From: Henningerozyma blattae CBS 6284
Taxonomy: Eukaryota > Ascomycota > Saccharomycetes > Saccharomycetales > Saccharomycetaceae
Assembly (NCBI RefSeq): GCF_000315915.1
Contig: NC_020191.1
Location: forward strand, 922,392 to 986,391
Length of the DNA stretch: 64,000 nucleotides
Direction: 5' to 3'
Under the pieces are notes generated by a model, which searched no databases, had not been told where the DNA came from, and saw nothing but the letters and a program-made list of their open reading frames with translations. Positions 1-64,000 of this stretch are shown piece by piece. How positions within the stretch are numbered: position 1 is the stretch's first letter; each line of letters starts with the position of its first letter. Made by a program: the position numbers and the translations under genes.

Positions 1-33
1 TCTTGAAAATCCCTAATACCTTTTTCCTTGCAG
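1..33 (+). other. 3' end of an intron (RPL22)
   Basis: The sequence ends in a pyrimidine-rich run and CAG at 31-33, directly before the conserved RPL22 reading frame. No TACTAAC branch site lies in these 33 bases. A weaker CCCTAAT occurs at 12-18, so the real branch point may lie upstream of the window. RPL22 genes in S. cerevisiae also carry an intron after the first few codons. Confidence 0.85.
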
Positions 34-381
34 GTCTCAAGAAAACAAAAGATCACCAAGACTTTTACCGTTGATGTTTCATCTCCAGTAGAAAATGGTG
101 TTTTTGACTCAGCTGCCTACTCAAAGTATCTAATCGATCATATAAAGGTCGATGGTACAGTTGGTAACTTGGGTAATGCCATAAAGATTGAAGAAGATGG
201 TTCTATTGTTTCTATTGTTTCTACTACTAAATTCTCTGGTAAGTATTTAAAATATTTAACAAAGAAGTACCTAAAGAAGAATCAATTAAGAGACTGGATC
301 AGATTTGTTTCAACTAAGCAAAATAGTTACAGATTAGCTTTCTATCAAGTTACACCAGAAGAAGATGAAGAGGCAGAATAA
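34..381 (+). CDS. RPL22: 60S ribosomal protein L22 (eL22), exon 2, 5' part outside window
   Basis: A component of the large cytosolic ribosomal subunit. From residue 5 of the visible frame the protein matches yeast Rpl22 nearly throughout: an SRKQKI start, then [35 protein letters not shown] and a glutamate-rich tail. The frame runs back into a 3' splice site at 33, so the first exon (a handful of codons) is upstream and the gene is incomplete here. The same-strand neighbour is MOB2, as in S. cerevisiae, where RPL22B and MOB2 are adjacent; this suggests the RPL22B position. In S. cerevisiae Rpl22 binds and inhibits splicing of the RPL22B transcript; whether that holds here cannot be seen because the intron is cut off. 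Confidence 0.95.
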
Positions 382-744
382 GCTCTTTTTTTATAAAAAA
401 AATTTAACACTGCATATTCTATTATCTTCATTTCATTAATTCTCTCATTTGTATAATTAGACGTTAATCAATATATATCCATATCTTAAAACTTTTTAGA
501 ACTAGGGATCGTTTCTTGTTGAAGCATTTGGCACTTTTCCTAAACAAGAAAACTATGTTCAGTATGCAACTAAAGCCGGGTAACAATAAGACTGAGAATC
601 TTGTATTTTGAAATATTTCAAGTTTGATTCTGGATCAATAATTTAAAGGACACTTTAAAAAAGTATGATCTGAATATAATACTGAGTTTAAGTGTTACTA
701 ATAAACTTGTAGTTCTTTTATTGATTATTATCATAAATCCAGCT
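382..744. other. Intergenic RPL22-MOB2
   Basis: Holds the RPL22 3' end and the MOB2 promoter. No reading frame or RNA gene is supported. The one clear motif is a Reb1-type site at 576-583. Confidence 0.6.
576..583 (+). promoter_or_regulatory. Reb1-type site upstream of MOB2
   Basis: CCGGGTAA matches the core bound by the general regulatory factor Reb1. It lies about 160 bases before the MOB2 start codon, a usual position for a factor that sets the nucleosome-free region. Confidence 0.6.
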
Positions 745-1856
745 ATGTCATTTTTTAACTTCAAGTATGTTTGTCACGCCTAACTAATAGAATTTTCCTT
801 TTTTATCTCACTAAGACACGTTACTAACTAACAGTATCTAATCATTATTTTTCGCCTAGAGGTTTTGGAAGAAATAACAAGAAAAATAAGAGTCCTGCTC
901 CACATGCAGTACCAGTTGCTGCTCCACCCGCAAAATTATATGCAAATTCATACGGGAATAGCTCCAGATCATCATTAAAGAAACAAACATCGCCTACAAG
1001 GATATCTCAAATAAGCTCAACCTCCCCATCTCACTATTCACAACCCCATTCACAAACACAGACATCTCAAGTACAAACACCTAGCCATCAACTGTCACGA
1101 ACTCAAACCCCCCAACAGCAAGCACAACCGCAAACACAGCAACATCATTATGTACAGCAACTACAAAATAATCAACAAATATACAATCCATCTGCTACTC
1201 CGCAGCCACAACAACCTCAGCTGATACAAAATCCACAGATAGATTCAAATACAACGAAACCTGAATCACAAGAAGTTATGTTTTTAAGTGAGCCATTCGT
1301 TAGGACAGCCTTGGTAAAAGGTTCTTTTAAAACCATTGTTCAGTTACCCAAATATGTTGACGCAGGAGAATGGGTAGCGTTAAATGTTTTCGAATTTTTT
1401 ACAAACTTAAATCAATTTTACGGTGTGATAGCCGAATGTGTAACACCAGAAGCTTATCCAACAATGAATGCAGGACCTCATACAGACTACTTATGGCTAG
1501 ATGCAAATAATAGGCAAGTTTCATTACCAGCTAGTCAATATATCGATTTAGCTTTAACTTGGATAAACAATAAAGTTAATGACAAGAATTTATTTCCAAC
1601 AAATAATAATGTCCCTTTTCCTCCGCAGTTCTTAAAAGATGTTCAGAGAATTATGGTCCAACTTTTTAGAATATTTGCACATATATATCATCATCACTTT
1701 GATAAGATTGTACATTTATCGCTAGAAGCTCACTGGAACTCATTATTTGCTCATTTTATTAGCTTTTCAAATGAATTTAGTATCATTGATAGACAAGAAA
1801 TGTATCCACTACTATCTTTGATTGAAAATTTTGAAAGTCAAGGTAAAATCATATAG
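745..1856 (+). CDS. MOB2: Mob2-type activator of Cbk1 kinase, spliced gene
   Basis: Join 745..764 and 860..1856, 338 residues. Mob2 binds and activates the NDR kinase Cbk1 in the RAM network, which controls daughter-specific transcription and polarised growth. Exon 1 encodes MSFFNF plus two bases of a lysine codon. GTATGT at 765 starts the intron, TACTAAC lies at 822-828, and TAG at 857-859 ends it. The joined frame reads MSFFNFKGFGRNNKKNK, almost the S. cerevisiae Mob2 start. Residues 20 to about 145 are low-complexity, rich in Q, P, S and T. The Mob domain follows, with FLSEPFVRTALVKG, DYLWLDANNRQV and the helix IYHHHFDKI containing zinc-ligand-type histidines. S. cerevisiae MOB2 also has one intron after a very short first exon. 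The gene converges with RPO41, as in S. cerevisiae. Confidence 0.95.
765..859 (+). other. MOB2: Spliceosomal intron of MOB2 (95 bases)
   Basis: 5' splice site GTATGT, branch site TACTAAC at 822-828, 3' splice site CCTAG at 855-859. An earlier CAG at 832-834, only six bases after the branch site, must be skipped: it is too close, and using it would break the frame. Distance from the branch adenosine to the used AG is about 31 bases. Confidence 0.9.
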
Positions 1857-2187
1857 AGCATAAAATTTTTATTAAACTTTATAACAACATTCATGAAAAA
1901 TTCGAAGTGATTACTAGGTATTCATATGTGTATTTATTACTCTTAAGAATATATATACGAGTATGTATGTACATCAATGTATAATATTTTAAGACATCAA
2001 AAAACTTATAAAATTAACATTCTATTGGAATAAATTACACTTATATTTACAGTTTTTACGTATTTACAGAAATTATTATGACTAATATTGTTTATAAATG
2101 AATAATAGATGTGGTGCAAATTATCAGGAGGGCAAATGGAAACAATGAGCTTTTGCTTAAATTTAAGTATCGTTACAATTAAGGGTA
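1857..2187. other. Intergenic, convergent MOB2 and RPO41 3' ends
   Basis: AT-rich shared 3' region. On the minus strand, 1966-1973 reads TGTACATA, which fits the Puf3 recognition pattern TGTANATA used in mRNAs for mitochondrial proteins. It is about 215 bases past the RPO41 stop, so it is only relevant if the 3' UTR is long. Nothing else is seen. Confidence 0.45.
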
Positions 2188-5100
2188 TTATGAGAAAAAA
2201 TATGCACTCTTCCTTAATTCTTGAACGTCAAATTGACCTTTCGTTGGAATTGGAGGCAGAGTTAATGGGGTTAGAATAGGCATATGACAAGCTGTAGCTT
2301 TCAATAAAGTATCTATATCTTTGTAATCTTCAGCAATTGAAACAGTTGTTACCATATTTTTTCCTGCTTCCTGTTTTTCAGACTCGATTGAATTTAATAA
2401 TTCTTTACGAATCTTCTCTTCATGTATTTCATCAGCTAATGTAGCAGGCCTGCCCAGTTTAGTGGACAATTGTTTACGGCATTCAACAATTTTACGTGCA
2501 AGAGGAGAAGTTCTCGGTATTTTGCACACCTGTAAATAATCCTTATATCTTTGGTTAAATTCAGTCTTTAATCTTTCAATCAAATCAACTTCATGCAATT
2601 TTATGAATTCTTCTCTTAAAAGGTAATTCATTTTATCAACATCACATGCATGTGTCCAATATGAATCATGAACAGATGCAAAATCTAAACCATGCTCACC
2701 ACATTTAGTAGCAGAAAGTAGCATATGGGATGCGTCCAATGAATGTATAAAATTGGGAGGAAACCCTGATTTCTGTCTACGAGCATTGACAGGATTTACA
2801 GCAAGTGGATCAGCAATAAAGATTGTTTGTAAATTGGTTTTTATTTGCTTTTTAGATTCATCACGGTAAGGTTGAACGATTGGTAGGCCCAATGGAGTAG
2901 TCCAAATAACTGATGACATAAAATCTGGTTTATTACCATTTCTAAATGATTTTGAATCTACATCTAAACGAATTGCTCTAGAGATTCTTTTTGAACATTC
3001 ACCTAGCCAATCTTGGATTTCATGTGCACCCTTGAAAGATTCTCTAATAGCAGCAAAAACATGCTTTGCTAAATAGCCCCCATATTCAAACGCTAGTTGT
3101 TTGTCATCAAATTTTTCGGTTAATTGTTTAGCAATTTGTCTCGTAGCACCGATAAAAGTAACACCATAGACGTTTGTCATTACTGTTTGTTTAACTACCT
3201 TTCTGGTAATTTTACCTTGTAAAATTTTGGCAGTTTCGTCACCTTCTTTTGCGGCAACATCTAATCTAGCTTCCACCAATTTCGCAACATGATTGTAAAC
3301 ATCTTGAGGTTTAGGACTTGGGACAAGATTAACTTGAATTGCACCCTCCACATCACCACCTAGTGCAGCATAATGTTGTAAACCATTGCATGTACCATCT
3401 TGATGAACTGGTTGATGTGAAATAAAATCTTCAGGATTTTCTAGCTTGAAAGCTTCATTTAATTCCATACACGTTGCTAATGCTTGCCAAGGCTTATCAG
3501 CTGACTGCCACCAGCCTTTACCATCTAAAGGATGTTCCGCAGAATCTTTTAAGTCTTCAATATGCTGATTAGCAAAAGCAATACGATCATCCAAAGAAGC
3601 TTTATCGTAACCAAAAAGATTTGCAAGATGAACTTTCAACCATTTTAAACCTTGTGGCCCTAATCTACGGCCTTTCCAGAAAATTAGCAAACCTCTACTC
3701 ATATCATTCCCTAAATGGTTAAAATGAGGTGACAATGGGTATGCACGACCTCTAAAATCTAAATTATGTGGGAAATATATTTTCTCACCTAAAAATGCTC
3801 TTGCGATTTCCAATTTATAGTTTGAATCACATCTAACTGATCTATCGGAAGAAATTTTATTAGCAATTTCTTTATTTTTCAATTTCCATTCTCTAACTTC
3901 TTCTGGTTCAGCGTTACTTGGCAGAGGAGGTAAAACCACCATATCATCTTGAATGCCCGGTATATCTAAAAATTGTTTACCGGTATTCCAAACTTCGGAT
4001 AAAACATTAAATACTTTCCTATTAACAGTCCATCCTGTTAAGCCAATAACGTTTAAACCAGAGTAAATCGTTGGAATCAAATTTTCCTCAGAAACAGCTT
4101 TTAGATAAGCTACCTGTTCAGGTGAATCTCTCGTTCTGATTAATATGGACTGAGAGTAATGATACCCACCCGAATTCCAACTAACCCACTTTCTAGGTTT
4201 TACAATCATTGGCATTTGTTGAGGCTGGACTGAGGTAGCTAGCCTTTCACCATTTAATTGTTTGATTAACGATTTGTGGATTTTTAATACACCAATCTTT
4301 GCACCATTATGGTATTGATAACTATGTGAAAATGCAGGCAGTTCTCCGTAAACATATTTATTAGTTTTTGGGTCATGACCTCTAACATTAACTTTGGCCA
4401 CATGCAATAGGGTTGAAATCATAATTGATCCAATTTGTGCCCTAGCAGCTTGAGGCCATTCAATTTTAGATTTTTCTATATTGTGATCTCTTAATCTTTT
4501 TTTTGCTGACCATACGTACTTTTTAAATACATGAGGCTTAGTAGAAACATTTTTAAATGTATGCATTTCATTACGGATTAATTGTTCGGAACGAAATTCC
4601 AGTTCAATTGCTTTCCCAACCGATATGACTGCTCTGGCTGTTCTCATCCCTTCAAATACCCCACCAGTTGAGTTTAATTTCAATAGCTCAAGAATTGTAA
4701 TGACACACATTTTCTCTGGATCAACCAAGTTTAAGTAAGGAGCATAATCAGAGGATATACCCCCGGCTTTCCGCTTATCAATTAAAGAATCTTGTAATAA
4801 TTCATTTGCCTGCTCCACTTCTTTCTTAATTAATGGTAACATTTGTGAATACCACTCCCATAATTTAACATTTAGCTTTTTCTCGAATGGAGCTTCACCT
4901 CTGGATTTGGCGTCCATGAAATCATGTTTCCATCTTTCCTTTGCAGCTTCTGTAGACCTAGTTTCTAAAACTCTTTGTCTATCTTGATTAAAGTTTTCTA
5001 AGAACTCATCAAACTTCTCTCTTTCTGCATCAGTTTTCAATGAGCAATATATTTCATAGAAATCTACGGATTTATCTTCTAGCTTTGTTGCTAAGATGGA

Positions 5101-6246
5101 GGTTTCGCTATCAAAATTAAAAGAAGCAATTTTTTGTTTCTGAGTTTCAGTTAGTGACAATCCTTGTAAACTATGTCTAATGACTTTCATACCAATTGTG
5201 TCGACAGACAGCAATTCTCCAGCATCTTTTTCAATTGTATCAATATTTTCATTAAGATCCCATTTCTTAGATATTTCTGTATCGTCTGGATCTAAAATTG
5301 CCTCTTCAGAAGGAGATGTTTTTAATTGTTGCAAAGTTGGGTCGTCATTTTTTAAATCGTTTGTATTAGTTTCGGGGATTGATTTAGCACTTTTTATGGG
5401 CGGTATCGTCTTTTCTGTATCCTCTGAAGGATAAGATGGATTTTTATCAAATATATTTCGAATCGCTATTGGTAATTCAGAAGCCTCAACTAGGTTCAAA
5501 TCACGTAGTAATTTATAATCATTTAAAGTAAAAATATCTGTATTCTTAAGCACAGCTTTTTTAGCATTTTTATTGTTGGACATTGAAAAAAAAGTATTAA
5601 TATCAGTGATATATGATCCAAAATCGGAACGCTTTGAAAAAGATAATGCAAAATGGACCAATATTGCTATCGTTCTGTCATTATAAGTAGAATCAGGGAA
5701 ATGCTTCTCTAAATCACGTGTAACTTTTAGACTCAAGTCAGATAATTTTTTTATTTTACCAGAATCAGCTAAATATGACAAATACATGTTGTAATCATCG
5801 ATAAAGTTAATCCTATGTGGTTTAATGGCGTATAGTGACTCTAAAATATGAAATGCACGATCGACATAGTTAGAACACAAACAAGCTTCTAATAAAGACC
5901 ATAATTGCATGACACTTCTATTTGTTGAAGAGCTGTTTATTATTGACCTGTAAGATCTATCAAAAGGTTCAAAATTTGGATTTATGCTAAACTTGGAAGA
6001 CTTCCAAAAACCCAAATCTATTTGGGGCTTATTAAGTTTCCTTTGTTGAGGGGCCACTTCAAATGATGATTTTACAGAACTATTGTTCACGTCCAAAGAT
6101 GCAAGGAGATTAGAACCTTTTGACGAAATATACCTCTTACAGCTGTCATTACAACCAATAAAACGCGAGCTTAGACTTGACGCAGTACTAGATGAAACTG
6201 CAAGATTCAGGTTAACTGAACGAGATCTTACTGTTGACCTCAACAT
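2188..6246 (-). CDS. RPO41: Mitochondrial DNA-directed RNA polymerase
   Basis: Single-subunit, T7-phage-type RNA polymerase that transcribes mitochondrial DNA, working with Mtf1. Length is 1352 residues, against 1351 in S. cerevisiae. The N-terminus is rich in Arg and Ser without acidic residues ([18 protein letters not shown]), a mitochondrial targeting signal. A poorly conserved N-terminal extension precedes the polymerase core. Visible core motifs are [18 protein letters not shown] near residue 945 (motif A with a catalytic Asp), [14 protein letters not shown] near 1015-1028 (O helix with Lys and Tyr) and HDSYWTH near 1194 (motif C with the second catalytic Asp). All key residues are present. 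TUB2 lies upstream on the same strand, as in S. cerevisiae. Confidence 0.98.
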
Positions 6247-6978
6247 AGCTGAATATTATTGATAAGATAGTAATTGACTATCCGTAATTATCTATATGAA
6301 TATTGCTATTATTCAGGATATTATCTCATCTTTTAAATTAGTCTATATTAAAAGCTTAAATCAAATTTTTCACGAATTCCTATATTGATATTTTTTCTTT
6401 CAGGCAATACCTAATTTTGGAATCGCTTTACGACTTCTAGAAGGCCGGGTAAAAGTATTTTGCTGTCCGCTCATATCCTACACTACATGATAGGTAATAC
6501 TGAAATTTAAAAGTGTAAGTATAAAATTAAATATGTTAAAGTAATGAAAAATTATTAAGACAATAATAAAGGATGAAGTTTCAGGTATCGAATTTGAATT
6601 AAATTAAATTATATATAGTAGTATAATAGACACTCAAATATGGTTACATATAAATATATTCAGAGAATACACCAATATAGATCCACATGCTTGGCTTGTC
6701 GAGTAATAATAGTAAATAGGAATAGGTAGATACTAGAGCATTCAAAATATTAGTTATAAAATTCTCAATATTATAAGATCATGTAATGATTCACTATAGT
6801 ATGGTATAATATGGTATTGAATGGTATTAACAGTTAGAATGAGAGATATAGTATTGTGTGAAATATGAATCTGATTGTTTAATGGAGAGAAGTAATAGCA
6901 AGGAAGAGGATAAAAATGAAGGAAAAGAATAAGGATAAAAAATCAAATCAAAATATAATACAATGCTAAGTAATCTGC
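6247..6978. other. Intergenic TUB2-RPO41
   Basis: Holds the RPO41 promoter and the TUB2 3' region. CCGGGTAA at 6445-6452 is a Reb1-type site about 200 bases upstream of RPO41. The remainder is AT-rich with no supported gene. Confidence 0.55.
6445..6452 (+). promoter_or_regulatory. Reb1-type site upstream of RPO41
   Basis: CCGGGTAA core match, about 200 bases before the RPO41 start on the opposite strand. Reb1 sites work in either orientation. Confidence 0.55.
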
Positions 6979-8358
6979 TTATTCAAAAGATTCTGCCATT
7001 TGTTGATCTTGTTGTGGAATAGGTTCTGGCTCATTATCGTACACTTCGTCATTTAAGTCTTCATCACCAACAGTAGCTTCTTGATATTGTTGATATTCAC
7101 TAACTAAATCATTCATATTAGCTTCAGCTTCTGTGAATTCCATTTCATCCATACCTTCTGTAGTATACCAATGTAAGAAAGCCTTTCTCTTGAACATGAC
7201 AGAGAATTGACTGCCAACTCTTCTAAATAATTCTTGAATAGATGTAGAGTTACCAATAAAAGTGGCAGACATATCTAAGCCCTTAGGAGGAACTGAACAG
7301 ACAGATGTTTGTACGTTATTTGGAATCCATTCAACAAAGTATGAGGAATTTCTTGTTTGTACTTTTAACATTTCATCTTCAACTTCTTTAACCGAAACTT
7401 TACCTCTGAAAAAGGCGGCAACAGTCAAATATCTACCTTTTCTTGGATCAGAAGCAGCCATCATATTCTTAGGATCAAACATTTGTTGAGTTAATTCTGG
7501 AACAGTCAAAGATCTAAATGATTGGGAACCCATAGCAGTTAGTGGAGCATAGCCAACCATGAAAAAATGTAAACGCGGGAATGGAACTAAGTTAACAGCC
7601 AACTTTCTTAGATCAGAATTTAGTTGACCTGGGTAACGTAGAGAAGTGGTAACACCAGACATAACACTGGAAACTAAGTTATTCAAATCATTGTAAGAAG
7701 GTTGTTGTAATTTTAGAGTTCTTTGACAAATATCATACAAGGCTTCATTATCAATACAGAAAGTTTCATCAGAATATTCAACCAATTGGTGGACAGAAAG
7801 AGTAGCGTTATAAGGTTCAACAACGGTATCAGAAGTCTTTGGAGAGGGGACAACAGAGAAAGTAGCCATCATTCTATCTGGGTATTCTTCTCTGATTTTG
7901 GAAATCAACAAAGTACCCATACCAGAACCAGTACCACCACCTAAAGAGTGAGTGATTTGGAAACCTTGCAAAGAATCACACCCTTCAGCTTCACGTCTAA
8001 TAACATCCATAACTGAATCAACTAATTCAGCACCTTCAGTGTAATGACCTTTAGCCCAAACATTACCTGCTGAAGATTGGCCGAAAATATAGTTGTCAGG
8101 TCTAAACAAGTTTCCTAGTTCTGAGTTCTTAACGGTATCAATAGTACCTGGTTCTAAATCGACATTGACGGATCTTGGGACATATTTACCAGAAGAGGCT
8201 TCATTGAAATAAACACCTAGACGAGCTTTTTGAATATCATCAGTACCATGGTAGTTACCGTTGTAATCCAAACCGTGTTCACCACAGATTGTTTCCCAAA
8301 AGGCAGCACCGATTTGATTACCACATTGACCGGTTGAAATATGGATGATTTCTCTCAT
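6979..8358 (-). CDS. TUB2: Beta-tubulin
   Basis: Forms the alpha/beta heterodimer of microtubules: mitotic spindle, nuclear and astral arrays. Length is 459 residues, close to 457 in S. cerevisiae. The protein starts [17 protein letters not shown], with the N-terminal MREI tetrapeptide tied to tubulin autoregulation in animal cells. The tubulin/FtsZ GTP-binding loop [10 protein letters not shown] lies near residue 140. The acidic C-terminal tail ([16 protein letters not shown]) is typical of beta-tubulin and binds motors and associated proteins. Codon use looks biased, as expected for a well-expressed gene. No intron. It is divergent from MSH4 across a 963-base promoter region; in S. cerevisiae TUB2 and MSH4 are both on chromosome VI but not adjacent. 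Confidence 0.98.
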
Positions 8359-9104
8359 TTTTTTTGTTATATGTTATTATAGTCTATTGAATTATTTTAA
8401 TTCAAATGTAATTCGTGGTATTGTTCCTTTTGATGCTTATAAATATAAAATTAGATGTAGATCGTAATTTTTTTTTTTTGATACTTCAAACTCTAGACTG
8501 TAAACTTCTAATTTGATTCCAATATTCAAAACAGATAATATAACAACCAAAAAACAGTAAGGTATATATATATATGAATGTGCTTATATTAATCTTAAAA
8601 ATTTAAATCAAAAAAAAAATTTATAAAAGCAGAAAACCGTATGCAACTGAAATGAGAATTCAGATCAAAGAATATTTTTATTCCAATTGCTAACGTGTAC
8701 TATTAAACTAAGGTTTAATCTAATAGGACCCACATACCTTCCCATTGATGAAAGATATTATGTTGATGGCGATCATGAGGATCTACTTGGTTAATGCCAT
8801 CCAGAATTCAGAACCTGGGTAAATGATTCTTGGGCCAGTAACTTTGTTTGTTAGATTTCTGGTTAGTTTCATGTCGCGTTTTGTTTTGTTTTCGAGATTT
8901 GTGAGATAGCGGATTTCCTCATATTTCATATTCTCTGTTGACGCGATTCCCTTTTTGGGAATGCCGTCGTTGCAGATGACTTCATTTTCCTTCTTCGGAA
9001 GAATTGGTTATGTGATCACGTGATTGTTTGGGATTTTCGTGTTGAAACGCGTAAACAAAATGCACGGATGTATTGATTGCCGTAATAGGTAGATTTCCTT
9101 ATTT

Positions 9105-9114
9105 TAGCCGCCGA
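9105..9114 (+). promoter_or_regulatory. URS1 (Ume6) element, MSH4 promoter
   Basis: TAGCCGCCGA is an exact match to the URS1 core bound by Ume6, which represses early meiotic genes during growth and recruits Ime1 in meiosis. It lies about 210 bases before the MSH4 start codon. A second copy follows on the other strand. Confidence 0.85.
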
Positions 9115-9208
9115 AGTTGGTATTTTTCTTTTTCTTCTTCTTTTTTGCTTTCTTTTTCAACTTTACTTTTTTTATATAACTTTTCAGTAAAAGAATCTCA
9201 AAAAGCTC

Positions 9209-9218
9209 TTGGCGGCTA
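9209..9218 (-). promoter_or_regulatory. Second URS1-like element, MSH4 promoter
   Basis: TTGGCGGCTA is the reverse complement of TAGCCGCCAA, one base away from the URS1 core. It lies about 105 bases before the MSH4 start. Two elements so close to a meiosis-specific gene support early-meiotic control. Confidence 0.7.
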
Positions 9219-9321
9219 GAGTAAATCTTTATTAAGATAGCTCCTTTAAAAATATGAGATTTGCACTAATATTGAAGCATTAAAAAATCTTTAAACTGAT
9301 AAAGATTGAATTCTGCTGAAG

Positions 9322-12138
9322 ATGAGTGAAGGCAATATTTCTAATTTACTTGACACTAATATTTTTGATAACACTTCAAGAGACTATGGCACTTCAGATG
9401 AGAACTCTAGGGCGCCAACGACTACTCTATGTACTAGCAGACAGATAGTTAAGAACAATTCAGCTGCTAAACTAACAACTTTGAAGGGTAATCAAATTAA
9501 TAACAAAAAGAGAGTAGATAATTCCAACACCAGAAACACCTTCTCTAAACGAATAAATTCTTCTTTATTAAACCCTTTAATCTTTTCCAATACAAACTCA
9601 AGACTTGCTACACAAAAGCAATATAATGTAGCAACTAGAAACTCAAAATTGGCTTCAAAACAATCAAAAGCAATCAATACAAACAGAAACACAGCTATTT
9701 CTACAATTTTAAATCAAAATTATCCAATAATTTGTAGCATTTATGAAAATCCAAAGAGTATTGAGAATAAAATTGGAATGTCTATCGTAAATTATAATAC
9801 AGGTGAATTGATATTATCTGAATTTTTGGATTCACAGATTTTTATCAGAACAATTAATAGATTAAAAATTTTTAATCCCATTGAAATTTTATTATCAGCA
9901 AACTCAATCAAGCCAATATTTTCAAAATTAGCAAATTTAATTAAACTTAATATTGATGATTCTGTGAAAATAATTGAAATCAATAATTTGAAACTTTATA
10001 ATTCAGAAGTTGGTTTACAAAATATTACTGGCTACACAATGGAATTAACTAAGGAATCAAAATCTACTAATTTGAACTTAAATTCAGAGGAGTATAAATT
10101 CGAAGATATTAAAAATAAACACTTTGCCTTAATGGCAACGTCTGCCTTAATCAGATATATTAATGATTGTTTAAGTAAAAATAATCCCGCTATTTACCAT
10201 AAATTTAAATATTTTAGAATTAAACTAGAAACAATTGAAAATACTATGCTAATTGATTCAAAAACTATTGCAGATTTACAATTAATCGAAAATAATACAT
10301 CATCGAGTTCTAATAAAAATATTAAAAATTTAACTGTGTGCAATTATTTAGACAAAACATGTACAAAAATGGGTAAAAGATGTTTCAGGAATAATTTATT
10401 ACAGCCTTTAATTAATGAAAAATTGATAAATATGAGGTATGAAGCGGTAAAGGAGTTAGCAACTTTATGTGATCAAGATTTAGAAGGAGAAAATATTCTA
10501 GAACAACTTAGAGCAGTGTTAAAAGAGTTTCATGATTTGGACAAATTATTTTCAAAATTGTTGACTGTAAATTCAATTGGAATTCAATCAACTCAAAAAT
10601 TGAATTATTTAATTTGTTTAAAGACAAATTTGCAAGCAATTGATAATTTGAAAAATGTCTTAAATAGATACGCTGACAGCTTAAATTCTTTTATTTTGAA
10701 AGAAATAACAAAAATATTGAATAATGAAATTACTCAAGAAATTCGAGTACTCATTGACTCATCTTTGAATGATGATTGTACATGGGCTCATTCTCCGCTT
10801 GATTTACAAAATCAAAAATGTTATGCTGTAAGGGCTGGAGCAAATGGCTTGTTAGACATTTCAAGACAAATCTATAAGAAGATAACAGACGAAATATTAC
10901 AAGAAATAGAAGATTTGGAAGAAAATTACTCCTTAACGTTAGATCATTCTTTTGATAATACACGTGGTTATTATATTAGAATAAAAAAGACCACCATACT
11001 GTCGAATGATGACAATCTGCCATCTGAATTTTTAAACATTGTGAATAAAAAAAATTGCATTGAATGTAACACATTAAAAGTTTTAAAATTAAATGCCAGA
11101 TTGAAAGAAGTAATTTCAGAAATAATATTAATAAGTGAAACAGTGATAGAAGAACTTTTAAGTAACATTTCTAATAAGATTTCAACTTTATTTATGGTTT
11201 CTGAGGCAATCTCAATTCTTGATTTACTCACTTGCTTCACTAATAATTTAAAAACATTCAACTATTGTATTCCTGTATTATCAGATAAAATAATCTTAAA
11301 AAATTCAAGGCATCCAATCTTAGAGCGTGAACTTAAAGATTTCATCCCTAACGATGTAACATCCATTAGACAAACTTCCTCTTTACAAATCATTACGGGT
11401 TATAACATGAGCGGGAAATCAGTGCTTTTAAAACAAATAGCATTGCTAACAATAATGTCACAAATGGGTTCACCAATTCCAGCTGATTATGCTATGATGC
11501 CAATATTTAAGAAATTACACACGAGAATTTGTAATGAAAATTTTGAAGTTAATTCATCTAATTTTTCCTTCGAAATGAAAGAAATGGCATATTTCCTTGA
11601 TGATATTACGCCAGAAACTTTGCTTATTATCGATGAATTGGGAAGAAATTCAAGTATATATGATGGGTTCGCAATATCATTAGCAATAACTGAATTTCTC
11701 CTGCAGAAGAAATGTACTGTATTTTTGTCAACACATTTCCAAAATATTGCCCACATCTTAAAAAATAAACCTTCTGTCCTTCATTTGCATATGGCGGCAG
11801 ATTTATCTAGAGATAATAAATTAAAAATGAAGTATACAATTGGGAAAGAATACAACTATGTTGATAATCCTGGAATAAAGATAGTCTCAAATTTTTTTGA
11901 ACCAGAAATTATTGAAGAGGCATACAATATAGCAGCATTATTGCATTTGGAAAAAAAATCATCCAATCCAAGCCAATGTACTGAATTTGAACAAAATCAA
12001 ATACTTGTGAAAAAATTAAAAATGATTCATAATTTAGTTGAAATTTTAAAAGAATTATTGAGGCAGGATGATAAAGAACTCTGTTTAAAAACTCTCCAAG
12101 ATACTCAGCTGGAATTCATCAAAAAATTCGATTTATGA
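9322..12138 (+). CDS. MSH4: Meiosis-specific MutS homologue Msh4
   Basis: Msh4 pairs with Msh5 to form a clamp that stabilises Holliday-type intermediates and promotes interfering meiotic crossovers. It has no mismatch-repair role. Length is 938 residues, somewhat longer than the roughly 880 of S. cerevisiae; the excess is an N-terminal Asn/Ser/Thr-rich region (about residues 1-130). There is no mismatch-binding domain with Phe-x-Glu. The C-terminal ATPase shows Walker A GYNMSGKS near residue 693, Walker B LLIIDELGR near 767 and STHF near 804. The promoter has two URS1 elements, which fits meiotic expression. The 3' end converges with BLM10 across 204 bases. Confidence 0.95.
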   Translation: MSEGNISNLLDTNIFDNTSRDYGTSDENSRAPTTTLCTSRQIVKNNSAAKLTTLKGNQINNKKRVDNSNTRNTFSKRINSSLLNPLIFSNTNSRLATQKQYNVATRNSKLASKQSKAINTNRNTAISTILNQNYPIICSIYENPKSIENKIGMSIVNYNTGELILSEFLDSQIFIRTINRLKIFNPIEILLSANSIKPIFSKLANLIKLNIDDSVKIIEINNLKLYNSEVGLQNITGYTMELTKESKSTNLNLNSEEYKFEDIKNKHFALMATSALIRYINDCLSKNNPAIYHKFKYFRIKLETIENTMLIDSKTIADLQLIENNTSSSSNKNIKNLTVCNYLDKTCTKMGKRCFRNNLLQPLINEKLINMRYEAVKELATLCDQDLEGENILEQLRAVLKEFHDLDKLFSKLLTVNSIGIQSTQKLNYLICLKTNLQAIDNLKNVLNRYADSLNSFILKEITKILNNEITQEIRVLIDSSLNDDCTWAHSPLDLQNQKCYAVRAGANGLLDISRQIYKKITDEILQEIEDLEENYSLTLDHSFDNTRGYYIRIKKTTILSNDDNLPSEFLNIVNKKNCIECNTLKVLKLNARLKEVISEIILISETVIEELLSNISNKISTLFMVSEAISILDLLTCFTNNLKTFNYCIPVLSDKIILKNSRHPILERELKDFIPNDVTSIRQTSSLQIITGYNMSGKSVLLKQIALLTIMSQMGSPIPADYAMMPIFKKLHTRICNENFEVNSSNFSFEMKEMAYFLDDITPETLLIIDELGRNSSIYDGFAISLAITEFLLQKKCTVFLSTHFQNIAHILKNKPSVLHLHMAADLSRDNKLKMKYTIGKEYNYVDNPGIKIVSNFFEPEIIEEAYNIAALLHLEKKSSNPSQCTEFEQNQILVKKLKMIHNLVEILKELLRQDDKELCLKTLQDTQLEFIKKFDL

Positions 12139-12342
12139 AAGAAGAACCAAAAAATTAAAAATAATATAATCAGGCAAATAATTCAATTCAGAAAAAAATT
12201 CATAATATATAAGAATGTAATAAAAGTCAATGTAGCAAAAATATATAATATGTAATCTTTTGATACGAGAGCTTGAAAAGAAAAAATAAAAATAAAAAAT
12301 AAAGATGTATATGTAAACATACATTTTGGGTAAACATGCACT

Positions 12343-15300
12343 CTAAGCATAATAACTTCTCCATAAAACACCTTCTAGATCTTGTAATTCATCCTGGGTA
12401 AATACCTGTTGATCAAATTTCCAGGTATCGGTTCTAACCTTTTTGAACTCACTGATCACATTTTTAGCAGTGCTTCCAGCAATACCATTTGTACGGGCCC
12501 ATAAAGAAAGAATACTTAATTGCATTGGTATCCATCCGGGTAAAGGAAGTATATAAGGAAATGCAGAAATAATTGCCCCTAAACCAATCACAGCTCCATG
12601 TATTTTGGGATCTGATTTAGATAAGATTTGTCTTTCCTTTTTCTTATGATCTTTCAAAAGGTTATCAAACTCAGAGATCAATTCTAATACTGCATCACAT
12701 CTTCCCAAATTATGAACAATATCAGATAACACTTCACCAGCTTTCATACGTACTTCGGCGTATTCTGCATTATATAAATTGTCTACAACATATTTTAATA
12801 GTCCATTTTTTTCAGCTTGGTTTAATTGAAGTAATTGAGAAGAAAAGAAATGTTGAACAAATCCTAATTGGATTCGAATTTGGTTAGAGGTAACCATGAG
12901 TTTCGACTTGCAAGTCAGGTTTATCATAGAAGGTATATCATTTTTTCTGATAGGCATGTAAGCAATGCCTAAATAAGCTTTCATTGGATCAATTCCAGCT
13001 AAGCTACAAAAATCTTTATGTTTAACCAATTCCATTAAAAATGGTGCAATAAAACCAGCAATATATGGAATTAATAAAACCTTATTTGGACCCTTGGCCA
13101 TTTCAAGCGTCCAGCTATACATAGTGGCACTTAAGTAATAAAATCTTGTTTTTAGTACGTCTTGTGGTTTCAAAGTAAGAACATTTGGTAACTCTTCAAT
13201 AATTTCGTAAAACTGAGTTTTAATCAACGCATCTAATTCTGAAGGAATAACTTTAATTGGAGTACCTAACCCATTAATGTTTTTGTTTTCACAAGTTAAC
13301 AAATTTTTAGCATTTTCCTTAGAGAAATGACTAAAATTTTGAATAATTGTTGTAAAGAGACGAGCAACAGCTTCTCGGACTTGATGGTAAGGATGATCAA
13401 ATATCAGAGTTTTTACCAAATACTGTAAATCTGGAGATCTATATTCGGTAGAGCCTATCATATTTTTAAGTAAAAGTATCCTATATGCTTGGTTTGCAGC
13501 TGCATTTGAGGAAATATCAAAAAATTTTGACGTACGAGAAAAGTATTTGTAGAAAATAGGTATTCTTCTAACATCTACAACCGTTGGGATCCACCAGCAA
13601 AGCGTTCTCCAGATATCAAAGGAATCTTGATTGATTTCGCCACTTAAGCGTTCAGGTAGGAAACATTCTAAAAACATTTCTCGCTTTTGTAGCATACCAG
13701 GAGACATATACCTACTAGCACATAAAAAGGATGCAACTAGTTGAACAGACATGATCAAAGATGCTTTATCATATTTGTCATAATGAGTTTCACAAAGGTC
13801 GAATAAATCTTCTAGTTTTAACGTAGTATAGTTTTGATCAATTAAAAAGATCAAGATTACAAAAAAAGAAATATGTCCACTGCTGAAAGAAAATTTTCCT
13901 TCATTATCTTGGATCAAATCATCAATAAATTCCTTTAACCATTCTAAAGTTAATAATTTTCCAAATGTTTTCATTGCTTCCATTTCTTCAGTCTTAAACT
14001 GAAACGTATGTTGGGAACCTGATACAACTTTGATATTACGTCCCCAACAAAGCCATCCAACAAAAGATTTATTATCAATAAAGTAGCTAGGACTTTCAAA
14101 ATTATTCATTTCATTTTCGAATGACTTAGGAAAAGAAGGAGCAAATGTAGCAATTTCATAAACAGAATTTATATCAGTATTTGAAGCATGGATATCCCTA
14201 ATGTTGTAGTCGTAATCGCCCAAGGCAAAAATTTTTTGGAATATTCTTAGGAAAGATTTCAACACAAGGGAAATTATTTCTGGATGTCTGATATAAGTTT
14301 GTTTGAACATTGACTCTACCACTTTATTATCTGTTTTAATACCATAATTTGATTGAATTTTTGAAAAATAACGAATGATAATTAGTTTTATTTTCCAGTT
14401 TACCGAATCAGTAGTTAGTATATGCAAAAGCTTATTTTGAAGTTCAACTAAAGTTTGGAAATATTTTTTCCTTTTATTAGTTTTAGCTTTCTGAACAACT
14501 TTAATCTGAAGATCGATAGAATTATCTGGTGGTCTAAAAGTATCGAACAGCCTATCATCAATGATACTGACAGCAGATGGTATCTTTAAGTTTGTTACTA
14601 GGTCGGTTAAAATTCGATCAGCATTTAAAGAAATATGCATTTCATCGAATTCAAAGCAGTCTAATAACAAATAGAATAATTCATCTAAATGGGTATAATT
14701 AGTCAATAACCTTTTATTGATTTTTCTAATCATTAAAACCATTAATACGACATGGAGTTTCATATAATCTCTATCTTGAATAGTTTGCTTTAACTTGCCA
14801 ATAATAGATTTAATAATAACAGAAAATGATCCTACTAACTGCTTCATGCAGTGTATTAAAGTTGATTGAGCGGGGCGATGAATATCAGGATATATTGAAG
14901 TTGCCATTTCAAGTACATCTTTTAGAAGACCTATTTCCAATCTAGATGGTCGTCTGCTAGTAGATCTTAGTAAAACTCTTGTTTGATGATATGAGTTTGT
15001 CTTTACTGCAAATAAAGTTCTTGTGAATGGTTCCTCAACATGAGAAATTGATTGAATATTCTCGAAAAAATCTTCATTAATAAATGCTGAGGCATCTTCC
15101 GTAAAAACAGTTTCTTGGCCGACATCAGTAAACCAAACTTTTAAACCATGTAACAATATTTGAAATACTGCAGTGTTATTTTCCTGATTCTTTAACAAGT
15201 ATGTAAATATTTTATGGAATAACAAGCCAACATCTGTTCTAATTTGGTGTACCTTGGAGTACAACGGATTTAAAATTTTCTCATCACTGGTTAGGCCAAA

Positions 15301-18300
15301 GAAATAATTGCAAGTATAAATATCCAAGTCTCTGAATACTATACCTGAACTCAAGAGAGAATTGGCATTGTTTTCTATGCTAGGAACAGGAGTATTAATT
15401 CCAGATGGAATTTGAGAAATTCCATCATCAGAGTCAAACAAAAGGTTAGAATCAGAATGATCATATAATTCAATAATACCATTGTCGCGTTCAGGAGAGG
15501 GAGCTTCTATATATTCGTTTTCGCCCTTATGAGAAAGATTCTGTTCTATGTCCACATCTAGTACATCAGTAGCACAATTCTTGTCTCTTAAATTTTTTAA
15601 TAATAATAATTTTTCCTTGCAAAGGATAGAATTTTCTTTCTTAGATTTATTTTCATTATAATCAGGGTCAAATAATAAGCTTGCGCCAGATAAAGAATGG
15701 GTTAAAATTAACATATATTTTTTAATTTCATCACCAGAAGTAGTATCTTCTTTGGAATTAGATAATAATATTTCTAATTTATCTTGGCAGTAATCTGTAA
15801 TATATTTAAAAATGCTAATTGCAAATTCAATCTCGGAAGTAACTGGGACATGCCAGTTAAAGTTTAAGAATTTATCATCAAATCTACGCATATCAAATTG
15901 AAGTCCACCCCAAAGTTCTTCATCGCTCAAAGACGTGTCCTCTTCAAATAATCTAAAATTTCTAATCTCTGTTGTAGTTAAAGAAGAAATAACGCTGTGA
16001 ACTAATATAGAGGTGATTACAGCCAAAGGTGGAGAACTAATTTCGTCATACACATAAATCATAAATTCGATCAATTCTTTGCCAATTTTCAATATTTCTT
16101 CGTGGGATTGTCTCAAAATATCATTTAAAGAAGATAGGTAGAAAACTAGTTTAATATCTCTTTGATTAATTTCAGTTGCACTTCTTGATTGCCCTGCACC
16201 AGATGAAATTTGATCTCTAACATGGAACATCAATTGTTTAGTTAATTCTTCGCAAAGATCAGATTTTCTTCTGACTAATGCTCCTAATGTAACTGTTAAA
16301 AGTTCATAATTCGGTTCACTAGTTGTTAAAACATCATTGTCCCAGAATAACTTCAAAAATTGCTTAGTAAAATAATCAAACATATCATCATCCATTGATT
16401 CTAGAATAATTAATGTTGTTTGATTTATTTTATTAACTACGGCAGGGTCTAAGTCAATATCAACAAAAGAGTACACTTTATCAATATATGTCTTCAAAAT
16501 ATCCTTAAAAATTGAGGAAGAGGCCCTAAAAGTCGTCAATAAAATTTCATTATCTAATATTGGTGTATTATTTTCATCTTTATTCGGCATAAATGAATAG
16601 AAATGTTGTTGAATAAATGGTAATGTATTTGACTCAAATGTTAAATATTCACCAGATGATACCATATTCTTAATTGGAATAAATGTTACGATTGAAATTA
16701 TGGAGTTAAAAATTGCATTCGTTAAAACTAAATCATTTGTGTCAATTTTAGTTGTTAGAAGTGATAAGATATGAGTAATATGAATACGGAAAGTTTTATC
16801 TACAGTCATATATCTTGCAATTCTTGTGAATGTTTTCAAAGACGATATAACTCTGTGTCTCGAATTAACATATTCACCAGATAAGGTTTCATATAATTCG
16901 TATAACACTTTTTTGAATATATTGTCGGAGTTATCTGGCTGTAAATTTAATATGTATGATAAGGTAGATATAAAAAAACTGGCTACAACATTACTCTTAC
17001 TTTGTGAACCAATATCAATAATTCCTTGAAATAAATCAGCAAGATGGGTATGGTCTGCTTTAGTTAAAAAGTATTCTGTGTTACAATTTGGATTTTTTCT
17101 TTCTAAATTCTCCTTTGTTGCTCTTTCATGGTAACATTTAATAAAATTATTAATAAATAGGGTAATTGGTTTTGTCCAAGGCCCAACATTGGATGGATGG
17201 ACAAAAGTTTCTATTGAACGAATTAGAGAAGTTAGTTTATCAAAAAATGGTTTTGAGTTTTTACCATTTATGCAATAAACAAACGAACGAATAGAACGAG
17301 TGAAAGAATGAATTTGAACATCAGTTCTCAAATGGCCTTGTAGTCTATTAAACATGAACGTGCATTGTTCCTCAGTAAATAAACCAAAGTCTCCAAATTT
17401 GACAGACTGTTTATTCAAAGTGGAATCCTTTCTCGCAATTCTCCAATAAGCATCCATTGATACAGCCCCCATCAAATCGTACATATGAGTATCGATTATA
17501 ACATGAGGACTTACTGAAGACCATAAGCTAAAACAGAATGGGAAATAATCTGTAAATTTATGGATGGAATGATAATGGAAAGGGACTGCAAACGTGATAA
17601 TTTTTAAAATTGTGCTTGTAGTAGAAGGAGCTACGGCAGACAATAAGTTATCCATCATATGCGACATAATCTCTTTAGATTCATCATTATCATAAAATAC
17701 TTTTGCGGCATCACCTAATTTTAGCAGTAATTTAAATAATTCATTATCGTTTTTTGTAGCTAAATCATATCGATCATAATCTGAGTCAGGGGATGGTAAA
17801 AAGTCTTTAAAGAAATCTTCTAATACCTTATAATCTAAGATCAATCCATCCTTTTTTAATAGCATGGTAAAATCTGTACCTTCGTCGTCTCTATCAACTA
17901 AAAATTCAAACATTTCAACAAAGCCAGATCTATTTATATCTTGGCCTTGAACTAAAGATAAATAGTAATAAACCTTTGCTAATAATTTTCTTAGACTTAA
18001 GGGGAAATCAAAATTAAAGCAATTTCTTAATTCATTTGTCCAATGGTTGACATTAATAATAGTTGCTGACATTGCAGTAATTTTACCCCTTGAACTTATA
18101 TTAGAATCATTTGTTTCCATATCAACGTTAAATATTTCATCATTTAGAACATTTAAATCTGTATCTACTTCGGTGGTTAACCTAAAAAGGTCAGTCTTCA
18201 AAGCCAAACTATCGATTTCGTTTTTAAATTCCGCTAAATCTTTACTCGAAATTTGAATTAAGCCTTCAATATCTCCAGAACTAATTGCAATATATAGATT

Positions 18301-18696
18301 AACTAATATATGGCAAAAATACTTAGCCTGTTCAATATGTGACTCTGTTTGGTAAGGTAAATGGTTTTCAATTATAAAATTGGGTTTAATTTGTCTACCA
18401 AACCATTTTGAATTTGGATCATAAATATTTTTCATATGTTCTTTTGGATCTTTAATAAAATCCAAATTATAATGTTTTAATCGTTTTTCTAAAATTTCTT
18501 CAGAATCCATCATATTGAAAAGACTTGGACTTGAAGATTGGGGTCTTTGAATAGCATTCGGAGAAAACTCATTTCGTAATGATGTTAAATTAATTGAACT
18601 TGCACTTGGTCTTGGCTTATTATTACCTTGTCTTTTTAGTTCAAGAATTTTATTAGCCCTCATTGGGATAGGTGCTTGAATATTTAAGCCTGTCAT
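12343..18696 (-). CDS. BLM10: Proteasome activator Blm10/PA200
   Basis: Large HEAT-repeat protein that caps the 20S proteasome core and opens its gate. Length is 2117 residues, against 2143 in S. cerevisiae. The body is a helical-repeat solenoid with few distinctive motifs. The C-terminus is SYYA, the hydrophobic-Tyr-X motif that docks into the alpha-ring pocket, so the gene is intact to its functional end. The N-terminus (about residues 1-60) is basic and Ser/Pro-rich. In S. cerevisiae BLM10 and SMC1 are near neighbours on chromosome VI, also on one strand, as here. An AGTGGCAAA element upstream is the Rpn4-type proteasome gene control site. Confidence 0.96.
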   Translation of the reverse strand: MTGLNIQAPIPMRANKILELKRQGNNKPRPSASSINLTSLRNEFSPNAIQRPQSSSPSLFNMMDSEEILEKRLKHYNLDFIKDPKEHMKNIYDPNSKWFGRQIKPNFIIENHLPYQTESHIEQAKYFCHILVNLYIAISSGDIEGLIQISSKDLAEFKNEIDSLALKTDLFRLTTEVDTDLNVLNDEIFNVDMETNDSNISSRGKITAMSATIINVNHWTNELRNCFNFDFPLSLRKLLAKVYYYLSLVQGQDINRSGFVEMFEFLVDRDDEGTDFTMLLKKDGLILDYKVLEDFFKDFLPSPDSDYDRYDLATKNDNELFKLLLKLGDAAKVFYDNDESKEIMSHMMDNLLSAVAPSTTSTILKIITFAVPFHYHSIHKFTDYFPFCFSLWSSVSPHVIIDTHMYDLMGAVSMDAYWRIARKDSTLNKQSVKFGDFGLFTEEQCTFMFNRLQGHLRTDVQIHSFTRSIRSFVYCINGKNSKPFFDKLTSLIRSIETFVHPSNVGPWTKPITLFINNFIKCYHERATKENLERKNPNCNTEYFLTKADHTHLADLFQGIIDIGSQSKSNVVASFFISTLSYILNLQPDNSDNIFKKVLYELYETLSGEYVNSRHRVISSLKTFTRIARYMTVDKTFRIHITHILSLLTTKIDTNDLVLTNAIFNSIISIVTFIPIKNMVSSGEYLTFESNTLPFIQQHFYSFMPNKDENNTPILDNEILLTTFRASSSIFKDILKTYIDKVYSFVDIDLDPAVVNKINQTTLIILESMDDDMFDYFTKQFLKLFWDNDVLTTSEPNYELLTVTLGALVRRKSDLCEELTKQLMFHVRDQISSGAGQSRSATEINQRDIKLVFYLSSLNDILRQSHEEILKIGKELIEFMIYVYDEISSPPLAVITSILVHSVISSLTTTEIRNFRLFEEDTSLSDEELWGGLQFDMRRFDDKFLNFNWHVPVTSEIEFAISIFKYITDYCQDKLEILLSNSKEDTTSGDEIKKYMLILTHSLSGASLLFDPDYNENKSKKENSILCKEKLLLLKNLRDKNCATDVLDVDIEQNLSHKGENEYIEAPSPERDNGIIELYDHSDSNLLFDSDDGISQIPSGINTPVPSIENNANSLLSSGIVFRDLDIYTCNYFFGLTSDEKILNPLYSKVHQIRTDVGLLFHKIFTYLLKNQENNTAVFQILLHGLKVWFTDVGQETVFTEDASAFINEDFFENIQSISHVEEPFTRTLFAVKTNSYHQTRVLLRSTSRRPSRLEIGLLKDVLEMATSIYPDIHRPAQSTLIHCMKQLVGSFSVIIKSIIGKLKQTIQDRDYMKLHVVLMVLMIRKINKRLLTNYTHLDELFYLLLDCFEFDEMHISLNADRILTDLVTNLKIPSAVSIIDDRLFDTFRPPDNSIDLQIKVVQKAKTNKRKKYFQTLVELQNKLLHILTTDSVNWKIKLIIIRYFSKIQSNYGIKTDNKVVESMFKQTYIRHPEIISLVLKSFLRIFQKIFALGDYDYNIRDIHASNTDINSVYEIATFAPSFPKSFENEMNNFESPSYFIDNKSFVGWLCWGRNIKVVSGSQHTFQFKTEEMEAMKTFGKLLTLEWLKEFIDDLIQDNEGKFSFSSGHISFFVILIFLIDQNYTTLKLEDLFDLCETHYDKYDKASLIMSVQLVASFLCASRYMSPGMLQKREMFLECFLPERLSGEINQDSFDIWRTLCWWIPTVVDVRRIPIFYKYFSRTSKFFDISSNAAANQAYRILLLKNMIGSTEYRSPDLQYLVKTLIFDHPYHQVREAVARLFTTIIQNFSHFSKENAKNLLTCENKNINGLGTPIKVIPSELDALIKTQFYEIIEELPNVLTLKPQDVLKTRFYYLSATMYSWTLEMAKGPNKVLLIPYIAGFIAPFLMELVKHKDFCSLAGIDPMKAYLGIAYMPIRKNDIPSMINLTCKSKLMVTSNQIRIQLGFVQHFFSSQLLQLNQAEKNGLLKYVVDNLYNAEYAEVRMKAGEVLSDIVHNLGRCDAVLELISEFDNLLKDHKKKERQILSKSDPKIHGAVIGLGAIISAFPYILPLPGWIPMQLSILSLWARTNGIAGSTAKNVISEFKKVRTDTWKFDQQVFTQDELQDLEGVLWRSYYA

Positions 18697-19123
18697 AACG
18701 AAAAATAAAATAATAGGTTGTTTTTTATAAAAGCAATTTAATTATAATGCAATATATATGAATGATTGATGAATTGACTAATAGCAGATAGTATTTTGTT
18801 ACGTCTTATGTCTGCTCTCTTTTTTTTGGTTTTTTGTTCTTATTTTGAATTTTTTTCTTTATCAATCCCTATTTTTATCCTTGTAACTAAAATATCACTA
18901 GCGATATTTAATTAGCAGTGCGAATTGGTCTTGAGATTATTTAGTCCTCAGTTATTTGATAAGCAAACTGTGGTGAACGTTTTTCATACGGTATCCTTAA
19001 AGGATGATAGGTGAAACAGAAAAATGATTGGTACAAGAAAAAAAATCTCAGTGTTTATTTTTTTCAAATCCTTAAAATGAAGGAATCTCTAATAAACGAA
19101 TTCAGAAAGAATTCCCATTCTTA

Positions 19124-19132
19124 AGTGGCAAA
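19124..19132 (+). promoter_or_regulatory. PACE-like Rpn4 site upstream of BLM10
   Basis: AGTGGCAAA fits the proteasome-associated control element (GGTGGCAAA, with A allowed first) bound by Rpn4. It lies about 430 bases upstream of BLM10, in the reverse orientation to the gene. Rpn4 control of a proteasome activator is expected. Confidence 0.6.
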
Positions 19133-19450
19133 TTTCGATAATAAAGGGTTTCCATCATCACCTTCTTTCGGAGATGGTTTGCTCCTCCCTTTTTTTTAGA
19201 GGGCCAATCGGATGTTACAACCAAAAAAGGAATTTTTTATGGGAAACTATAACAGGCAAAATAGCGCAGACGTATATTTGAGAATGTGTAATTAAATGAT
19301 TTATTATATGAAAGTGTGTTAATTAATAGTTAGCTGAATTTAAGTATTAATTAGTACTTGAATGAACATGAAAAGTTAATAGTACATAATTATAAAAATT
19401 GGAATAGTATTTAAAGTGAGTAAAATGCAAGAGAAGAATACAATGCAGTA

Positions 19451-19451
19451 G

Positions 19452-19528
<77 letters not shown>

Positions 19529-19530
19529 TT
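19451..19530 (+). repeat. ATT trinucleotide microsatellite
   Basis: About 80 bases of nearly pure TTA/ATT triplets with one G interruption (TTATTAG), directly after the SMC1 stop codon (on the minus strand). Such tracts are length-variable. Confidence 0.95.
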
Positions 19531-19549
19531 CGTTGTTATTATTGTTTGT

Positions 19550-22500
19550 TTAATCTGCATATTTATTCAGATCTAGAGTAAGTGCCTTGGAACTATTCTC
19601 AGTTTGTTGTCTAAAGACACCTACCAATGCATCTGACTTTTCGAACATCGTATTCTTTAACGAAATAATAATAAATTGTAGATCCTTATTGCCATGCTTT
19701 CTGATGTATGCTGCAATTCTTTCGACATTTGTATGATCTAAAGCTGCATCTACTTCATCTAATACAAAAAATGGACTTGGTTGATATGAATTGATAGCAA
19801 ATAGCAAAGCTAATGCGGCTACTGTTTTTTCACCACCAGACAGATATTCCATATCTTTGAATCGTTTCAATGGAGGAGTTGCATGATATTTAACACCTCC
19901 GTTGAATGGTTCATCTTCATCTTCTAAAGTCAAAGTTGCTTGGCCACCGCCTAGCTCTGTTGTTGAATTTGGGTCCTTAGTTAATTCTTTATAAATTGGT
20001 TCAATATGTTCATTAACAAAGTCAAAGCAACTTTCAAACAATTCTTTTCTTTTCTTTTTAATATTTAAAAATTTAGTCAAAATTTCCTTTTCCTCCGTCT
20101 TTAAAGTTTCTGTTTCATTATCTATTACTTCAAATTTATCCTTAGCTTCATCAAGTCTATCATGAGCCTTTGCGTTTGGTTGTAATTCTAATAAAATATC
20201 TTCTGTTTCTTTTATTTCATTAGAAATATCTTCTAGATTTTTTTCATAATCTTGTTTTTTCTTGTATTTTTTCGATAATTCATTAAAGCTAACCTTAATA
20301 TCATTCGAAATTAATATGGCATCATCATCAATCTTATCAATTGGTAAATTATTTAAATTTACAGCTGATGTGATTGGAATTTCAATATTGGAAATTTTAC
20401 AATTTTTTAATATACCAATTCTTTCTAAATCAATTTTGGAAATATTTTCGTTTAAAGCATCAATTTTTTTTTGGATAGAATTTAATTCATTTTGATTTTG
20501 TTTGATTACTTCTTCTTTTTCATTAATTTCAATTTTTTTATTTTGAATATTTTTTTCAATTTCTTTTAATTCTGTTTTTTCTTTTTCTATTAATTTAGAA
20601 TCATTTTCTTTTTGAATATTTAATTGATTCTCTTGTTCTGTTAAATCATTTAATTCTTGATTGTATTTTTCAATATTAGCAAGTGTCTTTTCTTTTCTTA
20701 GTTGTGTAGATTCAAGACGTTCTTTTTCAAATTGTAATTTATTTTCAATGTTTAAAATATCCTTTGCTAGTTTTTGTAAATCTTTAGATTGTTCGGTGAT
20801 TATATTAACAGAATATTTTTTATAATCTTTAATGGAAAATCCAATTTTTAATTCGAAATCTTTAAATGTTTCATTTTCTAAAGATTCTCTTTCATCTTCA
20901 ATAATCTTCATCTTTGAATCTATATCAATAATTTTATGGTTTAAATCTTTTAATTTAGGATCATAATCTAGTTTAATTAAATTTTGATGATAAAGTAATT
21001 CAGTATTGTTGTCCTTTAAATTTCTAGTTAATTGAGTTAATTGAGTCTTTAAATTGGTAATTTCTGAATTTAATAAAGAAATTTCTGTCTCTAACTCTCT
21101 TGAATTAATTGAGGCTAATTTATTTTCTTTGCTAATGGTTTCTATTTCTAAAATCAAGTTATCCTTTAAAGTCATTAAACTAGAATATTCATCCTTATCC
21201 CATCTATTATTACTTTGCATTGAATTTTTTGATGCACCACCGGTCATTAAGTTTGATTTGTGGATTATAGAACCATCTAATGTAACAAATTTAACGTTTT
21301 TAACATTTTGATTCCATTTCAAATCCTTGGCAATGTCTAAATTGTCACAAATAATGGAATTTGAACAAATATATTGCATAGCTCTTTCAAATTCAGGTTC
21401 ATATTCAATGGCATTAATTGTTAAAATACAATTTGAATCATTATTATATTTGGGATTATTTTGAATAATTGTTGGTAATGAAGGAATTTGAGCTTCAATA
21501 GTATCTAAGGGAATAAAAGAAATTATACCTGCTCTTTGTTTTTTCAAGTAAGAAATACATTCTTGCGCAACAGATAATGAATCTACAATAACGGAATTGA
21601 AATTTTTACCCAAGATTGTTAAGATAGCTAAAGCATATTTGTCCTTTTTAGGATGGCATAAGTCATGAACTAAGCCTCTAACACCAGGGAAAATTCTTTT
21701 CAATGTTAAAACGTTTTCTCTTAATTTTTTTTCTTTATTCGATTCTCTCTTTGTAGCATTGATATTATCTAATTTTAAAAGGGTATCTCTTAATTTAAAA
21801 TTTAAATCATATTCTTTATTATTTGATGATTCTATAATTGATTGTAAAGATTTTAAGGATTTGATCTTCGCTTTTACAGTGGAATTTTTTTCTGTTAAAT
21901 TTGAATTTAAATCTTCAATTTTTAAATTTAAAGAATCAATATTAATATTAAATTCATTTAAGATTTTTTCATTTGAATTATTAATTAATTTTTCTACAAT
22001 TAATTTTTGATCAATAATTTCATTTTTTTCATTAATTAATAAATTTAATTTTTCTTCTAATTCAAACCCACCATTATTTAAATATTTAGCATTTAAATTA
22101 GAATACTCTAATTCATCATTAGAATCTTTAAATTGATAAGTAGAATTTTTTTCATTTGATTGATTAATTTCTAGTTTAAAATTATCATATGTCAATTTAA
22201 TGGTACTTAAATTTTTTTCTAATAATTTAATAGAATCTAATTGTCTTGTTATGTCAAGATCTAAATTTTCTAAAATTTTATTTGAATTTTTAATTTTTTT
22301 ATTTAAATTTTTAGATGAGATCTTGATGGGTAAAAATTTATTATTTAATTGATTTAAATTTTTCAATTTTTGATCAATTAGTGAATTTTGTTTTATAATT
22401 AAAAGATCTTCTTTTATAAATATTTTTTTCAAATTAGATAAATTTGATTGAAATTCTTTATTTGTATCATTTAATTCATCGAAATCTACTAAAATTTTTT

Positions 22501-23248
22501 TCAAATTTTTTTCAAAAGTTGATTTTTCATTTGAGAGATGATACAATTGTAAAAGAACAAAAAATTTTTTCAATTGAATGATATTATTGATTTGTTCATT
22601 ATATTGATTATTTTTTTTAATTCCTTCTTTATAAATTTTTAATTCACCATTAATTCTTCTTCTATTTTTAATTGCATCATTAGTGAGACGGTTTATTTTA
22701 TTCAAATCTTCTTTTAAAAGATCATACTCTTTTTTGTATTGGATGGAACCTGAGACTTGTTCAAATAGTTTAGTTAATTCTAATGAGGATTGTGAAGCTA
22801 TTGTCTCTACATCACCTTGGAACACAAGGAAGTTTTTAGCTTTAATTAAGATATTTTCCTTTGCTAGCCAATCTGAATAATTTTTAAAGGAGGTCGTTTT
22901 ACCATTAATTTTGTAAATGGTTTCACCTGAAAGATTTACTATTCTCATTAATTCAGTAATTTCACTCGCATCTGTAACTTTATAGAAGGCCTTAACGTAA
23001 GCCGATGTGGGGTCATCATTTGATGATTGAGAATCACGAACACTTCTATGGATGAGATCTTTCATTCCACTAGATCTTAGGTCATTCGACCTTACCCCTA
23101 GGACAAAAGAGATGGCGTCCATCATGTTTGATTTACCTGAACCATTGGGACCGATGATACTTGTGAAGTTAGAATCTCCAAACCCAATTTTGACGGTTCC
23201 TTTGTAAGATTTAAAATTGGACAATTCCAATCCAACAAGGCGTCCCAT
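19550..23248 (-). CDS. SMC1: Cohesin ATPase subunit Smc1
   Basis: Smc1 pairs with Smc3 in the cohesin ring that holds sister chromatids together. Length is 1232 residues (1225 in S. cerevisiae). The N-terminus MGRLVGLELSNFKSYKG leads into Walker A GPNGSGKS at about 33-40. Two long coiled coils, very rich in K, E, N and I, flank the hinge near residues 510-660. The C-terminal head has the ABC signature LSGGEKT near 1136 and Walker B FFVLDEVDAALD near 1160. The three ACGCGT boxes upstream fit G1/S control by MBF, known for cohesin genes. The gene is divergent from WWM1; CDC4, which lies between them in S. cerevisiae, is absent here. Confidence 0.98.
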   Translation of the reverse strand: MGRLVGLELSNFKSYKGTVKIGFGDSNFTSIIGPNGSGKSNMMDAISFVLGVRSNDLRSSGMKDLIHRSVRDSQSSNDDPTSAYVKAFYKVTDASEITELMRIVNLSGETIYKINGKTTSFKNYSDWLAKENILIKAKNFLVFQGDVETIASQSSLELTKLFEQVSGSIQYKKEYDLLKEDLNKINRLTNDAIKNRRRINGELKIYKEGIKKNNQYNEQINNIIQLKKFFVLLQLYHLSNEKSTFEKNLKKILVDFDELNDTNKEFQSNLSNLKKIFIKEDLLIIKQNSLIDQKLKNLNQLNNKFLPIKISSKNLNKKIKNSNKILENLDLDITRQLDSIKLLEKNLSTIKLTYDNFKLEINQSNEKNSTYQFKDSNDELEYSNLNAKYLNNGGFELEEKLNLLINEKNEIIDQKLIVEKLINNSNEKILNEFNINIDSLNLKIEDLNSNLTEKNSTVKAKIKSLKSLQSIIESSNNKEYDLNFKLRDTLLKLDNINATKRESNKEKKLRENVLTLKRIFPGVRGLVHDLCHPKKDKYALAILTILGKNFNSVIVDSLSVAQECISYLKKQRAGIISFIPLDTIEAQIPSLPTIIQNNPKYNNDSNCILTINAIEYEPEFERAMQYICSNSIICDNLDIAKDLKWNQNVKNVKFVTLDGSIIHKSNLMTGGASKNSMQSNNRWDKDEYSSLMTLKDNLILEIETISKENKLASINSRELETEISLLNSEITNLKTQLTQLTRNLKDNNTELLYHQNLIKLDYDPKLKDLNHKIIDIDSKMKIIEDERESLENETFKDFELKIGFSIKDYKKYSVNIITEQSKDLQKLAKDILNIENKLQFEKERLESTQLRKEKTLANIEKYNQELNDLTEQENQLNIQKENDSKLIEKEKTELKEIEKNIQNKKIEINEKEEVIKQNQNELNSIQKKIDALNENISKIDLERIGILKNCKISNIEIPITSAVNLNNLPIDKIDDDAILISNDIKVSFNELSKKYKKKQDYEKNLEDISNEIKETEDILLELQPNAKAHDRLDEAKDKFEVIDNETETLKTEEKEILTKFLNIKKKRKELFESCFDFVNEHIEPIYKELTKDPNSTTELGGGQATLTLEDEDEPFNGGVKYHATPPLKRFKDMEYLSGGEKTVAALALLFAINSYQPSPFFVLDEVDAALDHTNVERIAAYIRKHGNKDLQFIIISLKNTMFEKSDALVGVFRQQTENSSKALTLDLNKYAD

Positions 23249-23386
23249 AATTTACTTTTGATTATGCTTTTATAATTTTGATGAAGAGTATGGGGATTGA
23301 AGGGTTGTAATTGTGGCCTGTTTTTTATTAAAAATATCGCATCTATTGCAAATCATGAATGGCAAGATGGGTTTATGCGAGAGATG

Positions 23387-23427
23387 ACGCGTATATAAGA
23401 TGACGCGTATGCGAGACGACGACGCGT
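23387..23427. promoter_or_regulatory. Three MluI cell-cycle boxes between SMC1 and WWM1
   Basis: ACGCGT occurs at 23387-23392, 23403-23408 and 23422-23427, about 140-180 bases upstream of SMC1. ACGCGT is the MCB bound by MBF (Mbp1-Swi6), which drives G1/S expression of DNA replication and cohesion genes. Confidence 0.8.
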
Positions 23428-23548
23428 TAGTTTAAAAGAGTGGGAAAAACTTTAACACATTCGAGAATGTAGATTTTAAATTTCTTTTTTAGCATACTAA
23501 ACAAGAGTTATAAAAAAAAAAAAAAGCTAAGGCTAGATATTCAAGAAA

Positions 23549-24196
23549 ATGACCAGTGAAGTACCACAAGTTCCATATGGATGGAAGGCAGTTTACGATG
23601 ATAAGTACAAGAGATATTTCTACGTTGATTTAAAGACTAAAGCATCACAATGGGAGGCACCAAGAGGAACTAAATGGACTAGAGAAGAGGCTCCACCACC
23701 TTCATATACACAGACAGAGTCTCAACCACAACGTATGCCACAACGTACTCCTCAAAGGATGCCTCAAGGCATACCTCAAGGCATGCAACAATCTGCATAC
23801 CAACAACCTGCATACCAACAACCTATGTACCAACAACCTATGTACCAACAACCTATGTACCAACAACCTATGTACCAACAGCCCATGTATCAGCAGCCTA
23901 TGTATCAACAACCAGTCTACCAACAACCAATGTACCAGCAACCTGCATACCAACAACCTATGTATCAACAACCCATGCAAGGACAAATGAAATCTGGTAA
24001 GAAAAGCAATGGTATGATGACAGGGTTATTAGGGGCAGGTGCCGGTTTGTTGGCCGGTTCTATGTTAGCACATCACGAAGATCGTGAAGAGGTTGAAGCA
24101 TATGAGGAGGGTAGATTTGATGGTGCTAATTATGATGGCGGTGATTTTGATGGTGGTGATTTTGGTGGTGATGACTTCGGGGGAGATGGATGGTGA
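23549..24196 (+). CDS. WWM1: WW-domain protein Wwm1
   Basis: In S. cerevisiae Wwm1 is a WW-domain protein that interacts with the metacaspase Mca1. Length is 215 residues (211 in S. cerevisiae). The WW domain spans about residues 6-39 with its two tryptophans W12 and W35. Residues 84-143 are a tandem array of 12 YQQP-containing pentapeptides, mostly YQQPM. A glycine-rich hydrophobic stretch (MMTGLLGAGAGLLAGSMLAHH) and a Gly/Asp-rich tail (FDGGDFGGDDFGGDGW) close the protein, the same architecture as the S. cerevisiae protein. The divergent neighbour SMC1 agrees with the chromosome VI order. Confidence 0.9.
   Translation: MTSEVPQVPYGWKAVYDDKYKRYFYVDLKTKASQWEAPRGTKWTREEAPPPSYTQTESQPQRMPQRTPQRMPQGIPQGMQQSAYQQPAYQQPMYQQPMYQQPMYQQPMYQQPMYQQPMYQQPVYQQPMYQQPAYQQPMYQQPMQGQMKSGKKSNGMMTGLLGAGAGLLAGSMLAHHEDREEVEAYEEGRFDGANYDGGDFDGGDFGGDDFGGDGW
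23798..23977 (+). repeat. WWM1: 15-base minisatellite in WWM1
   Basis: Twelve in-frame copies of a 15-base unit (TACCAACAACCTATG and variants) encode the YQQPM repeats. Central copies are nearly identical, showing recent expansion or homogenisation. Confidence 0.95.
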
Positions 24197-25178
24197 GTGA
24201 GTTAGTGAGGCAGTGAGTCAGTGTATAGATATATTGATAAATATATTTTTTTTTAACTTTACGAAAATGAATTTGAAATGAGAAAAAAAAAATGTATATT
24301 TTGGCATAGGAAAATTCGGTGTGCGAATACAGGGGTTGATGCCCGAATATGCAGGAATATAAAGGGGCTGCATTTCTTTATAATATTATTAACATTTTCA
24401 TATTAGGTAGAAAAAGATGGCCTACCTATATAGGAATTTAATTTGAATAGAGATGTGTGCTTGTGATAAGAATGAGTGTGCTTGAGTATGTTTGTAATAA
24501 AATGAGCGTTCTTTAGTATACTAATAATAAAGTAAGCGTACTTGAATATACTTGAACTAATTAGTATTTGAAATAATTAATATGTACGGTTTCCAGTGAT
24601 TTTTTCTTCAGCATCCAGATTTATCTTGTTTTTTTACAGAGGACATCACTCATCAATCTTGAGGATGTTTCTACCTTCTCTAACTAGTGGCAAGACTCGT
24701 AAAAAAAATTTTGATGTGAAAAATCAAAATTTGGAAATATTAATATGAGGCAACTAAAACTTTACAATTACAAATTTGTGGATGGAATCACACTGATACT
24801 TGGCAATAGATCATCAATGCACTATAATTAAAGTATATTAATGAAAATTGAGTTTTCTTTAATATACTTCAAGACTCTACATGCAAAAGTTAAAAGTTTT
24901 TATAATTTTTTTGAATAATATATTTAGTGAATGTGTTTGAAAAGATAACCGCCCATCTTGGAATTTAGGAAACACGGATTTCGGGGTACGGCTGGTGCAC
25001 GGGTGTATCACGTTTTATAATTTAGAAATTTTCCAACAAAGGCCATCTTGTATTAAGAGAGCGAGGCAAATCAATAGATAATTATATAAAGAGGACGAAT
25101 GTTTGTTAGTGTTAAAGCAAAATTAAGTTTAGAAACGCAACTTCTTCGCCCCCCCCCCTCCCTCCCTCCTGTGGCGCA
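24197..25178. other. Intergenic WWM1-IES1
   Basis: Nearly 1 kb with the WWM1 3' end and the IES1 promoter. TGCACGGGTGT at 24996-25006 (minus strand ACACCCGTGCA) resembles a Rap1 site. An upstream ATG at 25099 opens a 65-codon frame that overlaps the IES1 start and could lower its translation. A C-rich tract sits at 25149-25168. No gene is supported. Confidence 0.5.
24996..25006 (-). promoter_or_regulatory. Rap1-like site upstream of IES1
   Basis: Minus strand ACACCCGTGCA resembles the Rap1 consensus ACACCCRYACA with one mismatch. It is about 180 bases before the IES1 start codon. Confidence 0.4.
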
Positions 25179-27095
25179 ATGGCTAATCGAGTGTATGACC
25201 CTATTCATGATACTTTTCAAGAAAATCCGAATGGAAAGGCAACTGCAACTGCAACTGCAACTGCAACTGCAGTTGCAAGTACGACTGAAGATGTGAATGT
25301 GCAAAATAGTCCGTCTAGGTTTAGTAATAATATAAGCACGAGTTCGACGGCGAGTACGAAATCGATCCGTCATTTAAAGAAAAGAGATGGTGAGATGTTT
25401 ACACGACATGATATTCAATTGAATTTCATGAAAGAATTGTTAAAAGATGAAAAACGTGTGTTTAAAAACATGTACAAGGAGATCTTCACCAACATTGTGG
25501 CTCCGATCCCTGAATCACAGCAGCCCAAGGGCCAACCGATCAATGTTACTGAAAAGGGGTATGACGCCAGAATGTTTGTATTTAAAGAATACTTGACGTT
25601 TTCCGAATTATATATCTTGACTTTAGCGTCATCCACAAAGGGTTCCAAAGTGTTGAGAGACAAGCTATTACAAGATCAATATAGTGCATTTACCACATGT
25701 GTTTTAGCATTGTTGGTAAATTTTGGTAAATTGAACACCACGGTGAATTTTTTCTTGGAGATGACTTCACAAATGAGAACATTCCATTCTGTGCCTTGTT
25801 TGCAGATTGGTATCACTGATCCCAAATCATTGCAAGATACACCTCGGTTAAAATCAATGTTGAAAAACATACCGATTGGTAACGAACATATCTCACTACC
25901 TTATTTGTATGAGAATTATAATATACCCGGGTTGAAACATCAAGTGATGAACCCAGCAAATTTATTACTAACAATCATCCATAGTTCTACATTGATTGAT
26001 ACACAATTGATCAAGCCACATTTACAAGGAGAAATTACCAATTTTGGGATATTCGATCTATTGGACAATGACAAGTATGATTGTCAGATGAGAGTGAATA
26101 TGATTCTTTGGATCATCTATGTTCATTTGGAGACCTCGTTGAAAGAAGATGAAATCAAGAAAGCGGTTAAGATATTTAATGATGGTAAGGGCGCGTTTGA
26201 AATGACGTATGCCAAGTCAGAAGATGCCTTGAGTAATGATGAAAAAGATGTGGACACTGCAGAAGAATTGGAATATGGAGAACGACAATTCAGCAAAAGA
26301 CGACAGTTTCTAAGGACTCGTGGTGAACAGAGTATATTGGGAGAATCGGAAATGCCTGTAGTGGCTGCTACTACTAGTACGAATGAACAAGACACCACCA
26401 CCACCACGACAAATGCTAATGAGAGAGAAACTATGTCAGAAAATAATACTCACAAGGTTTCAGTAGTTGGTGGTGGTGGTGGTGGTGACCTGGAAGGTAT
26501 GGGAGATGATGCGAAGAATGTTGGCGCCACAAAAGAAGGCGTCGCAAAAGACGCGTCTGACACAAAAAGAACAAAAGAAAAGGAAAAAGACAGTGCCAGT
26601 GCAACTGGCACTGGCACTGGCAATGGCACTGGCCACGACACAAAACAGACCCCAGGTGGCGACGACACAAAACATAGCAACAGCAACAACGAGGACGGTA
26701 GCGGCGGCGGCTCAGAGTATGAAGGCAGCGTGCTGGCACGTGAAGATATAGAAGACACATTAACTCGCTGGGCAGAATATGATGCTCATAAACCTGTGGC
26801 TCGTGAAGGAAGTGGCACAGGCGCACCATGGACACAAGAAGAATGTCGAGCAGCTTTGGAACGGGCACGTGCGATTGCCCGTCGGAGACGACAAGCTAAT
26901 GGCCTGTTGCACGTATATGCAGAATATGAAGATGCTCCTTTGGCTACGGGAGTCGGTGTGCGTGGACGTAAACGTAGACGGTACCGTGATCATGTCCTGG
27001 GCTTTGAGACTGATTTTCTACGAGTACTAGGTGTGGCAAAGAGAGTGTGGGCCAAGCATGTGGAACAAGAGGGAGGAGAGTATTTTGTGTTGTAA
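25179..27095 (+). CDS. IES1: INO80 chromatin-remodelling complex subunit Ies1
   Basis: Ies1 is a yeast-specific subunit of the INO80 nucleosome remodeller. Length is 638 residues (about 690 in S. cerevisiae). The N-terminus RVYDPIHDTFQ is the family hallmark. A conserved helical region follows, with [37 protein letters not shown] and DPKSLQDTPRLKSMLKN. Residues about 380-520 are low-complexity (Thr, Gly, Asp, Lys, including runs of TTTT and GGGGGG). The C-terminus is rich in Arg, Ala and Glu. A hexanucleotide GCAACT repeat near 25242-25270 gives an Ala-Thr run. GC content rises sharply in the last 600 bases, and codon use differs between the two halves. Gene identity rests on the N-terminal third and on its place near WWM1, as on S. 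cerevisiae chromosome VI. Confidence 0.85.
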   Translation: MANRVYDPIHDTFQENPNGKATATATATATAVASTTEDVNVQNSPSRFSNNISTSSTASTKSIRHLKKRDGEMFTRHDIQLNFMKELLKDEKRVFKNMYKEIFTNIVAPIPESQQPKGQPINVTEKGYDARMFVFKEYLTFSELYILTLASSTKGSKVLRDKLLQDQYSAFTTCVLALLVNFGKLNTTVNFFLEMTSQMRTFHSVPCLQIGITDPKSLQDTPRLKSMLKNIPIGNEHISLPYLYENYNIPGLKHQVMNPANLLLTIIHSSTLIDTQLIKPHLQGEITNFGIFDLLDNDKYDCQMRVNMILWIIYVHLETSLKEDEIKKAVKIFNDGKGAFEMTYAKSEDALSNDEKDVDTAEELEYGERQFSKRRQFLRTRGEQSILGESEMPVVAATTSTNEQDTTTTTTNANERETMSENNTHKVSVVGGGGGGDLEGMGDDAKNVGATKEGVAKDASDTKRTKEKEKDSASATGTGTGNGTGHDTKQTPGGDDTKHSNSNNEDGSGGGSEYEGSVLAREDIEDTLTRWAEYDAHKPVAREGSGTGAPWTQEECRAALERARAIARRRRQANGLLHVYAEYEDAPLATGVGVRGRKRRRYRDHVLGFETDFLRVLGVAKRVWAKHVEQEGGEYFVL

Positions 27096-27440
27096 GGAGT
27101 GTCACGTGGCAGGCACGTGAGGTCTGTCGAGACACGCGCGGCCACGTGACGCCACGTGACGCTCGTCCGATAAACGCGTTGTCTGCGTGACGCCCTTTGC
27201 CGGTCGGCGCTCAGCCCTAGGGCTGCTGCCACGCAACCCCCCGAACCCTAACGCCGGCCGGTATTTTCTCGGTGATTCTCGCGGTGATATAGCCCAATTG
27301 GCTAATTTGATGACCCTTGATCCTCACGGTCTTGCCACCGTCGCCTCACGCTGTGCTGCCTGTTTCGCCGCGTTTCTTCTTTTTTCTTTTTCAATTCCGT
27401 CCGTCGGCTCCGGCTCGAGCCGTGATCGACACATCTCTTA
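26450..27440. other. Local GC-rich island
   Basis: From the 3' third of IES1 into the PET9 upstream region the sequence turns GC-rich. By hand count the lines at 27121-27180 and 27181-27240 hold about 65% and 72% GC, in a window that is otherwise strongly AT-rich. It holds four CACGTG boxes and one ACGCGT. No gene is seen outside IES1: the frame at 27187-27492 lacks recognisable features. Confidence 0.8.
27103..27158. promoter_or_regulatory. Cluster of four CACGTG boxes
   Basis: CACGTG at 27103-27108, 27114-27119, 27143-27148 and 27153-27158. These are palindromic E-boxes of the type bound by Cbf1, Pho4 or Tye7. They start eight bases after the IES1 stop and are about 950-1000 bases before PET9, so their target is uncertain. 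Confidence 0.7.
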
Positions 27441-27480
27441 CCACAACAAACCACTACTTACGACAATTCACGATAACACC

Positions 27481-27608
27481 AAGCTAAGCTAAGCTAAGCT
27501 AAGCTAAGCTATGTTATGTTATGTTATGTTATGTTATGTTACGCTATGTTATACTATACTATACTATACTATACTATGCTATGCTATGATATGATATGCT
27601 ATGCTATC
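27481..27608 (+). repeat. Variant pentanucleotide array
   Basis: About 128 bases of 5-base units that all fit A-N-N-N-T: six AAGCT, then six ATGTT, ACGCT, ATGTT, six ATACT, and short blocks of ATGCT and ATGAT. Each block is homogeneous, as if successive mutations were spread by slippage. Confidence 0.95.
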
Positions 27609-27700
27609 ATACACCATAATCTCTTATCCTATACTATTCTATCACCACTTGCTTACACGTCTGTTTTGCGCATCACTACTATTCTTACTATTCCCCAAGT

Positions 27701-27754
27701 AGTCCATGCAATCCATGCAATCCATGCAATCCATGCAGTCCATGTAATCCAAGT
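27701..27754 (+). repeat. Nonamer tandem array
   Basis: Six copies of a 9-base unit, mostly AATCCATGC, with end copies diverged. It lies 360-410 bases upstream of PET9. Confidence 0.9.
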
Positions 27755-28110
27755 ATTCCTAAGTGGTAAAACCATCCTAAATCCGTAGGCCGTATATAAA
27801 CTACCTCTTTCTACTTTAGCCCTTGCATATTTTTGTTCTCGGATCTAATTTCGCCTATATATATATATATCGATTACTTCTTCTTCTTCTTTCTTTTTTT
27901 TTGGTGTTGTAATTTTATTTTATTCTCCTCTCTTTTCTTTTGTTAACTCTTCTAGTTTCTTTGTTAAAATTATATTTTTCTTTTCTCTTAATTATTTTAG
28001 TTTTTAGCTTCTGCATTTGATTTTAACATACTCTCAATTTACATTACCAACACTCCCTCTCTCTCTCACACAAACCTTTGCATAATAACCAAACATGAGT
28101 AGAAAAAAAA

Positions 28111-29013
28111 ATGGAATCCAACTTCTGGATAGATTTCTTAATGGGTGGTGTTTCCGCCGCCATTGCCAAGACTGCTGCTTCTCCAATTGAAAGAGTCAAG
28201 CTTTTGATTCAAAATCAAGATGAAATGTTGAAGCAAGGTACTTTGGATCGTCGTTACGATGGTATCATTGAATGTTTCAAGAGAACTGCTCAACAAGAAG
28301 GTATCATCTCCTTCTGGAGAGGTAACACTGCCAATGTTATCAGATACTTCCCAACTCAAGCTTTGAATTTTGCCTTCAAGGACAAGATTAAGGAAATGTT
28401 TGGTTTCAAGAAGGATGAAGGTTACATGAAATGGTTTGCCGGTAACTTGGCTTCTGGTGGTATTGCCGGTGCTTTGTCTTTGACTGTTGTTTACTCTTTG
28501 GATTATGCTAGAACTAGATTGGCTGCCGATTCCAAGAATTTGAAAGCCGGAGGTGAAAGAAAATTCAACGGGTTGATTGATGTTTATAGAAAGACTTTGA
28601 AATCCGATGGTCTTGCTGGTTTGTACAGAGGTTTCGGTCCATCTGTTGTCGGTATTATTGTCTACAGAGGTTTGTATTTCGGTATGTACGATTCTTTGAA
28701 ACCAGTTGTTTTGATCGGTCCTTTGGAAGGTTCCTTCTTGGCTAGTTTCTTGTTGGGTTGGGTCGTTACCACTGGTGCTTCCACTTGTTCTTACCCATTG
28801 GATACCGTCAGAAGAAGAATGATGATGACTTCTGGTCAAGCTATCAAATATAACGGTGCCATGGACTGTTTCCAAAAGATTGTTGCTGCCGAGGGTGTCA
28901 GATCCTTGTTCAAAGGATGTGGTGCTAACATCTTAAGAGGTATCGCTGGTGCAGGTGTCATCTCCTTGTACGATCAATTACAAATGATCATGTTCGGTAA
29001 GAAATTCAAATAG
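28111..29013 (+). CDS. PET9: Mitochondrial ADP/ATP carrier
   Basis: Exchanges cytosolic ADP for matrix ATP across the inner mitochondrial membrane. Length is 300 residues; S. cerevisiae Pet9 has 318. Three mitochondrial-carrier repeats carry the motifs SPIERVK (about 24-30), YSLDYARTR and YPLDTVRRR, and the ADP/ATP-carrier signature RRRMMM is present. The strong, uniform codon bias fits high expression. HEK2 lies convergent downstream, as near S. cerevisiae PET9 on chromosome II, which argues for PET9 rather than AAC1 or AAC3. The N-terminus is short: family members have about 20 residues before ESNF. An out-of-frame ATG at 28095 followed by nine A residues would encode MSRKK and join this frame if one A were missing. 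Confidence 0.95.
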
Positions 29014-29144
29014 ATGAAATGATAATGTTGCAATCCTTGCATAAATAATATTCCGCCCTTTTTTCTCTTATACTTTTTTTCCTCTTTTTTTTTAAATACA
29101 TATATATATTTATATTCATTATCTTTCCGTATGTATATATATTT

Positions 29145-29152
29145 TGTAAATA
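29145..29152 (+). promoter_or_regulatory. Puf3-type element in PET9 3' UTR
   Basis: TGTAAATA fits the TGTANATA motif recognised by Puf3 in 3' UTRs of nuclear mRNAs for mitochondrial proteins. It lies 132 bases after the PET9 stop codon, on the coding strand. Confidence 0.6.
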
Positions 29153-29184
29153 CTTCTGCCTTACCACGTTGTATTTGTGTGTTT

Positions 29185-29260
29185 TTGCTTCACGCTTTGC
29201 TTCACGCTTTGCCTCACGCTTTGCCTCACGCTTTGCCTCGTCACTCTCACTCTCACTCTC
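29185..29260 (+). repeat. 12-mer and CTCACT tandem repeats after PET9
   Basis: Four and a half copies of a 12-base unit (TTGCCTCACGCT and a TTGCTTCACGCT variant) at 29185-29240, then a short CTCACT run to about 29260. It lies between the convergent 3' ends of PET9 and HEK2. Confidence 0.9.
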
Positions 29261-29363
29261 CCAACCTTTTGCATAGCAATTCATTTAAAATGATACATAT
29301 ACATACATATAGAAAATAATAATAATATTAATATAAATATAAATGACGAGCGGTAATCAAACC

Positions 29364-30629
29364 TTACTCTTCCTTCTCATTAGTACTACTCTCGTTTCTT
29401 CTTTGAATCTCAGTCTCCAAGTTCTTCAACAACATGCTCTCAGCCAATTTGACATTCTTTAAATGATCACTGATGATTTCAAAACTACGTTCTTCTTCAT
29501 CATCTCCTTCATCGGCATTGCCAGTCTCTTCTCCATCTTCTTCTCTCTTGTTAATTAAAATCTTGGTCTTGGTGAATTTTCTCAAATTAGCAATACGGTT
29601 CCCTTGACGGCCAACTATAGCACCAACATATTGTTCAGGAATACGAACAATCGTACTATATTGACGGTTAGTATCTTTAACAGCATGAGAGCTTTCGTTA
29701 CTATTATTATTTGTAGTATTGGCAGTGGTAGTGGTAGTAGTAGTAGTAGTAGTATTGTTATTATTGTTATTATTATTCTTTGTATTGATATTAGCATTGG
29801 CATTTAAATTTGGATTTGAATTAGAATTACGGTAATTACGGCCATTCCCAGTTCTCTTCTTGGAATGAGGATAATACAATCTTTCAGAAACAAATGTGAT
29901 ATCAACTTCATTCACCAAGATAGAATTGATTTCCACAATAACATTGGAAATAGACCCAGGAAACCCTTGAATCTCCAAGATTCTTTCATCAGAATCAGGC
30001 AAGAAATCCTTAGAAGCAACAATCTTGACACCATGATTATCAATCAATGATTTGATTCGGTTCCCATTCTTACCAATTATACCAGATAATTGACTATTAG
30101 TAACCAATAATCTTAAATTACCAATGTTTTTCAAATTTTTTTCAGGATTTTCTTTAATTTCTTCCACTGTAGGTGGTGGTAAAATGAAATTTAAATAATG
30201 GAATACATGTTTGACAGAATTAGGACCATTAGAAACATTAGATATATCATCATCAATCAATTGATTATCAAACTTCTCATTTGTTAATACATCAATGATA
30301 TCTCCAATAGCATTTGCAACATTCTCCGTAGGACCATTACATAACAAGATACGATCAGAACAGCCAGGTTCTTTATCAGAAATACCAATCTTGACATTAT
30401 TATCAGTACGGATTTTTTGAATGGTAACACCTTTAGTCCCAATGATTCTTGCGGATTCTCTTAATGATAATAAGATACGATGGTTGGCAGTGGCTACTAA
30501 TTTATCATTTATTATTGGTTGCACTAGTAGTTGTAGTAGTAGGCGCCGTGTTAGCTCCACTTGCAGTTGCAGTAGTAGTCGTAGTAGTAGGGGGTAGTAG
30601 TAGTAGTATTTTTCAACAGTTTCAGACAT
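29364..30629 (-). CDS. HEK2: KH-domain RNA-binding protein Hek2/Khd1
   Basis: Hek2 binds mRNAs such as ASH1 to repress translation during transport and also acts at telomeres. Length is 421 residues (381 in S. cerevisiae). Three KH domains show GxxG loops: IIGTKG near residue 62, IIGKNG in the second and IVGRQG in the third. Between the second and third lies an Asn/Thr-rich linker encoded by AAT and ACT triplets. The family signature SDERILEIQGFPGSI is present. The N-terminus (residues 8-38) is an odd run of Tyr, Leu, Gln and Arg read from TAC/CTA triplets, while another frame of the same DNA gives a Thr/Ala-rich peptide like that of other Hek2 proteins, so an indel pair or a sequencing slip is possible. 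Neighbour PET9 agrees with S. cerevisiae chromosome II. Confidence 0.93.
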   Translation of the reverse strand: MSETVEKYYYYYPLLLRLLLQLQVELTRRLLLQLLVQPIINDKLVATANHRILLSLRESARIIGTKGVTIQKIRTDNNVKIGISDKEPGCSDRILLCNGPTENVANAIGDIIDVLTNEKFDNQLIDDDISNVSNGPNSVKHVFHYLNFILPPPTVEEIKENPEKNLKNIGNLRLLVTNSQLSGIIGKNGNRIKSLIDNHGVKIVASKDFLPDSDERILEIQGFPGSISNVIVEINSILVNEVDITFVSERLYYPHSKKRTGNGRNYRNSNSNPNLNANANINTKNNNNNNNNTTTTTTTTTTANTTNNNSNESSHAVKDTNRQYSTIVRIPEQYVGAIVGRQGNRIANLRKFTKTKILINKREEDGEETGNADEGDDEEERSFEIISDHLKNVKLAESMLLKNLETEIQRRNESSTNEKEE

Positions 30630-31870
30630 GCTTGATTGAAGGCGTGGGAGGCAGGTTGGGGGGAGGCGTTTAGGAAGAAGTGGTAGAGGATGGCGGGGTG
30701 AGCTAGGGGGGTCTAGTAGTGGTCAAGTTTTAATAATAGATCAACAATGAGATTGTCTTTTTATTTTGGGGTGTATGTATTCTTTGTTTTGTAACTTTAT
30801 TCTGCAAAATAAGGGACTGGTCAACTCAAATAGAAAAAAAATATAATGTTTCGTTTTTATTTTTTTATTTTTTCTCTCTCTCTCTATTGATTTTTGGAAT
30901 AATTATATTAAAAATTTTTTATTTTTGTTTTTAAAAAAAATTTTTTTTTTTAAAACTTAAGATTATATATTATTATTATTACGTTCTGTTTTAATGTTGT
31001 TTTTTTATTTAATACAATAGATTAAGAAATTGTGGAGTCTAAATAAATAAACAAATAGTATATTATTAAGACGAAAATCCTACATTGGCCGTGTTATGCC
31101 CTAATGAAATTAAGATTATAAAAGTTATTTGAAAAACGAACGAAAGCGAAGGCGATAACAAAAGGTAAAAACGAAATGAAAAAAAAAAAAACGGGAAAGA
31201 AAAAAAAACACACACAAGTCAAGATTTGAAATTTCACTTCAAATTGAAATTGAAATTAAATTTGAGTGTTTAAAAAAAAATAAGGAGGGGAGGCAAGTGT
31301 GATTTACACGTGATGGTTTTTTGTTGTTAAATCATGGATATGTTTATTTTCAGGTTTCCAGGTTCACTGTTCTATTTTTAAATAAGAATAATTAATTAAT
31401 TAATTATAATTATTGCATTACCTGTTCCATAAAAAAAAAAGTTGATGCAATTTGAAGTAGAAAAGCTTCCCCAAGTGTAGCTCAAAAAAGAATTGAATAC
31501 CACCAAAAATGCGGTAATCCATGCATTGAAAGAGAATTGTTTATTGCCAATATAAAAAATAAACCTTCTGTTTCGACGTACACTCCCTTTTAAAGGTATA
31601 CGGTTTGGTTAAGTGATATCCCAGCTATTTCGTTATTCAACAGCATATTACTTGGTTTTTACTGACAAGTAACTATTCTTCCTTACACATATCTAACAAA
31701 AATAGTCTTTTAAATGCTATATTTTGTTTTGTTTTTTTTGGAACTGATATGAATGATCTCATTGTTGATCAAAACTATCTAATATTCCACAAAGCTTTAG
31801 AATGTTCAGTAATGTTAGTTTCAATATAATGCTACATATGTATAATTCTTGTAAGTATTCATCCTAACGG
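30630..31870. other. Intergenic upstream of HEK2
   Basis: About 1.2 kb, AT-rich, with several homopolymer A and T tracts (30835-30960, 31181-31210) that fit a strong HEK2 promoter. An ATTA/TTAA repeat lies near 31391-31411. No gene or tRNA is supported. Confidence 0.5.
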
Positions 31871-32251
31871 GTGAATTTAGAGGTGAGGGATATATTCAAT
31901 TATTTCTTTGGCAAAAAGGAGATCAAAATAGAAAAAGTTAGGTATTCCCTCTCAAATCCTAAAAAATGGTGGTTATATCCAATATTGGTAACAGAAATGT
32001 TACCGCTATTAAGATGGTGCGTGACAGTATTCTTGTTTATGGTTGTATCTGACTTATTAATAAGACCATTAGAAGACATAATAGAGATATACCCTCAGAA
32101 TATAAGCTCGTTTATTCATTGTAAGAACTACGCAATGACGAATGATATGGCCAATCAATGCATTTTACGATTTAATATAAAGAAAAATTATAAGGAGTAT
32201 GCAAACTCAATATTCCAAGGCAAGATTTACTCTATGATTGGTAAAAAATAG
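31871..32251 (+). pseudogene. Orphan membrane-protein-like frame, probably a gene remnant
   Basis: An open frame of about 126 codons with no ATG at its start: it opens right after a stop at 31865, and the first in-frame ATG is at 31997, leaving 84 residues. The peptide has a hydrophobic pair, WWLYPILV and LLRWCVTVFLFMVVSDLLI, about residues 33-65, then a polar part with two Cys. I do not recognise it. Composition is protein-like rather than random. A weak branch-like TCCTAAC followed by TTTAG at 31862-31880 could mark a 3' splice site, but no in-frame first exon was found. It is best read as a decayed or partial gene beside LTR relics. Confidence 0.35.
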
Positions 32252-32980
32252 TATATTTAATTCTATCAGACGGTAAAAAGGGTGGTTAATGGGGTCGACG
32301 AAACTGAAGTGATTAAGCTCCCCCTTCTTCCACTAAAGAGTTGTGGAAACTTTATCTTTAAAAGATTTACCAGCTATTTATTTTTAGTAATTTATTCATT
32401 ATATATATATTTTTTTTTATTTTTAAACTTTCTGTACAAATAACCATATATAGTCTAAGTTTCTTAAGATAAAATGGTTCCAAGACTTTTGGGTAAATTT
32501 ATTTTTACATATATATACGTGATCATGACAAAAGTTTTTTATAAAATATACTGAATATTTTCGTACCTTCTTCATGTTACTAGCTAAGCCTATTGAATAT
32601 CTTATTTAATTTTTAATAGTATATAATTTTGAGATTCAGCTCTTGTTGAATAATTACAGTCATTCTATATAATGTTTCTAGATTTGCTGGTTCAGAAGTG
32701 TGGAAAGCTCACAACTTTTACGACGTAAAAGTATAATTAGGTACTTTATTGGTCATTCATTGAGTATATTAATTGAAGATTATAGAATCTACCAAGAATA
32801 AACTAAGTAATTTGGCAAATTAAATGAGAAATTTACATTTAAAACCCGCCTTGAATTGACTCATATTTTATTTAAAAAAAAAACAAAAAAAATGAAATCT
32901 ATAAGCATTCAATCCTTCTTTACGATATGCTATTTACTTTTTATATAATTTAAAATACTTTTTATTTCTCTTTTTAAACT
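32252..32980. other. Gene-free AT-rich stretch
   Basis: No supported reading frame. Part of it may be the decayed 5' section of the LTR relic ending near 33060. Confidence 0.4.
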
Positions 32981-32984
32981 TAAA

Positions 32985-33060
32985 AAGTTAGGAGGATTTC
33001 ATATTATATTTTAACTATAAGACAGGAGTATTCCTTAACATATGAGAAATTCTAATATTA
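32985..33060 (+). mobile_element. Heavily decayed LTR 3' part
   Basis: GTTAGGAGGATTTC near 32987-33000 and the bases that follow align by eye with the conserved block GGGTAGGAGGTTTC plus downstream sequence seen in the three LTRs at 61.3, 63.0 and 63.5 kb, including a TCTAATATTA segment that matches their gag-like start. Many mismatches make this tentative. Confidence 0.4.
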
Positions 33061-33321
33061 TTTCAAAGACATCTAACAGCAAATATTTTTCTGTACAATC
33101 CTCGTTTAAATTGAAATTCTATTAAAATTTTAAAATATTTATATTTTGTGTTTAAACATAGCATTTTCTTTAAGCCATTATTTAAATTTTGAAAGAAAAA
33201 AATTACGAAAACTAGTAATCAAGAAAAGGGGAGAGATTCGATATATACATAAAATCGTCCTCTATATTGTATTTAAATGTAAAATTATATACAAAATTGT
33301 AAAAATGGTCTCAAATATTGA

Positions 33322-33650
33322 TGACACTTTGGATAAAAGATTTTTGTGCAAAACAAGTGATAGTCACTTGGCCACAACAGTATAAGAGTATGATGTGAAG
33401 TCAATATAACTAATAAAAATCCCAGCTAGGTAATTCATGGGGTATGATATATATAATTGAAGTAATATGATGGGTAATAAGCTACTATAACCCATCATGA
33501 CTTCGTTGATATTCCGATTAGGCAACCTAGATATCCAATTACTAAAAGTTTATTGACCATGCATTGGCTCTTCATGATGTGAAAATATAATGTATAAATA
33601 ACTAACCCAAAGTTGAATATAAGCCAGTATTTTTTATATTCATTTATATA
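33322..33650 (+). mobile_element. Solo LTR relic (plus strand)
   Basis: Shares with the LTRs near 61 and 62.6 kb an ordered series of blocks: a start resembling TGxxACTxxxGATAAxAG, AAGAGTAT near 33383, ACTAATAAAAATCCC near 33411, GGTAATTCATG near 33429, CATTGGCTCTT near 33563 and the TATA-like GTATAAATAAC near 33593. Its 3' part is cut where an inverted copy begins. Confidence 0.75.
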
Positions 33651-33654
33651 CTTG

Positions 33655-33997
33655 TTATCCCTACCGCTTTAAATAGGAATTAAAATTATAGAAAATATAT
33701 AAAAATATGATGATTTAATGTCGACTAAAATGCTGGCAATTTATACATTATTTATGGACAAGAGAAGTCAAATCATCATCGTCTATAAGTGAAAATTTTT
33801 CACTTAATTAACCTCATAAGAGTTATGTGCCTCTCATGCTTAGTATATCCTGTAGAAGCTACATGATGTACTTTAATTAACGACAACAATTTTTTTAATT
33901 GGGGTTTTTATCAGCAACGTATATTCACGTTATACTATCTTTTATCCTAAAACAGTATATCTACTGTTCTATGTATAAAGACCATAAATATCTAGCA
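33655..33997 (-). mobile_element. Solo LTR relic (minus strand)
   Basis: Reverse complement of the LTR at 63.1-63.45 kb. Long matches include TGCTAGATAT at the outer end (33988-33997), the TACTGTTTTAGGATAAAAGATAG block near 33935-33957, TTTTTCACTTATAGACGATGATGA near 33775-33803 and TATAAATTGCCAG near 33733-33745. It is closer to that copy than to the other family members. It meets the plus-strand relic 3' end to 3' end. Confidence 0.85.
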
Positions 33998-35702
33998 TAC
34001 TTATAACACCGATGAAATATCATCAATGAAAGACGAGATAGAAATAAATATTTATTGATCCAGGAAATGCTCAATTTATGGAAAAAAAAACTTGGTAGAA
34101 CTTGTCAAATTAAAATATATTTCAAATATAAACGTACCTGATGTTCTCAAAAAGGTTCATGTGGTAAACTAAGTTTACTTCATATTTATTATATTAATAA
34201 TACCGGAAAAATGTAACACTAGAAATATTCCCAAGCTTCTCGATACCTTGTGGTAATTTAATAGCTTCTTGAATTATAGCGACGTTTATCATACTAATTC
34301 ACTTGGCAACTTTTTACTTTTTTTCATATTTCAATTTCTTCAATTTCTTCATTTTTTTTAATAAGTTAATTTGATAAACGTGTCCTAGAAGGTTCAAATC
34401 ACGACTAATTAAACCTCCTTACCTCATGTTTACACTACCGTCTACCTTCTATCGATGTCTTTGAATAGTTATTCCTATATATCAAGCGCATCAAGACCGA
34501 TTTTAATTTCCCGATATTTCTGACATATATTTGCTGACGCAAGAAGCTTTAACGACAGATCACGTGAATACGGAATCTAGTTTTTTTTTCCCTCGAAAAC
34601 CTAATAGATTGTGAATGGATACATCTGTCTATCCTGGAGATATCGCAACAACATTCTCAGCACCTCGTATACGAATTGTGCCATACGAGATACATTATAC
34701 GACATTCCGAGGTCCCTGTCGTTCTTCGTTCAAGAGAAAATGACTTTTATTTTCTATTACCAATATGATCAAGATATCAAATTTCTATAAATGCGTAATT
34801 AACAAACAAGCTCACAAACAACTCCGACGCGGCTGCTCGTTTGGAACATGGATATATCGCTTATCGTATACCATATACCCTGCCACTCAACTAACTTGTT
34901 GCTTTATGTATAAGCTTATAGTTATACCTGAGACAGCTTACAATTTCATGACACTTGTAATATGTGTGAGGTACAGAACATAAACATATATCTTAAAACT
35001 GCCCATGGCCATAGTGGTTTAAATTTTTCGTTAAATTTCCAACAGCCTTTTTTCTGTCATAATTTGTTCCTTTAAGTTAAGATAATATTTAATAGATATA
35101 TAGAACAGTAACAGAAAATTATATGTCATAACAAAATATTTAAGTACTGAAATATAGGAACGACTAATAATTATCTTAATCCAATTGTTATATTTTACAT
35201 GGATTGCTTGACATACTTACACATATATATATTTACATTTAAGCTTTGTTTAATCACAATTAATAACATTTGTGACATGGTATATAGCAGCAAGTTTGAA
35301 CAGAATTGTACAAGAATTACGAAACATATTAGAATAAAACTTTGTAGATTATTAATACCTTCCATTATTCTTTGCGCAATACTGCTTTAGGTATTTAATA
35401 ATAGTACACCCTACGCTGCTGCTTGTTAATAACTGACGTTTACAACACTTTTCTAATTTTTCCTTCGGACAAAACGCGTAAATTAATCTGAAAAACTGTT
35501 GTAGCATTTCCTAGTTTATTAGCCCATCTTGTAGGGATCTCCATTACCCCAAACGAGTTCACAATAAAAAAGGATTTTCCTAAGATATATTGATATAAAA
35601 AGACTTAGTTTTATATCAAAGTTCCTCAGTAGACACACAGCGTAACACACCACCATCCCCACATAGCTCCCCCCAATAAAAAAAAATAGAATCACCATTA
35701 TA
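33998..35702. other. ERG13 upstream region without genes
   Basis: About 1.7 kb. It holds a sterol-response cluster at 34665-34870, an ATCACGTG at 34559-34566 and TATA-like tracts. Short frames here (for example 34765-34983 and 35199-35390) show no recognisable features. No tRNA was found although LTRs are near. Confidence 0.5.
34665..34870. promoter_or_regulatory. Cluster of sterol-response cores upstream of ERG13
   Basis: TCGTATA, the core recognised by Upc2 and Ecm22, occurs in the palindrome TCGTATACGA at 34665-34674, on the minus strand at 34696-34702 and on the plus strand at 34864-34870. ATACGAGA near 34683 is a one-base variant. The next gene downstream is ERG13 of the sterol pathway, 830-1040 bases away. 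Confidence 0.6.
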
Positions 35703-37097
35703 ATGACTGAAAAAAAAAGACAAAACACATCCAATCCCTTACCAAGACCAAAAAATGTTGGGATTAAAGGTATGTCGATTTATATCCCAAAAACTTATGT
35801 CAACCAAGCTAGTCTAGAAAAGTTTGATGGTATCTCTGCTGGTAAGTATACCATTGGGTTGGGCCAAACTAATATGGCCTTTGTTAATGATAGAGAAGAT
35901 ATATATTCTATGGCTTTGACTGTTTGCCAAGATTTATTAGCAAGTTATAGCATTGATACTGCAAATATCGGTAGATTAGAAGTTGGGACCGAAACTCTAT
36001 TGGATAAGTCTAAATCTGTAAAGTCAGTTCTAATGCAATTATTCAAAGATAATTCTGATATCGAAGGGATTGATACGTTGAATGCCTGTTATGGGGGTAC
36101 TAATGCTCTTTTCAATTCCATCAATTGGATAGAATCATCCGCTTGGGATGGTAGAGATGCTATTGTGGTTTGTGGGGATATTGCCATTTATGACAAAGGT
36201 GCTGCTAGACCTACTGGTGGTGCTGGTACTGTTGCTCTATGGATAGGTCCAGATGCTCCATTGGTATTCGACTCTACAAGAGGTTCATATATGGAAAATG
36301 CTTACGATTTCTATAAACCAGATTTCACCAGCGAATACCCTTATGTGGATGGTCATTTTTCCTTAACTTGTTATGTTAAATCCGTAGATAAAGTTTATGA
36401 TGCTTATTTGAAAAAAGCTATTAGAAATGGATTGATTGAAGAAAGTGTTAAACCATTAACTGAATTTTTCGATTATAACGTATTCCATGTTCCAACTTGT
36501 AAATTAGTCTCTAAATCCTACGGTAGAATCCTATTCAATGATTTTAAGAGAAATCCAAAATTAGTTGAATCAATGGGGGGTAATGATGATGAATTGAAAA
36601 AATTCTTAGAATTAGATTATGATTCTTCACTAGTTGATAAGTTGTTGGAAAAAAAATTCGTTCAATTGAGTAAATCATTATTTAATGAAAAAGTTTCACA
36701 ATCTATAACTGTGCCTACTAATACTGGTAACATGTATACTGCATCTGTTTATTCATCATTGGCTTCATTATTATACTTCCAAGGTTCAGATGATTTACAA
36801 GATAAAAGAATAGGTTTATTTTCATATGGTTCCGGTTTGGCTGCCTCTCTATTCTCTTTGAAAGTTAGAGGTGATATAAATCATATTATTAATGTCTTAG
36901 ATTTAAATAACAAAATCTTCGAATCAAGAATTGAAAAGACTCCACAAGAATATGAAGCTGCGTTGACCTTGAGAGAAAATGCTCATTTAAAGAAGGATTT
37001 CATACCAGTAGGTTCCTTAGATGATTTACATAAGAATACTTATTATCTAACCAAGGTCGATGATAGATTCAGAAGAGAGTATGCTATCAAGGAATAA
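35703..37097 (+). CDS. ERG13: Hydroxymethylglutaryl-CoA synthase
   Basis: Condenses acetyl-CoA with acetoacetyl-CoA to HMG-CoA, the committed early step of the mevalonate and ergosterol pathway, in the cytosol. Length is 464 residues. The catalytic triad is visible: Glu97 in [10 protein letters not shown], Cys129 in LNACYGG and the His in [12 protein letters not shown]. The N-terminal domain with [17 protein letters not shown] and the C-terminal domain with [13 protein letters not shown] are complete. No targeting signal is seen. The start codon was chosen because upstream codons are stopped and the N-terminal length matches the family. RSC9 and COX14 downstream are near ERG13 on S. cerevisiae chromosome XIII too. 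Confidence 0.98.
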
Positions 37098-37622
37098 TCC
37101 AAACAATTTAAACAGTATTGAATAATGTATCTAATCCCATCCTTTATTTCTTTTATTTTTATTTTTAAACTTGTCAGCTATTACGCTACTTGATCCTTGC
37201 TTTATTTGCAATTCAATATTTCTTAAAGAAACTTTCAAAAAAAATAAAAAAAAATAGTGAACTAAAATGATAATAATGGTCTTTTCGAATTCATTCGCAT
37301 GATTTTTTTTTTTTTATTTTAATATTGTATCTTTTGCTTTCATATAAAATTCATTTATAACTGTATAATAGCTACATTAGGAAATATTTTAATCATATAC
37401 GTAAAAGGGTTTATACATAATTATATATCGATTCATATCTGTAAATAGTTAAAGATCGTAAAAATCCTTTTTGCACTTTTTATGAGGGTAGTTTAAATCG
37501 GTGTTTCCCATATTTTCCCGTTCGAAACTCAGAATCGTCATAATAGGTATAAAGTAGACTTAAAATCTAGTCTTTGAAAAAAGTAATATAGATAACCTTA
37601 TGTGACCAGATATAAAGAGCAT
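37098..37622. other. Intergenic after ERG13
   Basis: AT-rich 3' region of ERG13 with A and T homopolymers (37301-37317), then the promoter of the next gene. No motif or gene is supported. Confidence 0.5.
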
Positions 37623-40600
37623 ATGCTTAAAGTTAAGAACAACAATATCTCTGGATCATTTATTAAATGTATTCCTAAACATAGTATAAATACAAAAAAA
37701 TATGTATCAACCACTACTAAAGATAATTCCAAAGATAAAACTGTAAAATATGCAACTGCAAAAAGTACACCCTTAATTTCAAAGTCAAATAAAGGAATAT
37801 CAACTTTAAAACAATCTAAAGACAATGAGCTACTTATACATGATTTAAACCAATTATTTAATGGTACTAATCCCTACATAAAAAAATTAACCCGCAATTC
37901 TCCCACTTTAAATATCAATCGATTAATTATTCCATTTCTTCAGCATTCAGTTAAAAATCATGATATTGATAATAAGAAAATTTTATTACAAAATAAAATA
38001 TTTCAACAATTCACTAATCTATTAGCGAATAAAGACTGTAAATATAAATTTGATGCATCTACTTTCATTCAACTATCTTTTCAATATTCTGATTTGTTAT
38101 CTACACAAAAATTTAAACTTATTTTATTAAGAACTTTAACATATTCATCTCAACGCGAGTACCCTGAATTTTATTATTATTCAGGGCTAGCTTTACTATT
38201 AGTAGCCAAAAAAGATGTTACTTCTATAGAATGCCTTTTAAAAAAAATACCTATATCTGATGGAAGAAAAAGTATCCTAAAGTATTGTGTATACTCATCA
38301 TTATTAAAGTTAAATCAGTTTGAAAGTACATTTATTGAATTAACTAAATATTTTGATAATTTAGCTATTCCTAACCCATCTTTAAAGATCCAAAATTTTA
38401 ATAACGATATAGAATTGACAATTTTCAAATTGTTAGCTGAAAATTATTTTCTTCAACTGGCAACTTTCAATCCACATGCAGCTACTCATCAATGGGTGGC
38501 GTTTATTAGGAAATACTCTGATTATTTTTCCCTCTCGTATCAATTTTATCTTCAATTTATTGAAAATCTTCTTTTATCCAAGAATGCTAAAGTTAATTGG
38601 GAAATGGTTAAACGGATCTATGGTTATGCGTATCCTTTAAGTTTACGAAAGTCTGTTTCAATTCCAATGCCAATAATAAACTTTACTTGCTTATTATTTC
38701 CAGGGACAAAAGAAAATTTTGCAAGCCAATCTATATCTTCGAACTTATCTTTATTACTACAATTTTGTATAAAAAAGAAGGACACCCAATTATTTTTTAA
38801 AATTTTAAACGAATCAATAATTAGAAACATAGTACTGAACTTAAACTCCAACATTTATCTCACCATGCTGAAATATCTTCATACTTCTGCACAGCCTAAC
38901 TGTAATACTTCAATACCTATGAAACATCTTTTATATATTTTAGATTCTCATGGTTCTTTAATATTAAAACAAGGGAATAATTTTGCTTCATTACAATACA
39001 TTAATTTTGTTAATATGACATTTGAAGATATGAAAGTACTTTGGATTTCCTTTTTTACTCGGTCAAAATTCTTTGAGAATATTTGTTTGTCAATTAATAT
39101 TTTACAATATCAGGATGTTTTAAATCAAATATTTTCCAAAATTTACCTAATACTAAAAACAGAAAATTTGTTTAATCTAAAATATATTTTAGTCATGTCA
39201 TGTAGAGCATACACAAATGTTTTGCGCGCTACTACTTCCTCTAATACAACGAACGATACCTCTTTTGAGATAGATTCCACATATAGATTACTTGCTACCT
39301 TATCTAATATTATCAGAGAAATATATGAAATATATTCTAATGCTACATCGTTAGATAACTCTCAATTTGATTCTAAGACAATTACTATTATTAAAAAAAC
39401 AAACCTACCAAAAATAAATAATTTACCATCCTTATCTAATAATAAATCCCAATTTTATTCTTTATCATATTTGATAAAATCCAATCCTATTTTTGGTCTT
39501 AATATTTATCACATTTTAAGAAATGAGGGCTATTTGTTTGATACCACAACATACTTAGCATTACTTTATCATTGCAGATTTATTGATTCCAATATCGTCT
39601 CTGTTATCCAAAATGAACTGGAACAAAATCAATGTATTAGTGAATGTTTATCTAAAGCTTTTAATAAGGCCATAATTACAGCTCCCTTGATAAAAATTAA
39701 TGAATATATACAGTACTTGCCTATTACCAATAGCAAATTTCTCCTGAGTTTACCAGATCAATCTATTATTAAACTATTTGATCAGACTTCCGATGCGCTA
39801 GATGTCATATGGAAGATTGGCTTCCCAACTAAGTTTCAATCTGAAGACATAAAATCTCGACATAAATTATTAATATCATATATTTATAAAAGGCTATATT
39901 CAGAACAACTCTATCAGGAAATTATTAATTTTCAAAGCTGTTGCGGATTAAATGACAAAGATATTATTATACTATTAAAGTCATATCTTAAATTGTTTAA
40001 ATTTAATGATTATGAAAAATGCTTGCATCAATTTAATAACAGAATTTCCCAAATAGAACGTAACGATTTATCTATAGAATATTCATATCGTAAAAAATTT
40101 GAGCAATTCAATATTCAGCAAGAAGAATCTCTTATATCAAAAAATAATAGAGAACATATGATGGCCAAAATCAGTTATTTGAATAATTTTCCATTATGGA
40201 CAATACCTAGAGTGAATAAGAATATTATAAAGCCTCATAGTATACATATTTTAGGATATGAACTATTAAATCAATTATTTAATCTGTCGACATTACTAAA
40301 AAGTTATAGCTATTATACGGATAATATTAATGAATTGAAAATTCTAAAATCTGATACCTTACAAAAATATTTGTTAGTAAGGTTTATGCTATATGAAATA
40401 TATGATGCCACTATGATCTTAAAAATGAACAGTTCTTTAAAGCTATTATCCCTTATTAAAATGAAAAACTATTTGCGTTTTAGAAAATTTCTAAATTGTC
40501 CAAATCTAAATTTCCATGAAATGAAAATATACATTTCCATACTAGAACGAATTGATAAGGGTAAATTAGTTGAACTGCTTGATAATATAGTTGAATCACA

Positions 40601-40736
40601 GACTTTTAATAAGGATAAAAAACCTATTTTTTTGGAGGAGAAATGCAAATTCAAACTCGAAAATAATGAGATGAAAGAATTGGTCAAACATTTAAGAGAA
40701 AAAATATTTAAGTGTCATAACATAAGTAGCTATTAG
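37623..40736 (+). CDS. Unrecognised large protein, probable mitochondrial helical-repeat protein
   Basis: An open frame of 1037 codons. I chose the ATG at 37623; the frame is open 21 bases further but without ATG. The N-terminus MLKVKNNNISGSFIKCIPKHS is basic, hydroxylated and free of acidic residues for about 35 residues, a likely mitochondrial presequence. The remainder is rich in Leu, Ile, Asn, Lys and Ser, mostly helical in appearance, without transmembrane runs or catalytic motifs I can name. Size and composition resemble yeast mitochondrial PPR-type expression factors such as Pet309, but I could not match it to one. It sits between ERG13 and RSC9, which are direct neighbours in S. cerevisiae. 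It may be an ancestral gene lost there, or a transposed or very fast-evolving orthologue. Confidence 0.8.
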   Translation: MLKVKNNNISGSFIKCIPKHSINTKKYVSTTTKDNSKDKTVKYATAKSTPLISKSNKGISTLKQSKDNELLIHDLNQLFNGTNPYIKKLTRNSPTLNINRLIIPFLQHSVKNHDIDNKKILLQNKIFQQFTNLLANKDCKYKFDASTFIQLSFQYSDLLSTQKFKLILLRTLTYSSQREYPEFYYYSGLALLLVAKKDVTSIECLLKKIPISDGRKSILKYCVYSSLLKLNQFESTFIELTKYFDNLAIPNPSLKIQNFNNDIELTIFKLLAENYFLQLATFNPHAATHQWVAFIRKYSDYFSLSYQFYLQFIENLLLSKNAKVNWEMVKRIYGYAYPLSLRKSVSIPMPIINFTCLLFPGTKENFASQSISSNLSLLLQFCIKKKDTQLFFKILNESIIRNIVLNLNSNIYLTMLKYLHTSAQPNCNTSIPMKHLLYILDSHGSLILKQGNNFASLQYINFVNMTFEDMKVLWISFFTRSKFFENICLSINILQYQDVLNQIFSKIYLILKTENLFNLKYILVMSCRAYTNVLRATTSSNTTNDTSFEIDSTYRLLATLSNIIREIYEIYSNATSLDNSQFDSKTITIIKKTNLPKINNLPSLSNNKSQFYSLSYLIKSNPIFGLNIYHILRNEGYLFDTTTYLALLYHCRFIDSNIVSVIQNELEQNQCISECLSKAFNKAIITAPLIKINEYIQYLPITNSKFLLSLPDQSIIKLFDQTSDALDVIWKIGFPTKFQSEDIKSRHKLLISYIYKRLYSEQLYQEIINFQSCCGLNDKDIIILLKSYLKLFKFNDYEKCLHQFNNRISQIERNDLSIEYSYRKKFEQFNIQQEESLISKNNREHMMAKISYLNNFPLWTIPRVNKNIIKPHSIHILGYELLNQLFNLSTLLKSYSYYTDNINELKILKSDTLQKYLLVRFMLYEIYDATMILKMNSSLKLLSLIKMKNYLRFRKFLNCPNLNFHEMKIYISILERIDKGKLVELLDNIVESQTFNKDKKPIFLEEKCKFKLENNEMKELVKHLREKIFKCHNISSY

Positions 40737-40816
40737 ACAATGCGTCTGGAATTAAATATTCCAAATTAATTGATAACATTTTAAGATAATTCGAAATATT
40801 GTCATTTAAAGTCTCT

Positions 40817-40869
<53 letters not shown>

Positions 40870-41086
40870 TGTAAAGTAACTTTTTGCATACAAATTATAA
40901 TTAATTTTTATAACTCATTTGTAACACTTAATTTTCAAAAATATAGAAAACTTGATTATATATAATAAAATTGTAATGGTATCAAGTAAAAAAAAATAAA
41001 GCATTTAAATAAGATATCGTACATTTTATAAAATTATTAGCAAATTAGTCCTTATTTTTTTCTTTTTAATTGTAATGATTAGTCTG
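40737..41086. other. Intergenic, convergent 3' ends
   Basis: Shared 3' region of the large unknown gene and RSC9. Apart from the dinucleotide tract nothing is seen. Confidence 0.5.
40817..40869 (+). repeat. CA then TA dinucleotide microsatellite
   Basis: About 17 CA units followed by about 8 TA units, between convergent genes. Confidence 0.95.
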
Positions 41087-42955
41087 CTACTGAATATTGC
41101 CATGGGTATTATCCATATACTCTGTTAGTACACTCGTTAATGGTGGAATATCAGCTAAATGTTGGAATATTATTGGTTTAACATCTTGCGAAAATTTAGA
41201 ACCAATACCTGATTCATCATTAGATAATAAACAAAGGAAAGTAGCAGCTGCCTTTGATAATTCTGATAAATTATTAGCAAATCGTATTTTTGGTAGAGGG
41301 GCCTGCTTGGCTGGTGAAATAAAATCCTCACTATTGTCGTCTGAGCTGGTACTAGTATGATGCAAATATTTAGTTGTTATAGATGTATTAATAGATGGTG
41401 TGGTTGAAATGTATTGAGATTCTTTTATTGTTAGAGGCACTAATCTTGGTTGAATATTCTTGATTACAAATCTTTTTTTACCATTCGAGGAATCTGTAAT
41501 CACCATTGGAGCTGCTGCTTCAAATGCAGTCGAAACATTTTTAATGAACTCTACAGCTGGCAGTAATTTTCTACCTGATTGGCGAACCAATGTGCTAAAT
41601 TTTGATTCATAATTTCTCCAAAGTACGATTTGTGTCACTTCAGAATCCGTTACAGGTTCAAAACAACACTTTAACCATGCTGTTGATCTTTTTGGTTCAT
41701 CTAGTTTTAATAATGCTTTAAAAGTTTCTATTGGTAAATCAGGCGCATTTTTTGGTACCGGAGGTTTCAACCTTTTAATTAAATTAATTTTATAATTATT
41801 TAATAAACTATAATTTGGTAATTGGTTATTAAATGTTAAAAGTTTTGGTAAAACTGAGTACAATATTTTAAACCGTTCATTATTATTTAAAAGAAATGAA
41901 ATTCTTTCTGATCCTGGCAAAATAAATTGATACAATAAGTCTAATGCTGCAGTAATTAATTCTCCATCGGATTCTATCAATAGAAAAGATACAATCAAAT
42001 TTAAGGATTCATCATTTAAATTATCAGCCGCACTCTTTTCATCTGATTTTGATTTCACTAGTAATCTTGATAATGATCTTAATAAAGATATTATAATATA
42101 ACGATCTTTTGAAAAATTTAAAATTGAGACTAAACAAATATAAAATGGATCATCTTTCTTTGCAGGAGCAATATAAGAAGATATAGCCTCCATTAAGTCT
42201 AAAGAATAATGAATTAATTCGTTGAAATAGCTTAGATTAATTTGAAGGATTTCATCTAATATATGTGGATTTGACTTAGATTTTGAATTTATATTTGATA
42301 TTTTATCACTGCTGCTTGTTTTATCCTTTTGAGATAATGGATTGATCGTATTTTCATAAATGATCAAAATAAATAATATAAAATCTTTTAATTCATTATC
42401 TTGTACTAACAATTGAACGGAATCACTATCTTGAACCAAATTCCTTAAAATTAATAAAGATGTTAATCCCATTTGAATCTTATCAGAATTTTCTTCAGTA
42501 TTAATAATTGATGTATTAAATTTTTTAATTAAAGGTTTTAAATCTAATATGAATTTCTTAAAAACGACCAATAAATCTGGGTTTTCTTTCAGATTAATAA
42601 TATAAGGAGCTTTATTACTATATGCTAAATATTTTTTTAAGGACCATTTAATTTCGTCAGGCAATTCAGACATTAATGACATTTTTAGTCTTGTTAAATC
42701 ATCAATCCCACGAGCGGTTTCCTTTGGTAAATTCTGGAACACATTCAAATTATTTAAAGAGTAATGCAACGTCTTGGTTATACCTAATGGATATGTCCCG
42801 TTCGATTGGAATCTATTGACCTTAATTGGAATAGCTAATAAATTTTCAAAGGAATTTTCATTATTTACGTTGGAATTTATATTATCAATTGAGTCTTGAG
42901 GTGTTTCTTCCTTAACATTATTATTGCTAGGTGTTTGAGCACCAGAAACACTCAT
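41087..42955 (-). CDS. RSC9: RSC chromatin-remodelling complex subunit Rsc9
   Basis: Rsc9 is an essential subunit of the RSC nucleosome remodeller and is an ARID2-like armadillo-repeat protein in other organisms. Length is 622 residues (581 in S. cerevisiae). The N-terminus is Asn/Ser-rich and disordered. The conserved part begins with RFQSNGTYPLGITKTLHYSLNNLNVF near residue 49 and continues as helical repeats. A C-terminal segment EPVTDSEVTQIVLWRNYESKF resembles the RFX-like DNA-binding part of this family. Position near ERG13 and COX14 fits the S. cerevisiae chromosome XIII order. A Reb1 site, TTACCCGG at 43212-43219, lies about 260 bases upstream. Confidence 0.92.
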   Translation of the reverse strand: MSVSGAQTPSNNNVKEETPQDSIDNINSNVNNENSFENLLAIPIKVNRFQSNGTYPLGITKTLHYSLNNLNVFQNLPKETARGIDDLTRLKMSLMSELPDEIKWSLKKYLAYSNKAPYIINLKENPDLLVVFKKFILDLKPLIKKFNTSIINTEENSDKIQMGLTSLLILRNLVQDSDSVQLLVQDNELKDFILFILIIYENTINPLSQKDKTSSSDKISNINSKSKSNPHILDEILQINLSYFNELIHYSLDLMEAISSYIAPAKKDDPFYICLVSILNFSKDRYIIISLLRSLSRLLVKSKSDEKSAADNLNDESLNLIVSFLLIESDGELITAALDLLYQFILPGSERISFLLNNNERFKILYSVLPKLLTFNNQLPNYSLLNNYKINLIKRLKPPVPKNAPDLPIETFKALLKLDEPKRSTAWLKCCFEPVTDSEVTQIVLWRNYESKFSTLVRQSGRKLLPAVEFIKNVSTAFEAAAPMVITDSSNGKKRFVIKNIQPRLVPLTIKESQYISTTPSINTSITTKYLHHTSTSSDDNSEDFISPAKQAPLPKIRFANNLSELSKAAATFLCLLSNDESGIGSKFSQDVKPIIFQHLADIPPLTSVLTEYMDNTHGNIQ

Positions 42956-44368
42956 CTTAATTAGTTAGTTTATCTGGTAGAAGATTAATTTGAAATTTTT
43001 TTTTCTTAAACAATGCTTAAAGAAGCGAATACTGATGAGATGTATTCCTTATTTCTATAAACGACTTGAAAATCTAGGCCTGTCTACTTATTGATATTAT
43101 TCCTATTCTATATTTTTTATTTTTTTTCATTTTAAAATTTGGTGGCTTCGATACCCAGCCGGCGCATTTTTACAAAACAAAAATTGAACTGAATTACAAA
43201 AAAATAATGACTTACCCGGCTTCAAATTTAGCCGCTATTATATTGTTATAGAAAACAAATAATAACTTTTTACTATATTAAATCTGAATTCTTATTTTTT
43301 TATATTTGGTATTCCTATTTTTATATATTTAACGTTAGAAATGCGAAGGAAGATTTATTGAAAAAAATGACAAAGCTAGTTAAATATTTTATTAATATTT
43401 TTTTTTTAAAAATCCAATCAATTATAAGAAGCTACTCTATTTTTCGTTAATACTGATTCAACCTTACCTTTTGAAATATTGATTATACGAGACTACTAAC
43501 TACTATTAAAAGTATTGTTCTTTGACTTATTCTGACAAAATGTCTGCAACTTTATGCCTAGTTGTCTCAAATCTGAAAAGTAAGTAAACTGCTACGTAGA
43601 AATCTTCAATATAGTTGTGATTTATTCTATATAACAAAAAAATAATAAAATGAAATAAAAAAAGAAGTTTCTAAGTCAAGTTATATGTCTTATTTTTCTG
43701 TTTATTGTACTGAATATCCGAGGTTTTGCATAATAGCTACCACTTTTGGCTATCTTTTAAAATACCTTCTGGAATACCAAATAACCAGAAAAAAGTATTG
43801 AAAATAAAAGTTGGTTACAGAAGGATATCATAAAAAGTTAATTTTAGTAATTAAGCTCTATAAATATCAGTAAAATCTAAAATAACTTCTATGACTTTTA
43901 GATGATACTAACATGACAATTTTTGAAGAATCTGAAATATTGATACATAGTAAAATAGTTAATTAAAAAGAGGAACATTTCAACAGGCACTAAATTAAAT
44001 ATTAAAGTTATTTTGCAATGTTGAATATTTCTGTATCTTTTAAAGGTAATTTTCTATTTCTTTCAGAAATATTCTTATAGTTCCTTATATTTTTGTTTTT
44101 CAGTAATTTCATCACTTTAGCCGAAAACAGTATCCTTACCCGAATTCATTTTTCACAAGAATTTATCCTTGTTCGATTATCAATATGTTTAAACCTATAG
44201 AAATCAAATAGTAAAAAAGGGTTATAAAATACAGTGTCCCTATTAAAGATACAGAACTTACATAACAGTAAATTAATCAAATCATATTTATATTGGGTTA
44301 AAAAGTTTTGGAAGAAGTAAACTTATCCTATACAAGCAAAAATAATATAATAATCAAGAGTAGGCGAA
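42956..44368. other. Intergenic RSC9-COX14 with intron-like signals
   Basis: 1.4 kb. MSC1, which lies here in S. cerevisiae, is not found. Reb1 site at 43212-43219. On the plus strand ATG at 43540 opens 13 codons, followed by GTAAGT at 43580 and a perfect TACTAAC at 43906, an intron-like layout with no clear downstream exon. A hairpin pairs 43765-43771 with 43818-43824 and 43782-43787 with 43812-43817. A second Reb1-like TTACCCGA is near 44136-44143, before COX14. Confidence 0.45.
43212..43219 (-). promoter_or_regulatory. Reb1-type site upstream of RSC9
   Basis: TTACCCGG core, about 257 bases upstream of the RSC9 start codon. Confidence 0.6.
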
Positions 44369-44575
44369 ATGGCTCGTTATGCATGGTACACAAGAGTTAC
44401 TGATGCTTTACATCGTTTAACTATCCTAACATTATTAGGTGGTGGTTTATATCTAGGTAGTGGTGTAGTATACACTATTTATATGAATACTAAATCTTTA
44501 AATGACAAACAATCAAAGCTAATAAGTAATGCGCCTGGTGCTGGAGATGATCAAGATAAAAAACAAGAACAATAA
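44369..44575 (+). CDS. COX14: Cytochrome c oxidase assembly protein Cox14
   Basis: A small inner-membrane protein that stabilises newly made Cox1 with Mss51 and Coa3, coupling COX1 translation to assembly. Length is 68 residues (70 in S. cerevisiae). The N-terminus [20 protein letters not shown] is nearly that of S. cerevisiae Cox14. One transmembrane span lies at about residues 18-38 with [14 protein letters not shown]. The tail is polar. A Puf3-type element follows in the 3' UTR. Confidence 0.95.
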
Positions 44576-45064
44576 ATATTCTAAACTGGTAGGCTTTCTG
44601 ATCACCTATTCTATCTACATATTTTTACTAATGGCCACATGTACATACTACAATAAGAAAAAAAAAGGGGAATTTACAAGATCTTCTTCGTTTCTTATTT
44701 TTTACTAATTAATGGTGATATTTTTCTTTTCTTTTTTTTATTTGTGAATATTAGCATTATCTTATAAAATATATATTCTCATGATAGTTTTTTATATTTT
44801 AATATAATTGATAATTAGTTAAGCAAATTTTTGAAATACTATGGTAACTTAATCTACCAAAATGCACTTTGGATAGTTGCTTCAGGGTGTAAGGGTGTAT
44901 TGAATTTGAAAAATTTATAGCAATGATTGTTAACTACGGCTTAAAGGATTTATTTAATATTGAAGAATATTACATTTAAATGTTAACTTAGAAAGAAGTT
45001 TAAATATATTATTACCTTTTTTCATATTTTTTAGAAATTCTACGATAAGAAGCACGCTGTTCAA
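44576..45064. other. Intergenic COX14 to U2AF35-like gene
   Basis: COX14 3' region and the promoter of the next gene. Only the Puf3-type element stands out. Confidence 0.5.
44640..44647 (+). promoter_or_regulatory. Puf3-type element in COX14 3' UTR
   Basis: TGTACATA, a good match to the Puf3 motif, 65 bases after the COX14 stop codon and on the coding strand. COX14 encodes a mitochondrial protein, the class Puf3 controls. Confidence 0.65.
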
Positions 45065-45706
45065 ATGTTACCTCCTCCACCACCACCTCCACCATCAGAG
45101 ACTCCTATAGAATCGTTAACAACAACAAATATTAGTTCAAACGTCAAATCTCATACCAAATCAAATGGTAATACCATAGCCAATGCTATAACACCTTTAA
45201 ATAAAGGTTTAAAAGAGGACAATAATGATCATTGCTTTTTTTTTTATGAAATAGGTGCTTGCCGTTACAATTCTAAATGTATCAAAAAGCATATTAGACC
45301 AACCAGATCCAATTGCATAGTATTATTAAATTTAATAGACTTAAAACTGAACACGGAAGTTACAAACTATGCATTCGATTCAATTTATCAAGATATTTTT
45401 CTGGAAGCTATGAAGTTTGGTAAAATTTTATCACTAGAGATTTCTGTAAATGAAAATGATTGTTTAAACGGTAATGTGTATATCAAATATTTGAATGATT
45501 CCATTGCTAGGGATGCAATGAATAACTTCAATACAAGGTGGTATGATGAAAGGCCCATATATTGTGATCTTGTAAACTACAACGAAGGTACATGCCGCAG
45601 ATATGATAACGGGAATTGTGCTAGAGGCCCTGAATGTACCTTATTACATAGAAGATGGCCTTCAAGCAGATTAAAATGGGACTTAGAGTCTAGTCAGAAA
45701 GATTAG
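45065..45706 (+). CDS. U2AF small subunit (U2AF35-like) splicing factor
   Basis: U2AF35 recognises the AG at 3' splice sites and helps U2 snRNP recruitment together with the large subunit (Mud2 in yeast). Length is 213 residues. The domain order is that of the family: CCCH zinc finger 1 (C57-x8-C66-x5-C72-x3-H76, with IGACR), a U2AF-homology RRM at about 83-170 ending in GNVYIKYLNDSIARDAM and NTRWYDERPIYCDL, and zinc finger 2 (C177-x7-C185-x5-C191-x3-H195). Spacing of all eight zinc ligands equals human U2AF1. The N-terminus has an added run of eight prolines and an Asn/Ser/Thr-rich stretch; the C-terminal RS domain is missing. S. cerevisiae is known to lack this subunit. It follows COX14 on the same strand. 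Confidence 0.93.
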   Translation: MLPPPPPPPPSETPIESLTTTNISSNVKSHTKSNGNTIANAITPLNKGLKEDNNDHCFFFYEIGACRYNSKCIKKHIRPTRSNCIVLLNLIDLKLNTEVTNYAFDSIYQDIFLEAMKFGKILSLEISVNENDCLNGNVYIKYLNDSIARDAMNNFNTRWYDERPIYCDLVNYNEGTCRRYDNGNCARGPECTLLHRRWPSSRLKWDLESSQKD

Positions 45707-46552
45707 GAAATTTTTCAGTAAACTCTATCGATAAAGTCTACCGGTAATCTCGACCTCAGCATTTTAGTTTTCTTGTCAGTACAAAATTATCAATAAATAC
45801 AAGAAATAAACAGGCTTAAAGGAATACCTTTTGAGGGTTTACGTCAGGAACGAAAAATTTAAGAATTCTATGTGTGATAGTAATATCGTATATTCCACTA
45901 TTATTTCAGTAGCTGTAATTTATTAGTTTCAGTCTAACAATAAAAATCCCTAACTCAACTAAAGATAATTTTTTTCCTGGTTTATCTATCCTTTGTCATA
46001 CCTCATCTTACTCTACATTCTCCCAACGCACATTACCAAGCTTTACGGCGCTACTTTCTAATTCTTTTACTTCCTTTTGTCCCCCCACTACAATAGTATC
46101 ACTATCACAATACAAATCCCTCGTAAAGGTTTATGGTTTTTAGTCCTCAGTTAAGTTCCTACGTTCTGCAGATCTGCGTAGAGATCGCATCTGTCCGTAA
46201 CAGACGCGTAACTTTCCAAAAGAGGCAATGCATCTAAGAGCGGATTTTATTGGAGTGTACTGCTCTTACAAGCACAGAAAGGACTGTACGGAAAACATTT
46301 TTTCATGGTTAATATCCCTGTCCAAGTATTTATTAATTCTTGGTTAATATCGTTATTTCTACAACCTCTTCTACAGTAATAGGCAATACAGATTTGCTAA
46401 GGCATCTCTATATAAGCCATGTATAGCGACCTTTTATTATTATATATAAATTAAAAGATGATAAAAATACAAGATACTTTTAGGAATATTTTCTTGCATT
46501 CTAGAAAGAGAAATATAGCATATAGAAACCTATACTCATAAATAAAGTAAAT
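45707..46552. other. Long promoter region of the PI-PLC-like gene
   Basis: About 850 bases, less AT-rich around 46020-46250, with ACGCGT near 46204 and a TATA-type run near 46440-46450. No reading frame is supported. Confidence 0.45.
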
Positions 46553-47479
46553 ATGGTTAACTATAACGAATGGATGTCTCAATTAAACGGGGACGTTAAT
46601 GTTGGCCACTTATCCATTCCAGGTACACATAACAGTGCTGCTAGTCATACTGCCATGCCTTCGGTCAAATGTCAAGATAAAAGTATTACCGAGCAATTGA
46701 ATAACGGTGTTAGATTCTTTGATATTAGATTGGGGAAATTCTTTTTCAAGGATAAAGATACTGATGGTGACGGCCACGACGATTATAATTCCAATGACCT
46801 ACAAGTAATCCATGGCAAATTCCCAGTTAAGATGCCCTTCCCATTAGAATTTTCAAAAGTATTGGAGGAATTTTATTCCTTTTTAGATGAAAACCCAAAG
46901 GAATCTTGCATTGTTTCATTGAAACAAGAAGGTTCAAATTCTTGGGATAATGATAATGATGAATTTGGTAATTTCATTTGGAATAACTATATCTCCAAAA
47001 ATGAAGACAAATGGTACTTAAATAATCAATTACCAAATTTGAATGACTGTAGAGGTAAGATCATCTTGTTCCGTAGATTCGGTATTAAGGACGAAAACAA
47101 AGCCAACAATTATGGGATCGAGGCTTCATACTGGTCTTATAATACCACTGATGAAGACCGTGGCTCATTCAGAGTTCAAGATTTCTGTGAAATTAATGAT
47201 AGAGCTGCTATCGATCAAAAAGCCGATCATGTTAAACAATTCATGACTACCGCCACTGAGTATAATGGAACACAAAGTTCTAATCCTAAGTTATTTCTAA
47301 ATTTCTGCTCAGGTGCTAACTTTTTTGATCACCAATGTTGGCCAGAAGAAATTGCCAATAGAATAGAAACATGTGGCATTCAAGACAATGTGAAACGTGG
47401 TTGTGGTATTGTTATTGTCGACTATGCTGGCAAGAATGATTGGAGTATTGTGAAGAGAATGGTTGATTCTAACTTTTAA
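46553..47479 (+). CDS. Bacterial-type phosphatidylinositol phospholipase C-like protein
   Basis: Single-domain PI-PLC (X-domain fold) of the kind found in Bacillus and Listeria and in a few fungi; the reaction would be cleavage of phosphatidylinositol or GPI anchors to diacylglycerol. Length is 308 residues. Catalytic histidines are H26 in SIPGTHNSA and H87 in QVIHGKF, with the substrate-loop Arg in VRFFDIRLG. There is no Y or C2 domain as in eukaryotic Plc1, and no signal peptide, so a cytosolic location is likely. An insert at about residues 66-82 (KDKDTDGDGHDD) resembles a calcium-binding loop. S. cerevisiae lacks such a gene, while Candida albicans has similar ones (PLC2, PLC3). Horizontal transfer into yeasts is possible. 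Base composition is like its neighbours. Confidence 0.88.
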   Translation: MVNYNEWMSQLNGDVNVGHLSIPGTHNSAASHTAMPSVKCQDKSITEQLNNGVRFFDIRLGKFFFKDKDTDGDGHDDYNSNDLQVIHGKFPVKMPFPLEFSKVLEEFYSFLDENPKESCIVSLKQEGSNSWDNDNDEFGNFIWNNYISKNEDKWYLNNQLPNLNDCRGKIILFRRFGIKDENKANNYGIEASYWSYNTTDEDRGSFRVQDFCEINDRAAIDQKADHVKQFMTTATEYNGTQSSNPKLFLNFCSGANFFDHQCWPEEIANRIETCGIQDNVKRGCGIVIVDYAGKNDWSIVKRMVDSNF

Positions 47480-47729
47480 GCCAATAAGTATTAATGGCAC
47501 TCAAAAACATTCCCAATTCTTTCTATGTATATTTATTTGTGTAAAAATAATAATAACATTAAAATCTTTGTAACTTCTAACATTACCAATTTTTATTAAG
47601 CTATCATACAACTACACTAAGGCAAATAAAAAAGATAAAAGAAAGCTAACAGACATATTTAATTAAAGCCAAGAATATCAAGATAACCATATATGCATTG
47701 ATTTATCGACAAGTGTGTAAGATTTAATA

Positions 47730-49859
47730 TTAACTCTTATGACTAGCACCATATTGTTTACATTTAAGGTCAGCGTATTTTGACATACATTTTAATGTCT
47801 TAGACAAAATATGGTCACTATCATCACTTGGAATAAAATCTTCAGCAATATCCTTATCGCTGTACATCTTCACGATGTAATCTAATATACCTCTGATAGT
47901 CATTACTTTAGATATAGCATCTGCCTCGCTATAAGTAAATATTATATAATCCTCAAATTTCTTTGTTTTTGGATCTTGTCCAATTACATCCCAAAATGCA
48001 ATTGAATTAGGTGACATTACATTTACATCTTCACATGTATAACCTTCATGTTTCCATCCCAGTACATCTGTATCAAAATCCATAGATGGCACAACCAATT
48101 CTTGATGATATATACCATTATGTTCAATTAATAGATTTAACATCGGCCTATAGAACCTCCTGCCACATCCACAGTTGTCAAGATGCAATTTTGCAAAACT
48201 TAGCCACATTTGCTTACCTGATATTCGAGCAATAACACTAGGTAGTGGAACAAGTTGAGTGCCACCACGAATGCCATTATAATTATTTGCCTCACTTAAA
48301 CCTAAGGTACGTTTTTCAAATACTCTTTCACATAAACCGTCATTCAATGAACATTTTAATATTTCAAGTGGACTATATCCATATACAAAATGAATAGTCC
48401 CCCGAGATAAATCTGATATAACATCCTCTTTGGAAAAAAATGGAGACCAATTTTTTTCAACACGATTACTACCTGGAAGTACAAATTGAACTAATCGGTC
48501 AGTGGTTCTATGTGGTAAAAATGCATACATTTGCCTACCCCAAGAGTCTTGCATATTAAATACAACGACTGGTTCTTGTGTTTGACCAGTTTTCCTTAAT
48601 ATAATTCTTGGATCCTCTGCACCAGTAAATTGTCCTCCAGAATTGAAGGGAAATCTATATATAGTAGGATAAGTAACGAAATAATTCTCTAACAGAGAAT
48701 CTCGTCTCCTAGTTTCATCTAAGAAATCATTAGCCTGTCTGGCTAAACAGCTCTCATAAGAACTTGGAGTATCAACTAAATATTCACAGGTGGCGGACAC
48801 TCCAAATTCTTTGTCTATTTTTTGTATTTCTTCCTCAATATTATCCGGTAGGCTTATATCTAATTTTGGAATACGTTTTCCAATTAATTCATTCCAATCT
48901 TTGTCAAATGCTTGAGCCCTAATTATTGAAACATCAGGCCTTAACCTATCACCGTTACCAGCATACATTATACGAGTTACAGTGATATAGCAATGGTGCT
49001 CTTCTAACCAAATGCTTGATCCACCAAATCTTGTCCAGCTTTTTTTTATTATTTCTTCATTAGTCATATCCTTTTCTTCTTCCTCTCCTACTTTTTTAGC
49101 CCATTCATCATCTTTCAATAGGGTTTCCTTTCTAACTGAAATTAAATCATCTTCCAAAATCTTCCTTTCCTTTGAATATTGAATTTCTGACGAATGTTCT
49201 AAATCTTCACAGTCAACATTTGAGCTATAATCATTATTTTGTGATAATTCATATTCATTGACAGGTATTAATTTCCCATTTTCATCTATCAAATCCTTTG
49301 ACGTCTTTTTCTTTTTTTTCGAGGTGATAGAGTTCAAATTTAAATTTGTTACAAAACCCTTAATTTTAAATCTTTTATATTTCTGGTTTTGAATTTCTGG
49401 GGTAATTGGCATTTTGTCAGTCGATCTATAATTCAAATAATTTATTAAATCTAAATTTACCAAATCCTTTTTAAATTGTACTTCGTTAGTCTCTTTCCAG
49501 AGTGGCAAGTATGTGTAATAATATGTCTTTGAAAAATTGATAGATTTATAGTTAACAGAATACATGAATATTAATAAACTGAAAATTAAAGTTATAAGAG
49601 TAATTAATTTGAAGTTTCTATTTTTTCTAAATTTTTTCACACATACTATTAAATGAAGTCTCGTTCTTCGTAATACAGTGATAATATTGTGCAAAATCTT
49701 CATTATTTTATGTGTTGACTGATGATTATCGATATTTTGATAGGTTTCGAACTCTGAATATTGTGGCGGAGATGACGAGTCTATGTGTGAAACATTTGCA
49801 TCTGCTGAAACATTTTGATCGATTAGTGGGATACTTAAAGAAATAATTTTATCTGACAT
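47730..49859 (-). CDS. Beta-mannosyltransferase family protein (BMT/GT91-type)
   Basis: The family, first described in Candida albicans (BMT1-9), adds beta-1,2-mannose to cell-wall mannan or glycolipids in the Golgi. Length is 709 residues. It is a type II membrane protein: a cytosolic tail of about 90 residues, one transmembrane span near 92-112 (ITLITLIFSLLIFMY), then a lumenal domain. Family-type motifs present include RFGGSSIWLEEH, GGQFTGAEDPRI, FMLPHR-like FLPHRTTD, RGGTQLVPLP and DNCGCGRRFYRPML. All conserved blocks look intact. A second, strongly changed family member lies 7.5 kb away on the other strand, with an MNN1-type gene between. S. cerevisiae has no such genes; Candida glabrata does. 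Confidence 0.9.
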   Translation of the reverse strand: MSDKIISLSIPLIDQNVSADANVSHIDSSSPPQYSEFETYQNIDNHQSTHKIMKILHNIITVLRRTRLHLIVCVKKFRKNRNFKLITLITLIFSLLIFMYSVNYKSINFSKTYYYTYLPLWKETNEVQFKKDLVNLDLINYLNYRSTDKMPITPEIQNQKYKRFKIKGFVTNLNLNSITSKKKKKTSKDLIDENGKLIPVNEYELSQNNDYSSNVDCEDLEHSSEIQYSKERKILEDDLISVRKETLLKDDEWAKKVGEEEEKDMTNEEIIKKSWTRFGGSSIWLEEHHCYITVTRIMYAGNGDRLRPDVSIIRAQAFDKDWNELIGKRIPKLDISLPDNIEEEIQKIDKEFGVSATCEYLVDTPSSYESCLARQANDFLDETRRRDSLLENYFVTYPTIYRFPFNSGGQFTGAEDPRIILRKTGQTQEPVVVFNMQDSWGRQMYAFLPHRTTDRLVQFVLPGSNRVEKNWSPFFSKEDVISDLSRGTIHFVYGYSPLEILKCSLNDGLCERVFEKRTLGLSEANNYNGIRGGTQLVPLPSVIARISGKQMWLSFAKLHLDNCGCGRRFYRPMLNLLIEHNGIYHQELVVPSMDFDTDVLGWKHEGYTCEDVNVMSPNSIAFWDVIGQDPKTKKFEDYIIFTYSEADAISKVMTIRGILDYIVKMYSDKDIAEDFIPSDDSDHILSKTLKCMSKYADLKCKQYGASHKS

Positions 49860-51651
49860 ATTATCAGTGGATTAAAGGAGTGTAATGCTAAAGTAACCTA
49901 ATATGATAAAGATATATAATAATTGACATAAATTACGATAATATGAATGTGAGAATTAACCGATGCATTTTAAAATAATTCAGAAGCACATGACAGAAAC
50001 AATCAAACAGATCTATTGAATGTATGCCTAGCTTTATTTTGTTATATATGCCTTCAAGTTAAACAATTATAAATACAGTATTTTATCCATTCTTGTCCAA
50101 AAATAAAAGTCTCTCAGAATAGTTAAATCACACTACAAGATGGATAACATATGAAGAATTTGACAATTAAAGTACCCTAGTTGAGACTGAAATATTCTTG
50201 TCTATCTCAAAATAATAATGACACGTCCAAAAATCTTTGAATAAGTGGCATTTAGCCCCAAAGAAGATGCCAATATTTTCACCTATATTAATTAGGAAAC
50301 TCAATACAGTCATGCTACCACTTATTTACAGATAAATCTAAAAACATACTTTTTTACGGAATAAATTGTTGAACGTCATTATTATGAAGAATAGTATTAC
50401 CTGTCTTGTAAAATTCATGGCACCTTCCTATCAAGGAAAATATCCAATTAATAGCCGAGAAAGCCTTTATTTGAGGAACCTGTGAAAATTGCCAATTGGG
50501 TATCGTTAAATAAGCAACATGAATATTACCAGAGAATCTTCGAACGATACGCGAGAGTCATTTAAAAATTAATTATTTTCCTTTAGCAAGAGATGAAGAG
50601 ACTAAAACTCAGTAGTTCTGATTTTTCTAAAGTTCTGAAAATTAGCAATAACTTTATGTCCTTACTTAATCTCAAGATTAAAATATCGGCCTATGTTTTA
50701 AATAATTGATATGCACCTGTGCTGCCAATTACCCCATCCTTTGGCTAAATTGTAAAGAATTAATAAACAGACTAATATATATATCGACGAAAATAATAGC
50801 TAGTTTCCTACAAATTGTGAATATTACTTAACAGGAAACGCCACGAGTATTGTACTTTATAGAATTAGTTTTACAAGCATATAAGCCTTACTGATGCAAC
50901 GTTTTTTATCATAGTTGCAGGAAGAACAATCCTATCATTAAATACGCGTTCTTATCAAATAGTTATAGCAAACAGACACTGCTAGAAATATCAGAGCATG
51001 CTTTTTTCAGGTGTAAATAACGATTGCTTAATTACATCTATACTTTCCTGCATCTGCCCGTGTTTTTGAAATTAATAGCCACTAATAATACACGCAAAAA
51101 TATTATTCAAAACAGGCCTTGAAGCTATTAATAGAAATAAAAGTAGTCTTAACGATGCATTGTAATGTTCATCGTACAAGTAGAACATAATTTAGTATTG
51201 TATGGAAAGTTTCATAGACGCCGAACTAAGGCCTTTTATTTCCACGTTTGATTTAACCGTCACAATTAATCACCCAAGCCAATAAGCCTTCAGAATATCT
51301 TTAAAAGCATTCATAATATATACTATCTCTCCCGCATTACATAGTTGATATAACCTAAACCTAAAACTACAGTATATTAATAGGTTCTTAGTTGCCGAAG
51401 TAAAAAACGTGCAGGCTTTGATCTGAATTCTAATCATCTACTCCCTGCCTTAATATTTGATAAAATTAGTTTATCAATCAAGGATCTTTATCAACGAAGC
51501 TCATATAGTAACAACTACGTAATACGAATGAAGATATTAATGTGAAATCTGAAACATACAATTAAGTGTATCAAATTTATAAGGGATAAATACAAACTGT
51601 TTTTAATCTATAAAAAAATAAATAAAGTCATTATTTTGTTAATAGACAGTC
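49860..51651. other. Gene-free 1.8 kb
   Basis: AT-rich throughout, no frame above about 60 codons, no tRNA boxes, no LTR blocks seen. It contains the upstream region of the beta-mannosyltransferase-type gene and the OYE 3' region. Confidence 0.5.
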
Positions 51652-53296
<1,645 letters not shown>

Positions 53297-55552
53297 TTAA
53301 TATATCTCACCTTTTATTGGCATTGATCCTGCATCTTCTATTTTGAAATAACTCCAAACTTCATTGGTGCTCTTACAAATCTTATATTCTTCACCTTTCA
53401 ATTCTACTAGAGTACCTCTTTCAATCATTTCTTGATTACTAAACTCTCTTAAAATCTTTTCATAACGAGCACACCAAATATAGCCTTGGCAAGCCTTATT
53501 TTGTCTACCCCATGCATCAATAGCACTCCAAGATATTACTGCAAACTTGGGGTCAATTGGTCCATCATAAACTTCTTGTAATTCTTCTTCAGATTTTGCT
53601 AAATTTTTTGGCCATTCAATTTTATCATTTTTCCAATCATCTTGCACACAGCCATCTTTTTTACAAATAGAAGCACCACCATTTGTCCATAACATTTTGT
53701 GATCCACATCTAAATGAACTATTTGTGCAGAACACACTTCAGCCTTTATTTCTGGATATGGTACTTTCTTTTCTTGATAAATACCAAAAGTCCCTGCATT
53801 TATTGGATGGAATGCGTAAGGATGACCTGATGCTAAAAATCCTAACCAAAAAAATTCCTTATCACCATAACTACATTTTTCTATAGGTAGCATATGTAAA
53901 GTCATCCCCATTATTAGAGGGATAATATGACTTGTCTTATCAATAGCATAGAGACCTGATTCCATTTGATGAAGTAAATTATCAGCAAAAAATTGTTTAT
54001 AAATTTTTTCGTTTGGATCCAAATATTGCTCACATTCATTTAAAACGTGTTCTTCATCAATATATTTATGATTATCAAAATATTTACTTTCTGGTAACAT
54101 TGGATGTACAGACTCCAAAAGAGCATTACATGTTCTTGGTAAATAATGCTCTAGCATTCTATCCCTAAAGAAAATAGTGCCAGTTTCGTTATATTCCTTT
54201 GTATTAAAATAATGGTTTAAATCAACATAAGAAATTGCATCAGCATCTAAGAAAATATATTCTTCAAACAAATTAAAAATTGAAGCTAACCATTTACTTT
54301 TCCATCCAGTAAAATTATCAAAGAACTCAGGATCAATAATATTAGTAACATCTACAAATATAATTTCTTGTTTTGTAAAAACATCTTTCATTACATTACC
54401 TTTTTTATCTTTAATTTGTACTTCATCTGATTGTGCAGCGAACAGTATTTTTTCCATACTATTTTTGGAAAGATCATTCTTTGTAATAATAATTTGAATT
54501 GGTAAAGTATTTTGTCTATATCTTAAAGCCATAATTAATTTTAACGCCCATTTCAAATGTTTATCACCAAAGCTTAATATAACACCACGATGAGCCACGT
54601 TACCTGAAATTCTATTCCAATTCATCCAAAATGATTTTGTCTTATCATATTGAAAATAAGAATATTTAGCCTTTAATCTTGTTTCATCAGTTAAAATGGG
54701 TATTTGACCTTTTGGTAACAATTCTCCACCATATCTAATTCTTGGTATAATATCTGAAGCGTTTGACTCTTCAAAATATTTTATATAGGGGAACATCCTA
54801 TGTTCTAAATCCCATTGATTATATTCTTTATAAGTGTCTTTTAAAAGAGTACTTCTAACGTTTAAATCTCTTTTTTTAGAAGAAGACGATAAATCTAAAA
54901 CATCTTTCATTGTAGATCCTGTCGTATCTTCAAATATCTTACTAATATCAACATTATCATTTTGAATAAAGCATCTATCATAAATTCTTAATCTTTGCAA
55001 AGCTAATTTTACGTCATTTTTTTTACGGTGCATTCTTATTAATTCTTCATCACCTAAGATGGAACCTAGTTTTTCTTCTTTTAAGTCAATATGAATATCG
55101 TCTATATCAAATGTTAATTTATGATAATCATTCGACCATTTATTGTTCATTGAGTATAATTGACGGAAATAAAAGCTGCATCTATCTTGTAAATTTAAAT
55201 CATGAAATTCTAGCATAGAAAATTTTTTCATTGGATTCCAACTTGTATTTTTTTTAAAATTAACCATTTTATCATAATCTGGTATGAAATCTAAAGGTGA
55301 GTAATTACCCTCTTGTAAAGGTCTAATATTAATAGCATCCAAGGCATGTGAAAGGCCTTTATTTAAATTACCTGATCTAAAATTAGTCTTTATAGAATCT
55401 TTGACATAAAAGATATTATGACTATTCGTATTACTATTATTTATTATTCCATTAAGTAGATATAAAAAAAAGGAAATTGAAATTAAAGTTGTTATAAACA
55501 ATATTCTTGTTTTATTAACATAACGAGAGTTTGGTGAAATTTGGTTTAACAT
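53297..55552 (-). CDS. MNN1-type alpha-1,3-mannosyltransferase (GT71)
   Basis: Golgi enzyme that adds terminal alpha-1,3-mannose to N- and O-linked glycans. Length is 751 residues (Mnn1 of S. cerevisiae has 762). It is a type II membrane protein with a short tail and a span at about residues 16-34 (ILFITTLISISFFLYLLNG), then a stem and the catalytic domain. Visible motifs are RGVILSFGDKHLKWALKLI, the metal-binding DAD in YIFLDADAISY near residue 431, and FHPINAGTFG. Several paired Cys (CNALL, CEQYL, CSYGD, CSAQ, CKKDGC, CQGYIWC) occur as in Mnn1. Which of MNN1, MNT2 or MNT3 it corresponds to is not certain; length and architecture favour MNN1. Its neighbours also concern cell-wall mannan. Confidence 0.9.
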   Translation of the reverse strand: MLNQISPNSRYVNKTRILFITTLISISFFLYLLNGIINNSNTNSHNIFYVKDSIKTNFRSGNLNKGLSHALDAINIRPLQEGNYSPLDFIPDYDKMVNFKKNTSWNPMKKFSMLEFHDLNLQDRCSFYFRQLYSMNNKWSNDYHKLTFDIDDIHIDLKEEKLGSILGDEELIRMHRKKNDVKLALQRLRIYDRCFIQNDNVDISKIFEDTTGSTMKDVLDLSSSSKKRDLNVRSTLLKDTYKEYNQWDLEHRMFPYIKYFEESNASDIIPRIRYGGELLPKGQIPILTDETRLKAKYSYFQYDKTKSFWMNWNRISGNVAHRGVILSFGDKHLKWALKLIMALRYRQNTLPIQIIITKNDLSKNSMEKILFAAQSDEVQIKDKKGNVMKDVFTKQEIIFVDVTNIIDPEFFDNFTGWKSKWLASIFNLFEEYIFLDADAISYVDLNHYFNTKEYNETGTIFFRDRMLEHYLPRTCNALLESVHPMLPESKYFDNHKYIDEEHVLNECEQYLDPNEKIYKQFFADNLLHQMESGLYAIDKTSHIIPLIMGMTLHMLPIEKCSYGDKEFFWLGFLASGHPYAFHPINAGTFGIYQEKKVPYPEIKAEVCSAQIVHLDVDHKMLWTNGGASICKKDGCVQDDWKNDKIEWPKNLAKSEEELQEVYDGPIDPKFAVISWSAIDAWGRQNKACQGYIWCARYEKILREFSNQEMIERGTLVELKGEEYKICKSTNEVWSYFKIEDAGSMPIKGEIY

Positions 55553-57382
55553 GAGACTGGAGCTATGGTTTATTTTAGAATGAATATCTTTGCGAGATCA
55601 TAAAGACTACTTACTAATCCAAATATTAACTAATGCATAAATATATAAGAATTACTAGTAAAATCTAATACATATATAAGGATAAAGTTTTTTACAAGAC
55701 TTATAATAAGACAAGGTATGAATAATTAGATCAATGGATGCCAAGGAATTGTTGTACTCTAAACCGTTTCAAATAAATAATTATGTTAAAAAAAAAAAAA
55801 AAAAAACAACAGTAGAAGAAGAACAACGACAAAAAAAAAGATGAATAATGTCAAGTAAGTGTAAGTTTAGTAGTAGTACGTTTTAAATTTTTCTGTTAAT
55901 GTAAAAATTAAAAACTGAAAAATTGTTGTCCTAAAAAGGCATTTGTATATAATGTATATTTCACTTTTGTTGTAATAAGTTACACCATTTTGAATAACTA
56001 TATTCATAACTTGTATGAAATACATATATTGCTATTGGAATGATCCCCTTATTAGTAATTAAAGTTTTCTGGCTACAATGGATAACTTAATCTTACATGT
56101 ATATAAATAGATATATATATCTATATACTCATTAATATCTGGAAGGAAAAATCATAATAAGATCTTACCGAATTGATTGGCTGGGAAATTGGAATTTCCT
56201 CAAACAATAGGTCTAGACCTGTCAGAAAAGGCCATAGAAAAATCCTCGGACCTCCGAAAAACTAAAATAGAAAAACAATAGCGTTCAGTGAAAAAAGGAA
56301 CGTGAATAATGCAAAAAATAACCAACTATAACCCTGTACTCAGTTTACTTGTGTAAGATATATATTTTCAAGAATATTGGAGGATGTTATTTAATAGAAG
56401 TACACTTTTTTAATAAAAGGCAATCCGGAAATTCAAATATCAAATAAAATACCTGTATCATATATACTCTAATCATGGTCGGACCTTGAGAAAGACATAT
56501 TCTACTAAATAAAAAAGAGAAAGAAGAAGAAACTCCGGAAAAATAATGGTGCCTACAGTATGGGATTGTTATGTATAATTGGTTTAACCTTAATATCTTC
56601 CGGAGACTGTTCACGTGGCAGGTAATATTCTATTCTTGTACTACTACTATTATTATATTATATTATAGCATAATATATCAATACCCCCCCCTGCATTTGT
56701 TCGGCCAAGATCCCAGAAAAACTCTATCGGGAATGTGCGACTAGTTTGTGCGGCTGTTGCGATCGCAGCTAAGATCGACACACAGAGGGGCAACGGAACG
56801 GTGAAGAAGTGAAAGAGTGGGTGAATTGTTTGAATATAGTAACAAGGCAAATGTAGCACGTGTGGTAATGAGAATATCTCGCTAAAAGAAGTCAGATGGA
56901 AGGTGAGCACTACTTAAATAATCTGCACATGGGCCCCGAAGTAGAAAGGATAAAGGTAATGAAGGTGACTAGGATGACGTGCTTGTAATGTGAGGGTGTT
57001 GTTTATGTGGGTAAAACTACGGATAATTTCCAAAGCGATGAGGTAGATGAGCTACTAAGTATGAATAGGATCCTCATTCCAGAATATGTTTTTTTGTATG
57101 CACTGTTTACTCCACTTGTGAGGACTCTTAGTGTCTAATTTAGGTTTTAATTGGCATGAGCTTCATTGATGCATATTCTATTCATTGTATAAGTTAGAGG
57201 TATATTCCTTCTATGGAAATGACCTTGTTTTGTAATACATTGTTGGTGGGGGAGCTCTCCGGAACTGCGTTTTATATAAGAAGAAGCAAGCATAACCTTT
57301 CTATTAGATCAGTGGATATTCACGTTGCTAAGAGAGACAGCACATCACAACTAGCATCTATCAACTTATTCTACTTTATATT
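55553..57382. other. Divergent promoter region of two glycosyltransferase-type genes
   Basis: 1.8 kb between the MNN1-type gene and the diverged beta-mannosyltransferase-type gene. It has an A19 tract at 55788-55806, a stretch of moderate GC at 56695-56800 with one AGGGG stress-type core near 56787, and no supported reading frame. Confidence 0.45.
55788..55806 (+). repeat. Poly-A tract (19 bases)
   Basis: Nineteen A residues in a row about 240 bases upstream of the MNN1-type gene, a nucleosome-excluding type of tract. Confidence 0.9.
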
Positions 57383-59554
57383 ATGTCTGACTCTGAAAGA
57401 GGAAATACACAAGCTGAGAAGGATTATTCATATACATCAAAGAAAAACATTTCGCAAACGTTTGAAAAAAATATTACAAACAGTTCACTTTATGATATCG
57501 AAAAGCTGATATATAGACAAAATGAAGCTTTCAACCTAGATAACAATGATTTTGAAGGTTCTAAAGCTAACTCTATAATAAAATCACGGCTAAGGTTTCT
57601 ACTAGCATTAATAGTCATTTCTTTATTTTATCTTTTATTAAACTTTAAAGATCACATTGATATCCGTTCTTTAGATACTAATAAATATTTAAATTTAAAT
57701 CATCATCTCCAATTATTATTTCAAAAAAATTCAAATATTGTTCAAAATAGGAAAGATTTAATTAATTATAACATTTCCAGCTATTTAAATAATCTACAGT
57801 TTCATGTTACTACCCCATTTAATTCCATTCTATTGAATTCAAATTCAAATTCGCAATCAATTAATACAAACATCATATTAACAACTCTAGACTTACCAAA
57901 TAATAATGACAGTCTAGAAGAGATGCAAGATACAGACATCATTATAGATGAATATCATGATTTGGGAACTTTTAATATAAATAATAATGCTGATGATACC
58001 GATATTAATGATCAAAATTGTGTAAAAAATTCGACTTATTCATCAAATATTATTTATCAACTCCCTGACGAAAACTTTTTTCAAATTCCCAATGAAAACT
58101 TATATCAAATCAGAAATATTTTAATTAAAAATGATATTAATACGTACAATGCTTATGAAATGTCTAAAACTTCCTCTTTTTTCAATACCCCATCAGAATT
58201 AGGTCATTTAGATTCAGAAATTATTAAAAAAAATTGGCGCACTAAAATTTTAAATTCGATTTGGTTATCTGCTTATCAATGCCATTTAACTTTAAATGAA
58301 ATTACATATTATAATGATGAATTACAGAAATATTTTAAAGTTTATTCAATTAAAATCTTTGATCACAATTGGTTAGAAATGAAAAACTCTTACGCTCCAT
58401 TTGTAGATTCGAACTTCCCTCAAAAAAAAATGGATTTACAAGAAGAATTAAGAAAGATTGATAAATATTTCGGTGTTATTAATAGTTGTACTCATTTAGA
58501 GAAGGGCACTAATGATTACAAAGATTGTTTAATTAAAGAATCAAAAAATTTCATTGAAAATAAAAATAGAAGAGATGAATTTTTAAGAAGCTCTTTTATT
58601 TCCTATCCAATGGTTTTTGATTCTTCATTTGGAAGTATTTTAAACATTAATAAAGACATGGATATGAATGAAATCCTAAATCCAAGATTATTAAAGAGAA
58701 AATTAGGAGATGTAGAAGAACCAGTCGTTATTTTTAATAAAATCAATCAATTATCACAGACTTTGGATACTTTTGCCATTTTCCCACATAGATTCTCGAC
58801 TAAAAAAGCACCAATTAAACTGAATACTTCAAAATTTGGTATTAAGATTGATGATCCACAATTAATTCCTTTTTTCACTAATGAAAATCTTAAAAATGAT
58901 AAATTTTTTGATATGGACTCTATTAATTTCATTCAATCAATGAATCCCTTAAAAATTGTAAAATGTAATTTTACACTGGGAAATTGTGAAATAGATTATC
59001 AAGATTTACCTTTTGGCACCACTTTAACTGATGATATTAACCAACTTTTAAGCAACTATAAACAAACAAATGTTCAAGTCATATCAACACCAAAATACCT
59101 TCCATTAATTAAAGGACAGCAATTTTGGTTAGTTAAATCAACTTGGAATAAATATTCTGAAGAGGATTCATTGATTAAGTCAAAGACGATACTTTCAATC
59201 TTATATACTTCAGATTCGTTGTATCGTCAAGAATTAATAATACCTCTAGATACCGATAAATTATTAAATGTAAACATAAATGACAATTTATCCAATAATT
59301 ATCTCGTAGATAGCGAATTCATAAGCTGGGATATTTATCAACAAGATTCCAAAACAAATAAATTTGACGATTTCTTACAGTTATCTGTCACTTCCGAAAA
59401 CAGCAATGAGCAAAAATCAACATCGAATATTATTATTATCAAAAATATTCTAAATATTATATTAGAGTCATTTAACAAAGCAAATATCCAAGAAGATATA
59501 ATAATTAGTGAGAATAACCCATTCCTCAAAGGCATCCGATGTTTAATGGGGTAA
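57383..59554 (+). CDS. Diverged beta-mannosyltransferase family paralogue, motifs lost
   Basis: Length is 723 residues, with the same layout as the protein at 47730-49859: tail, one transmembrane span near residues 72-90 (FLLALIVISLFYLLLNF), a long Asn/Asp-rich stem, then the family domain. Shared blocks are NSIWLSAYQC, LRKIDKYFGVINSC, EEPVVIFN, IFPHRFS, NPLKIVKCNFTLGNCE and SWDIYQQDSKTNKFDDFL. Positions that are strongly conserved in the intact paralogue are changed: GAEDPRI is ILNPRLL, RGGTQLV is lost and the NCGCGRRFY block is absent. The frame is open over the whole length, so it is under some constraint, but catalysis is doubtful. It may be a pseudoenzyme or have a new substrate. Confidence 0.8.
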   Translation: MSDSERGNTQAEKDYSYTSKKNISQTFEKNITNSSLYDIEKLIYRQNEAFNLDNNDFEGSKANSIIKSRLRFLLALIVISLFYLLLNFKDHIDIRSLDTNKYLNLNHHLQLLFQKNSNIVQNRKDLINYNISSYLNNLQFHVTTPFNSILLNSNSNSQSINTNIILTTLDLPNNNDSLEEMQDTDIIIDEYHDLGTFNINNNADDTDINDQNCVKNSTYSSNIIYQLPDENFFQIPNENLYQIRNILIKNDINTYNAYEMSKTSSFFNTPSELGHLDSEIIKKNWRTKILNSIWLSAYQCHLTLNEITYYNDELQKYFKVYSIKIFDHNWLEMKNSYAPFVDSNFPQKKMDLQEELRKIDKYFGVINSCTHLEKGTNDYKDCLIKESKNFIENKNRRDEFLRSSFISYPMVFDSSFGSILNINKDMDMNEILNPRLLKRKLGDVEEPVVIFNKINQLSQTLDTFAIFPHRFSTKKAPIKLNTSKFGIKIDDPQLIPFFTNENLKNDKFFDMDSINFIQSMNPLKIVKCNFTLGNCEIDYQDLPFGTTLTDDINQLLSNYKQTNVQVISTPKYLPLIKGQQFWLVKSTWNKYSEEDSLIKSKTILSILYTSDSLYRQELIIPLDTDKLLNVNINDNLSNNYLVDSEFISWDIYQQDSKTNKFDDFLQLSVTSENSNEQKSTSNIIIIKNILNIILESFNKANIQEDIIISENNPFLKGIRCLMG

Positions 59555-60839
59555 AGCTGGGGTTACTCTGAAACAAACTATTTGCATATACTTATTTGAA
59601 TTTAAGCTTCACTATTGACGCATTTATATATATTCTTTGCTATATTAACTTTTTCTTTAATTATGATTTACTACTGTATGTCAAAGAATGATTTAATCTA
59701 AAATCTTTTGCTTTTATTTTGTCGGTATTATTTTTCATGAGTAAGAATTAAATTTTAATAGAATTAGGATAACAACTAAATAACAATGTAACTACTTATT
59801 AAGTCTATAAACAGAGTACTTTTTTAGAATCAGTATGTATCTTATTAGAAATGATTGTTTCTAGTGATTGTATAAACAAGTTGTATGAATGATAAAGAAG
59901 TAAATTTAAGTACCTAACCTCAAATGTCTATTAGATTTTAACTGTATATTCAATCGAATATAACTTTATCAAAAAGTACAACCTGAATGTGGCTTTTTGT
60001 ATCCAAACCTTTTGTCAGTGGCTGAGGGAATATAATTTCTCTAGATATGAGGCTCCTGAAGATTTGTACTTGTTATTAGTTTTCTTTAACATATGTAAAT
60101 TACTTTCACCCTAATATCTGTGTATTTCCCTTTCATAATGTTATAGAAGCTATTTTACTTCAAACTCGACAAAAAAATTACTATTCTAGTTACAGCCTCT
60201 TTTTATCTTTCAGGAGATACTAGATTAATGCATTTTTTTGCAACGTATTTTGAGTTACAACTATCCCTAACATTGGTGGCTAATGGATATTCTAAAGAAA
60301 TCTGATTAACAGGGAAATGAGCCTATTACAATCAAAGAATTGTGTTATTTCAATATTAAGATATCTACTTGGCGTATTTTTGTTAGCTCCTATTTTTAAA
60401 AGTAAATGAAACTCGTCTTTCTGGCAAGTATTATCTCTAATTTTTGAGATGGAACCATTTGATCCCTGGTTTAGCACTTTTACTTTCTTAAAGAGGGAAA
60501 TTAAATATGCAATAACATTTCTTAAGCATGATTTATTAAGCTGATGATGATAAAATACATACTTTAGAATTTTCCAAGTAGTTTTTGAACAGATGAGCAC
60601 TCATAATTTATTTGATAACTTTTCCACTTTGAATATTACGAGCGAAGTTCTTTAGAAACTAAACAGAGGTATACTTATGCAATAGGATCAATAATAGTAT
60701 CAGTTAGAAACTAATCTTAAAATTGTATTATTAAGGAGATACTTTCAACAAAATGTTTCATAAAATAATAAATTCTTGATTTTTGATGTTTTAGTTTATT
60801 ATAGTGCATTAATTCTGCATTCTTTTTATTCGAAAATGA
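59555..60839. other. Gene-poor stretch before the LTR relics
   Basis: About 1.3 kb of AT-rich DNA. A minus-strand frame of 102 codons at 60292-60600 has no recognisable features and is not called. No tRNA was found. Confidence 0.45.
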
Positions 60840-61360
60840 TGCTACTAAAGATAAGAGGTTTTTATACTATAAAAAAGCAACACGTCCTGTTTTAGGAATA
60901 ATAGAAGAGTATAAGATACAAGCAATATAGCTAATAAAATCCCGACGAGGTAATTCATGTAACGTAACTTTAACTAATGGAGTAATATGAGTGTCATTAG
61001 ATTAAATAATAGACTAATACGTGTACCATAATATTTACTATTAAAGTAATTGATAAGTAAATATTCTATGATTCATTATGATATTATGTGCTTCATAATA
61101 TACTAATCAGATAAACAATTTAAAATATTTGTATTTAATACTGACCATGAATTAACTCTTCACGTCCCAAAATAAAACGTATAATTATCCTACATTAATT
61201 CGATCCATAAGTTTGTATTTTTTAAATTTAGTTTTATATATTTTATTCCTACTCGGAAGGGTAGGAGGTTTCTATAATATAACTTTACTATTAACAACAG
61301 AATTATTCACTAAATAATGTCAGATTCTTATATTAATACGACTTGTAAGGACGATAAGAA
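60840..61360 (+). mobile_element. LTR relic with gag-like start (copy 1)
   Basis: Starts near a TGCTACTAAAGATAAG segment that aligns with the starts of other copies, then TGTTTTAGGAATAATAGAAGAG near 60888, AATAAAATCCCGACGAGGTAATTC near 60934, a GAATTAACTCTTCACGTCC block and the conserved GGGTAGGAGGTTTCTATAATATAACTTT stretch near 61258-61285. An ATG at 61318 opens MSDSYINTT before a stop. This fits a Ty1/copia-type LTR whose gag starts at the LTR end. The 3' limit is uncertain. Confidence 0.8.
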
Positions 61361-61706
61361 ATAAACTAAACAAAAAATCTCCGCAACTATTTGCTCTACA
61401 TAAAACACACAAGACGATAAATCATCATATTCAAAATGAAAACCTCTAACAAAAAGTTAAAATCCGGATTTTATTACTAGGAAGTGTGCTAACGAGCACC
61501 TTGTTACGTTATATCGTTTATTCACTTCCAATATTTAAATTTTGCTCACGCAGAACACTGGATATACATTCTTATAATTTATTAATCTGGGATCTTGGAC
61601 TTTTATTATCATAGAATCTTGGTACTGACTTTATTTTTCTTAAGGAAAGCTTACCAAAAACTAAGGAAGCATCTATTAACACTAGAATTTCATTATAGGC
61701 TTTACG

Positions 61707-61774
61707 TGTCGGAGTTCCCGCAGTGGGAGTTCCGCCATCTGCTTCCGCCGTTCATCTCCGCCTCCGCTACCGCA
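61707..61774. promoter_or_regulatory. GC-rich patch with repeated TCCGC half-sites
   Basis: TTCCGCC, TTCCGCC, CTCCGCC and CTCCGC occur at short spacing, together with two GGAGTTCC copies. Such CGG half-sites are typical for zinc-cluster activators. It is about 270-340 bases upstream of the gene at 62046. Confidence 0.45.
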
Positions 61775-61908
61775 AGATCTTATTAACATACATAATATAA
61801 CAAATGATAATAATAATTCAAGCTCGAGGTTTACCTGGCGGAGAATAGCTAGTATAGGATATACAAATCGTACACTACTTAGACTATTAATTTATTAATT
61901 GGCAATGA

Positions 61909-61916
61909 TATATAAA
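61909..61916 (+). promoter_or_regulatory. TATA box of the 12-residue-repeat gene
   Basis: TATATAAA, 130 bases before the ATG at 62046, followed by a pyrimidine-rich stretch and a leader ending in AAGCTTACACAATGG, the pattern of strongly expressed yeast genes. Confidence 0.6.
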
Positions 61917-62045
61917 CGACAAGAATCTTGACAAATAAATGCTGCCTGTTACTCCTTTCCTCTTCTTAGTCTTGTTCGCACATCAGTATCAAACAATACA
62001 ATTCATATTCTTAACAATTCAATCACATTCAAACAAGCTTACACA

Positions 62046-62456
62046 ATGGCCTGTAATAATTCATCAATGTATACAAATTCAAATGTCATTCAACATTTTA
62101 AAACGGTAGCTAAGGAAATCAAAGAAGATGCTAAAATGACAGTTGCTAATGAAATTAATGAAACATCCAAAACCACAGTTGCCAGAGAAATTACTGAAGA
62201 TTCCAAAACAACAGTAGCTAATGAAATTAAAGAACAAACTAATACTACAGTAGCAACTGAAATTAGTGGGAGACCAAATGCTACTTTTTCTAAGCTATCA
62301 TCTCATAATCAAACAAAAACTGTAGCTGAAGAAATTAGTGGCATATCAAACTTAAATATTAAAGTTAAAAGTCAAAATAAAACCTTAACACCAAAAAAAG
62401 CTGATACAAGATTCCAGCCAAAGAAATTCTTTTTCAATTTGAGAAATATTATGTAA
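62046..62456 (+). CDS. Orphan protein of seven 12-residue repeats
   Basis: 136 residues. I do not recognise it. Residues 20-103 form seven exact-length 12-residue repeats with pattern TVAxEIxExxKT: units 1-4 are close (TVANEINETSKT, TVAREITEDSKT), units 5-7 are more diverged, with unit 6 (TFSKLSSHNQTK) the most changed. The alternation of Val, Ala, Ile with charged residues suggests an amphipathic helix. The N-terminus has no signal peptide or membrane span, and the C-terminus is basic with FQPKKFFFNL. A TATA box and an A-rich leader make it a real, possibly inducible gene. It lies between two LTR relics in direct orientation. Possible roles include a stress-type hydrophilic protein, but this is only a guess from composition. 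Confidence 0.7.
   Translation: MACNNSSMYTNSNVIQHFKTVAKEIKEDAKMTVANEINETSKTTVAREITEDSKTTVANEIKEQTNTTVATEISGRPNATFSKLSSHNQTKTVAEEISGISNLNIKVKSQNKTLTPKKADTRFQPKKFFFNLRNIM
62103..62354 (+). repeat. 36-base minisatellite coding for the 12-residue repeats
   Basis: Seven in-frame 36-base units without length change. Divergence between units exceeds that of a fresh expansion, so the array is older or under amino-acid selection. Confidence 0.85.
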
Positions 62457-62593
62457 TATTTTCATCTTCATTTGAATATTCCGCAATATTTATAGCGTTT
62501 TATATTTAATAATCACGATACTGCTCTTTATATATTCAGTTTAATACATTTAATATTTAAGCATTGTTAAAATATATGATTGTTGAAAATAAA

Positions 62594-63050
62594 TGTTAAT
62601 AAATATAACAGGTCTTTATGCGTAAACAAGTAATAAATACTAGTTTAGGAATAATAGAAGAGTATTATGTACAAATAATAATACTAATAAAATCTCAATT
62701 AGGTAATTCATGTGTCATAAGATTAACTATTACAGTAAATGATGTTTCATAATATTATATATCTAATTATAATTATCATGGTACACTAATCAGGTAAGCT
62801 AAGCGAAAATATTTCCATTAGGTATAGAACATGAATTGGCTCTTCTCGTCCAAAATTGAAATGTATAAATAACCTGCATAAATTCGTTTATATGTTTGTA
62901 TTTCTTATTTTTATTTATATATATTTTATTCCTACTCAGAAGGGTAGGAGGTTTCTATAATATAACTTTACTATTAACAACAGAATTATTCTCTAAATAA
63001 TGTCGGACTCTAATATTAATACAACTTATACTTCCGATAACTTCAATTCA
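62594..63050 (+). mobile_element. LTR relic with gag-like start (copy 2)
   Basis: TGTTAATAAATAT start, GTTTAGGAATAATAGAAGAGTAT near 62643, ACTAATAAAATCTCAATTAGGTAATTCATG near 62683, TATA-like GTATAAATAACC near 62870, then the GGGTAGGAGGTTTCTATAATATAACTTT block near 62942-62969, almost identical to copy 1. An ATG at 63001 reads MSDSNINTTYTSDN and stops after 27 codons. Confidence 0.85.
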
Positions 63051-63110
63051 TTATCATTTGGAATATCCTACAAGTTATAACTAAAGCTGTGATATGTAGA
63101 GAAGCATTTG

Positions 63111-63520
63111 TGCTAGATATCCATGGTCTTTATACATACAACAGTAGATATACTGTTTTAGGATAAAAGATAGCATAACGTGAATACACGTTGCTAATAA
63201 AAATCCCAATTAGATAATTCATTGTCGCTAATTTAAGAACAGCATGTAGATTATACATGAGGTACTAATCATGAAAGGCACATAACCTTTGTGATGTTAA
63301 TTAGGTGAAACTTTTTTCACTTATAGACGATGATGAGTTGACTTCTCTTGTCCAAAAAATGATGTATAAATTGCCAGTATTTTAGTCGACATCTAATCTC
63401 TATATTTTTATATTTTCTATAATTTTAATTCCTACTCAAAAGGGTAGGAGGTTTCTATACTATAAAATACTTACTACAAAACAGAATTATTCTCTTAATT
63501 ATGACTAACAGCAATACTAA
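63111..63520 (+). mobile_element. LTR relic with gag-like start (copy 3)
   Basis: Starts TGCTAGATAT. It is the direct counterpart of the inverted relic at 33655-33997 and shares long blocks with it. It has the TATA-like GTATAAATTGCC near 63364 and the GGGTAGGAGGTTTCTATAC block near 63440. ATG at 63501 reads MTNSNTNTKESN and stays open to 63761, but the later part has no gag-like feature. Confidence 0.85.
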
Positions 63521-64000
63521 TACCAAGGAGTCAAATGTCGTACAATTTGATATTTTATTAGCTGTGCTATCTATTACCAGAAATAACAACCGTACATTTA
63601 CATTTACTTCCCACACTAATATATTGTATAGTATATATTTATTAGTAAAAATATACTATAAGTATCAAAATATAAATATTCAATTTCACGTTGTGACACG
63701 TCATAAAATAATCACGTCAAAAAATGTACACGTAACTAAAATCAATACTTTAAAGTATTAATATAAAAAAGATAGTGGTGTATATGGATATGTATTTGTT
63801 TGCATTCTTCAGCTATCCCGAATAGAATGCTATTTTTCATATGGGACCAGGATGGTAATAAATAAGGGAAAATAAACAAAAGACAAGTAAATAGTCAGAG
63901 TAAGAATGGAAAGATTTATTCATTTTAGATTTCCAGTACTTTCATACCTTAATTGTATAGGTGGCACACAATACCTTGATATCACGTGAAAATATATCAT
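63521..64000. other. Window end, unassigned
   Basis: Continuation of the frame from copy 3 to 63761, then AT-rich DNA. ATCACGTG at 63983-63990. No gene is supported. Confidence 0.4.

Follow-up and report, generated by a model that had tools for sequence, protein, structure and literature searches.

The window analysed here, a stretch of 64,000 nucleotides (64 kb) from Henningerozyma blattae CBS 6284, carries at positions 45065–45706 of the forward strand a gene which, by family, fold and zinc ligands, is assigned as a U2AF small-subunit orthologue (U2AF1/U2AF35/U2AF23). Its frame consists of 213 codons plus a stop, open without interruption and intron-less as seen; since the longest open reading frames in base shuffles of the whole window (n = 20) reached 81–129 codons, a frame of this length is not due to chance. 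The gene was the single match at E 0.01 in the H. blattae genome (14,041,469 bases in 10 contigs). Neither GTATGT nor TACTAAC was found in 44300–45706, where only these consensus forms were sought, so that nothing points to a concealed 5′ exon or intron, a possibility rejected on this basis.

The gene is flanked by a COX14 homologue (44369–44575) and by a PI-PLC-X protein (46553–47479, + strand). The latter has 308 residues, and the solved structures that it matches best are those of phosphatidylinositol phospholipases C (E 1.9e-17), which we take to be bacterial. Further along, a beta-mannosyltransferase (BMT) family protein (47730–49859, − strand) lies near a Mannosyl_trans3 protein (53297–55552, − strand), both genes being at most about 17 kb from the contig end.

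The protein and its domains

Residues 51–211 of the encoded protein (hereafter the window protein) matched chains of S. pombe U2AF23 with an E value of 5.5e-32 (phmmer; 4yh8, 7c08). The Pfam models RRM_1 and zf-CCCH were also matched, both below their curated cut-offs, and a Pfam search at those cut-offs would therefore miss the gene. An AlphaFold model built from 29 aligned sequences had a mean pLDDT of 77.1, falling below 50 across residues 19–53, and matched crystal structures of U2AF23 with RNA; in Foldseek, S. pombe U2AF structures took ranks 1–18, the best with E 7.7e-16. The likeness to U2AF23/U2AF35 in sequence and fold spans both zinc fingers and the U2AF-homology motif (UHM). Because a single-sequence protein search returned only the window protein and homologue P0002, a three-sequence profile was used, and 2795 homologues were recovered, the named ones among the best 120 listed including U2AF small subunits. 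No relatives of the window protein were found in viral contigs. These 120 proteins, the window protein counted in, served as the comparison set, which is uneven, with many filamentous fungi and with the Lachancea protein P0053 as the sole Saccharomycetaceae name recognised besides the window's own.

Zinc finger 1 occupies residues 57–76 (45233–45292; C57-x8-C66-x5-C72-x3-H76), the codon of its first Cys being free of an intron, and zinc finger 2 residues 177–195 (45593–45649; C177-x7-C185-x5-C191-x3-H195), with all eight zinc ligands kept. Between them, residues 84–170 (45314–45574) form the UHM, an RRM delimited by secondary structure and by a match to 1jmt_A. RXF-type motifs contribute to the tryptophan pocket of UHMs. 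Such a motif is present as R158-W159-Y160 (45536–45544), placed by alignment columns and identical to that of S. pombe; among the best 120 of the 2795 homologues, these residues are found in 120, 86 and 119 proteins, respectively. Within the UHM, Q109 stands in place of S. pombe E78, and Q is shared with P0002, whereas 116 of the 118 others of the best 120 have E. The protein stops 18 residues past the second finger and has no RS domain at its C-terminus, a feature shared with S. pombe U2AF23 (PMC8624252, used here and below in excerpt). Ahead of the first Cys there are 56 residues, whereas P0004 of S. pombe has 17 there and P0053 of Lachancea has 9. Homologue P0077 has Ser where the first Cys is expected, which could be explained by retention of an intron whose final AG falls at this codon.

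Overall, the window protein shares with S. pombe U2AF23 (4yh8, 7c06–7c08) the CCCH-UHM-CCCH architecture, the zinc ligands and residues F20, R28, R150 and R159, and it differs from it by an N-terminal extension and shorter linkers, with 33% identity in the best Foldseek alignment. Human U2AF35 (U2AF1) has the same two-finger layout and a UHM fold in common with the window protein (1jmt), which lacks the RS tail of the human protein. The first-pass annotation is upheld in most structural respects: a U2AF35-type gene is supported by the frame, by the match to U2AF23 and by the fold, and the two CCCH fingers with family spacing around a UHM, the missing RS tail and the added poly-proline N-terminus are all real.

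Retention of U2AF1 and its probable large-subunit partner

The nearest relatives of this species (T. blattae in the literature) in a 20-species study are, we believe, T. phaffii and V. polyspora. U2AF1 of T. blattae is not new, having been reported by Hooks et al. in 2014 (PMC4202332, likewise used in excerpt), where the gene is present with its domains kept. According to that source, U2AF1 is present in V. polyspora, T. phaffii and T. blattae, and was lost in Saccharomyces sensu stricto, C. glabrata, K. lactis, Kazachstania and Naumovozyma. The absence of a U2AF35 homologue from S. cerevisiae, also stated in the first-pass annotation, is confirmed in PMC8624252. That annotation had further taken the gene for one kept by this lineage and lost by its relatives, and had named its finding in close relatives as evidence to the contrary. 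This view does not stand: the presence of the gene in T. phaffii and V. polyspora has been on record since 2014 (PMC4202332), largely supplying that evidence, and the profile search recovered the Lachancea small-subunit homologue P0053. The same source describes U2AF1 of T. blattae and T. phaffii as lacking the intron that is usual at the first Cys codon, and no intron is seen there in the window gene; it also gives insertions of 105 amino acids for T. blattae and 60 for T. phaffii, and the window protein, with 213 residues in all and 56 ahead of the first Cys, cannot accommodate one of 105.

A homologue of Mud2/U2AF65 was found in the H. blattae genome by a search with the U2AF65 UHM (L032:1468–3267, − strand; TBLA_0C01410). 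Its residues 201–232 matched the U2AF59 chain of the U2AF23 complex (7c06_B, E 5.1e-06) and correspond to a tryptophan ligand motif, like the U2AF59 peptide co-crystallised with U2AF23, and its C-terminal UHM, residues 493–589, matched the UHM of U2AF65 (E 1.2e-05). In S. cerevisiae Mud2, the UHM alone is recognisable (PMC8624252). The co-occurrence of the small subunit with a Mud2 bearing the ligand tryptophan, raised in the first-pass annotation, was thus observed in this genome, and pairing of the U2AF1 UHM with the Mud2 ligand motif is well supported by the sequences of both predicted partners. The database entry of TBLA_0C01410 has 582 residues, compared to 599 for the open frame from the first ATG. 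A search with this homologue, in which 7983 candidates were scored, returned only its own protein.

Residues at the RNA-contact positions

In S. pombe U2AF23, according to excerpts of PMC7505975, −2A is held by F20, C27 and R28, −3U by H29, C33 and S34, −1G by C149, R159, C163, N164 and F165, and +1G by R150 and F165, whereas E12 and K15 touch the RNA backbone; replacement of H29 by alanine significantly reduces RNA binding. The window protein keeps E12, F20, C27, R28, C33, C149, R150, R159 and C163. Its changes with respect to S. pombe comprise K15N (residue N54), H29Y, S34I, R35K, N164T and F165L in the contact region, as well as Q151R. The −3U reader positions, Y68 (S. pombe H29) and I73 (S34), fall in 45266–45283, and those reading −1G and +1G, T192 (N164) and L193 (F165), in 45638–45643.

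Among the best 120 of the 2795 homologues, the window protein and P0002 are the only ones to deviate in the H29, N164 and F165 columns (two of 120 in each). In the S34 column six of the 120 deviate, including P0004, whose Tyr is that of the S34Y mutant chain 7c08; in the K15 column, 93 of the 120 have K and 20 have R, against N in the window protein. The residue after R150 is R in the window protein, and Q, L, K and H in 85, 31, 2 and 1 of the best 120 of 2795, respectively. This residue, Q151 in S. pombe, was equated, on our assumption, with Q157 of human U2AF1, which together with S34 (human numbering) is a cancer hot spot; the two positions are occupied by Arg and Ile, respectively, in the window protein. 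At the Q157-equivalent (45599–45601), P0002 has His, and P0053 from Lachancea and P0077 have Lys. Judged from these alignments, basic residues at a hot spot of human cancer occur naturally in yeasts.

The first-pass annotation described the gene as such; the altered RNA-reading surface predicted here is what the present analysis adds to a known gene, and no description of it for H. blattae U2AF1 was found in the literature searched. Whether the RNA contacts had been a special target of change was assessed on the columns conserved, at thresholds of 95% and 90%, in the 118 proteins other than the window protein and P0002, omitting zinc ligands and scoring linker positions deleted in the window protein as deviations. 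In columns conserved in at least 95%, the window protein deviates in 27 of 59, made up of 5 of 9 contact columns and 22 of the 50 others (Fisher p 0.39). For P0002 the counts are 7 of 9 and 22 of 50 (p 0.065), whereas Lachancea P0053 deviates in 9 of 59 in total, comprising 1 of the 9 contact columns and 8 of the 50 others. With the threshold lowered to 90%, the figures are 5 of 10 contact and 35 of 66 other columns for the window protein (p 0.70), and 8 of 10 and 34 of 66 for P0002 (p 0.087). A special targeting of the contacts was rejected on these values: since its contact columns change like other conserved columns, the protein is divergent throughout, with the contacts sharing in the divergence.

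Branch-to-AG distances and the probable role of U2AF1

The pattern TTTACTAACAA occurs at 71 sites in the genome, compared to 49 for the reversed control pattern. Reading of 50 of the 71 sites provided 32 candidate introns whose junction is spanned by a reading frame, of which 22 were kept and 10 dropped. Four were dropped because their 5′ splice site was not GTATGT (L036, L041, L048 and L064, with branch-to-AG distances of 21, 45, 87 and 77), and six with GTATGT were dropped by eye as doubtful (L037, L049, L055, L069, L076 and L081; 140, 106, 26, 15, 43 and 115). The choice of introns was based partly on recognised proteins, and some first exons are uncertain, e.g. in L043 and L062. The 22 predicted introns kept have distances of 35–79 nt between the branch A and the terminal G, with a median of 57.5 nt that is the same with the six GTATGT rows restored (28 introns) and with all 32. 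All 22 end in YAG, under a script that accepted T, C or A, and not G, before AG; AAG is the ending of L036, L037, L055 and L064, which are among the ten dropped. Two of the predicted introns lie in similar genes about 2 kb apart (L061 and L062), which presumably encode proteins resembling eEF1B-gamma.

Average distances are 13 nt in S. pombe and 36 nt in S. cerevisiae (PMC8624252), and a median above 30 has been given by Hooks et al. (PMC4202332), with which the long distances predicted here agree in direction. A median of 57.5 nt in predicted introns appears to fit poorly with a tight U2AF bridge. The first-pass annotation had suggested relating the presence of U2AF1 to branch-to-AG distance, but H. 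blattae does not follow a simple rule, the distance being long despite the presence of U2AF1.

The best explanation, to which we assign a probability of about 0.87, is that the gene is a U2AF small-subunit orthologue kept by descent, whose product would pair with the Mud2 homologue and set its fingers on the terminal AG. Worded as a pathway, U2AF1 would have descended vertically in the H. blattae branch of the Saccharomycetaceae, the partner of its UHM would most likely be the tryptophan ligand motif in the Mud2/U2AF65 homologue, the two zinc fingers would be placed on the intron-terminal AG in early spliceosome assembly, and the protein would act in 3′ splice site choice. This explanation is opposed by the changes at RNA contacts and at the E78 position, by the long distances, and by Pfam scores below the cut-offs. 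AG reading by H. blattae U2AF1 is plausible and may be weakened or altered; because the sequence is markedly divergent, contacts included, and the predicted introns have a long stretch between branch point and AG, the protein probably contributes to AG choice less than in S. pombe, or in a different way.

How far such an alteration has gone can be viewed in two ways. It may tentatively be proposed that U2AF1 of Henningerozyma/Tetrapisispora has been retuned, keeping its partner and zinc scaffold while changes at the readers of −3 and −1/+1 relax or alter 3′ splice site preference, which would make it a living intermediate on the way to loss. Somewhat less probable, and on balance doubtful, is that the protein still pairs with Mud2 with its AG reading mostly lost, persisting as a scaffold or nearing the loss seen in other clades. 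The substitutions at the H29, S34, N164 and F165 positions, three of them confined, among the best 120 homologues, to this protein and P0002, speak for this, as do the replacement of the backbone-contacting K15 by N, the excess of deviating conserved columns over Lachancea P0053 and the long predicted distances; however, the frame is intact, F20, C27, R28, R150, R159 and the zinc ligands are retained, contact columns are no more changed than other conserved ones, and position 29 is still aromatic, a Tyr that could stack.

Improbable, by comparison, is a role of the proline-rich N-terminus as a new contact surface, e.g. for the WW domains of Prp40. The window protein does begin with eight prolines at residues 3–10 (45071–45094, encoded by a run of CCN triplets), within a 56-residue N-terminus that is mostly disordered in the AlphaFold model; Msl5 is bound by Prp40 via WW domains (PMC8624252), and proline-rich sequences are the expected targets of the PRPF40A WW domains (PMC11079029, in excerpt). 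But a run of at least five Pro within the first 80 residues is found in the window protein only, one of the best 120 of 2795 homologues, P0002, the closest relative among the matches listed, does not have it, and slippage can produce a CCN triplet run. The earlier suggestion that the run replaces the RS domain is unsupported, the S. pombe gene being essential without an RS domain (PMC8624252). That the gene encodes a different CCCH-RRM-CCCH protein, such as a U2AF35-related factor, is hardly credible: the sub-threshold Pfam scores would allow it, but S. pombe U2AF23 is the best match in both sequence and fold, the match in the genome is single, and the T. blattae gene counts as U2AF1 in Hooks et al. 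(PMC4202332).

As a gene, H. blattae U2AF1 is a known retention of an ancient splicing factor. If the proposed retuning is true, the protein would stand between an AG-reading U2AF1 and the situation in Saccharomyces, from which the subunit has gone completely; long branch-to-AG distances would go with this intermediate state, and both positions that are cancer hot spots in humans would be affected. The altered contacts could make H. blattae a natural case for U2AF1 function when the AG is distant from the branch point, and the species could also inform how a widely conserved factor turns dispensable.
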